40,128 bases of DNA, taken from NCBI GenBank assembly GCA_947573135.1, contig CANPDU010000031.1, positions 1 through 40,128 on the forward strand, given 5' to 3'. The DNA is from an uncultured Bacteroidales bacterium (GTDB lineage: Bacteria; Bacteroidota; Bacteroidia; Bacteroidales; Muribaculaceae). Position numbers and translations under genes: made by a program. The notes under the pieces are model-generated. The model was not told the origin of the DNA, did no database searches, and saw nothing but the letters and a program-made list of their open reading frames with translations. The number at the start of each line of letters is the position of its first letter. Within the stretch, counting starts at the first letter, position 1. Below, piece after piece: positions 1-40,128 of the stretch.

Positions 1-221
1 CAATCATTATCACATTTCTTGCAATGGAAAAAGTAATTTTGCTATGTACTATTAGAACACGGTTCAGATAAAATAGTTCGGCTGAGTATGAATTTTTTTC
101 GAAGGAAAAATGTGATAAAAATGCGTTCTAAATGTTAATCGGCTGATTGATAGAGGTTGATCCGGCTTTGATTAAATGATATTTAACGCATACGTGCAGA
201 AAAGTTGCCCAATCATATTGC

Positions 222-229
222 TAACTTTG
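222..229 (+). promoter_or_regulatory. Candidate recA promoter, -7 box
   Basis: TAACTTTG matches the Bacteroidetes -7 consensus TAnnTTTG exactly and lies 42 bp before the recA start codon. No TTTG stands at the usual 19-21 nt upstream; a TTG is 14 nt upstream, which is too close. The leader after it is very A-rich, as expected for Bacteroidetes translation starts. A second -7-like box, TAATTTTG, lies at 34-41 but has no partner box. Confidence 0.5.
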
Positions 230-271
230 CAATGTGATCAAAAGAAAATACAAATCAAAAAATAATATAGT

Positions 272-1465
272 ATGGAAAAAACAACCAAAGCGAAGAAAAC
301 AGCAAAGAAAGCTGATGCAAATGACCCGGGTGCAGCCAAAGCCGAAGCACTGGCTCAGGCACTCGGCCGTATCGAAAAGGCTTATGGCCGCGGCGCGATA
401 ATGAAACTCGGCGACGAAGTGGTGGAAGATGTAGATGTGATCCCGTCGGGTTCGATCGGCCTTAACTATGCTCTGGGTGTGGGCGGTTATCCGCGCGGAC
501 GTATCATCGAGATCTACGGTCCGGAGTCGTCGGGTAAGACAACGCTGGCCATCCACGCGATCGCCGAAGCGCAGAAGACGGGCGGAATAGCAGCCATAAT
601 AGACGCCGAACACGCTTTCGACCGTTTCTATGCGGCCAAACTTGGCGTGGATATCAACAACCTTCTTATTGCTCAGCCTGATAACGGCGAACAGGCGCTT
701 GAAATCGCCGAGCAGCTGATACGTTCGTCGGCTATAGACATTCTCGTTGTTGACTCTGTAGCAGCGTTGACTCCCAAGAGCGAAATCGAAGGTGAGATGG
801 GCGACAGAAACATGGGCCTTCAGGCACGTCTGATGTCTCAGGCCATGAGAAAACTGACCGGAACGATCTCACGCACCAATACAACCTGTATATTCATCAA
901 TCAGCTTCGTGAGAAGATCGGCGTGATGTTCGGTCCGTCGGAGACGACTACAGGCGGCAATGCACTGAAATTCTATGCGTCGGTGCGTATCGATATCCGC
1001 TCGCGCGGCAATCTCAAAGACGGAGAGGACATACTCGGTCGCCGCGCGGCAATAAAAGTTGTCAAAAACAAGGTGGCACCGCCCTTCAAACGCGCGGAGT
1101 TTGACATCATGTTCGGCGAGGGTATCTCAAAAGCCGGGGAGATCATCGATCTCGGCGTTGAGTATGGTGTCATCGACAAGAGCGGATCATGGTTCAGTTA
1201 CAACGGATCGAAGATTGCTCAGGGCCGCGACGCCGCCAAACAGGTAATACAGGATAATCCTGAACTCGCCGAAGAACTCGAAAAGCAGATTATGGACGCG
1301 TTGCGAGAGAACGATGCGGCTCCTAAGGGTAAAGCAGCGAAAACCGCTGCAAAAGTTGCCCCGAAGAAAGAAGCGACAGCCGAAGACAATGAAGCCGCCG
1401 AAAAGAACGATGATCTCTTTGACGACACAATAAGCGATGATTTCTCAATAGAAGAGGATCTGTAA
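272..1465 (+). CDS. recA: Recombinase RecA
   Basis: RecA forms the ATP-dependent filament on single-stranded DNA for strand exchange and SOS induction in the cytoplasm. The Walker A motif GPESSGKTT is at residues 83-91, the Walker B strand ILVVDS at about 157-162, and the conserved [10 protein letters not shown] segment of the DNA-binding region follows. At 397 residues it is longer than the usual 345-355. The extra length is a lysine/alanine-rich N-terminal tail (about residues 1-25) and a C-terminal tail from about residue 350 that runs from lysine/alanine-rich into strongly acidic and ends in EEDL. The ATG follows an A-rich leader without a Shine-Dalgarno sequence. It is the only plus-strand gene, is monocistronic, and converges on the lactonase gene. 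Identity is certain; the role of the tails is not known. Confidence 0.98.
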
Positions 1466-1500
1466 CAACGGTTAATCAACTCATATCCTTTCTTAAGACA

Positions 1501-1540
1501 GTCGCCCGGGTCAATTTAAGCCCGGGCGACGGTATTTTTA
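1501..1540 (+). terminator. Rho-independent terminator of recA
   Basis: Perfect 10-bp arms GTCGCCCGGG and CCCGGGCGAC (1501-1510 and 1521-1530) enclose a 10-nt loop and are followed by TATTTTTA. It begins 35 bp after the recA stop. No T-run follows on the minus strand, so it probably works only for recA. Confidence 0.88.
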
Positions 1541-1641
1541 GTCATTGATTGCATTACGTTGTATCATGTAAAGTTGTTGAGTTTCAGAGGTAAATATAGC
1601 TATAATATCTAAAACACAGGCAAAAATCGGCTAAAAGTCTT

Positions 1642-2709
1642 CTAAAGCATAGGCAAGAAAAGGATGCAGACGGGTTTGGGGCATGGGATGGTTTCGGTGA
1701 TTGTGAGGCTTCCGTCGTCGGAATTGCGGCTGTAGATTTCGATGCTGTTGTCGTCGCGGCAGGCTACAAGAAGCCATCGGCCGTCAGGGGTGATGGCAAA
1801 ATTACGCGGATGTCGTCCGGTCGAAGTAAAGCCCGCGGGAGAGAGACTCCCGTCAGAGCTGTCGACGGCAAATATTGATATGCCGTCGCCTTTCAGACGG
1901 TTTGAAACATACAGGAAGCGGCCGTCGGGTGAAAGATGTATGTCAGCGCTACCGCCGGCATGCTCATAATCTGCGACTGTGTAGGAAATGGGTGTAAGAG
2001 TATGGGCGGTTTTGTCGTAGGCGAGATGTGTGACAGTGCCGCTAAGTTCATTGATGAGATAGGCGTTTTCTCCGCTGTTGTCGTAAACGAGATGACGCGG
2101 GCCTGAACCAGGTTGGATTTCGACATCGTACATATCTTCTATGACAGGGAAACCGTCTTTGCCGAGAGGGAATATATGCAGTTTGTCGGTTCCGAGATCA
2201 TCTACGACCATGAGTTTGCCGTCGGGAGTGAAAGATGTGAAATGCGCATGGGGAGAAGCCTGACGTCCGGAAACAGGCCCGTCGCCCGAAAACGGAATTA
2301 TGGTCGGTTGGTCGAAGGACGCTTTGCCTGCGTCGAACGGTATGATTGAAATACTGCCGCCCGAATAATTGGAAGTGACGGCATATCTTCCGTCGGGAGA
2401 GATGACGACATGGCATGGATCAGCTCCGCCGGTGAGAGCCGATGTGACGGGACGATATGTGAATTTATCGTTGCGTTTGCGGCGCATCATTGTGATGCCT
2501 GCCGCGGGTTCGTTATTCTCGTTGACGGCAAGAATGGTCTTGCCATTATCGACGACGGCGAGAAACGATGGATTTTCGATGCCGGTCAGAGGCTGTTGCA
2601 GAACGACGTGACCGGTAGAGCTGTCAAAATTGTAGGTGTGAAAAGTCGTGTCCTGAGCGGATCCGTATGATCCGACAAGCATTATTAATCCGAGGGCGGC
2701 TGAAAGCAT
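1642..2709 (-). CDS. Lactonase family protein, 7-bladed beta-propeller
   Basis: Member of the 6-phosphogluconolactonase-like propeller family (Pgl/YbhE type, Lactonase PF10282). The first blade motif LVGSY...YNFDSSTG appears at about residues 11-35, and blade motifs such as ADPCHVVISPDGRYAVTSNYSGGSI, AHFTSFTPDGKLMVV, SGPRHLVY, DIHLSPDGRFLYVSNR and PRNFAITPDGRWLLVA recur through 355 residues, the usual family length. The family includes enzymes that hydrolyse 6-phosphogluconolactone, but many members have unknown substrates. An in-frame stop lies 4 codons upstream of the first ATG. The second ATG (start at 2682, residue 10) is directly before the first strand and may be the real start, so I do not claim a signal peptide. 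Last gene of the divIC-like/mutS operon, 25 bp after the GNAT gene. Confidence 0.88.
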   Translation of the reverse strand: MLSAALGLIMLVGSYGSAQDTTFHTYNFDSSTGHVVLQQPLTGIENPSFLAVVDNGKTILAVNENNEPAAGITMMRRKRNDKFTYRPVTSALTGGADPCHVVISPDGRYAVTSNYSGGSISIIPFDAGKASFDQPTIIPFSGDGPVSGRQASPHAHFTSFTPDGKLMVVDDLGTDKLHIFPLGKDGFPVIEDMYDVEIQPGSGPRHLVYDNSGENAYLINELSGTVTHLAYDKTAHTLTPISYTVADYEHAGGSADIHLSPDGRFLYVSNRLKGDGISIFAVDSSDGSLSPAGFTSTGRHPRNFAITPDGRWLLVACRDDNSIEIYSRNSDDGSLTITETIPCPKPVCILFLPML

Positions 2710-2734
2710 GAGAATGAGGGTTTACGGGTATTGA

Positions 2735-3262
2735 TCAGTCATTTTGTCCGTAGACGCGAGAGTGAAGAGTGGCCGCAGTGGAAATACGCGGCAAGGCGGT
2801 GGTAGCCATCAGGTGGAGAGGAACAGACGGCAGACCGGGTGAATAGGGCGGCTGGATGTAGCCGGTGTCGATAGTGTCAAATCTGAGAGAACGGTAGAAA
2901 TTGTGGCGGCGCACGGTTTCAGGGAGGCTGTCGACCGGCGGTTCGATCTCGAGAACAACCGGCTTGTTGCCGACTTTCTCAATAAGTTCACGCATGGCAG
3001 TAGATCCGATGCCTGATCCTCTTAGCCCAGGATCTACGGCAAGATGCTCGACATAGGCGAAGCGATCAAAAGACCATAAAGTAAGCATTCCGGCAAGGCG
3101 CCCGTCGGCGATTATAGCGAAAAGTTCTGGGCAACCTGCTGTGGCAGGGCTGACGATACTGCCCCAGGGGCGGCGTTCCTCAGCGGGGAATGAACTGCTG
3201 TAAAGATCGTTTAAGACATTGAGATCATCGGCGGTGAGGTCGGTTGTGAGTTCTACGTTCAT
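2735..3262 (-). CDS. GNAT family N-acetyltransferase
   Basis: A 175-residue protein with the GNAT core: the strand YVEHLAVDP at residues 70-78 followed by the acetyl-CoA pyrophosphate loop RGSGIG at 81-86 and the helix behind it. VVLEIEPP (about 102-109) and the HNFYRSLRF motif (about 120-128) fit beta-5 and the following helix of the fold. It would transfer an acetyl group from acetyl-CoA to an amine, but the substrate cannot be read from sequence. It starts 31 bp after the mutS stop and lies upstream of the lactonase gene, so it is probably co-transcribed with both. I see no functional link to mismatch repair. Confidence 0.85.
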   Translation of the reverse strand: MNVELTTDLTADDLNVLNDLYSSSFPAEERRPWGSIVSPATAGCPELFAIIADGRLAGMLTLWSFDRFAYVEHLAVDPGLRGSGIGSTAMRELIEKVGNKPVVLEIEPPVDSLPETVRRHNFYRSLRFDTIDTGYIQPPYSPGLPSVPLHLMATTALPRISTAATLHSRVYGQND

Positions 3263-3293
3263 AATATCGGGTGTTTATTTTTTTAACAAGCTC

Positions 3294-5909
3294 TTAGCTT
3301 TTGCCGAGGAGAATGCGGCGTATGTCGTTAAGTTTGGTCAGAGCCTGGATAGGGGTGAGATTGTCGATGTCAGTGCCGATTATCTCGTCACGGACCTGAG
3401 AAAGCACCGGATCGTCGAGTTGAAAGAATGACAGCTGCATGCCGCCGCAGCTTTCGGCCATAGTCGAAAGATCGTGGCCGATATCGTCGCGCTGCTGTGT
3501 GTTCTCAAGATGGTGGAGTACTTCGTCGGCGCGGCGGACAATCGACTGGGGCATGCCGGCAAGTTTGGCGACATGTATGCCGAAGCTGTGTTCGCTACCT
3601 CCGCGAGCCAGTTTGCGCAGGAACACGACCTTGCCGTCGATCTCTTTGACGGAAACGTTGAAGTTGACTATGCGGTCGAACGAACGCTCCATTTCGTTCA
3701 GTTCGTGATAGTGAGTGGCAAACAGCGTTTTCGGGCGGATGCCGGGCGTCTGGTGGATGTGCTCGACAATGGCCCATGCGATTGATATGCCGTCGTAGGT
3801 TGATGTGCCTCGTCCGAGTTCGTCGAAGAGTATTAGCGAACGTCGGCTCATGTTGTTGAGTATTGAGGCTGCTTCGTTCATCTCGACCATGAAAGTGGAT
3901 TCGCCGAGAGATATATTGTCGCTTGCGCCGACACGCGTGAATATTTTATCGACGGTGCCGATGCGGGCGCTGTCGGCAGCGACAAAGCAACCGATCTGGG
4001 CCATGATGACGTTGAGGGCTGTCTGACGCAACAGTGCCGATTTGCCTGACATATTAGGACCGGTGATCATCATTATCTGTGTCGACTCGTTGTCGAGACA
4101 GACGGAATTTGAAATATACGGCTCGCCGGGAGGCAGTTCGCGTTCGATTACCGGATGACGGGCCTCGACGAGTTCGATCGTCAGCGAGTCGTCGACGACA
4201 GGACGGCAGTAACGGTTCTCAGCGGCGACGCGCGTGAACGAGAGCAGAACGTCGAGCCGTGCGAGCATCGAAGCGTTGACTTTGAGCGCCGGAATATACT
4301 CGGCTACAGCGGCAATCAGCTCGGAGTATAGGCGGGCCTGTATGCTTTCGATCTTTTCCTGGGCTCCGAGTATTTTTTCCTCATACTCTTTCAGTTCCTG
4401 AGTAATATAGCGTTCGGCGTTGACAAGAGTCTGCTTCCTGATCCATTCGGCCGGGACTTTGTCGCGGTGGGTGTTGGTGACTTCAATATAGTAGCCGAAA
4501 ACGTTATTGTAGCCGATCTTGAGCGACGAAATGCCGGTTGCAGCTATCTCGCGCTGCTGGATGCTGATGAGATAGTCCTTGCCCTGATATGCGATGTGGC
4601 GCAGCTCGTCGAGTTCCTGATTTACGCCCTCGGCAATCACTTCGCCACGGTTTACGGCAATAGGGGCGTCCTCGCGGATCTCGAGACTGATACGTTCGCG
4701 GATCGTAGTGCAGGGGTTGAGCTGTTCGCCTATCGATTTTAACGCGGGCTGAACAGAAGAGAGGCATATTTCGCGGATAGGTTCTATAGCGCGGAGAGCA
4801 TTGCGCAGCTGCAGCATTTCGCGGGGCGATATGCGTTCGGTGGCTACTTTGGATACAAGCCGCTCAAGGTCTCCGACCTGTTCGAGTTGAGATCGAATTT
4901 CGTCTCGCCGGTCGGTGTCACGGAAAAAATATTCGACCACGTCGAGACGGCTGTTGATAGCTTTGGAGTCTTTTAGCGGGAATAATATCCAGCGTCTTAG
5001 CAGTCGTCCGCCCATCGGACTGACTGTACGGTCGATTACGCTCAACAGACTTTTTCCACCCTCGTCGAGCGGATCGATCAATTCGAGATTTCGTACCGTG
5101 AAACGGTCAAGCCTGACGTAAGCGCTTTCTTCAATGCGGGCGATTGATGTTATATGTGAAGTTTGGCGGTGCTGTGTCAGGTCAAGGTAGTGGAGTATGG
5201 CGCCAGCCGCAATAATGGCGTCGTGCATTCTGTCGATGCCGAAACCTTTGAGCGATGCTGTTTCGAACTGTTTGCGCAGACGTTCGTTGGCAGCGTCGGA
5301 AGTGAATATCCAGTCTTCGAGTTCGAACGTTATTATCTTGGAAGAAAAGGTATTCTCGGCTTCGTGTTTGAAACCGCGCTGAACCAGAAGTTCTTTCGGC
5401 TCCATGTTGGAGAGTATTTTGTCGACGTAGTCGGCAGAACCTTCTGCGGCAAGGAATTCGCCGGTGCTGATGTCGAGGAAAGCGACGCCAACGGATGATC
5501 TGTTGAAATGGACAGCGGCGAGGAAGTTGTTCTCACGGTGACTCAGAACGTTGTCGTTCATGGCGACACCCGGCGTGACGAGTTCGATAATGCCGCGTTT
5601 TACGAGTTTCTTGGTGAGTTTGGGGTCTTCAAGCTGTTCGCATATTGCTACACGCTTACCGGCACGCACAAGCTTGGGAAGATATGTGTCGAGGGCGTGA
5701 TGAGGGAAGCCGGCCAACTCTACATATTGTGCCGAACCGTTTGCCCTACGCGTAAGTGTTATGCCGAGTATTTCGGAAGCGGCTATCGCATCGTCGGAAA
5801 AAGTTTCGTAGAAATCTCCTACGCGGAAAAGCAGTATGGCGTCGGGATGTTTTTGCTTCATCTCGGCATATTGCTTCATGAGCGGAGTTTCGACAATTTT
5901 TTTTGCCAT
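3294..5909 (-). CDS. mutS: DNA mismatch repair protein MutS
   Basis: MutS1 recognises mismatches and small loops and recruits MutL. The mismatch-wedge motif GDFYETF is at residues 31-37 (Phe33, Glu35). The clamp and lever core follow, then the ATPase with Walker A GPNMSGKS at 617-624 and Walker B plus signature [13 protein letters not shown] at 692-704. The 871-residue length is typical, and the wedge phenylalanine makes this MutS1 rather than MutS2 or a MutS-like protein. The gene starts 16 bp after a small membrane protein gene whose own upstream neighbour is DivIC-like, so it probably shares their promoter at 6664-6695. No mutL is in the window. Confidence 0.98.
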
Positions 5910-5925
5910 TTCAGGGAAGGGATGA

Positions 5926-6303
5926 TTATTTCTTTTCGTCGGAAGCGAGTTTGCGCTGGCGCGCCACTATGGCAAAGTTTGTATAAGCGCGGACCACGGC
6001 AGCGGCAAGAGTGATTGCGATCCAGTCGCGCAATGTCGCGCCGGGCCAGAACATAAAGGAAGCTGCGACACAGAACATTATCGCGCTTATACTCTGTAGC
6101 CTGAACAGTCGTTTCAACCGCAGATCTTTACCTTTGAATGGAGAGAACAAGGCTCCGATCAGCATCAGCAGAGCGCCGCCCGCGTAAAGATATTTGTACC
6201 ACGATCCATCGTAATACGGGCCTTCGACGAGAGGCACAATCATCGATCCGGCAATCATAAGAAAGCCGATCATCGAGAGTGTGTATAGAATTTTTTCTTT
6301 CAT
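5926..6303 (-). CDS. Small four-helix integral membrane protein, unknown function
   Basis: Predicted 125-residue membrane protein with four hydrophobic stretches (about residues 5-25, 37-53, 70-89 and 92-112), a short basic loop [12 protein letters not shown] between the second and third, and a charged C-terminus. I do not recognise a named family. A longer reading from 6360 would overlap the preceding gene by 32 bp. I chose the internal ATG at 6303 because it leaves a normal 25-bp spacing and places the first membrane helix close to the N-terminus. It lies between the DivIC-like gene and mutS, suggesting co-transcription. The protein could be a membrane partner of the septum protein, but this is only a guess from position. 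Confidence 0.75.
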
Positions 6304-6328
6304 GTCGGTGTCATATAGAATTATCGTT

Positions 6329-6637
6329 TCACTCGCGCGTGAATATGAAAACGTCTTCATTGGGGCGTTTCATGTTGTGCTGTTCGCGGACAACCTGTTC
6401 CATTACTTCCGGATCAGTAGTTATGCGTGAGTTCAAATTTTTGTAGTATAGCATAGAGTCGCGATTGATTTCGACTTCAGTACGAAGACTGTCGATAATG
6501 CGCTGGTATTCGATCTTTTTTAAAACAGACGTGTCGCTGAAGAAGATCATATATAGAATAACGGCTATGACTCCGAGTGTGAGCAGGGAGAAATAGCGGC
6601 GAAACCAGCGAGTCGAATTTTGAATATCAGTCTTCAT
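6329..6637 (-). CDS. Septum formation initiator (FtsB/DivIC-like)
   Basis: A 102-residue bitopic protein: a short basic cytoplasmic N-terminus (RWFRRYF), one membrane helix at about residues 16-31 (LLTLGVIAVILYMIFF), and a periplasmic stretch of heptad-like coiled coil (about 37-72) ending in a small conserved region DPEVMEQVVREQHNMKRPNEDVFIF. This is the layout of FtsB/DivIC, which with FtsL and FtsQ forms the trimeric regulator of septal peptidoglycan synthesis. The FtsL-like and FtsQ partners are encoded in the dcw cluster of this window. First gene of its operon, with a well-formed promoter directly upstream. Confidence 0.87.
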   Translation of the reverse strand: MKTDIQNSTRWFRRYFSLLTLGVIAVILYMIFFSDTSVLKKIEYQRIIDSLRTEVEINRDSMLYYKNLNSRITTDPEVMEQVVREQHNMKRPNEDVFIFTRE

Positions 6638-6663
6638 TGTGTCGGATGGATGACTCTTCTATG

Positions 6664-6695
6664 CAAATTTACTTCAATTCGCCGACCCTCACAAA
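6664..6695 (-). promoter_or_regulatory. Promoter of the divIC-like/mutS operon
   Basis: On the minus strand TTTG (6695-6692) is followed after exactly 20 nt by TAAATTTG (6671-6664). Both boxes match the Bacteroidetes sigma consensus TTTG-N19-21-TAnnTTTG perfectly. The expected start site is about 20 nt before the ATG at 6637. Confidence 0.75.
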
Positions 6696-6772
6696 TAAAA
6701 CCGCTCACTTTTTTCCGCATCCCCGATTTTCTCTTCCGCCAGCCTCGCCATTTTATCCGATAAACATTCTGG

Positions 6773-6803
6773 ACTGGATAAAATACCGACTTTTTTATCC
6801 AGT
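6773..6803. repeat. Perfect 11-bp inverted repeat
   Basis: ACTGGATAAAA (6773-6783) and TTTTATCCAGT (6793-6803) are exact reverse complements around a 9-nt spacer. A third partial copy TTTTATCC lies at 6751-6758. The element is about 80-110 bp upstream of the divIC-like promoter and downstream of the terminator of the secreted protein operon. There is no GC-rich stem, so it is more likely a protein-binding site than a terminator. Confidence 0.6.
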
Positions 6804-6862
6804 ATAATTGCAAAATCGCATAAAGTTTGTCAGGCGGATGATGGCGCAGCTATGCCTGAGTC

Positions 6863-6899
6863 AAAAAAAGTAAGCGTCTGCCGGGTTGGGGCAGGCGTT
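6863..6899 (-). terminator. Terminator of the three-gene secreted protein operon
   Basis: Read on the minus strand, ACGCCTGCC and GGCAGACGC form a stem with one internal C-A mismatch and a 7-nt loop, followed by TTACTTTTTTT. It starts about 28 bp after the stop codon at 6928. The stem region is nearly identical to the terminator at 12532-12567. Confidence 0.8.
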
Positions 6900-6927
6900 C
6901 GGTGCGGAATTCTATGGGAGATGTATT

Positions 6928-8418
6928 TTACCTGATATGTTCTTTGCTGATGGCATTTCCGCGGCGGACGATATAGATGCCGCCTGCAGGGTTGTCGACC
7001 CTCATGCCCTGAAGGTTATAGTAGGTTGCTTCGACCGCATTGTCATCGGCTTCGATGTCTTTGATACCCGAGATATCGGCTTTGCCGGCAGCGATGTCAT
7101 AGGTCAGTCGGTCGGAAACAAGTTCCTGCCCGTCAGTCTTGTAGACAAGCTCGACGCCGATGGTTCTGACATCCGACGGAATATCGCGCAGATAGACATA
7201 GCGGCGCTGCTTGTCCGTACCGCCCTGCGAGAAGAAGTTGTAATTGTCGAAGGTGTAGGGCACGAGCGCCATGTCTTCACTGATCCAGCTATATTCTTTC
7301 GACGTAAAAGTGTAGGGCTTGCCGTCGACAAACATCCTGAACGACAGATTGTCCTTCAGCAGGAGATTTCCATCGGTATCCTTGGGATAGGAATCGAAGA
7401 TAAATTCGGTTTCGTTGCTGCTGTTGGGCTCGGAGTAGCCTGCAAACGACGGTGCGGCGGGTTTTGCAGCCGCAAATGTGCCGGAAGACAGAGACAGCGA
7501 CGAGTAAGTCTGATATATTTCAAAGCCTCCGGAGCCGTCCGGGGTTATGTTGCCGAATGTATTGCCGTCAGAAGCGGCCGTTATTGTGAAGTCGGTTTCG
7601 CCGACGGTTACCGGAAGATAATTCAGTACATTCTGACCCTGAAGTGCTGCGAAGACAATCGGATCTTCGTTAGCGAAATAAAAGACGACCTGAAACGACA
7701 TTGCTGCGAATGTCGAGCCGTTGCGGATTAGTCTGATCCATGCGTTTGGAAACTTTGGGTCGAGACCTTTCAGCCATATCACATCATCACCGTCGCGATA
7801 ACCTGAGGCCGTTGTCGTGATTGTCTCTTCGTCGTAACTGTAGCTGTAGTTGAAGTGCTTCATGCTGTCCTTGACGTTTTCGACGGGAGTAAAGACGAGA
7901 TTGCGGGCGTTCTGATACACTTCGTCAGAGGCGTTTGCGTTGCATACTCCGAACATCGGGTATCGATCCGAGTGGCGGAGACTGAGGACTCCGTCCTCGC
8001 TTACGTCGAACACAAGAGGCTCATCGTAGAATTCCGACGGTGTCTCTCCGGCGTTACCTTTTGCATCGAGGACATAAAGTGCTACGGGAATATTCTCATT
8101 AGGGAAATAAAACACTTGCTGCCCCGGTTCTACGGTGATTGTGGAGGCGTAGCGGTCGTATATGCCTCTTACATAGGCCTGCATGGTATGACGAAGCAGC
8201 AGATTGGGGAAGTAAACGCTTCCGTCATCGGCGAAGATCAGTTTTTGGGGCGTGTGATAGTCGCCCATGAAACCGAATGTATTGTCGAAGTTCAGGAAGT
8301 CGGCATAATATTCCACGGCTTTTCCTTCAGGAGCTTCCGTGATGAAGTCAGCAGCTGCCGCCGGCTGGAAAGCCGGCAGCAGTGCTGTGAGAATGATCAT
8401 GGCTACTGTCAGCCTCAT
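6928..8418 (-). CDS. Secreted protein with T9SS-like C-terminal tail, unknown function
   Basis: A 496-residue exported protein. Residues 1-22 form a signal peptide (MRLTVAMIILTALL...AAAA). The middle is beta-rich with no domain I can name. A region at about 305-400 (PAAPSFAGYSEPN...DTDGNLLLKDNLSFRMFVDGKPYTF) resembles a domain common in uncharacterised secreted proteins of Prevotella and Muribaculaceae. The end carries YYNLQGMRVDNPAGGIYIV, the short form of the tail on many Bacteroidales exported proteins, but it finishes in KEHIR rather than the more usual VxR or VxK. Its ATG overlaps the stop of the preceding gene in an ATGA, so translation is probably coupled. Probably surface-exposed or secreted; no enzymatic motif seen. 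Confidence 0.85.
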   Translation of the reverse strand: MRLTVAMIILTALLPAFQPAAAADFITEAPEGKAVEYYADFLNFDNTFGFMGDYHTPQKLIFADDGSVYFPNLLLRHTMQAYVRGIYDRYASTITVEPGQQVFYFPNENIPVALYVLDAKGNAGETPSEFYDEPLVFDVSEDGVLSLRHSDRYPMFGVCNANASDEVYQNARNLVFTPVENVKDSMKHFNYSYSYDEETITTTASGYRDGDDVIWLKGLDPKFPNAWIRLIRNGSTFAAMSFQVVFYFANEDPIVFAALQGQNVLNYLPVTVGETDFTITAASDGNTFGNITPDGSGGFEIYQTYSSLSLSSGTFAAAKPAAPSFAGYSEPNSSNETEFIFDSYPKDTDGNLLLKDNLSFRMFVDGKPYTFTSKEYSWISEDMALVPYTFDNYNFFSQGGTDKQRRYVYLRDIPSDVRTIGVELVYKTDGQELVSDRLTYDIAAGKADISGIKDIEADDNAVEATYYNLQGMRVDNPAGGIYIVRRGNAISKEHIR

Positions 8419-10325
8419 TTTACTGCTATCTTTGTCCCATTGATTATATATATACCGGCGGGGAGAGCGGCGATATCGTCGGCTGTGGCTCCGCGGAACA
8501 CGCGTATGCCCTGAAGATTATATACGTCGGCGTTGCCGTCGCTTTCGGCAAGGATGTCCTCGATGCTCGACGTGGCGGCTACGGATACGCCGGTGTCACT
8601 TTCGGTGTCGAAAGTATAGACACCGTCGACAGCCTTGATCTCATTATCCCCGACTATGACCGTTATGGATTTGACGTCGCTGCTTACGGGAGAGATAGTG
8701 AAGCGGGTCTTGCCGACAGCCTTTACGGCAGCGGTATAGTCGACATCTGCGATCAGATCTTTCTTGACATCGTAACCGTCAAGAGCGTTGTCGGAGACAG
8801 TGAAGGTGACGCTGTGGACAGTGGGTTCGTTGACAAAGAAGATTTTATAGATGTCTTTGTCTGCAACAGCTTCGTCCTCGAAATATTTTGCACCCTCGTA
8901 GGACGGATTCATAAACTCATCGTTCTTATAGGCATAGAAACCGTCATAGCTGCCTGACGCAAAAACTGAGAAATAGCCGTCTTCGTCACGGAAATTTATG
9001 ACATTGTAGCCCGGAGTGATTTCGTCGGGAAGCTCGTCGTAATTTTTGAATTTCGTCTTGAAATAAGAAAAGCTGAGAGCAGAGAAATCATCGTAGAAAA
9101 CTACCAGAGTGTTATCGCGGCGGATCTTCTTTGCAACGATGGAGAAGGAGTCGCCTTCTTTGACGGTAAGGTAGACTTTACCATAGTATTCCCAGTCGGA
9201 GAGGCTCAGGTAATCTGTGCCTGCGGCGTCGGTGAATGTCTCGAAGTACCAGCCGGGAGCGGCAGAGAAGGTGATGTAATTGTTTTTCTCAGAAATCTTC
9301 GGTGTATTCTCTCCTTCAGAGAGCTTCAGTGTGGTGCTCCCGAACGAACCTATGATGCCCTCGGCGCCGGTTACGTCAAACTTGACGTTGAAGAGAGCGT
9401 AGGCGTGTCCGGTGATCTCTACGTTGTGATCCTTGTCGATCTGTTCGATGGAGTACTGGCTGAACACCGATTTTGACTCACCGTTGTCGCTCACAGCGTC
9501 GATCTTGTAGTCGGTATTGTAACCGATGGCGATGTTGTCGCCGGGGTTCGCTTCGAAGCCGTCGGCTGTCAGACATGCGGCTATGTCATCCACGTCCTTG
9601 TTGTTGATGCGGACATAGCTGATCATCTCTGTCGGGCCGTTTAGAGTGACTACGGTCTTGAACTTGAGACCTTCGGGGAAGTTAGCGGCTACGTCGACAG
9701 TCTCAACATAGGACGGTTCGGCTCCCGAATTGTCGACCAGATCCACGACGAAACGGTCTGAAGACTTCTCCACGTCCTTGCCGTTGACAGAGACTTTGTA
9801 GATGATGTCTCTGTAGCTGCGGGGTTTGATGGTGAGTTTTGATTCATTCTCGGGGTTATAAGAAACTGCGAAAGAGTTTGTGTCGGGATCGAATTCCTTG
9901 CCGTCGCCGCGGACGATGCTGACTTTCGAACAATCGTCTATTTTGACGGAGACTGACTTAGTGCGGTAGCTGCTTTCGTCCTTCACAGTCAGAGTGTAGG
10001 GCGAGTAGGGCGAGCGCCAGCTGCTTGCGTAGATCTCATAATAGCCGTAGTAGGACTTCTCAATATCATCGCCATCGCTGTCCTTGAAGATGATGATGTC
10101 GTTTTCGTTCTGCGGAATGATGTAGAGAGACTGATCTTCGGGAATGATGATCTGGTTGTCTCCGTTGACGAGAGCCCTTACGGCGCCATTGGTCTCGCTG
10201 GCGCCGATGACGGCCTTGACACGGTCAGCGCCTTCGGTGACTTTCAGTACGATGTCCCAGTCGGCGGCAGAGGCCGTGAGATTCAGTGCCAGAATGGTGA
10301 TGAGCAGAGTGTAAAGCTTTTTCAT
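8415..10325 (-). CDS. Large secreted beta-rich protein with T9SS-like tail, unknown function
   Basis: A 636-residue exported protein with a signal peptide MKKLYTLLITILALNLTASA (cleavage near residue 20). The rest is acidic, rich in Asp, Tyr, Ser and Val, and reads as repeated beta-sandwich-like segments without cysteine-rich or catalytic motifs. Segments of the form FNVKFDVTGAEGIIGS and HSVTFTVSDNALDGYDV suggest repeated Ig-like or big-domain units. The C-terminus has VYNLQGIRVF...LPAGIYIINGTKIAVK, a T9SS-like tail. It begins 61 bp after the preceding secreted protein gene and overlaps the next one by 4 bp, so the three are probably one transcription unit. Function unknown; a surface adhesin or structural role is possible. 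Confidence 0.85.
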   Translation of the reverse strand: MKKLYTLLITILALNLTASAADWDIVLKVTEGADRVKAVIGASETNGAVRALVNGDNQIIIPEDQSLYIIPQNENDIIIFKDSDGDDIEKSYYGYYEIYASSWRSPYSPYTLTVKDESSYRTKSVSVKIDDCSKVSIVRGDGKEFDPDTNSFAVSYNPENESKLTIKPRSYRDIIYKVSVNGKDVEKSSDRFVVDLVDNSGAEPSYVETVDVAANFPEGLKFKTVVTLNGPTEMISYVRINNKDVDDIAACLTADGFEANPGDNIAIGYNTDYKIDAVSDNGESKSVFSQYSIEQIDKDHNVEITGHAYALFNVKFDVTGAEGIIGSFGSTTLKLSEGENTPKISEKNNYITFSAAPGWYFETFTDAAGTDYLSLSDWEYYGKVYLTVKEGDSFSIVAKKIRRDNTLVVFYDDFSALSFSYFKTKFKNYDELPDEITPGYNVINFRDEDGYFSVFASGSYDGFYAYKNDEFMNPSYEGAKYFEDEAVADKDIYKIFFVNEPTVHSVTFTVSDNALDGYDVKKDLIADVDYTAAVKAVGKTRFTISPVSSDVKSITVIVGDNEIKAVDGVYTFDTESDTGVSVAATSSIEDILAESDGNADVYNLQGIRVFRGATADDIAALPAGIYIINGTKIAVK

Positions 10326-10372
10326 AATTGATTTTGAATAGATGATTAAATATGAATTTCATTGTCTGAGGC

Positions 10373-10404
10373 CTGAAAGCGGTGCGTCAGCGCACCACTT
10401 TCAG
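10373..10404. repeat. Long stem-loop spanning a stop codon
   Basis: CTGAAAGCGGTGCG (10373-10386) pairs with CGCACCACTTTCAG (10391-10404) with a single C-A mismatch and a 4-nt loop. The stop codon of the upstream secreted protein gene (10387-10389) is in the loop, so half of the stem is its last codons. No T-run follows in the direction of transcription. It may act in attenuation, mRNA processing or stabilisation between the two genes. Confidence 0.6.
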
Positions 10405-12393
10405 TGTTTTTCCGGCCACACGCACAACATATACGCCTCTTGCGCTGACGGTCAGCCTGACGAGTTGTGAGCCGCTCTTGTCTGTTGCGACGGTGCGTCC
10501 ACTCATGTCAAGGATCTCGATGTTGTCTCCGTCGGGATTGATCACATTGATGACGCCGTCAGTGACGAAGGCATTGGGCTGTGCGCTGTCATACTCAATG
10601 TCATTGATGCCTGTGGACTCGACTGAATAGGAAGCATCGGCCGAGAACGGGCTGCGCACGTATTCGTTGACCGAATAGTGCATGCTGTCCCAGATCTCGC
10701 GCACGGCCTGAATGCGGACAACGAGGGCACTGCCGCGCAGAAGACTGTTGACGGGCAGTGATATTTCGTTAGTCTCCGCTTTGGCCCTGCTGTATGGCAC
10801 GCTGACCTTTTCGCCGGCCTTGAGATCCTGAGAGATGACGATGTTGTCGATGTAGATCGCTCCGGCGTTGGCAACGAATTCGACAACCGATTTCGATGTG
10901 CCGCCGCCGAGCGTCATGGTGTGGCTTGTCCATTCTTCGGGAAGTTTGCCGGTGATGTCATTGTCGGTGGTCACCAGTTTTTCCTTGCCGTCCTCGATGA
11001 TATATTTCATCGTGCGGAATGTCATGGTGCAGAGGTCGGTGGTATTGACTTTCTGTCCGTAGAGGTCGGCCGAGACATTCACCTTGCCGCTGGCGGCGCT
11101 GAGATCCAAAATCGGAGACTCGAGGAATACGAGATAGCCGTATGCTTCGTCATAGGCGCCCATGAGTCCGTAGGCCTGATTGATGTGAAGCGGGAACTGC
11201 GCGATCCATCCCGGCTGTTCGGTCCATTCGTCGAGCTCTTCCTGAGAATTCCAGGGTACCTCGGGTTCGAGATACGTGCCTTCGTTGACGAGACGATCAA
11301 ATGTTTCGTGCGAAAGGACATAGGTCTCGTCGGCCTCGGCCTGATGGGCGCGGAAAGCTTCAATGTTATAATATTCGGCACCCTTGACGGCGTCCCATGT
11401 TATCCTGATATTGTCTTCGTCGATCTTCGTGATGGCAATATTTGCCGGCACAGTGAGCGACTGCACTTTGACTGCGTTGGATTCAGGTGATTGCACGCCG
11501 TTGCGGACAGCCTTTACTACATAGTAGAAGGTGTTTGTCGGGGTGTCGAGACCGGTGAAAGTGTGGCGGCATTCATTGACGCTGAGATCCTCGACGATAT
11601 ATCTGCGAGTCTTGTCGCGGTCATCGTTGATCCGGTACATACTGATGAGATATCCGTCGGCGCCTTCGACCGGATTCCAGTTGGCTGTGAAGCTGTCGTT
11701 TGTGAAGTTCGAGAAATCTGTTGCTATAGGCGCGCTGATCTTGGGATCGAGCATCTTGATCTCGATGTCGTCGACAAAGACCGGCTCGTCGTAGCCGCTG
11801 AACTGGAAGAAATAGTCCGAACCCGGACGTTTCTTGGAAAATACGAATTTATAGTCTTTCCACTCGTCGTAGACATACGCATAGTCATTGGTGAATGTGA
11901 AAACATCGTCCGGGTTGCTTGCGTCGGCCACATAGACCTCAACCCAGTCCCGTTCGACCTGTTTGTTGGCGAGCCTTGCCTTGAATGTGACCGTAACGGG
12001 CGTGTCCCCGGCAGGGATACGCAGTACGGGAGAACATAGGTTTGCGTTTGTGTTTTTTGTGCGGTCGATCAGCACACAGCCGCCTGCCTGATAGACATAA
12101 TATGCGCTCCAGTTTGGTGCGGAAGTATATTCCGGCGGAATAAAGCCGTCGAAAGCGGTTTCATCGGGGGTTCCGATGCTTCCGGCAGTACACTTGTCGA
12201 AATTTTCCGCCACAAGCATGGTCACGTTATAGATGTCGCTCTCGGATGGCTGTGATGCCTTAGTCATAATTATGTCATGACTGGCATATTTCGGAGCATT
12301 TCTGTGAATGTGTCCAGCAGGTACTGACTGGGCTGCCGACATCGTGGCGGTGATAAGTAACTGAGTGAAAGCTGAGAGTAAAAGTTTTTTCAT
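10387..12393 (-). CDS. Secreted fibronectin type III protein with T9SS sorting domain
   Basis: A 668-residue exported protein. Signal peptide at about 1-22 (MKKLLLSAFTQLLITATMSAAQS). A jelly-roll domain of the choice-of-anchor type covers about 60-210 (AENFDKCTAGS...WVEVYVADAS...FVDDIEIKM). A fibronectin type III domain follows at about 215-310. A second FN3-like domain begins near 313 (NIRITWDAVKGAEYYNI) but appears interrupted by another jelly-roll (ETFDRL...IYIDNIVIS) before its last strands (VVRIQAVRE...RSPFS) return. The final 75 residues are a T9SS type A sorting domain (IEILDMSGRTV...GVYVVRVAGKTLKVVR). It is likely anchored to or released from the outer membrane. First gene of the three-gene secreted operon; the binding partner is unknown. 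Confidence 0.87.
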   Translation of the reverse strand: MKKLLLSAFTQLLITATMSAAQSVPAGHIHRNAPKYASHDIIMTKASQPSESDIYNVTMLVAENFDKCTAGSIGTPDETAFDGFIPPEYTSAPNWSAYYVYQAGGCVLIDRTKNTNANLCSPVLRIPAGDTPVTVTFKARLANKQVERDWVEVYVADASNPDDVFTFTNDYAYVYDEWKDYKFVFSKKRPGSDYFFQFSGYDEPVFVDDIEIKMLDPKISAPIATDFSNFTNDSFTANWNPVEGADGYLISMYRINDDRDKTRRYIVEDLSVNECRHTFTGLDTPTNTFYYVVKAVRNGVQSPESNAVKVQSLTVPANIAITKIDEDNIRITWDAVKGAEYYNIEAFRAHQAEADETYVLSHETFDRLVNEGTYLEPEVPWNSQEELDEWTEQPGWIAQFPLHINQAYGLMGAYDEAYGYLVFLESPILDLSAASGKVNVSADLYGQKVNTTDLCTMTFRTMKYIIEDGKEKLVTTDNDITGKLPEEWTSHTMTLGGGTSKSVVEFVANAGAIYIDNIVISQDLKAGEKVSVPYSRAKAETNEISLPVNSLLRGSALVVRIQAVREIWDSMHYSVNEYVRSPFSADASYSVESTGINDIEYDSAQPNAFVTDGVINVINPDGDNIEILDMSGRTVATDKSGSQLVRLTVSARGVYVVRVAGKTLKVVR

Positions 12394-12437
12394 ATGTTGT
12401 GATTGGCGTTTGTATTGCTGTTGTTAATAACTATTCG

Positions 12438-12469
12438 CAGAGGTATTCTAAATATGTGAATGGTGCAAC
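12438..12469 (-). promoter_or_regulatory. Candidate promoter of the secreted protein operon
   Basis: On the minus strand GTTG is followed after 20 nt by TACCTCTG, one mismatch in each box from TTTG-N19-21-TAnnTTTG. The expected start would be about 35-40 nt before the ATG at 12393. The match is moderate. Confidence 0.4.
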
Positions 12470-12531
12470 TTTTTGTCGCTAATTATTTGTTGTATGTTGC
12501 ATAATGCTCCTGCGACGCTATGTGCGGATAG

Positions 12532-12567
12532 AAAAAATGAGCGCCTGCCGGATTGGGGCAGGCGCTC
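12532..12567 (-). terminator. Terminator after the inositol-phosphate synthase gene
   Basis: GAGCGCCTGCC (12539-12549) and GGCAGGCGCTC (12557-12567) are perfect 11-bp arms around a 7-nt loop. Read on the minus strand they are followed by a run of six T. It lies 100 bp after the stop at 12667. The stem and flank share 31 of 34 positions with the terminator at 6863-6899 region (6874-6907). Confidence 0.82.
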
Positions 12568-12666
12568 GGTGCGGTTTTCCCACTATGTATTTTTTTTTGA
12601 ACGGGTTATGAGCGGAGGCGCGCCTGCTATATTGCGGCTGCAACCGCCACATAGCGATCGCGCCCG

Positions 12667-13980
12667 TTAGTCGATCTTTTCGTCAGCCTCGTAGCCACCC
12701 ATTTCGCGGATAGCGTTCTTGAGCATAACGTACTGCTGGAAGAGGTGGTTGACGGGAACTTCGCCTTTTGTGTAGTCGTGCATCGGGCTCTTGAGGAAGA
12801 AGCTGAGGAAGCGCTGTATGCCGTGACGGCCTGCGCGAGCAGCGAGATCACTCAGGAGAACGAGGTCGAGGCAAAGAGGAGCAGCGAGGATTGAGTCGCG
12901 GCAGAGGAAGTTGATCTTGATCTGCATGGGGTAGCCCATCCATCCGAAGATGTCAATGTTGTCCCAGCCTTCTTTGTTGTCGTTGCGCGGGGGATAGTAG
13001 TTGATGCGCACTTTGTGGAAGTAGTTAGTGTAGAGATCAGGCTGCTCTTCGGGAACGAGAATTGACTCGAGTGTAGACAGCTTGCTGACTTCTTTTGTGC
13101 GGAAGTTGGCGGGTTCGTCAAGCACAAGTCCGTCGCGGTTGCCGAGGATGTTGGTTGAGAACCATCCTGAAAGACCGAGGCAACGAGTTCCGATAATAGG
13201 AGCGAAGCCTGACTTAACGAGTGTCTGACCTGTCTTGAAGTCCTTGCCGGCGATAGGCATGCCAGTCTTTTCGCTGAGTTCCCACATAGCAGGAATATCG
13301 ACAGTTGTGTTGGGCGCACCCATGATGAAAGGAGCCCCTTCGGTAAGAGCTGCATATGCATAGCACATAGACGGAGCGACATGCTCTTTGTCGTCGGCTT
13401 TCATAGCGGCTTCGAGAGCAGCAAGCGAACCGTGAACCTTTTCATCAACCGGGACATAAACTTCAGTAGAGGCGGCCCAAAGTACTACGATACGGTCAAC
13501 GCCTTTTTCTTTCTTGAAGTTGCGGATGTCTTCGCGGAGCTGCTCAACCATCTCCCAACGTGTTTTGCCGACCATGATGTTGTCACCGTCGAGGCGCTTT
13601 GCATAGTTGTGGTCGAAAGCGGCTTTGAGGGGCTTGATGGCTTCAAGTTCCTCTTTAACGGGGTTGATATCTTTTTCTTTGAGGACTTCGGCATTGATTG
13701 CGGATTCGTATGCGTTAGCAGGATAAACGTCCCAAGATGCGAATACGATATCGTCAAGTTTTGCCATCGGCACGATTTCGTCATATTTGAGATATTTTGT
13801 CTCTTTGCCGTCGCTTACGCGGATTTTATCGTACTGAGTCATTGATCCGACGGGCTTTGCAAGACCTTTACGGGTCATAAGAACACCGGTCATGAAAGTT
13901 GTAGATACTGCACCGAGGCCAACAACCATCACACCGAGTTTGCCCTGTGCGGGCTTAACATTACTTTTGCTCATTGTCAA
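12667..13980 (-). CDS. Myo-inositol-1-phosphate synthase
   Basis: Inositol-3-phosphate synthase family (MIPS): converts glucose-6-phosphate to myo-inositol-phosphate in an internally NAD-balanced reaction, the first step towards inositol lipids. The N-terminus has the dinucleotide-binding loop VVGLGAVSTTF at about residues 19-29. The central part contains VLWAASTEVYVP (about 158-169), the MGAPNTTVDIPA segment (about 217-228) and a GKDFKTGQTLVKS segment (about 247-259) that matches the catalytic region of the family. The 437-residue length fits bacterial enzymes. A second ATG two codons in is an equal start candidate. It lies downstream of CDP-alcohol phosphatidyltransferase and acyltransferase genes, which fits phospholipid synthesis with an inositol head group, as known experimentally in Bacteroides thetaiotaomicron. 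It has its own candidate promoter in the 264-bp gap upstream and a clear terminator downstream. Confidence 0.92.
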   Translation of the reverse strand: MTMSKSNVKPAQGKLGVMVVGLGAVSTTFMTGVLMTRKGLAKPVGSMTQYDKIRVSDGKETKYLKYDEIVPMAKLDDIVFASWDVYPANAYESAINAEVLKEKDINPVKEELEAIKPLKAAFDHNYAKRLDGDNIMVGKTRWEMVEQLREDIRNFKKEKGVDRIVVLWAASTEVYVPVDEKVHGSLAALEAAMKADDKEHVAPSMCYAYAALTEGAPFIMGAPNTTVDIPAMWELSEKTGMPIAGKDFKTGQTLVKSGFAPIIGTRCLGLSGWFSTNILGNRDGLVLDEPANFRTKEVSKLSTLESILVPEEQPDLYTNYFHKVRINYYPPRNDNKEGWDNIDIFGWMGYPMQIKINFLCRDSILAAPLCLDLVLLSDLAARAGRHGIQRFLSFFLKSPMHDYTKGEVPVNHLFQQYVMLKNAIREMGGYEADEKID

Positions 13981-14119
13981 ATAGGTTTTTGATTGAGAAG
14001 TTATTTTACGAATTTTTTATTTCTTATTTAATTTTATACTAACCGAAGCTTGGCCGAGGCCGGGGAAATCGGTCTGTAAAAGTACATATAGTTTTTGAAC
14101 TGCAAAAAAGATTATAGCA

Positions 14120-14152
14120 TAAAGATAGTAAATATTTGCAAAATAATGCAAA
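14120..14152 (-). promoter_or_regulatory. Candidate promoter of the inositol-phosphate synthase gene
   Basis: On the minus strand TTTG (14152-14149) is followed after 21 nt by TATCTTTA (14127-14120), one mismatch from TAnnTTTG. A tandem repeat of 10 bp, GCAAAATAAT twice at 14138-14157, overlaps the upstream box. The expected leader is about 130 nt and contains a GC-rich block at about 14044-14072. Confidence 0.45.
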
Positions 14153-14244
14153 ATAATCGACTATATCATTAAATAAACATAAATCACACCCATACAGTGG
14201 GCTGTTTGTTTAATAAAGGTTAATTGTGGTTAAGGCCGAATCAC

Positions 14245-15228
14245 TTAATATTTTGAAGCGGTTAATTCGCGTGTGAAGCGGCGGCATATGGATTCGTGTC
14301 TGACAACCATGTAGACAAGCAGACTGTTGAGAACTACGATTTCAAAAGCGAAGTATAGCCAGGGCATCTTTAGGAACAGTGAGATAAATAAAGCTATACA
14401 ACGCCAGTTGAAAGACAGAATATTGGTGTATTTCATCAGAGGTAATGACGCTTTGCGGAAATCATCGCGAAACTGCTGAGGGATACGCCCGTCGGGGAAA
14501 CGGGCCGCCAAAGCAGCGCGTAATTTCTGCATTGCCGGAGCAGTGGCTTCCTGCTGGACGGTGTAGTTGGTGTAGAACGTAAGTGTCAGTTTCTTCCAAA
14601 AGTCATGACTCCACGAGAGATCGGCGAGGCGTTGTTTCAACTTTGAAGCTGTATCAAGCTCACTGCCGTCCTCGCCTTTGAGGAAATAGAGGTGGAACTG
14701 GCGGTAGTAGTCGGCCATGGCAGCCTGTTTGGCATGACAAAGTCCGGCGAAGACAGCTATAGTCCAGATGATCCAATGATGCTCGCTGAAAAAGTCTGAA
14801 GTGATGTTTTCACGAAGACATATCGCAATATATATCGCAGCAAACCAAAAGTCACCGCTAAGGCCGTCGAGAATACGACCGATGCGTGAGTACTGTTTTG
14901 TCATTCGAGCGAGCTGTCCGTCGGCACTGTCAAATGAGTTAGCCCAGATAAGGAGTAGCATGCCGATAACGTTGATCCACATTTCAGGGAAATAGAAGGC
15001 CACGCCCGCGCCTATACCGATAAAGATAGACGCAATCGTGATAGCATTCGGTGTGACGCCGAGGCGCTTGGCAAGGCAAGCCCATGCATATCCTATGGGT
15101 CTGTAGAACACCAGATCGATGCCTTCCTCTGAGTCAAGTGATTTCAGAGACTGAAGGTATGCACTTTTTTGTTTTTCTGTAGTTGCAGATGATGTTGTAT
15201 GTTGATTATGTGAAGACTGGTCTGACAT
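14245..15228 (-). CDS. CDP-alcohol phosphatidyltransferase, possible phosphatidylinositol-phosphate synthase
   Basis: Integral membrane enzyme that joins a CDP-activated diacylglycerol to an alcohol. The signature is at residues 100-126: Asp100, Asp103-Gly104, Ala107-Arg108, eight residues, Gly117, three residues, Asp121. The last aspartate of the canonical motif would be residue 125, but that is Gly and an Asp stands at 126, a one-residue shift. Hydrophobic helices flank the motif (about 61-80, 83-97, 127-137) and return near the C-terminus. At 327 residues it is longer than PgsA or PssA, with a polar N-terminus and a soluble insertion at about 180-265. It starts 6 bp after the acyltransferase gene, and the inositol-phosphate synthase gene follows, so inositol-phosphate is a plausible acceptor. 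That assignment is inference from context; another alcohol is possible. Confidence 0.85.
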   Translation of the reverse strand: MSDQSSHNQHTTSSATTEKQKSAYLQSLKSLDSEEGIDLVFYRPIGYAWACLAKRLGVTPNAITIASIFIGIGAGVAFYFPEMWINVIGMLLLIWANSFDSADGQLARMTKQYSRIGRILDGLSGDFWFAAIYIAICLRENITSDFFSEHHWIIWTIAVFAGLCHAKQAAMADYYRQFHLYFLKGEDGSELDTASKLKQRLADLSWSHDFWKKLTLTFYTNYTVQQEATAPAMQKLRAALAARFPDGRIPQQFRDDFRKASLPLMKYTNILSFNWRCIALFISLFLKMPWLYFAFEIVVLNSLLVYMVVRHESICRRFTRELTASKY

Positions 15229-15234
15229 AACGGG

Positions 15235-16086
15235 TTATTTTAGTTTGGAAAGTTGGTAAGTTTTTTCTCTTAAAAATTTTCCGAGATTTTCAGGGTTCTG
15301 ACTGTGCAGAGCCTGTTCGGCCGGCGATATCGGCTGACCGATGCTTATATGAATTTCAGAGCCTACTTTGCGAAAGACTTCAGCCGGAAGGCGTAGAGAC
15401 CTTGCGGGCCAGCAGATATGGCCAAGCAGATTGCACCACCAGCTGTTGCCCCCATGAAAAAATATGGGAATTACCGGAACTTTGGCCCGATATATGATCT
15501 GAAGTATCGATTTCTGCCATTCGCGGTCCTGCAGCCCATGACGGAGAGTTGTTTTACTCATTGCGCCGGCAGGGAAGAAGCCGACAGGATTACCGTCGCT
15601 CAGCTGACGGAGCGCCTGCCGTATGCCGTTGACGGAGACAGAACGTTTCGAAGGGTCGGTCGATGCAAGCGGATCGACGGCAATGAAATTGGGCCGCATA
15701 GCACTGATCTGATTCAGAATCATATTGACCAGAACTTTGAACTGCGGACGACGAGAACCGACGAGGTAAATCAACGCAATCCCGTCGAGTGCTCCGAACG
15801 GGTGATTGCTGACGGTTATAAACGCGCCTTCAGGGAGATTATCGAGTATCTCTTCGTTGTCAACGCGCAAAGTGAGCTTAAATTCGTCAAACAACAAGCG
15901 TCGGGTGAATTCGGGACCCGGAGTGTCGCAACAATTGGCGTGGACACGATTGACTTTGTCAACGGACAGAAAGTGGAGCATCCAGTTGACTAATTTCTCA
16001 TGTCCGTCAAGTTTTGGCACCATACGCCGAATATCGTCGTAGTTGAGTACGTCGGGTCGAATGTCTATATTGTCTTTGTCAGTCAT
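15235..16086 (-). CDS. PlsC-like lysophospholipid/O-acyltransferase
   Basis: A 283-residue acyltransferase of the LPLAT/PlsC superfamily. The catalytic block is SNHPFGALDG at residues 93-102 (His95, Asp101), the HPFGxxDG variant of hemolysin-like acyltransferases rather than the Hx4D of classical PlsC. The second conserved block GFFPAGAMSK (about 173-182) takes the place of FPEGTRS. VPVIPIFFHGGNS (about 209-221) is a third typical block. There is no full-length membrane helix, so it is probably a peripheral inner-face enzyme. The same family includes the O-acyltransferase of glycine lipid synthesis in Bacteroides, which is an alternative role, but no N-acyltransferase partner is here. It sits between the ATP-grasp gene (45 bp) and the phosphatidyltransferase gene (6 bp), pointing to membrane lipid synthesis. 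Confidence 0.85.
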   Translation of the reverse strand: MTDKDNIDIRPDVLNYDDIRRMVPKLDGHEKLVNWMLHFLSVDKVNRVHANCCDTPGPEFTRRLLFDEFKLTLRVDNEEILDNLPEGAFITVSNHPFGALDGIALIYLVGSRRPQFKVLVNMILNQISAMRPNFIAVDPLASTDPSKRSVSVNGIRQALRQLSDGNPVGFFPAGAMSKTTLRHGLQDREWQKSILQIIYRAKVPVIPIFFHGGNSWWCNLLGHICWPARSLRLPAEVFRKVGSEIHISIGQPISPAEQALHSQNPENLGKFLREKTYQLSKLK

Positions 16087-16131
16087 TATTTTCTATACAT
16101 TATTATATATAATAAAAACATACGGGAGAGA

Positions 16132-17001
16132 TCAATGACGATTGGATGATGACCGTGTTTTGATGGCGCTCATGATATATTTAGCAATCTGGACTGCTGC
16201 TTCCTGGCGGCAAGGCGCAAAACTTGGCCAGTCATCAAAGTCGATGATACGCATTCTGCCGTCGGGTGAAATGATGCAGTCTCCGCCGTAAATTTTTACG
16301 TCGAGAACGTCTGCGGCTGCGGTACACAAGGCTTTCAAACGTTCTTCATCGAAGTCGGGAGAGACCTGACGCTTTGATGCGAGTCTTCTGTCAGCTGAAG
16401 AATCGCTAGCCGAAAGCCAATAGAAAAAAGATGTGCCGGCTATGCCGTAGAACTTTATCTGCTCTCCGTCAATGTGGCGGTTGATGACCGCGCGCTTGAT
16501 GCCACGGAGGAAATATTCCTGAAGGATTTCCTGAGCCTCCTCGGGATGGCGGACGTAGGTGACATCCTCATTGTGCATGGTGTGGGAGTCGCCACGTTTT
16601 AGCCAGCAACGGGAAATGTGAGCTTTGGCAAGAGAGTCGCGTATGGCTTCATCGGTGCTAACTATTATGCTTTCAGGGTAGGGGATGTTACTGCCCATCA
16701 GTATGCGAGCCATTCGTTCGCGGATGCAATTTTCAATACCATATCCTGAATTAATTACGAGGGCACCGTTGTCTTCAAGATCCTGCAGACGAGCGATAGA
16801 TCTTGGTTCGCGACACATGTTAACAATTATGTCTTCATGCACCCCCGACGATATGAACTGTTCTTCGCTATAGACATTAAGTTCGCAACCACGTTTACGC
16901 AGCTGATCGGCAACAATGTTGAAAATAGAGGAGTCGTTGCCGATGTGATTTGGAGAAAATGCTCCGGCTCTCATTATGCCGGCAATTTTGATATCAGCCA
17001 T
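16132..17001 (-). CDS. ATP-grasp family protein, unknown substrate
   Basis: A 289-residue protein with the ATP-grasp layout: an N-terminal alpha/beta domain, the pre-grasp helix with INSGYGIENCIRERM (about 83-97), the ATP-binding strand CWLKRGD (about 132-138), the adenine-pocket segment RAVINRHIDGEQIKFYGIAG (about 170-189), and a metal-binding end GGDCIISPDGRMRIIDFDDWPSF. The last metal site reads DFDD where RimK-like enzymes usually have ExN. Members ligate a carboxylate to an amine or thiol via an acylphosphate. The substrate cannot be read from sequence. The neighbours are a sirtuin 36 bp upstream and a lipid acyltransferase 45 bp downstream, so modification of a lipid head group or a small molecule are both possible. 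Confidence 0.8.
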   Translation of the reverse strand: MADIKIAGIMRAGAFSPNHIGNDSSIFNIVADQLRKRGCELNVYSEEQFISSGVHEDIIVNMCREPRSIARLQDLEDNGALVINSGYGIENCIRERMARILMGSNIPYPESIIVSTDEAIRDSLAKAHISRCWLKRGDSHTMHNEDVTYVRHPEEAQEILQEYFLRGIKRAVINRHIDGEQIKFYGIAGTSFFYWLSASDSSADRRLASKRQVSPDFDEERLKALCTAAADVLDVKIYGGDCIISPDGRMRIIDFDDWPSFAPCRQEAAVQIAKYIMSAIKTRSSSNRH

Positions 17002-17037
17002 AGAGCGATGAAAGGGAAAAGAATGAGAACAAAATAA

Positions 17038-17712
17038 TCAAATAATTTCGGAAAGGCGGCGAATGCCTTGCGAAGCAGTCGCCCGGATGACGTTTACCCC
17101 GGGAGGCACTTCGGCGGGATTAGGATCGATATAGAATACGGGAGTGCCTTTTCTTACGTAATGAAGAAGTGCTGCTGCAGGATATACCACAAGGCTTGTG
17201 CCTATAATAACGAATATGTCGGCTGAACGAACGATTTCAGTCGCAGGTTCGAAATTAGGAACAGCTTCCTGAAAGAAAACGATGTGCGGCCGGACATGGT
17301 GGCCTTCAATCACAGTGTCGGGAGTGGTCACGTATTCTTCAGGGCGAAGAGTGAAGACGCGAGAGTCATCATCGACAGCACGAACTTTCATGAGTTCGCC
17401 GTGCAGATGGAGAACGTTGCTGCTGCCGGCCCGTTCGTGGAGGTCGTCAACGTTCTGGGTGATGATCATCACTTCGAAGCGTTTTTCGAGTTCGGCTAGG
17501 GCAATATGTCCCTCGTTTGGCGAGCAATTGATCAACTGGGCACGCCTTTCGCTATAAAAACGGTGAACGAGAGCCGGATTGCGGGCATATCCATCCGCAC
17601 TGCAAACATCCATCACGGGGTAGTTTTCCCACAAACCGCCAGCATCGCGGAATGTAGAGATGCCGCTTTCGGCGCTCATGCCGGCCCCGGTAGAAATGAC
17701 AAGTCGTTTCAT
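17038..17712 (-). CDS. cobB: NAD-dependent protein deacylase, sirtuin family
   Basis: A 224-residue sirtuin that removes acyl groups from lysine using NAD. The NAD-binding motif GAGMSAESGISTFRDAGGLW is at residues 9-28, TQNVDDLHERAG at 85-96 and the catalytic histidine in LHGEL at about 103-107 (His104). Tyr53 and Arg56 form the YxxR pattern that marks class III (SIRT5/CobB-like) desuccinylases. The four zinc cysteines expected after HGEL are absent; the only cysteines are at 37 and 63, so the small domain probably folds without zinc. It begins 12 bp after ftsZ, so it is probably transcribed with the division cluster. Targets are unknown. Confidence 0.93.
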   Translation of the reverse strand: MKRLVISTGAGMSAESGISTFRDAGGLWENYPVMDVCSADGYARNPALVHRFYSERRAQLINCSPNEGHIALAELEKRFEVMIITQNVDDLHERAGSSNVLHLHGELMKVRAVDDDSRVFTLRPEEYVTTPDTVIEGHHVRPHIVFFQEAVPNFEPATEIVRSADIFVIIGTSLVVYPAAALLHYVRKGTPVFYIDPNPAEVPPGVNVIRATASQGIRRLSEII

Positions 17713-17724
17713 CTCATATTATAG

Positions 17725-19080
17725 TTACAGATCATCATCGAATTCAATTTCGATAGTCCCGGAAGCCTTTTCCTGAGATTTCGGCTGAGGTTGTTCGGCT
17801 CGGCGCGTGTTGTCGGGAGCAGGACGAGATACAGAAGCCGAAACCGATTTCTTTTTGCGATTGTAAGCAGGAGCTTTTTCGAAAGCATCTATTGCTTCGT
17901 CGTTGTCAAGCTGTTCGGGTTCGAGTATCATATAGTTCATTACATCGCGCTGCCTCTGCATTTCGTCTACTTTCTCGTCACCATAGAAATCGCGGATGCG
18001 GTCAATGTCGATTGTCGCCTCATCATTTTTTGCAGCGGGTCCGGCAATCTGAATTGTATCGGCGGCATTTTTACCTTCGCGAACAGTTACATCGAAACCG
18101 GCGGCAAGGATCGTGAACTTGACCTTATCGCCAAGAGTGTCATCGTAGGTTATGCCCCATATTACATCGACATCTTCGTCGATCTTTGAAACAAAATCGT
18201 CGATCTGCTGTGACTCCTGAGCCTTAAACGGCATCTGAGACTTACGAGAATAGCATAGATTGAAAAGCAGGCGTTTGCTTGAGAACACATCGGTGTTTTT
18301 TAGAAGCGGAGAATGGAGTGCGTCTTCGATAGCGGCAGTCACGCGGTTCTCGCCTTCGCCATAACCGATAGAAATCAGAGCAGTGCCACCATCGCGAAGA
18401 GTGGTGTCGACGTCGTTCATGTCGAGGTTGATCTTGCCGGGGTTTGTGACGATTTCCGAAATACTCTGAGCGGCAATCGACAAAGTGTCGTCGGCTTTAG
18501 CGAAGGCGCAGTCGAATTCAAGGTCGGGATATATCTCTGACAAGCGCTCGTTATTTATAATGAGCAAGGCATCGACATAACGCCCCATTTCGTCGGCACC
18601 GACAATGGCCTTGTTGATTTTACGCATGCCTTCGAAGCGGAATGGTATGGTAACGATGCCGATAGTCAGCAGACCACGTTCGCGAGCAATTCGAGCGACA
18701 ACAGGTCCAGCTCCAGTACCGGTGCCACCGCCCATGCCGGCAGTAATGAAAACCATGTCGATCTCCGGAGTAAACAGTGCGGCAATCTCTGCTGCGCTCT
18801 CTTCGGCGGCTTCACGAGCTTTTTCAGGTTTATTACCGGCTCCACGACCTTTTGTAGTGTTAGGGCCAATCAATAATTTGTTAGGAACAGGAGACGTTTT
18901 AAGAGCCATGTCATCGGTGTTGACCACAACGAAAGAGACGCCGTGGATCTTGGCTTCGGTGTACATGTGGTTTACGGCATTGTTGCCTCCTCCGCCTACC
19001 CCAAGAACCATTATCCGGTCGGGAGCTTGGGGCGACTCTTTGTATTTGTCGAGATACTGGAAATCAGATTCTTCGCTCAT
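17725..19080 (-). CDS. ftsZ: Cell division protein FtsZ
   Basis: Tubulin-like GTPase that forms the division ring. Nucleotide loop VLGVGGGGNNAVNHM at about 25-39 and the tubulin signature GGGTGTG at 117-123, then the T7 catalytic region around DLEFDCAFAKADD. The core ends near residue 330. It is followed by a long linker (about 345-437, with basic and Ser/Pro/Gln-rich stretches) and a C-terminal peptide GTIEIEFDDDL that lacks the usual DIPAFLR-type FtsA/ZipA-binding sequence. It is 451 residues, longer than many FtsZ because of the linker. It begins 41 bp after ftsA, and the sirtuin follows by 12 bp. Confidence 0.98.
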   Translation of the reverse strand: MSEESDFQYLDKYKESPQAPDRIMVLGVGGGGNNAVNHMYTEAKIHGVSFVVVNTDDMALKTSPVPNKLLIGPNTTKGRGAGNKPEKAREAAEESAAEIAALFTPEIDMVFITAGMGGGTGTGAGPVVARIARERGLLTIGIVTIPFRFEGMRKINKAIVGADEMGRYVDALLIINNERLSEIYPDLEFDCAFAKADDTLSIAAQSISEIVTNPGKINLDMNDVDTTLRDGGTALISIGYGEGENRVTAAIEDALHSPLLKNTDVFSSKRLLFNLCYSRKSQMPFKAQESQQIDDFVSKIDEDVDVIWGITYDDTLGDKVKFTILAAGFDVTVREGKNAADTIQIAGPAAKNDEATIDIDRIRDFYGDEKVDEMQRQRDVMNYMILEPEQLDNDEAIDAFEKAPAYNRKKKSVSASVSRPAPDNTRRAEQPQPKSQEKASGTIEIEFDDDL

Positions 19081-19121
19081 TGCAGTAATTGGTATTGTGA
19101 ATTAGAAGGGAGATTATAAAT

Positions 19122-20603
19122 TCAGTCGGCAGGTGCATCGAGATCATCGTCATCAGTATCTCTTGGGTCGTTCCAAAATTTGGCTAAACGACGTTTGATA
19201 CCGTCTATCAAAGAACTGCCGTTTTTTTCAGAGAGTTCACTGTCATCGTCATAACCGTTTTCGTAACTGTCAAAGTCCGGTTGAATCTTCTGAGAATGTC
19301 TTTTTGAATTTCGGACATGAACAGCCGGAGATCCGTCGGTGTCGACATCGTCATTGTCATCTTCGAGTAAAGAGTCATCATCGATGTACTGACGGCGGTT
19401 ATTCATGGGGCGCTGAGTATTATCATAGTCGGTCTGGTTTTCCGTCAGCGTAGCGGTGGGTTCAGAGAGAGGTTCGGGGGCTGCTGTCAGACAGTCGACA
19501 GAATAATTGTCGGCGGCATATCCGGTAATAGCGAGAATGTCGATATTAGCGTTTCGGTCGAGGTTATTCCCTTTGAATTTGAGGGAACTGTCAATTGCGG
19601 CCATTCTTACGGGCATTTTCGACTGATTCTCAATCAGCCGGTCGAAGTTTCGCAGCCGGGCCCCGCCGCCAGTAAGAATTATACCGGCAGGGAGAGACTG
19701 AGGCCTGAAGCCGGCGAGTTCGATCTGGTGAAGGATGTTTGCAACGATCTCTCCGGCACGCGCGGATATATAGTTGTTGACTTCTATATCGGCGGATGAT
19801 GCGTCAGAAGTAATTGCGGAACCACTGCGTGCTTTTGCCATTTCAGCGCTCTCCTCAGTCATGTTCAGCCCCGCCATAAGGTCGCGCGTGATGTTGCGGG
19901 ACCCTATAGGAAGGGTTACAATGCTTTGCAGGGCGTCGTCTTTATAGATTGTAATGGTCGTTGTCTCGGCACCACAATCGACGAGTGCGCATCCGAGCTG
20001 TTTTTCGGATGCAGTAAGTACAAGATCGGTCAAAGCGATGGGTCTGACAACGTTGATAAGTTTAAGTGAATGATCATCAAATTTGATCAGTTCAAGGTTG
20101 CGGCAAATGGCCGGTGATATGACTATAGTCGAAAACTCGGCACGAATGTGAGTACCCACAGTCCCGACAATCTTTTTGACTTCAGAATTGTCGACAAAAA
20201 AGGCGTGTGGTAGCATGCCGAGATTGTTTTTATCGGTCACGAGTCCGAAGGATGCATCACGTTTCAGCCTATCGATAGTCTCGGCCGTAATCTCGACAGC
20301 ATTCGGAAATTTTGCCTGCGCCTGCGCCATGACTGTAGAAAGCGATCGTCCTCCAAGCGAGACGAATATGTCAGTTATTTTGCGAGGCGCGATCTCCGGG
20401 TTGTTTTCCAGTTTCCGGATTATGTCGTTGACATGTGCCGATACTTCCTGAACGTTCTGGATCTTGCCGTAACGAACGCAGTCGCTGACGCGTATTTCTT
20501 CGATAGCAATAACCCGTATGTCGCCGAGTTCACCTACAGCGGCAGCGAGTCCTTTGATTTTTGAACTTCCGATTTCGAGCGCGACTATATATTTTGTATC
20601 CAT
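19122..20603 (-). CDS. ftsA: Cell division protein FtsA
   Basis: Actin-like ATPase that tethers FtsZ to the membrane and recruits later divisome proteins. The N-terminal phosphate loop region VALEIGSSKIKGLAA (about 8-22), the 1C/2A segments, and the second phosphate loop CALVDCGAETTTITIY (about 205-220) plus ILTGGGARL (about 308-316) mark the actin fold. After the core at about residue 375 comes a long acidic disordered linker (NNRRQYIDDDSLLEDDNDDVD...). The membrane-targeting amphipathic helix SLIDGIKRRLAKFW (about 464-477) is not at the very end: a 16-residue acidic tail follows. It is 493 residues, larger than the roughly 420 of E. coli FtsA. Starts 45 bp after ftsQ. Confidence 0.97.
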   Translation of the reverse strand: MDTKYIVALEIGSSKIKGLAAAVGELGDIRVIAIEEIRVSDCVRYGKIQNVQEVSAHVNDIIRKLENNPEIAPRKITDIFVSLGGRSLSTVMAQAQAKFPNAVEITAETIDRLKRDASFGLVTDKNNLGMLPHAFFVDNSEVKKIVGTVGTHIRAEFSTIVISPAICRNLELIKFDDHSLKLINVVRPIALTDLVLTASEKQLGCALVDCGAETTTITIYKDDALQSIVTLPIGSRNITRDLMAGLNMTEESAEMAKARSGSAITSDASSADIEVNNYISARAGEIVANILHQIELAGFRPQSLPAGIILTGGGARLRNFDRLIENQSKMPVRMAAIDSSLKFKGNNLDRNANIDILAITGYAADNYSVDCLTAAPEPLSEPTATLTENQTDYDNTQRPMNNRRQYIDDDSLLEDDNDDVDTDGSPAVHVRNSKRHSQKIQPDFDSYENGYDDDSELSEKNGSSLIDGIKRRLAKFWNDPRDTDDDDLDAPAD

Positions 20604-20648
20604 GTTTTGGAGTGATGTTATGGAGTTATCGTTATTAGTAAAAACGGG

Positions 20649-21509
20649 CTAAACATGAGCGGTTGAATCTTCGACAAATCCGTCGGCATCAGGCGTCATG
20701 GTGGCTATATCATCAATATAATCAAATTCAGATTCTTCAGTCTGCAGCGATATGCGTCCGAGGCTTTTTTCACGGCGAGAAGCCACAACCTGTCCGGCCC
20801 ATTTGACAGAGATGGTGTCGTAAGTATTCCATCCTTTGACCGGCATCACTTTTTTATAAAAGGTCTTGAGTCTGTCGAATTTGTCGCTGACATTATCCTT
20901 GTCGCCGAAGTTAATCACCTGTCCGCGTATGACTGGAATAATTATGATGTCACCGGAAGCGGAAAGAGTTACAGTAGAGACGAGCGCATTGAGAGTGGGG
21001 TCGGCCGCTATATAAGATAACATCGGGAGAAGATGCTCGGCATGGAGACTGCTGTCATTGAAGTCGCCTATAACAATTGGCACGTCGACGTGGTAGTTGG
21101 CGTTTGCTATGACTTTCTTGCCGGTACGGTTAATATAGTAAGACTGTCCGTTGTGAGAAAAAACGCGCGCAACCGGAACCATTGGGTTTACGTCGATATG
21201 AAGCGAACCATTACAATAAGCAGCAACATTAGCAGACTCAACTACAGGCATATTGAGAATACGTTGTTCGAGATCACGGAGATCGAAGGCTTCTCTTGGC
21301 TGTGAGGCAACAAGAGCATATAAGTCACCGCATTCGCCAGCAACATCGGCATCAGAAACAAATCCGGATCCGATTGAATCGACAACAGATATAGTCACAC
21401 CATTGTAGCGATCGGCACGTTCGGCCAATCCTGTCATTGCCAGCGCAAAAACAAGATAGACAGCCAGAACAACTGTCAATGCTATTTTTATTATGGTATC
21501 TTTCTCCAT
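20649..21509 (-). CDS. ftsQ: Cell division protein FtsQ
   Basis: Bitopic divisome protein, 286 residues. A short N-terminus is followed by a membrane helix at about 8-28 (IALTVVLAVYLVFALAMTGLA) and a POTRA-type beta domain (about 38-110: GVTISVVDSIGSGFVSDADV...LRDLEQRILNMPVVESANVAAY). A FtsQ/DivIB beta domain then covers about 110-240. FtsQ links FtsB and FtsL (the DivIC-like protein at 6329-6637 and the FtsL-like protein at 31788-32159) and helps position septal synthesis. Placed between murC (41 bp) and ftsA (45 bp), the standard order. The sequence is poorly conserved in general, so the call rests on architecture and place. Confidence 0.9.
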   Translation of the reverse strand: MEKDTIIKIALTVVLAVYLVFALAMTGLAERADRYNGVTISVVDSIGSGFVSDADVAGECGDLYALVASQPREAFDLRDLEQRILNMPVVESANVAAYCNGSLHIDVNPMVPVARVFSHNGQSYYINRTGKKVIANANYHVDVPIVIGDFNDSSLHAEHLLPMLSYIAADPTLNALVSTVTLSASGDIIIIPVIRGQVINFGDKDNVSDKFDRLKTFYKKVMPVKGWNTYDTISVKWAGQVVASRREKSLGRISLQTEESEFDYIDDIATMTPDADGFVEDSTAHV

Positions 21510-21550
21510 TTTTGATAAAATTCAAAACACCGGTATCAGGCCGATGGTTC

Positions 21551-22924
21551 TCAGTCAGCGGCTGTCAGCGCGGCACACAATTCCGGGAGGTAGAGATTGA
21601 GGTCGCCGGCACCGGCAGTCAACAGGATTTCAAAGTTACGATTTTTTACGGTGTTTACAAAGTCTTCCTTAGAAATCATGGTTTTATCAGCGCATTTTAT
21701 GTGGTCAAAAATGATTTTAGAAGTAACGCCCGGAATCGGCAGCTCCCGAGCAGGGTAAATATCAATCAAGATGACTGCATCGGCAGCCGAAAGCACATCG
21801 GCAAACTGCGGAGCGAAATCACGGGTCCGGCTATAAAGATGCGGCTGGAACGCAACAGTCAGATGTCGGCCGGGGTAAAGAGCCTTTACGGAGGCGATGC
21901 TTTGTCGCAGTTCGTCGGGATGGTGTGCATAGTCGTCGATTATTGCGCGTCCGTTTTCACCTTCTTCTTTTAGGTGGAACTCAAACCGACGTTCGGGTCC
22001 CATAAAAGATGCCATAGCTTTTTTTGCCACTTCGGGTTCGAATTTACCTGTCAGCCATACAGCAGCAAGCGCAGCAACAGCGTTGTCGATGTTGATTTCA
22101 ACAGGGACTCCAAGTTCGATGTCGGCAATAGATCCGCCGGGAAAAACAAAGTCGAAGACAATTTTACCCGCACCGTGGCGGATATTACCGGCATAGAAGT
22201 CGCCTGATGTGCGCGAATATGTATAAGTTTTTACTGTCTCAGGCGGCCGAGGGACGAGCTTCAGACCTGTATGGACAAGCAAACAGCCGCCGGGTTTTAT
22301 TAACTCAGTAAAGTGAGCGAAACTCTCAAGATAGGCTTCTTCGTTGCCGTATATGTCGAGATGATCTGGATCAGTGGCCGTAATGACGGCTATGTAGGGA
22401 GACAGCTGATGGAAAGATCTGTCATATTCATCGGCTTCAATGACAGAATATGGCGAATCAGGCGCAAGAAGAAGATTGCTTCCATAGTTGCGGAGAATGC
22501 CGCCAAGAAAGGCGTTGCATCCTATTGATCCGGAGTGTAGAATGTGAGCGGCCATTGAAGATGTTGTCGTTTTGCCGTGAGTTCCGGCAAAACATAAACC
22601 GAGGCCAGAACGCGTGACATTGCCGAGAACGGCCGCGCGTTTAAGCAGATTAAAACCGTTATTACGGAAATAGGATAGGGGGATATTGTCGTCGGGGATG
22701 GCAGGTGTATAAACAACTTCGGTTGTGGCGGGATCGCGGAATTCGTCAGGTATGGCATCCATCGAATCGTCGAATGATATCACGACGCCTTCACTTATAA
22801 GGGCATCTGTAAGGGGAGAAGGGGTACGATCGTAGCCGGCTACTTTATAACCTTGAGATAGAAAGTATCGTTCGAGAGCGGCCATGCCGATGCCGCCAGC
22901 ACCGACAAAATATATTTTTTTCAT
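21551..22924 (-). CDS. murC: UDP-N-acetylmuramate--L-alanine ligase
   Basis: Cytoplasmic Mur ligase that adds L-alanine to UDP-MurNAc. An N-terminal Rossmann motif FVGAGGIGMAAL at about residues 6-17 and the ATP loop GTHGKTTT at 114-121 distinguish MurC from MurD-F. The motif EADEYDRSFHQLSP (about 173-186) and YAHHPDEL (about 335-342) are MurC features. It has 457 residues, normal for the family. Its ATG overlaps the end of murG by 4 bp (ATGA), so the two are probably translationally coupled. The murB gene, often its partner, is not in the window. Confidence 0.97.
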   Translation of the reverse strand: MKKIYFVGAGGIGMAALERYFLSQGYKVAGYDRTPSPLTDALISEGVVISFDDSMDAIPDEFRDPATTEVVYTPAIPDDNIPLSYFRNNGFNLLKRAAVLGNVTRSGLGLCFAGTHGKTTTSSMAAHILHSGSIGCNAFLGGILRNYGSNLLLAPDSPYSVIEADEYDRSFHQLSPYIAVITATDPDHLDIYGNEEAYLESFAHFTELIKPGGCLLVHTGLKLVPRPPETVKTYTYSRTSGDFYAGNIRHGAGKIVFDFVFPGGSIADIELGVPVEINIDNAVAALAAVWLTGKFEPEVAKKAMASFMGPERRFEFHLKEEGENGRAIIDDYAHHPDELRQSIASVKALYPGRHLTVAFQPHLYSRTRDFAPQFADVLSAADAVILIDIYPARELPIPGVTSKIIFDHIKCADKTMISKEDFVNTVKNRNFEILLTAGAGDLNLYLPELCAALTAAD

Positions 22925-24057
22925 ATAGGATTTGAAATTAGATCAATAATAGCATCAACGATTTTTTCGTCGCTGTCGTGAACAGCCATTTCTGAAATGT
23001 TACGAGAAAGAGACGTGCGTCTGTTTACGTCGGCAACAAGAGCAAGTACTTCGTCGGCGAGTCGTTGTCGGCAACTGTCGTCCGGGATCATTATCGCTGC
23101 TCCGCGATCGACGAGAGCCATGGCGTTTTTACGCTGGTGATCTTCGGCAACATTAGGTGAGGGTACAAGAATGACGGCTTTGCCCAATAGCTGCAATTCG
23201 CTTATGCTTCCGGCTCCGGCTCGAGAAACAACGACATCAGCAGCGCGGTATGCTATGTCCATTTCAGAAATGAATGCGGCCGCTTTGACGCCCGGGACTG
23301 ACGAAGCATGCCGTACGGCCTCAGAATCAGCATAATTTTTCCCGGTCTGCCAGAAAATCTGAATGCCATTATCAGAGAAGCGGCTAAGAGAGGCGGCAAC
23401 ACTGTCGTTTATCGTTCTCGCTCCGAGACTTCCTCCGACAAACAGAACCAGCGGTTTGTCTGGATCAAACCCGAGAATGACTTTTGCCTCGGCCTGGGTC
23501 ATCTTGTTATCGAGGAGATTTTTTCGAACCGGATTTCCTGTCATAATAATTTTATCAGAAGGAAAGAACCGCTCCATGCCATCATAAGCGACACATATTC
23601 TTCCGGCTTTTTTTGCCAACAGTTTATTGGTTACTCCGGCGTAAGAGTTCTGTTCCTGAACCAATGTCGGCACACCAAGTCTTTGGGCAGCTTTTAGAGT
23701 AGGACCAGAAGCGTAACCGCCTACGCCTATTACTATCTGAGGCCTGAAATTGCGTACGATTGACCGGGCTTTTTTTAATGCACGACGCAATTTGATAAGG
23801 ACCGAAATATTACGAACCAAATTTTTTCGGTCGAAACCGCATATGCTAAGGCCTTCGATCGGGTATCCAGCGGCCGGGACGCGTTCCATTTCCATGCGAT
23901 CGTCGGCACCAACAAACAGAATATCTACTTCGGGGAATTTACGACGTATGGCATTGGCAATTGAAATTGCAGGAAAAATATGGCCGCCGGTGCCTCCACC
24001 ACTGATAATAACTCGTCTTAATTGTGTATCGGATGTGTTTACAGAGTCGCTGTTCAT
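22921..24057 (-). CDS. murG: UDP-GlcNAc--undecaprenyl-pyrophosphoryl-MurNAc-pentapeptide transferase
   Basis: MurG converts lipid I to lipid II at the inner face of the membrane. The GT28 N-domain signature ISGGGTGGHIFPA is at about 18-30, the second glycine-rich loop GVGGYASGP at about 113-121, and the C-domain donor-binding SLGARTIND plus AGAGSISELQLLGKAVILVP (about 285-304). Length is 378 residues. It begins 12 bp after ftsW and overlaps murC by 4 bp. The longer N-terminus before VIISGGG includes about 14 polar residues. Confidence 0.97.
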   Translation of the reverse strand: MNSDSVNTSDTQLRRVIISGGGTGGHIFPAISIANAIRRKFPEVDILFVGADDRMEMERVPAAGYPIEGLSICGFDRKNLVRNISVLIKLRRALKKARSIVRNFRPQIVIGVGGYASGPTLKAAQRLGVPTLVQEQNSYAGVTNKLLAKKAGRICVAYDGMERFFPSDKIIMTGNPVRKNLLDNKMTQAEAKVILGFDPDKPLVLFVGGSLGARTINDSVAASLSRFSDNGIQIFWQTGKNYADSEAVRHASSVPGVKAAAFISEMDIAYRAADVVVSRAGAGSISELQLLGKAVILVPSPNVAEDHQRKNAMALVDRGAAIMIPDDSCRQRLADEVLALVADVNRRTSLSRNISEMAVHDSDEKIVDAIIDLISNPI

Positions 24058-24069
24058 CGTAATAAATTA

Positions 24070-25425
24070 CTAAAGTTGAGAAGGATTGTCGCTATGTATG
24101 CTTGCAGGAAGAGCATTCAACTCTTGCCTTATGGCTTCTTTGTCGCCCTTGAATGCTGCATGGCGGCTTGTCGAGAGCATAATGCCGAGAGCCATGGAAG
24201 TAACGATCACGGATGTGCCGCCTTTTGAAATCAGCGGGAGGGGCTGGCCAGACACAGGAAATACGCCGGTCACAATGGCCATATGGAAAAGAGCCTGATA
24301 AACTATATAGATAGCGCATCCAATAACAAGAAGACACGGAAAAGTCTGTTTGCATTTAGTGGCGACGCGCCCGGCCCGGGCCAGCAGCCAAAGATAACAT
24401 AATAGGATAAAAATACCGGTTATTAGACCGAGTTCCTCGATTACGATCGCGTAGATATAGTCGGAAAAAGCCAGCGGCAGGCGGGCATTCTCACGGGAGT
24501 TGCCGGGACCGACCCCGGTTATGCCTCCATGAGCCTGAGCTATGTAGCTCAGCTGTTCCTGTTTATTAGTATCGTCGATCATGTCACCGGCTTTGTTGAG
24601 GCGGAAATGACGTTTGATTCTGGCGATCCAAGTTGAAGAACGGTTTCCGGCCGACGCTCCGACTTCCTCTTTGTTCAGAGCCGCGATTTCAATTGCCTCG
24701 GTAGTAGGAGCAGCGTCTTTGTTCTGCATGATTTTATAGCCCATGGCAGCCGAGCCAATGACCAGATAGACTGCACATACAATGCCGAATTTTTTCATGC
24801 CGACACCGCCGATCAGCATCATGGACATGCTGATGGCTATTATAAGGAGTGTATTGGTCAGACCGTGAGAGAATAAAAGTCCGGCACAGATTAATGTCAG
24901 CGAAGCGCTCATGACAACACCCTTTGTGGTGACATCACGTTTTCCCGGCATCTGATTGCGACTCAGAATATAAGCAATACCTAAAGCGGCAGCCAATTTG
25001 AGAAATTCAGCCGGTAGAATCATTATTGATCCAAACTGAAGGGCACGTTGAGCCCCGTTGACTTTAACGCCTATGGCCATTACAAGCAACATAGCCAAAA
25101 TGCTGCCAAAAACATATAGTGGAATTAACCGAAATATATATTTAAAGTGAAAACGCTGAATGACAAGCATCAAGACGAGCCCAATGGCAAGAAATCTGGC
25201 ATGTCGGATTATCGGACCGTAAATGTCGTTAACTTCAACTTCCTGACTTGAAGCGCTGAAAAGTTCGATTACAGAGATTATCAGCAGACATATGTATATG
25301 CCCCATATGTGCTGGTCTGTTCGCAGTTTTGGCATTATTTTGCCAAGATCGTCAGCCGGAGTTGATGAGCTGGCGGCGTTAACGGTCTCGGGGATTGCCT
25401 CATCAATATTGAATACTGGTTCCAT
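24070..25425 (-). CDS. ftsW: SEDS peptidoglycan polymerase FtsW
   Basis: Septal glycan chain polymerase of the SEDS family, working with FtsI. It has about ten hydrophobic helices. A long periplasmic loop (about residues 225-300) precedes the conserved GGITGVGPGNSRENARLPLAFSDYIYAIVIEELG region (about 305-338), which contains the SEDS signature and is followed by the last helices and SKGGTSVIVTSMALGIMLS (about 393-412). It is 451 residues with a 35-residue cytoplasmic N-terminus. It starts 26 bp after murD and ends 12 bp before murG. Called FtsW rather than RodA because of its dcw position. Confidence 0.95.
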   Translation of the reverse strand: MEPVFNIDEAIPETVNAASSSTPADDLGKIMPKLRTDQHIWGIYICLLIISVIELFSASSQEVEVNDIYGPIIRHARFLAIGLVLMLVIQRFHFKYIFRLIPLYVFGSILAMLLVMAIGVKVNGAQRALQFGSIMILPAEFLKLAAALGIAYILSRNQMPGKRDVTTKGVVMSASLTLICAGLLFSHGLTNTLLIIAISMSMMLIGGVGMKKFGIVCAVYLVIGSAAMGYKIMQNKDAAPTTEAIEIAALNKEEVGASAGNRSSTWIARIKRHFRLNKAGDMIDDTNKQEQLSYIAQAHGGITGVGPGNSRENARLPLAFSDYIYAIVIEELGLITGIFILLCYLWLLARAGRVATKCKQTFPCLLVIGCAIYIVYQALFHMAIVTGVFPVSGQPLPLISKGGTSVIVTSMALGIMLSTSRHAAFKGDKEAIRQELNALPASIHSDNPSQL

Positions 25426-25451
25426 CTTTTGGAGAGTTGTTTGGTTTGCGG

Positions 25452-26816
25452 TTATTCAGATATTCCAGCGACGGCATTTTTGAATTGCCTGCCGCGGTCT
25501 TCATAGCTTGAAAACAGGTCGAAACTTGCACAACATGGCGACAGTAGGACAACGTCGCCAGGACGAGAGAGTTCCCGGCAAGCATCTACAGCCTCAGACA
25601 ATGAATGTGTGTCGCATATCTGAATATTCAAATCTTTAAAAAATTCGACAATCTTGGAATTGTCTTTGCCCATGGCGACGATAGCCTTTACCTTCTTCTT
25701 TACCAACGGAAGAATTTCGTTGTAATCGTTACCCTTGTCTTTGCCGCCAAGAATAAGAACGGTCGGTTTTGTCATAGAGTCAAGAGCGTACCAGCAGGAA
25801 TTGACGTTTGTCGCTTTGGAATCGTTTATCCACTCGACTCCATTAACGGTACCGGCAGGTTCCAACCGATGTTCGACACCGGCGAAATCACTGAGTGCGG
25901 CGCGTATGTCGTCTTTGCGTATGTTCAGCAGACATGCAGATAGTCCGGCGGCCATCGAATTGTAGAGATTATGGATACCGTTGAGTGCAAGATCTGCGCG
26001 GGGCATGGAAAGTTTTGAGGAGGGCGTATTGATTATGAGTTCGTTTTCAGCGTTGACATAGGCTGCGCAAGACTCTTCGTCATTGGCCGAGAAAGGAAAC
26101 ATGGCAACTTCGGTAGCAATTTTTTTAAGCTGAGAGCTTACGACCGGATCATCTTTCCAATATATAAAGGCATCGGTCGGAGTCATGTTCTGTAAGATTC
26201 TGAACTTTGCGTTGATATAGTTTTCCATCTTATAGTCATAACGGTCAAGATGATCGGGCGTTATGTTCATAATAACGGCGATATTGGCCTTGAAATCGTA
26301 CATATTGTCGAGTTGGAAAGAACTGAGTTCAATGACATAGTATTCGTGTGGTTTCCGTGCTACCTGCAGAGCAAGACTGTTTCCGACGTTACCGGCCAGT
26401 CCTACGTCTAATCCGGCACGCTTAAGGATATGGTATGTAAGCAAAGTAGTAGTGGTTTTTCCGTTACTGCCTGTAATACATATCATTTTTGCGTCGGTGA
26501 ATCGTCCGGCAAACTCTATTTCGCTTATGACGGGGATTTTTTTTGACAAAATTTTCTGCATTATAGGGGTAGAGTCTGCGATTCCCGGACTTTTTATAAT
26601 TTCGTCGGCTGCAAGTATTCGTTCGAAAGTATGTTTGTCCTCTTCCCACTCGATGCCTTCGCGATTGAGCATTTCTTTATATTTATCCGGAATTTTTCCG
26701 AAATCGCTAACAAAGACGTCGAACCCTTTGTCTTTGGCCAAAATTGCAGCTCCTGTGCCGCTTTCGCCGGCACCAAGTACCGCGATGCGACGAACTGATA
26801 TATTGTTATTTTCCAT
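25452..26816 (-). CDS. murD: UDP-N-acetylmuramoylalanine--D-glutamate ligase
   Basis: Adds D-glutamate to UDP-MurNAc-L-Ala in the cytoplasm. N-terminal uridine-binding motif VLGAGESGTG at about 13-22, ATP loop GSNGKTTTT at 116-124, the segment VIELSSFQLDNM (about 157-168) and NITPDHLDRYD (about 180-190), then HRLEPAGTVNGVEWINDSKATN (about 305-326) typical of MurD. The length is 454 residues. It lies 18 bp after mraY and 26 bp before ftsW, the common dcw order. Confidence 0.97.
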   Translation of the reverse strand: MENNNISVRRIAVLGAGESGTGAAILAKDKGFDVFVSDFGKIPDKYKEMLNREGIEWEEDKHTFERILAADEIIKSPGIADSTPIMQKILSKKIPVISEIEFAGRFTDAKMICITGSNGKTTTTLLTYHILKRAGLDVGLAGNVGNSLALQVARKPHEYYVIELSSFQLDNMYDFKANIAVIMNITPDHLDRYDYKMENYINAKFRILQNMTPTDAFIYWKDDPVVSSQLKKIATEVAMFPFSANDEESCAAYVNAENELIINTPSSKLSMPRADLALNGIHNLYNSMAAGLSACLLNIRKDDIRAALSDFAGVEHRLEPAGTVNGVEWINDSKATNVNSCWYALDSMTKPTVLILGGKDKGNDYNEILPLVKKKVKAIVAMGKDNSKIVEFFKDLNIQICDTHSLSEAVDACRELSRPGDVVLLSPCCASFDLFSSYEDRGRQFKNAVAGISE

Positions 26817-26834
26817 TTCTGAGACTTGAAAATA

Positions 26835-28091
26835 TTACCTGATTTTAAGAGTGACAAATGTTATTGCGGCGAGGATAATGCCAAAAATCCAGAAACGAGT
26901 GACGATTTTAGATTCCGGTATTATCTGTATCGGCCGCTGTATAAGGGCTTGGAAACCTGCGTTTCCTGGTTTCTGAAAGTGATGGTGCAGAGGAGTCATC
27001 TTGAAGATCCGCTTTCCACCGGTGCGTTTGAAATAAGCAACTTGCATTATGACAGACAGATCTTCGACATAGAACAGGGCACACAAGATAGGCAGCAACA
27101 GCTCCTTGTGGATAAGAATCGCAAATATTGCAATTATACCGCCAAGAGTAAGGCTACCTGTATCACCCATGAAAACCTGAGCAGGATATGCGTTGTACCA
27201 CAGGAAACCGATAAGCGCTCCGATGAAAGCTGCCATGAATACAACGAGCTCTTCGCTTTCCGGAATATACATGATGTTCAGGTAAGCTGAGTATATTATA
27301 TTTCCTCCAAGATATGCCATGATAGCGAGGGCGACCCCGCATATTGCAGAGAGGCCTGCTGTCATGCCGTCGAGACCATCGTTAAGATTAGCTCCATTAC
27401 TTGTAGCAGAAACGATGAAGATTACGATGAAGAAGAATAGTATCCATCCGCCGGTCTGCGCATATTCTCCCATCCACTGGGTAAACCAACTGTAGTTGAA
27501 GTTGTTGTTTTTGACAAAGGGTATCGTTGTCTGAGGCGACTTTGTAGAATCAGACTTATATATGACATGCTCTACTTCGTTTGTGTCGTGATTGACCACT
27601 TCGGAGTTTTCGACAATGACCATGTTTGGGTTCAAGAACATTGTAACAGCTACTATCAAGGCTATGCCGACCTGTCCGATAATTTTGTATTTTCCTTTCA
27701 GTCCATCTTTATTGTGATATTTTATCTTGCGGTAGTCATCAAGGAACCCGATTGTCCCTAGCCAGATAGTCGCAACCAACATAAGTATCATATAAATGTT
27801 TGTCAGGTTGCCTATCAGCAGACATGGTACAACTATGGATAAGATGATTATCACGCCGCCCATAGTCGGAGTTCCTGTCTTTTTTGTCTGACCTTCGAGA
27901 TCAAGATTGCGCACTATCTCTCCGATCTGCATTTTTTGAAGAGCATTGATTATGCGGCGTCCGACAAAAATAGCGAGGAGCAGAGAAAGTACTAATGCGA
28001 TACCGGAACGGAATGTTATATAACTCATCAGTCGAGCTCCCGGTAAACCGCAGTCTTGAAAGATTTGAAATAAGTAGTAAAACATTGTCAA
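26835..28091 (-). CDS. mraY: Phospho-N-acetylmuramoyl-pentapeptide-transferase
   Basis: Integral membrane enzyme that forms lipid I from UDP-MurNAc-pentapeptide and undecaprenyl phosphate. Key motifs: GTPTMGGVIIILS (about 73-85), the catalytic aspartates in GFLDDYRKI (about 115-123) and NLNDGLDGMTAG (about 230-241), and FKMTPLHHHFQKPG (about 363-376). At 418 residues it is longer than the roughly 360 of E. coli because of an extra hydrophilic loop at about 150-205, which is common in Bacteroidetes. It starts 19 bp after murE. Confidence 0.97.
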   Translation of the reverse strand: MTMFYYLFQIFQDCGLPGARLMSYITFRSGIALVLSLLLAIFVGRRIINALQKMQIGEIVRNLDLEGQTKKTGTPTMGGVIIILSIVVPCLLIGNLTNIYMILMLVATIWLGTIGFLDDYRKIKYHNKDGLKGKYKIIGQVGIALIVAVTMFLNPNMVIVENSEVVNHDTNEVEHVIYKSDSTKSPQTTIPFVKNNNFNYSWFTQWMGEYAQTGGWILFFFIVIFIVSATSNGANLNDGLDGMTAGLSAICGVALAIMAYLGGNIIYSAYLNIMYIPESEELVVFMAAFIGALIGFLWYNAYPAQVFMGDTGSLTLGGIIAIFAILIHKELLLPILCALFYVEDLSVIMQVAYFKRTGGKRIFKMTPLHHHFQKPGNAGFQALIQRPIQIIPESKIVTRFWIFGIILAAITFVTLKIR

Positions 28092-28110
28092 ATAAGTTGA
28101 AATTTGATCA

Positions 28111-29565
28111 TTAAATCAAGGCTAACGCGGATCTTATTTCTTCGCGGTCATCAAAATGATTTGTTACTTTTCCTATAATCTGGTAAGTCTCATGACCTTT
28201 GCCGGCAATCAGAATTACATCAGACGGCTTTGCGAGAGCTACGGCAGTGCGGATGGCTTCACGACGGTCAACTATTGTGAGTGTTTTTGCCAACTGTTCG
28301 CGATCAAGCCCGGCAAGCATATCATTGATGATAGCAGAAGGGTCTTCGTCTCGTGGGTTATCGGAAGTCAGTATGACTCTGTCGCTGCGCTTAGCAGCAG
28401 CTTCGGCCATAAGAGGCCTCTTGCCTTTATCTCTGTTGCCTCCGCAACCGCAAACAGTTATTACAGAACATCTTTTTCCGACTATTTCTCGTATTGCATC
28501 AAGAACATTGACAAGTGCATCGGGTGTATGGGCATAATCTACTACCGCAGTGATACCGTTTGCGGAATGAAACGTCTGGAAGCGTCCAGCCACGGGTTCG
28601 AGTCGGCTCATATCAATAGGAATACTTTCCGGTTCGTAACCCATCAGCAAGGATGCTCCATAGACTGCAGTCAGGTTGGATGCGTTAAAACGTCCGGTAA
28701 ATAATGTTTCGACTTCCGTACCGTTAAAAGAAATTGTCATTCCGTCAATGCGATCCTCAATCACACGTCCTCTGAAATCGGCATCGGCTCTTAAAGAATA
28801 GGTGTATACTTTGGCGCGCGAATTCTGCACCATTGTCATACCGTTGCGGTCGTCAAGGTTTGTTATAGCGAAAGCTTCTTTGGGAAGCAAGTCGATAAAA
28901 GACTGTTTCGCTTGCAAATATGCTTCAAAAGTTTTGTGATAGTCAAGATGATCCCGTGTGAGGTTTGTAAATATGCCTCCGGAGAAGTGTAGTCCGGCAA
29001 TGCGATGCTGATGTGCCGCGTGACTGCTGACTTCCATTGCAGCAACTGTGCATCCGGCGTCTACCATACGTCGCAGCAGGCTATTCAGTTCGAGTGGATC
29101 AGGTGTCGTATGAGTTGAGGGGATTTCTTCATCCTCTATTTTGTTTATGACGGTCGAAAGAAGTCCGGCTCGGCGATGGTTCAATCGAGCCATTTCGTAA
29201 ATCAGTGTTGCAATAGTTGTTTTGCCGTTTGTTCCGGTGACTCCAATCAGTGAAAGTTTTCGCGATGGATTGCCGAACCATTGGGAGGCCAGGCAGCCCA
29301 ATGCCACTGATGAATTTGCGACTTTAATCCAGGTTATTTCGGCAGAGACGTCTTGAGGAATTTCTTCGCATACGACAGCGCAGGCTCCGTTTTTGACGGC
29401 CGAGGCAATAAAATTATGGCCGTCAACATACACGCCTCTAACTGCAACGAACAAAGTTCCGGGTTCGCATTTTCGAGAATCTGCAGTTAGAGCGGTGATT
29501 TCAATGTTGTCAGCGCCGATAATTTCTTCGGTGATGATGGATGACAATAGGACGGACAGTAGCAT
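28111..29565 (-). CDS. murE: UDP-MurNAc-L-Ala-D-Glu--meso-diaminopimelate ligase
   Basis: Mur ligase adding the third stem residue. ATP loop GVTGTNGKTTIATL at about 108-121, followed by the conserved STHTTPDPLEL (about 154-164) and MEVSSHAAHQHRIAGL (about 177-192). The substrate-selecting motif DNPR (in LTSDNPRDEDP, about 405-415) predicts meso-diaminopimelate, not lysine, as the added residue, so the cell wall should be of the A1-gamma type. It has 484 residues, normal length. It starts 4 bp after ftsI ends. murF is not in the cluster, as is common in Bacteroidetes. Confidence 0.97.
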   Translation of the reverse strand: MLLSVLLSSIITEEIIGADNIEITALTADSRKCEPGTLFVAVRGVYVDGHNFIASAVKNGACAVVCEEIPQDVSAEITWIKVANSSVALGCLASQWFGNPSRKLSLIGVTGTNGKTTIATLIYEMARLNHRRAGLLSTVINKIEDEEIPSTHTTPDPLELNSLLRRMVDAGCTVAAMEVSSHAAHQHRIAGLHFSGGIFTNLTRDHLDYHKTFEAYLQAKQSFIDLLPKEAFAITNLDDRNGMTMVQNSRAKVYTYSLRADADFRGRVIEDRIDGMTISFNGTEVETLFTGRFNASNLTAVYGASLLMGYEPESIPIDMSRLEPVAGRFQTFHSANGITAVVDYAHTPDALVNVLDAIREIVGKRCSVITVCGCGGNRDKGKRPLMAEAAAKRSDRVILTSDNPRDEDPSAIINDMLAGLDREQLAKTLTIVDRREAIRTAVALAKPSDVILIAGKGHETYQIIGKVTNHFDDREEIRSALALI

Positions 29566-29569
29566 TGCT

Positions 29570-31807
29570 TTAGTCTTGGTTTAGAGTTATTGAAACTTTT
29601 GATCCGCGAGCTATTCGGCTACGCGGTAAGGGGTTTTGCGCGACGACATATCCTGCTCCGGAAAAGGCTACGTTGTAGCCGGCCTTCTCAAGCGTCACAA
29701 CAGCCTCTCGAATACCAAGTCCGCGGACATCCGGTACAAGGCCGGGGTCTGTGGAAGCGGGTGCTGTGATAACAGACCCTCCAGGCAAATGAAGCCCAGT
29801 GGCAAGTGTATTGTGACGTTTCTTATCGTTTGAGGCGTATAGGGTAGGCCGTGATTCGATAGCCGGCTCGTCGTTAAGATCAGAACTATTGTCGAGCATT
29901 CCGCGAGAATAAAGTTTTAATGCGACATTCTTGAGCACTGTGCCTGAAGTTGTTGCAGCGCCTTTGTATTCTGGAGAAGGGTCGTTGATCATGACAAAGC
30001 AAGTGTACTTAGGCTTGTCAAACGGGAAAAAGCCACAGAAGGATAAACGGTAATGCCCTTCAAGATATCCGCCAATCTGATGCTTGTTGTCTTTTGTTAC
30101 TGTCATCGCAGCACTATCTTTTTTCGTAGCCGAAGGCTTTACCTCAGCCAGAATACGACAGGTCCCGGTTTTTCCGGCAATCTCAACAATGTCGTTTCGA
30201 AGGGCTTTGGCTGTGCCTCCCTCCCCCCAAACGACTTCATGTAACATGTCGCGGAGTATTTTAGCATTTTTGCGACTGCATACACTATCCCTAACGTATG
30301 ATACGGGAATAATAGAATCGAGGCCTCCCGGTGATTTCAGAGCCTTAACAAGACGAGGTCTTACAAATTTCCCGTCGTTAGCGACCGCATTGTACATCGC
30401 GCATGTATAAAGAGGCGGAATCATCGTCGAATAACCGAATACCATTCGCGACAAAGCAATACGGCCGCCTTTGTTGTTGGCTATCGTAGGAAAGTAAGGA
30501 GTGCGTTCACGAGCCATACCTGTGCGGAACCGGTCGAAGAACCCGAGTTCGCGTAAGCGTTCGCGAAAGGCATTCGGGTCGTTTTCGAAATGTGACGTCA
30601 GCAATTTTGCCATGCCGATATTGGATGAATATTCGAGGAAACGGCTTACGGGCAAAGTGGCCGGAGAGTGGGTGTCATTGATCGGGCGACCTCCGCAATA
30701 TCTAAAACCGACACCCTTCGGCTCGATGTTGAATGCCCGGTCGAGCGGAAAGGCAAAGCCATCTTCCAGAGCGACAATCATAGATATGGTTTTTACCACA
30801 GATCCGGGTTCGTAGGCAAGTACGGCGCGGTTCATGGCTTCGATATAGCGGCCGGAGCCCGGTATGGTGTCGCGTTCGAGATTAGAAATCGCCTTAATAT
30901 CGCCTGTCTCCACATCCATTATCAAAGCAGTGCCCCATTCTGCTCCGGTTTTTAAAAGCATCGCTCCAAGTTCATATTCAAGAATGTCCTGCATGGTAAT
31001 GTCGATGGTCGTTGTGACGGTGTAACCATTGCGTGGCGCCTGAATGGTCCAGTTGGCGACCCTGTCAGTGAACATTACTTTCTTCGCTTTACCGGGAACA
31101 CCGTAAAGAAGAGAATCAAGTGCCCGTTCAAGACCTGATACACCCCTGACGTCGCGTCGGGCTACTTCTCCGACACGGCCTATGCTCAGCGTAGCCATCT
31201 CGCCATATGGATATTTGCGTTTAAGTACTCTTTCTTTTACAAGACCCGTGCGATTGGCATTTGAACTTCGTCTGAAGTAAGGAAACTGTTTGACACGCTG
31301 AACCTCGTCATCAGGTATTTCCTTTAAAAGCATATAGGCCGAGGATCTGTCTTTGCGGCTTTTCTTGAGCGGCGCGGCGAGATAATCTCTCCATGCGTCG
31401 CGTGTACGTCGTGGAAAATACACCGCAAGACTATCGGCGAGACTATCGATTGCCGCACTATATTCTCTGATCATAAAGCGTTTGGCTTTGAAGTCAATGC
31501 GTAGATTGAAATAGTTAAGGTTTGTAGCCAGAATGCAACCGTCGCTTGCAAGTATATCGCCGCGGAGAGGTTTGATCGTGATTGTGTCGTCAAGATTTCG
31601 CGTTCCTTTCTTATTCCATTCGGCGGCATTGATGATTGTATTGTTTACAGCCATGAATACAATACTGGCCGCTATAAGAATTATGAACAGCGATATAAAG
31701 CCAAGACGCCCCAGTATGTGCATGCGTCTGCTTCGAGCTGCTCTCTGCTGCTGTGAGTCGGCACCGGAGATTTTGACGCGAGGTCTGTTATCGGATGTCA
31801 TCGGCAT
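29570..31807 (-). CDS. ftsI: Septal penicillin-binding protein FtsI (PBP3) with PASTA domain
   Basis: Class B transpeptidase that cross-links septal peptidoglycan. A cytoplasmic N-terminus of about 35 residues precedes one membrane helix (about 36-54). A non-catalytic pedestal domain follows, then the transpeptidase with SVVK at 336-339, SSN at 394-396 and KTGT at 546-549. The final segment from about residue 685 (VPDVRGLGIREAVVTLEKAGYNV...VSITLNQD) is one PASTA domain, usual in Bacteroidetes but absent from E. coli FtsI. At 745 residues it fits that layout. Its start overlaps the end of the FtsL-like gene by 20 bp; a second ATG two codons in shortens this to 14 bp. Confidence 0.97.
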   Translation of the reverse strand: MPMTSDNRPRVKISGADSQQQRAARSRRMHILGRLGFISLFIILIAASIVFMAVNNTIINAAEWNKKGTRNLDDTITIKPLRGDILASDGCILATNLNYFNLRIDFKAKRFMIREYSAAIDSLADSLAVYFPRRTRDAWRDYLAAPLKKSRKDRSSAYMLLKEIPDDEVQRVKQFPYFRRSSNANRTGLVKERVLKRKYPYGEMATLSIGRVGEVARRDVRGVSGLERALDSLLYGVPGKAKKVMFTDRVANWTIQAPRNGYTVTTTIDITMQDILEYELGAMLLKTGAEWGTALIMDVETGDIKAISNLERDTIPGSGRYIEAMNRAVLAYEPGSVVKTISMIVALEDGFAFPLDRAFNIEPKGVGFRYCGGRPINDTHSPATLPVSRFLEYSSNIGMAKLLTSHFENDPNAFRERLRELGFFDRFRTGMARERTPYFPTIANNKGGRIALSRMVFGYSTMIPPLYTCAMYNAVANDGKFVRPRLVKALKSPGGLDSIIPVSYVRDSVCSRKNAKILRDMLHEVVWGEGGTAKALRNDIVEIAGKTGTCRILAEVKPSATKKDSAAMTVTKDNKHQIGGYLEGHYRLSFCGFFPFDKPKYTCFVMINDPSPEYKGAATTSGTVLKNVALKLYSRGMLDNSSDLNDEPAIESRPTLYASNDKKRHNTLATGLHLPGGSVITAPASTDPGLVPDVRGLGIREAVVTLEKAGYNVAFSGAGYVVAQNPLPRSRIARGSKVSITLNQD

Positions 31808-32159
31808 AACTTAACTGATAAGGGGGGCATTCCTGAATTCCAAGACCAAGATGCAGAGTGTCGACCAAAGCCTGCATTGCGGATTCTCGGGTAGATGACA
31901 TATACGCCGAACGTTCGCTTTGCAGTTCGGTCTTTACAATCGCAAGTTCAGATTGCAAAGCTGTTATTGTTTCCATACCGGTCACGCAATCATAGCGATT
32001 GGAAATATAGACCATAATCAGGCAGACTATAAACGTTGTCTGAAAAAAATATTTTTTAAAGAAACGGCTGGAGACAACTCGTCCGTGAGCTGCGCGGCTT
32101 GCGGCATCGGAAAGTTGCAGAGACGCTTTTGATTTTTTTATTTTTGCGAACAGCATCAT
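31788..32159 (-). CDS. FtsL-like cell division protein
   Basis: A 123-residue bitopic protein of the kind found between rsmH and ftsI in Bacteroidetes. The cytoplasmic N-terminus is basic (MMLFAKIKKSKAS...SRFFKKYFF), a membrane helix covers about 40-54 (TTFIVCLIMVYISNRY), and a coiled-coil-like periplasmic segment follows (about 60-92). This matches FtsL in layout; the sequence has little identity to the E. coli protein. It should form a complex with FtsQ and the FtsB/DivIC-like protein. It begins 18 bp after rsmH and its 3' end overlaps ftsI by 20 bp. Confidence 0.85.
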   Translation of the reverse strand: MMLFAKIKKSKASLQLSDAASRAAHGRVVSSRFFKKYFFQTTFIVCLIMVYISNRYDCVTGMETITALQSELAIVKTELQSERSAYMSSTRESAMQALVDTLHLGLGIQECPPYQLSYADDIR

Positions 32160-32177
32160 GTGAGTCAGTAGGAATAA

Positions 32178-33086
32178 TTACAGTTTTTCGGCAACTCTGA
32201 GTTTTGCGCTCCTGCTCCGTGGATTACGCGCAATTTCATTGTCGTCGGGAATTATAGGTTTTGAATTGATCTGTCTTAGCGGAGCATTCAGGCGTCCAAA
32301 AAAATCTTTTTCGGCTTTACCGGAAAAATTTCCATAGCGCATAAAATTTTTAACGAGTCGGTCTTCAAGCGAATGATAAGTTAGAATAGCAAGTCTTCCT
32401 CCAGGTCGTAATACCGATGCCGCCTGTTGGAGAAATGATTTAAGTGCTTCAAGTTCTCCGTTGACTTCAATGCGGAGCGCCTGAAAGATACAAGCCATTT
32501 CTTTTTTTTCTTTTTGGGCGTTGATAAAGGGTCTGCAAATGTCAAGCAGCCTATCTACGGTATCAACAGGCTCGGTGCGTCTTGCGGATACAATAGCCGC
32601 GGCAATGCGGCGCGATTGTTTAATTTCGCCGTAAAGATAAAATATGTCGGACAAACGTTCTTCGGAGTAATCGTTCAATATTGTAGCTGCAGAAACACTG
32701 GCGTGTCTGTTCATGCGCATGTCGAGCTTTCCGTTCGATCTGAATGAAAAACCGCGAGAACTATCGTCAAAATGGTGAAATGACACCCCAAGATCTCCGA
32801 GAATGCCGTCAACGGAGTCTACTCGATAATACTTGAGAAAGTTTTGCAGAAATCTGAAATTACCGTAAACCATTGTGAAACGAGGATCGGAGAATGCGCG
32901 TCTGACAGCATCTTCATCCTGATCAAAAGAATAAAGATGGCCGCCATCTCCGAGGCTATCGAGGATGGCCCGTGAATGACCTCCTCCTCCAAACGTGGCA
33001 TCGACATATGTCCCATAGGGGGTAATATTCAGAGCCTCAATTGTTTGATTGAGCAGGGCAGGTATATGATAAATTTCTTGACTCAT
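32178..33086 (-). CDS. rsmH: 16S rRNA (cytosine-1402-N4)-methyltransferase RsmH
   Basis: RsmH (MraW) methylates C1402 of 16S rRNA in the decoding centre, using S-adenosylmethionine. The SAM loop YVDATFGGGGHSRAIL is at about 26-41, with HIPALLNQTIEAL upstream, GILGDLGVSFHHFDDSSRGFSF at about 93-114, and the C-terminal motif AILTYHSLEDRLVKNFMR (about 235-252). Length is 302 residues. It is the first gene of the dcw cluster here; the usual preceding gene mraZ is missing from the upstream 221-bp gap, which holds a promoter and a long inverted repeat instead. Confidence 0.97.
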   Translation of the reverse strand: MSQEIYHIPALLNQTIEALNITPYGTYVDATFGGGGHSRAILDSLGDGGHLYSFDQDEDAVRRAFSDPRFTMVYGNFRFLQNFLKYYRVDSVDGILGDLGVSFHHFDDSSRGFSFRSNGKLDMRMNRHASVSAATILNDYSEERLSDIFYLYGEIKQSRRIAAAIVSARRTEPVDTVDRLLDICRPFINAQKEKKEMACIFQALRIEVNGELEALKSFLQQAASVLRPGGRLAILTYHSLEDRLVKNFMRYGNFSGKAEKDFFGRLNAPLRQINSKPIIPDDNEIARNPRSRSAKLRVAEKL

Positions 33087-33125
33087 ACAGTATTGTCGCT
33101 TGATGATAGCTTTTTAAGCAGCTTG

Positions 33126-33158
33126 TAAAATTACTCAAAAAACGCGAAAATTTACAAA
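33126..33158 (-). promoter_or_regulatory. Candidate promoter of the dcw operon
   Basis: On the minus strand TTTG (33158-33155) is followed after 21 nt by TAATTTTA (33133-33126), one mismatch from TAnnTTTG. The predicted start is about 30-35 nt before the rsmH ATG at 33086. It is the only good pair in the gap. Confidence 0.6.
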
Positions 33159-33207
33159 TCAAAATTGGAAATTATTATCACATGCACAAAAAAGTTATCA
33201 ACAGCGT

Positions 33208-33221
33208 GTCAATGTATTGAC
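33208..33221. repeat. Short inverted repeat upstream of the dcw promoter
   Basis: GTCAAT and ATTGAC form 6-bp arms around a 2-nt centre, 50 bp upstream of the -33 box of the dcw promoter. It could be an operator, but such short repeats also arise by chance. Confidence 0.35.
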
Positions 33222-33238
33222 TTACATGCGCTATGACG

Positions 33239-33276
33239 GCCAGGGGGTAATTTGCATTTGCAAATTACCCCCTGGC
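33239..33276. repeat. Perfect 18-bp inverted repeat in front of the dcw operon
   Basis: The arms GCCAGGGGGTAATTTGCA (33239-33256) and its exact reverse complement (33259-33276) are separated by 2 nt. It lies 32 bp after the stop of the GNAT-like gene and 81 bp upstream of the dcw -33 box. No T-run follows on the minus strand; a short T-rich stretch (TTAAATTTTAATT) follows on the plus strand. It could terminate or stabilise the upstream transcript, or bind a regulator. Confidence 0.8.
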
Positions 33277-33307
33277 GCCATAAACGTTAAATTTTAATTA
33301 AAACAGA

Positions 33308-34438
33308 TTAAAGAGTTTTGCGCCATGCTCTACGTTTACGATGCTGCCGGCGTTCGAAATATTCCCATTGCTTCTGTACATTTTCGTTGCCTTCAAGTTC
33401 GGGATTGCTCTCTGCTTCCTTATATCCGGCCGAAATAAATGCCGGGATAAGATCTGCGAAAATTAGAGCGTTGACACCCTTGCTCTGATATTCGGGCTTA
33501 ACGGCGACAAGCAGGAGATCTACGACATCGGCTTTGCCTTTGAGTGCTTTCAGAAGGTGGATCCATCCGGTAGGGAATAGTTTTCCACGGCTTTTGATAA
33601 GACCCTTCGAGAGAGAAGGCATGGATATGCCGACTGCGACGATGTCATCGTTCGAATCAACAATTACAGATACACAGTCAAGACGAATCAGACCGAGATA
33701 CTGATCGACATAATGGTCTATCTGACGATCTGTGAGCGGAGAAAAACCGTATAGATCCGCGTATGCTTCATTTATCAATTTGAAAAGAGCCTGTCCGTAA
33801 CGTTCTTTGACCGTTTTGCGAGACGTCAGGGGAACAGAGCGGAGATTGTATTTTGTTTTTACGATTTGCGCGATGCGTGCGTACTTGTCAGGGATTGCGT
33901 CGGGAATTTTTATGCGATATTCTACCCAGTCGATATCTTTCTTGAAGCCCATACGTTCCATATGGTCAACGTAGTAAGGGTAGTTGTATATAGTAGCAAT
34001 GGTTCCGATCTGGTCAAAACCGTCGATCAACATACCCTCATGATCCATGTCGGAAAATCCCAACGGGCCAATAATCGCTGTCATGCCGTTGGAACGGCCC
34101 CAGTCTTCTGTTGCTTTGAACAAGGCATTGACGACTTCCTTGTCGTCAATGAAATCGACAAAGCCGAATCGCATTTCCTTTACTCCGTTTTTGCTATTGA
34201 CAGCATCGTTGATTATAGCGGTGATTCTGCCGACGGGCCGATTATCTCTGTATGCCATAAATGATTGTGCACGGCACACATCGAATGCCGGATTTTTCTT
34301 GGGAGAGAGTGTGTCTATTTCATCAAGGATCAATGGCGGGACATAACAACTGCTGTCCTTATACAGGTTGATGCCGAATTTTACATATTTAAGCAGTTCG
34401 CTTCGAGTAGGTTTTAACGGGACTATGGTTATTGGCAT
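33308..34438 (-). CDS. GNAT-like acyltransferase family protein
   Basis: A 376-residue protein with two regions that resemble acetyltransferase halves. The first (about 1-165) has SFMAYRDNRPVGRITAIIND (about 64-83) and MTAIIGPLGFSDMDHEGMLIDGF (about 119-141). The second (about 175-376) has the strand-loop VDLLLVAVKPEYQSKGVNALIFADLIPAF (about 304-332), where YQSKGVN takes the place of the acetyl-CoA loop QxxGxG. The end is basic (RRQHRKRRAWRKTL). This full-length type is common in Bacteroidetes and usually called GNAT or hypothetical; the substrate is not known. It starts 18 bp after the pseudokinase gene, likely in one operon. Confidence 0.75.
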   Translation of the reverse strand: MPITIVPLKPTRSELLKYVKFGINLYKDSSCYVPPLILDEIDTLSPKKNPAFDVCRAQSFMAYRDNRPVGRITAIINDAVNSKNGVKEMRFGFVDFIDDKEVVNALFKATEDWGRSNGMTAIIGPLGFSDMDHEGMLIDGFDQIGTIATIYNYPYYVDHMERMGFKKDIDWVEYRIKIPDAIPDKYARIAQIVKTKYNLRSVPLTSRKTVKERYGQALFKLINEAYADLYGFSPLTDRQIDHYVDQYLGLIRLDCVSVIVDSNDDIVAVGISMPSLSKGLIKSRGKLFPTGWIHLLKALKGKADVVDLLLVAVKPEYQSKGVNALIFADLIPAFISAGYKEAESNPELEGNENVQKQWEYFERRQHRKRRAWRKTL

Positions 34439-34456
34439 TGCTTTTTGACGGAAATG

Positions 34457-35242
34457 TTATCGTTGATCAGAAGTTTCAATCTCGTGCATGTCTGGAATTG
34501 CCGGCTTGTAAGGCGAGGACAGCCAGACCAAAATGGCGACCATGATTACGAGAAACGCGATTATGGCAATATATAGCCGGTTGCTGTGACGGTTTTCAAT
34601 GGCCATACGCAGATCATGAATGTCGCGGTATCGGTGACGGCTGTCGGCATCGGCGCATCTTTCAGCGATTTTTCTTAGCTGAGGGTCATTGACTCCACTC
34701 TTGTTGAGGGTCTCAAGCACGATAATGCCAAAATTGCGTATATCGTCAGAAGCCTGTTCGGGAGTCAGTGCGGGACGTTGTTCAAAACCGACATCAATGA
34801 GTTTCAGGTTGCCAATATTCTCGGTGAAGATTATTCTTTCGCTGCGGATTGGCAAGTGGGTGATATGATTGGTTTGAATATATTCAAGCGCGCTAAGGAA
34901 TTGGGTTTTGAGTTTGTCGACATGTTCTTTGCCGACTTTGTTTTTATCAAGGAGTGAACGGAGAGAATCTCCGTAAACATCATCGGTGATGATACAGCGT
35001 CCGATGCCGGGAACATCTTCAAAATCATTGATCATCACAATGTTGGGGTGGGCAAGATTATAGCGTGTATCGAATTCTTTTTCGATCATGGCTTCATATT
35101 CGGGCAAATCTCTGTATTCCTTTTTCAAGGTTTTCAGCATTACCCATTTCCCGAATTTTTTGGCGGTATAAACGTCATAAAATTCTTCATCCCACTTCGG
35201 AAGATGTTCTATTTCGGTCCAGCGTTCTTCTGTACTTTTCAT
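34457..35242 (-). CDS. Membrane-anchored protein kinase-like protein (predicted pseudokinase)
   Basis: A 261-residue protein with a Ser/Thr kinase fold followed by one membrane helix (about 222-242) and a short outside tail. Recognisable are the beta-3 lysine (VMLK, Lys37), an alpha-C helix (EYEAMIEKEFDTRYNLAHPNIV), the hinge region, and the metal-site DVG at 150-152 in place of DFG. The catalytic loop reads THLPIRSERIIF at about 128-139, where active kinases have HRDLKPEN: the catalytic Asp is Pro131 and the metal-binding Asn is Arg136. No glycine-rich loop is visible. It is therefore predicted to lack phosphotransfer and may be a scaffold or sensor. First gene of a two-gene operon with the GNAT-like protein; TACCTTTG promoter box directly upstream. 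Confidence 0.82.
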   Translation of the reverse strand: MKSTEERWTEIEHLPKWDEEFYDVYTAKKFGKWVMLKTLKKEYRDLPEYEAMIEKEFDTRYNLAHPNIVMINDFEDVPGIGRCIITDDVYGDSLRSLLDKNKVGKEHVDKLKTQFLSALEYIQTNHITHLPIRSERIIFTENIGNLKLIDVGFEQRPALTPEQASDDIRNFGIIVLETLNKSGVNDPQLRKIAERCADADSRHRYRDIHDLRMAIENRHSNRLYIAIIAFLVIMVAILVWLSSPYKPAIPDMHEIETSDQR

Positions 35243-35266
35243 CGGCGTATAGCTAACTTATTTGCG

Positions 35267-35274
35267 CAAAGGTA
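35267..35274 (-). promoter_or_regulatory. -7 box of the pseudokinase operon promoter
   Basis: TACCTTTG on the minus strand matches TAnnTTTG exactly and would give a start about 18 nt before the ATG at 35242. No TTTG is present at the expected distance upstream, where the DNA is AT-rich. Confidence 0.55.
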
Positions 35275-35322
35275 GTGAAAAAATATTATATGTATGCTTT
35301 AATGACGCGGGATCGGGTACAT

Positions 35323-36513
35323 TCAGTCGCCGGGATAAGCCGCAAGGAACACGTTTCGGGCATTAAGTGCTTCGCGAGAAGCATGCAGACTCCTTAGTGA
35401 TACGAGACCGACAATATAATTATAGCCTTTCGAAGAATAGCTTTCATAAATCTCATCGAAATGCAGCAGCCCCAGATCCACAGGATCATTGTAGCGGACG
35501 TATATTCTGAATGATATATCGTCTGTAAAGACAGGCAGCGATTGCGAGTGATTCATCTTTTTATACTCGTATCTGTAATTGTAAAGACTTGCTGTGATGT
35601 CGGATAATACGGCCGATGATGTAGGACGGGCGCCAGCCCCGCGTCCGAACATGAACTGCTTGTCGTAGAACAGCCCTTTTATAACTACACCGTTAAATTC
35701 ATCCTCAACAGAATAAATGAATTTATTTTTAGAAATCAACTGAGGTATGACACACATCACCAGTCTGTTGTCGAAAAGTTTCTCGACGTGGGCAACGAGT
35801 TTAATGCGCCTGTCCTTTTCATTGGCAAACCGGATATCGTTGTCGTTCATATGACTGATGCCGTAGTTGAAAACTTTGTCGGGGTTTACATATACACCGA
35901 ATGCGTGGACACCGATTATGACAAGTTTAAACAGGGAGTCCCAGCCGTCAAGATCGAGAGTCGGATTGCTTTCAAGAAAACCTTCCCGGCGTGCAAGTTC
36001 AAGTGCTGACGAATGAGACATGTTTTCATTGAAAATTTTTGAGAGAATGAAATTTGATGATCCGTTGAGTATGCCTTTTACGGATATAAGCAGATCGTTG
36101 TCGTAATATTCTTCGAGATTTCTGATCACAGGAATAGAACCGCAAGCGGATGCGTCGTAGAGTAGGGTGCTGTTATATTCTTTTTGGAGCTGAATGAGTT
36201 GAGGCAGCTTGTGGGCGAGCATTTTTTTATTACCCGTTACCGTCGGAAGCCGTTTTTTAATCGCGCGGCTTACAATTTCAAAAGACGCATCGGCGTCATC
36301 GATAAGTTCGACGATGAAATTTATTTCAGGATCATTGAATATTTCGTCGGCCGAGTCTGTGAAGCGCGCATTGACACCTCTGTCGCGGCTAATATCTCTT
36401 ACACATATTTTTTCGATGCTGACATTCGGGGTAGGCACATCGCGAAGTAACTCGAACAGTCCGCGTCCGACCGTTCCAAACCCGAATAGCCCTATTTTGA
36501 TTTTTTTGCTCAT
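35323..36513 (-). CDS. hom: Homoserine dehydrogenase
   Basis: Reduces aspartate semialdehyde to homoserine with NAD(P)H, the branch point to methionine and threonine. The nucleotide loop GLFGFGTVGRGLFELL is at about 8-23. The substrate and catalytic region contains VTGNKKMLAHKLPQLI (about 92-107), LLYDASACGSIPVIRNLEEYY (about 116-136) and VKGILNGSSNFILSKI (about 144-159), matching the NGTTNYIL motif. It has 396 residues and no fused aspartokinase. The last part (about 330-396) could be a reduced ACT-like region but I cannot confirm that. It starts 11 bp after metX ends, suggesting one methionine operon. Confidence 0.93.
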   Translation of the reverse strand: MSKKIKIGLFGFGTVGRGLFELLRDVPTPNVSIEKICVRDISRDRGVNARFTDSADEIFNDPEINFIVELIDDADASFEIVSRAIKKRLPTVTGNKKMLAHKLPQLIQLQKEYNSTLLYDASACGSIPVIRNLEEYYDNDLLISVKGILNGSSNFILSKIFNENMSHSSALELARREGFLESNPTLDLDGWDSLFKLVIIGVHAFGVYVNPDKVFNYGISHMNDNDIRFANEKDRRIKLVAHVEKLFDNRLVMCVIPQLISKNKFIYSVEDEFNGVVIKGLFYDKQFMFGRGAGARPTSSAVLSDITASLYNYRYEYKKMNHSQSLPVFTDDISFRIYVRYNDPVDLGLLHFDEIYESYSSKGYNYIVGLVSLRSLHASREALNARNVFLAAYPGD

Positions 36514-36524
36514 ATATCTGGCCT

Positions 36525-37544
36525 TTAAGTCCGCGAATAAAAATCGCAGATCAAGTTGTTAAGTTTTTCATTTTCAATAAGAAATCCGTCGTGCGCAAAT
36601 TCGGAATCTATTTCGTGATACTCGGCGTGAGGGAGTAGGGTGGTCAATTCGCGATGATATGACGGCGGAAATAGAATATCCGAAGTGATAGCCACGACCA
36701 AACATTTTGCCTTAACGCTGGCGAGTACTTCGGCATATGTACCGCGGCCTCTCGCAATGTCGTGAGAATCGGCAGAATGAGACATTCTCATATAACTGTA
36801 AGCATCGAAACGGGTACAGAGTTTTTCCCCTTGATGCACCTGATATGAATGGACGCGTCTATCGAATAGACCGTGATCTGTATCTATGTCGTCCTGGGTG
36901 GTGTCATAGGCGGTTTGTCCGCGATAACTCAGCAACCCTATGGCTCTGGCTGCTGCGAGTCCGCGGGCTCCGGCCTCACGGTCGCGCAGGCCGAATGTCG
37001 AGTCTGCTTCTATAGACATAGTCATTGCCTTGTTGATCGCGGCGAGCCACGGACGGCAACGGTAGTCTGTGGCAATAAGAATAGCCCTGTCGGCTATATC
37101 TGGTTCCGTCACGAGCCATTCAATGGCTTGAAAACCGCCGAGCGACGATCCTATTATAGTGTTGATCCTGTCAATACCGAGATGCTTTGCGAGCAACCGG
37201 TGGCAGGCTACCATGTCGCGGACAGTTACATCGGGAAAGTCATTGAAATATGGTTTCCCGGTGACGGGATCAATAGACATAGGACCTGTTGTTCCGTAGC
37301 ATGATCCAATGACATTTGCACAAACGATAAACCATTTATCCGGATCCAGAAATCTCCCTTTTTCGACTGTGTGCGGCCACCAGTCAGAGACATCAGAGTC
37401 CGCCGTCAGTGCATGCATTACCCATATGACATTGTCGCGCCGATCGTTTAATGAACCGAAAGTGTCATATGCGATACTGATTTCAGGCAGTGTCGCTCCG
37501 CATTCAAGTGTTATCGGATTTTTATGATGATAATATTTTCTCAT
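36525..37544 (-). CDS. metX: Homoserine O-acetyltransferase MetX
   Basis: Transfers acetyl from acetyl-CoA to homoserine, the first committed step of methionine synthesis. Alpha/beta-hydrolase fold with oxyanion-region WVMHALTADSDVSDWW (about 41-56 of this reading), the stretch IVCANVIGSCYGTTGPMSI (about 73-91), nucleophile elbow GSSLGG with Ser134, and the acid and base in TSDILFPP and EFAHDGFL near the end. I start at ATG 37544 (339 residues), directly before KYYHHKNPITLECGATLPEI, where family members begin. Longer readings from ATG 37580 or GTG 37598 exist but overlap a hairpin. It lies 11 bp before hom; a metX-hom operon is likely. Confidence 0.93.
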   Translation of the reverse strand: MRKYYHHKNPITLECGATLPEISIAYDTFGSLNDRRDNVIWVMHALTADSDVSDWWPHTVEKGRFLDPDKWFIVCANVIGSCYGTTGPMSIDPVTGKPYFNDFPDVTVRDMVACHRLLAKHLGIDRINTIIGSSLGGFQAIEWLVTEPDIADRAILIATDYRCRPWLAAINKAMTMSIEADSTFGLRDREAGARGLAAARAIGLLSYRGQTAYDTTQDDIDTDHGLFDRRVHSYQVHQGEKLCTRFDAYSYMRMSHSADSHDIARGRGTYAEVLASVKAKCLVVAITSDILFPPSYHRELTTLLPHAEYHEIDSEFAHDGFLIENEKLNNLICDFYSRT

Positions 37545-37572
37545 AAAAGATGAACGAGGTGCTATTACCAGA

Positions 37573-37608
37573 TTCGCCATCGGCGTAATGAGATGCACCG
37601 ATGGCGAA
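37573..37608. repeat. Hairpin in the metX leader
   Basis: TTCGCCATCGG (37573-37583) and CCGATGGCGAA (37598-37608) are perfect 11-bp arms with a 14-nt loop, 28 bp before the preferred metX start and 37 bp after the stop of the leucine-rich-repeat protein gene. No T-run follows, so it is not a standard terminator; it may be a 3'-end or leader structure. Confidence 0.6.
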
Positions 37609-37645
37609 GATTGTTATTATTTAATCCAATATGGGGTTAATAGTT

Positions 37646-39937
37646 TCATCTGACTATTTTGACGACATTGCCGCCTGATCGGATTATATATATGCCGGAA
37701 TTGAGCGTGGCAAGACTGATATATTTGGCATTTGTGGTTTTTGCAACTATTTGCCCGGAGACCGTGTAAATTTCTATTGTTGCCGGTTCACTGACTGATA
37801 CAATTTGGGTGTCCGGATCGTAATTAATGCTTGTCGAAGCATTGATAACTTCGTCGATGCCGGTATCTTCGGCTCCCTCATAAAGCATTGGCTTATGGTC
37901 GATAAGCTCATAAGTCGCCCAATATTTATCACTTGCTTTTGCCACATCTGATTTAAGGCAGATGTTCCCTTCGTGCTGGTATGTTTGGTCAAGCACGATG
38001 AGTTGGCCGAAATTTTCACTTGTTTTTATCGGAAGAGATTCTATCATTGCGGTCATGTTTGTGCCTTTAAGCTGATTTCCATAGCAATTGACGTAGCCGA
38101 GTTGTTGACAATTGCTGAGATCGAGCTCTTCAAGCAGATTCCCTTCGCAGCTAAGAGTTTTGAGTTTTGCGTTTCCGGTCAGGTTGAGATTTTTAATATC
38201 GTTGAGAGCAATGTTGAGTTCAGTAATATTGGGCAGATGAGTAATGTCTATATTCTCTATGTTAGCGTATAAAGCATTGATTGTTACGGCATCACCATAT
38301 ACTTTAATCGTTTCATCCGTCATATTGACTGTCAGGGTGCCTCCGTTCCACCCTGAAATTGTACCTCCTTCGATGACTGGGGCGTAATTGCTGTCGGCAA
38401 ATAAAACTGTAAACATTATGTGGCCTTTGCTTGAGCGTGTGAGCGTGAAATATTCTGCAGGTAATTGAGGCTCCGTTGGCTCAGAACCAGCGTATATAAT
38501 TCCCATGCCGTATTTGTAGCCGTTTTTGTAGTCGTATACTTTCCAGCCTTTTTCATTTGCTATTTTCACATCATCGGTTGTTGCAATGTTTCCTTCGAGC
38601 CCATTGGGAGCTTCAGTGTCGATTACAAAAAGATACGGTTCATTGTCGCTCTTGCATAACGAATTCATCATATCAGCCATTGCCGAGCCTTTGATCCGGT
38701 TCTGATAGCAGTTGACGCGCAAAAGTGATGTGCAGCCGCTAAGATTCAGTGAAGTCAGTTCGTTATGCTGACAATGAAGCTGAGTCATTGCTTCTGCTCC
38801 TGACAGATCGAGAGTTGTGATTTTGTTGTCTTGACATTCAAGATAGGTAAGCAGTGAAGGATCGGAGAAAGAGAGTGATGTAATATCGTTTCCCGGGCAT
38901 TGGAAGTTGGTCACATCTCCTGAAATCACGACAGTTGATCCGGTAAGTGTATAGGTTTTCTTACCGCTATATGCTGTTTCCTGTACACCTGATATCTCGA
39001 TGTCGGCGTTAGTTACAATATTTAGACTGATTGTTTCCCCGGCTGAGCGCGAAGTGGTCAGCGTGATCTGTCGGTCGCTTACATCAGATTTGTAGTCACA
39101 TCCCGGATAGAACTGGCTGGTCTGAGCGTCGATTGTCGCCCAGCCCTTTTCGGCAAAAGCACTGACCTGAGCCATTGTGCACTCATTGTTTTCACTTTCT
39201 GCGCGAGTGTCGACTATGTACACAAGGCCGGTTGCGCGTGCGACGGGGAGATTGGAGATGAATTTGTCCATTGACGCACCTCTTATCCCGTTATTGTAAG
39301 CATAAATCCAGTCGAGTACTTTGTTGTTCGACAGATCTATTTCTGTAAGGCTGCAATTATGGAAAGATAAATTGTTCACCGACGGACATTGTGAGAGATC
39401 AAGTTCCTTTAGCTGTTGATTTACGCTGCAATCCAATTCGGTCATCGCATCTTTGACACCGAGGTCAAGTGAAGTAAGTTTGTTGTCACTGACATTGATC
39501 TTTTCGAGAATCGGATTTTGTGTAAGATCAAGATTGGTTATTTTATTACTGTGGCAATCAAGAACTTCAAGCTTTTTGCAGCCTGTCAGATCAAGTTTAC
39601 TGATGCCGTTGTTATAGCATCTTAATATGAAAAGATCATCGCCTGATACGATGTCCAGATTGGAAAGTTGGCATCCATATACTTCGACCTGGCTGAGCGC
39701 TTCTGCAGACACAATTATCTCGGAGCCTTCACCTTTTGAGATGTATATGCCAAAATATTCTGATTTATCTGCACCCTTAACTTCGTAATCATAAGGATAA
39801 GCTTGAATCCTCAATTCTGTGCCGGCAGGGGCATTCGTTGTCATTTTTATTTGCCCTATGGTAGCTGACGCATAATGTTGTATGCCTGCAAATAATATAA
39901 ATGCGGCGAGCATGGTCTTAAAACGTAAGTTCTCCAT
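37646..39937 (-). CDS. Secreted leucine-rich-repeat protein with T9SS sorting tail
   Basis: A 763-residue exported protein. Signal peptide at about 1-25 (MENLRFKTMLAAFILFAGIQHYASA). Three large modules follow: about 28-275, 288-475 and 495-690. Each holds a beta segment, a run of leucine-rich repeats of the form LTSLDLSGC.xLxxLxCxxN, and a closing block like SAMADMMNSL...VIDT...EGN...DVKIANEKGW...Y. LRRs of this type are mostly about 20-22 residues. The last 65 residues (IEIYTVSGQIVAK...NSGIYIIRSGGNVVKIVR) form a T9SS type A sorting domain, so the protein should reach the cell surface. Internalin/BspA-like roles in adhesion or substrate binding are known for LRR proteins, but the ligand is unknown. 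It has a TATATTTG box upstream and ends 101 bp before the preferred metX start. Confidence 0.9.
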   Translation of the reverse strand: MENLRFKTMLAAFILFAGIQHYASATIGQIKMTTNAPAGTELRIQAYPYDYEVKGADKSEYFGIYISKGEGSEIIVSAEALSQVEVYGCQLSNLDIVSGDDLFILRCYNNGISKLDLTGCKKLEVLDCHSNKITNLDLTQNPILEKINVSDNKLTSLDLGVKDAMTELDCSVNQQLKELDLSQCPSVNNLSFHNCSLTEIDLSNNKVLDWIYAYNNGIRGASMDKFISNLPVARATGLVYIVDTRAESENNECTMAQVSAFAEKGWATIDAQTSQFYPGCDYKSDVSDRQITLTTSRSAGETISLNIVTNADIEISGVQETAYSGKKTYTLTGSTVVISGDVTNFQCPGNDITSLSFSDPSLLTYLECQDNKITTLDLSGAEAMTQLHCQHNELTSLNLSGCTSLLRVNCYQNRIKGSAMADMMNSLCKSDNEPYLFVIDTEAPNGLEGNIATTDDVKIANEKGWKVYDYKNGYKYGMGIIYAGSEPTEPQLPAEYFTLTRSSKGHIMFTVLFADSNYAPVIEGGTISGWNGGTLTVNMTDETIKVYGDAVTINALYANIENIDITHLPNITELNIALNDIKNLNLTGNAKLKTLSCEGNLLEELDLSNCQQLGYVNCYGNQLKGTNMTAMIESLPIKTSENFGQLIVLDQTYQHEGNICLKSDVAKASDKYWATYELIDHKPMLYEGAEDTGIDEVINASTSINYDPDTQIVSVSEPATIEIYTVSGQIVAKTTNAKYISLATLNSGIYIIRSGGNVVKIVR

Positions 39938-39981
39938 AAATCTGAAATATGTGATTTGATTAGTTTAATTTATTTATGATG

Positions 39982-39989
39982 CAAATATA
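39982..39989 (-). promoter_or_regulatory. -7 box of the LRR protein promoter
   Basis: TATATTTG on the minus strand matches TAnnTTTG and lies about 45 nt before the ATG at 39937. No partner TTTG is found 19-21 nt upstream. The rest of the window end (39990-40128) shows no gene I can support. Confidence 0.5.
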
Positions 39990-40128
39990 AGCTTTTTTTT
40001 GCTTTTGTTGGTGTTTTTTCGGATTTATGCTGTAATTTTGTTTGCTCTGCTGTTATTATTGCAGATATGTATATTATCATTAGTGTCCACTAAAAAATCA
40101 TAAGAGTTCTTTGAAATTATTGAAATTC

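What the first reader, a model, noticed from the sequence alone, without database searches (positions are those of the whole stretch)
12667..17712. Inositol phospholipid module attached to the end of the division cluster
Sirtuin, ATP-grasp, PlsC-like acyltransferase and CDP-alcohol phosphatidyltransferase run in one direction from ftsZ with gaps of 6-45 bp, then a 264-bp gap leads to myo-inositol-1-phosphate synthase. Inositol synthesis plus CDP-alcohol transfer plus acylation suggests a membrane lipid with an inositol head group. In Bacteroides thetaiotaomicron inositol lipids are made by a comparable synthase-transferase pair, but the ATP-grasp and acyltransferase partners and the position behind ftsZ are not, as far as I know, part of that description. 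No inositol-phosphate phosphatase gene is here, so the product could keep its phosphate or be finished by an enzyme elsewhere. Coupling to divisome genes hints that lipid supply is co-regulated with division.
Basis: partly seen in the sequence, partly recalled or inferred. Interest (0 to 1): 0.75.

Follow-up and report, generated by a model that had tools for sequence, protein, structure and literature searches.

The report
Relocated inositol-lipid genes with ATP-grasp enzyme
Behind the cell-division gene ftsZ, this gut bacterium carries a moved and trimmed copy of a known set of genes for inositol-containing membrane lipids; comparison shows that an unexplained ATP-using enzyme in it is a regular part of that gene set, and it may be a bacterial relative of the kinases that phosphorylate inositol in plants and animals.

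Summary
The five genes are real and placed as described. ATP-grasp, CDP-alcohol transferase (CAP) and MIPS belong to the Bacteroidetes 'alternative' inositol-lipid cluster of Heaver 2022 (PMC9246714). In 40 other Muribaculaceae loci found by the CAP, ATP-grasp is present in 39, an NTP transferase in 38, a HAD hydrolase in 35, MIPS in 26, the acyltransferase in 5, ftsZ or sirtuin in none. The ftsZ-sirtuin-ATP-grasp order recurs in only 3 of 80 further loci, so the division link is clade-specific; MIPS has its own conserved promoter-like element. This genome has an NTP transferase on another contig and no full-length HAD match: a reduced variant. New: the ATP-grasp protein, which the paper's main text does not mention, lies between NTP transferase and CAP in 26 of 27 Bacteroidales loci, is fused to one or both in 4 of 27, and its profile's best solved relative is an inositol phosphate kinase (5e-10). 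Fold comparison favours RimK-like ligases slightly, so kinase versus ligase is open. The CAP family has glycine at the usual last aspartate (35 of 35). Reactions, acceptor and product are inferred.

The parts
12667..13974 (-). myo-inositol-1-phosphate synthase (MIPS); only PF01658 match in the genome
   Evidence: PF07994 2.8e-101 and PF01658 5.3e-30; one match in the genome; likely start ATG at 13974
14078..14106 (-). promoter-like element TTTG-N18-TACTTTT in front of MIPS
   Evidence: same element 119-136 bp upstream of MIPS in window, L108 and L109; 2-4% of shuffled gaps carry any match; the window gap has a second, unshared match further upstream; the Bacteroidales promoter consensus itself is recalled
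14245..15228 (-). CDP-alcohol phosphotransferase (CAP), predicted inositol-phosphate transferase with Gly at the usual fourth Asp
15235..16086 (-). PlsC-like acyltransferase related to the OlsF N-terminal half and GlsA; optional partner of CAP
   Evidence: PF19576 1.2e-21; NF052615 135 of 620 bits, NF053697 120 of 260 bits; present in 5 of 40 family CAP loci and in the CAP-paralogue loci L276 and L277
16132..17001 (-). ATP-grasp enzyme, core partner of CAP; candidate ITPK-like inositol (phosphate) kinase
   Evidence: 39 of 40 family loci; NTP-ATPg-CAP order in 26 of 27 order loci; profile best hit 1z2n ITPK1 5.1e-10; ATP-grasp fold
17038..17712 (-). SIR2-family sirtuin; neighbour of ftsZ, probably not part of the lipid pathway
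   Evidence: PF02146 2.3e-39; after ftsZ without lipid genes in G052
17725..19080 (-). ftsZ, end of the division cluster, upstream neighbour of the run
   Evidence: TIGR00065 312.5 bits, cut-off 295.2

Best explanation
The window holds a relocated, reduced form of the Bacteroidales CDP-inositol lipid cluster. MIPS turns glucose 6-phosphate into inositol monophosphate. The NTP transferase on contig C26 activates it with CTP to CDP-inositol. The window's CAP moves inositol phosphate onto a lipid, probably dihydroceramide, since the genome has a serine palmitoyltransferase. The ATP-grasp enzyme works at or next to the activation step, most likely as an ITPK-type kinase that makes or further phosphorylates inositol phosphate for the NTP transferase. 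The PlsC-like protein adds an acyl chain to the lipid acceptor or product. The position behind ftsZ-sirtuin is a clade-specific insertion that probably gives read-through transcription of ATP-grasp, PlsC and CAP, while MIPS has its own promoter. Shown: gene identities, order, conservation, fusions, predicted folds. Inferred: every reaction, the acceptor, the kinase role, transcription.
For: Cluster identity: ATP-grasp 39, NTP 38, HAD 35, MIPS 26 of 40 family CAP loci; NTP-ATPg-CAP in 26 of 27 order loci, HAD in 25. Co-occurrence among 247 order genomes: ATP-grasp 31, CAP 35, both 30 (lists compared by eye; Fisher 2.7e-32 on these numbers, relatedness ignored). Fusions: NTP+ATP-grasp in one frame in L237, L245, L246 and NTP+ATP-grasp+CAP in L244, 4 of 27 loci from 3 genera. 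CDP-inositol: own NTP transferase's best NCBIfam hit is the inositol-1-phosphate cytidylyltransferase model NF041135, 56.9 bits; CAP model fits IPCT-DIPPS at rmsd 2.8 over 189 residues. Kinase: profile top hit ITPK1 1z2n 5.1e-10, ITPK4 4.9e-5, human ITPK1 2.8e-4 (with the narrower alignment 1z2n 5e-4); the family's D-x-N-D-W-P-S-F motif matches ITPKs (DVNVFPSY, DLNYLPSF, DINAFPGY) where RimK has EVN. Ceramide: SPT NF047600 662 bits, cut-off 640; two PF01066 proteins in the genome, PssA beside PSD and this CAP. Relocation. Promoter.
Confidence: 0.55

Rival explanations
1. The ATP-grasp protein is a RimK/LysX-type ligase that joins an amino acid or other carboxylate to the head group, the lipid or a protein of the pathway, so the product is an aminoacylated inositol lipid rather than a phosphorylated one.
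Against: ITPK1 scores above any ligase in the profile search, 5.1e-10; D-x-N in most of the family in place of RimK's E-x-N; fusion to the nucleotidyltransferase fits a kinase-activation pair.
Confidence: 0.3
2. The CAP moves the head group onto diacylglycerol, giving ordinary phosphatidylinositol, and the acyltransferase supplies or remodels the glycerolipid.
For: Profile relatives of the CAP include choline/ethanolamine phosphotransferases CEPT1 and CHPT1, which use diacylglycerol; Heaver et al. proposed diacylglycerol as the acceptor of this transferase (section 10 read); the module contains a PlsC-like enzyme.
Against: B. vulgatus and P. veroralis, which lack the BT genes, were confirmed to make inositol dihydroceramide; an SPT-like gene lies about 5 kb from the cluster in L305 (by eye; Pfam gives only the general PF00155); a CAP paralogue stands near a glycerol-3-phosphate cytidylyltransferase-like gene in L276, which would fit the phosphoglycerol dihydroceramide that Heaver et al. 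think Porphyromonas makes.
Confidence: 0.35
3. The arrangement behind ftsZ reflects a functional coupling of inositol-lipid supply to cell division.
For: Same order kept in L108, L109 and L149 with ATP-grasp identities of 77-91% to the window, and 4-bp overlap of ftsZ and sirtuin genes in L108 and L149, so read-through is likely.
Against: No ftsZ in 40 of 40 other family CAP loci and in 77 of 80 ATP-grasp loci, although some of these contigs are short; sirtuin follows ftsZ in 1 of 29 other family ftsZ loci, without the lipid genes; MIPS has its own promoter-like element.
Confidence: 0.1

Closest known systems
B. vulgatus-like alternative inositol-lipid cluster (Heaver et al. 2022, PMC9246714; abstract, section 10 and passages read)
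   Same: MIPS, a CDP-alcohol transferase and an NTP transferase; proposed CDP-inositol route without a phosphatidylinositol-phosphate intermediate
   Different: Here the NTP transferase is on another contig and of a second type, HAD is not found, an acyltransferase is added, and the run sits behind ftsZ-sirtuin. The paper's main text has no occurrence of ATP-grasp; its locus tags RS13095 and RS13105 leave room for a gene between NTP transferase and transferase, which I could not look up
B. thetaiotaomicron BT_1522-1526 cluster
   Same: MIPS plus an enzyme of the CDP-alcohol transferase family
   Different: Window CAP scores 24 of 350 bits on the BT1523 model; no BT1522-1525-like gene in the window. 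In 24 of 80 related loci BT1522- and BT1523-like genes are embedded in the same cluster
Archaeal IPCT-DIPPS (inositol-1-phosphate cytidylyltransferase / CDP-inositol transferase)
   Different: The archaeal enzyme makes a soluble solute and has no ATP-grasp domain (both recalled)
ITPK family of inositol phosphate kinases
   Same: ATP-grasp fold; best profile match; D-x-N metal motif in most members; ITPK1 is described as acting on inositol 3-phosphate, the MIPS product (PMC12077091, abstract and passages read)
   Different: Remote; no Pfam PF05770 match for the window protein; the review PMC8024741 (passages read) mentions ITPKs in eukaryotes and Lokiarchaeota, and the passages name no bacterial one; substrate unknown
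RimK/LysX ATP-grasp ligases
   Different: RimK has E-x-N where this family mostly has D-x-N; weaker profile score

Membership tests
Heaver 2022 alternative inositol-lipid cluster | MIPS homologue | tested here: met
   PF07994 and PF01658
Heaver 2022 alternative inositol-lipid cluster | CDP-alcohol phosphatidyltransferase of the same family | tested here: inconclusive
   a CAP family member that stands beside NTP transferase and HAD in Bacteroidales loci; direct comparison with BVU_RS13105 was not possible
Heaver 2022 alternative inositol-lipid cluster | NTP transferase | tested here: met
   not in the window; on contig C26, 40% to the common type, 69-71% to L051 and L052
Heaver 2022 alternative inositol-lipid cluster | HAD hydrolase | tested here: not met
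   best own match 64 bits over half the profile
Heaver 2022 alternative inositol-lipid cluster | inositol dihydroceramide in the membrane | not testable with these tools
   needs lipid mass spectrometry
B. thetaiotaomicron BT_1522-1526 cluster | BT1523-type PIP synthase | tested here: not met
   two PF01066 proteins in the genome, PssA and this CAP; CAP 24 of 350 bits on NF052561
B. thetaiotaomicron BT_1522-1526 cluster | BT1522-type inositol ceramide synthase | tested here: inconclusive
   no match in own genome, but without positive control
ITPK inositol phosphate kinases | Pfam PF05770 match above cut-off | tested here: not met
   no Pfam match for the window protein; one of 54 members of the alignment at E 0.0053
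ITPK inositol phosphate kinases | closest solved relative by profile | tested here: met
   1z2n 5.1e-10 ahead of 7drm 2e-6 and RimK 1.7e-4; also first with A2, 5e-4
ITPK inositol phosphate kinases | D-x-N metal-binding motif | tested here: inconclusive
   D254 and N256 nearly invariant in the family, but the window protein and L108 have D at 256; ITPK alignments
ITPK inositol phosphate kinases | kinase activity on inositol phosphates | not testable with these tools
   needs enzyme assay
RimK/LysX ligases | ATP-grasp fold of this type | tested here: met
RimK/LysX ligases | E-x-N metal motif as in RimK | tested here: not met
   D at the first position in the window protein and nearly all of 35 members
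CDP-alcohol phosphotransferases | full motif DxxDGxxARx8Gx3Dx3D | tested here: not met
   first seven motif residues kept, last D is Gly in 35 of 35; Gly also invariant in the 40 sequences of A6
CDP-alcohol phosphotransferases | fold | tested here: met

The most novel reading that the evidence does not exclude
Bacteria of this phylum use an ITPK-like ATP-grasp kinase, coupled or fused to a CTP:inositol-phosphate cytidylyltransferase and a CDP-alcohol transferase, to build the inositol head group before it is placed on a sphingolipid, so that gut bacteria could make phosphorylated inositol lipids, or salvage free inositol, by a soluble route unlike the eukaryotic lipid kinases. The window lineage, in which no HAD is found, would be a form whose product keeps the extra phosphate.
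Probability: 0.25. Interest if true: 0.85.

Novelty: new variant of a known kind. Interest (0 to 1): 0.6.

Why it matters
Inositol lipids of B. thetaiotaomicron were reported to affect capsule expression, antimicrobial-peptide resistance and fitness in mice (PMC9246714, abstract). The second route to them is a hypothesis with three enzymes. The data here add a fourth, nearly constant member, suggest that it acts at the activation step because it is fused to that enzyme, and hint that the HAD is tied to the type of NTP transferase and not to lipid transfer: 0 of 5 loci with the window genome's type of NTP transferase have it, against 110 of 117 with the common type. If the ATP-grasp enzyme is an inositol phosphate kinase, it would bring a kinase family described from eukaryotes and Lokiarchaeota into common gut bacteria. 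All of this is testable with purified proteins.

Tried and rejected
Rejected: the sirtuin as part of the lipid pathway (follows ftsZ without lipid genes in G052). Rejected: BT1523-type enzyme. Rejected as general: coupling to division. Considered: that the CAP is PssA; PssA is elsewhere beside PSD. Considered: that HAD was merely moved; a profile of 20 HADs gave only a half-length 64-bit match and two weaker ones in the own genome. ITPK1 does not appear among the 50 fold rows; this does not exclude it. Literature: in the rows listed by the searches I saw no title or abstract start describing an ATP-grasp enzyme in this cluster or an ITPK in bacteria; several of these searches had far more hits than rows listed, most subscription papers are not held, Heaver's figures and supplement were not read, and PMC4431377 (a divergent ATP-grasp clade) and PMC10191378 were listed but not read. 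The 2019 ITPK1 paper was not held. Passages of PMC12275187 on a cytidylyltransferase for ceramide phosphoglycerate were read and are not used as evidence.

Limits of counts: the family loci are 40 of the 49 other genomes with a CAP match at E<=1e-34 (counted by eye; nine were not fetched). Absence near contig ends is not absence. The ftsZ survey looked 1.5 kb beyond ftsZ in 29 of the 57 other matching genomes, two of them cut short by the contig end. PlsC (24 of 80) includes L136, where it is 9 kb away on the other strand.
Full report
1. What is there. The window is one whole contig (C31) of a 2.85 Mb genome in 56 contigs. Behind ftsA-ftsZ the minus strand carries SIR2, an ATP-grasp protein (ATPg), a PlsC-like acyltransferase, a CDP-alcohol phosphotransferase (CAP) and MIPS, with gaps of 12, 36, 45, 6 and 264 bp. 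Pfam names these except ATPg, whose AlphaFold model (pLDDT 88.9, pTM 0.85) is an ATP-grasp fold.

2. Where these genes live in relatives. The CAP was sought in 59 genomes of the family; of 49 other genomes with a match at E<=1e-34 I fetched 40 loci. In them ATPg is present in 39, an NTP transferase in 38, a HAD hydrolase in 35, PdxA in 34, MIPS in 26, GtrA (BT_1524-like) in 13, BT1522-, BT1523- and BT1525-like genes in 7 each, the PlsC-like gene in 5, and ftsZ or SIR2 in 0. The common order is PdxA-NTP-ATPg-CAP-HAD-MIPS. This agrees with the alternative inositol-lipid cluster that Heaver et al. described from B. vulgatus (section 10 read), plus an ATPg gene. That the B. vulgatus proteins are of the same families could not be checked directly.

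3. The division link. The order FtsZ-SIR2-ATPg-PlsC-CAP-MIPS recurs in L108 and L109, and in L149 up to the contig end inside ATPg: 3 of 80 loci. In L108 and L149 ftsZ and SIR2 overlap by 4 bp. Among 29 other ftsZ loci of the family, SIR2 follows ftsZ in one (G052, same genus), where the lipid genes are elsewhere; in one (L082) a PlsC-like match at 57% follows ftsZ. I read this as SIR2 belonging with ftsZ in this genus, and the lipid genes having been inserted behind it in a small clade. The CAP-MIPS gap carries TTTG-N18-TACTTTT at 119-136 bp before MIPS in the window, L108 and L109, which resembles the Bacteroidales promoter (recalled). Read-through from ftsZ into ATPg-PlsC-CAP is likely, MIPS is probably separate; there are no transcript data.

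4. The rest of the pathway in this genome. An NTP transferase is on C26 (40% to the common type; 69-71% to those of L051 and L052), beside a GtrA-like gene. Its best NCBIfam hit is the archaeal inositol-1-phosphate cytidylyltransferase model, 56.9 bits, but a glucose-1-phosphate uridylyltransferase model is almost level at 55.5, and both are far below cut-off; the common type scores 40.8 on a GlmU-like model and 38.9 on the inositol model. A profile of 20 HADs finds no full-length HAD. The genome has a serine palmitoyltransferase over its cut-off (662 bits, cut-off 640), so sphingolipids are likely. Two PF01066 proteins are found, PssA and this CAP. No BT1522-like protein was found, without positive control. 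Across 122 loci with an NTP transferase, the five closer to the window genome's type lack HAD, while 110 of 117 of the common type have it (sets overlap and some contigs are cut). HAD therefore seems tied to the NTP transferase step; I take this as evidence against, not proof against, the proposal that HAD is the ceramide-transfer enzyme.

5. ATPg is a core part. In 247 genomes of the order, 31 have ATPg and 35 have the CAP at E<=1e-20; 30 have both (lists compared by eye; Fisher 2.7e-32, relatedness ignored). The five genomes with CAP alone score 134-376 bits, the unsplit CAPs of the others 462-532. Of 27 loci fetched, 26 show NTP, ATPg and CAP in this order and 25 a HAD; the exception L247 has ATPg with BT-type genes and MIPS. 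NTP and ATPg share one open frame in L237, L245 and L246, and NTP, ATPg and CAP in L244; L245 and L246 are one genus. In the phylum, 38 of 296 genomes match at E<=0.001, of which 12 (own included) at E<1e-60; the remaining 26 are weak, 20-34 bits. Eight loci of the strong ones were read: eight of eight have NTP, ATPg, CAP and HAD; six have MlaE/MlaF/MlaD-like genes between NTP and ATPg (by eye; Pfam checked in L299 only).

7. The transferase. The CAP model matches AF2299 and the archaeal IPCT-DIPPS (4mnd, rmsd 2.8 over 189 residues). In 35 of 35 members the last aspartate of the classical motif is glycine, followed by D or N; the genome's own PssA and the BT1523-like protein of L064 keep the aspartate (by eye). 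The CAP paralogues of L276 and L277, from genomes without ATPg, also have glycine there; a PlsC-like gene is adjacent in L277 and two genes on in L276, where a glycerol-3-phosphate cytidylyltransferase-like gene lies two genes before CAP. This suggests a CAP family that pairs different cytidylyltransferases with PlsC-like partners.

8. Two routes side by side. In 24 of 80 loci BT1522- and BT1523-like genes lie in the same cluster, mostly between ATPg and CAP. The two routes are therefore not simple alternatives in this family, and may make different products.

9. Verdict.

Noticed in passing
L299, L300, L301, L302, L303 (phylum-level loci): Clusters with an aminotransferase-like gene before CAP and a GFO/IDH/MocA-like oxidoreductase after it, plus MlaE/F/D-like genes; Pfam names were checked in L299 only. 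An amino-inositol head group would fit.
   Followed up: partly
L299 6669-8361 and L300 6480-8152: The ATP-grasp gene is present as a tandem pair.
   Followed up: no
L276 and L277: A CAP paralogue in genomes without the ATP-grasp gene, with a PlsC-like gene nearby; in L276 also a glycerol-3-phosphate cytidylyltransferase-like gene, an SDR and a flippase-like protein: a candidate phosphoglycerol-lipid cluster.
   Followed up: partly
L082 2900-3709 (G009): A PlsC-like match at 57% identity to the window's follows ftsZ in another genus, without SIR2 or ATP-grasp in the 1.5 kb seen.
   Followed up: no
L037, L042, L045, L047, L049: MIPS in these 5 of 26 family clusters is only 57-60% identical to the window's, in the other 21 it is 83-92%: two MIPS types in the same place.
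   Followed up: no
L037 and 33 other family loci: PdxA (pyridoxal phosphate synthesis) is present in 34 of 40 family CAP loci, mostly just before the NTP transferase; reason unknown.
   Followed up: no
10387-12393: Next to MIPS is a fibronectin-III protein with a T9SS sorting tail, apparently unrelated to the lipid genes.
   Followed up: no
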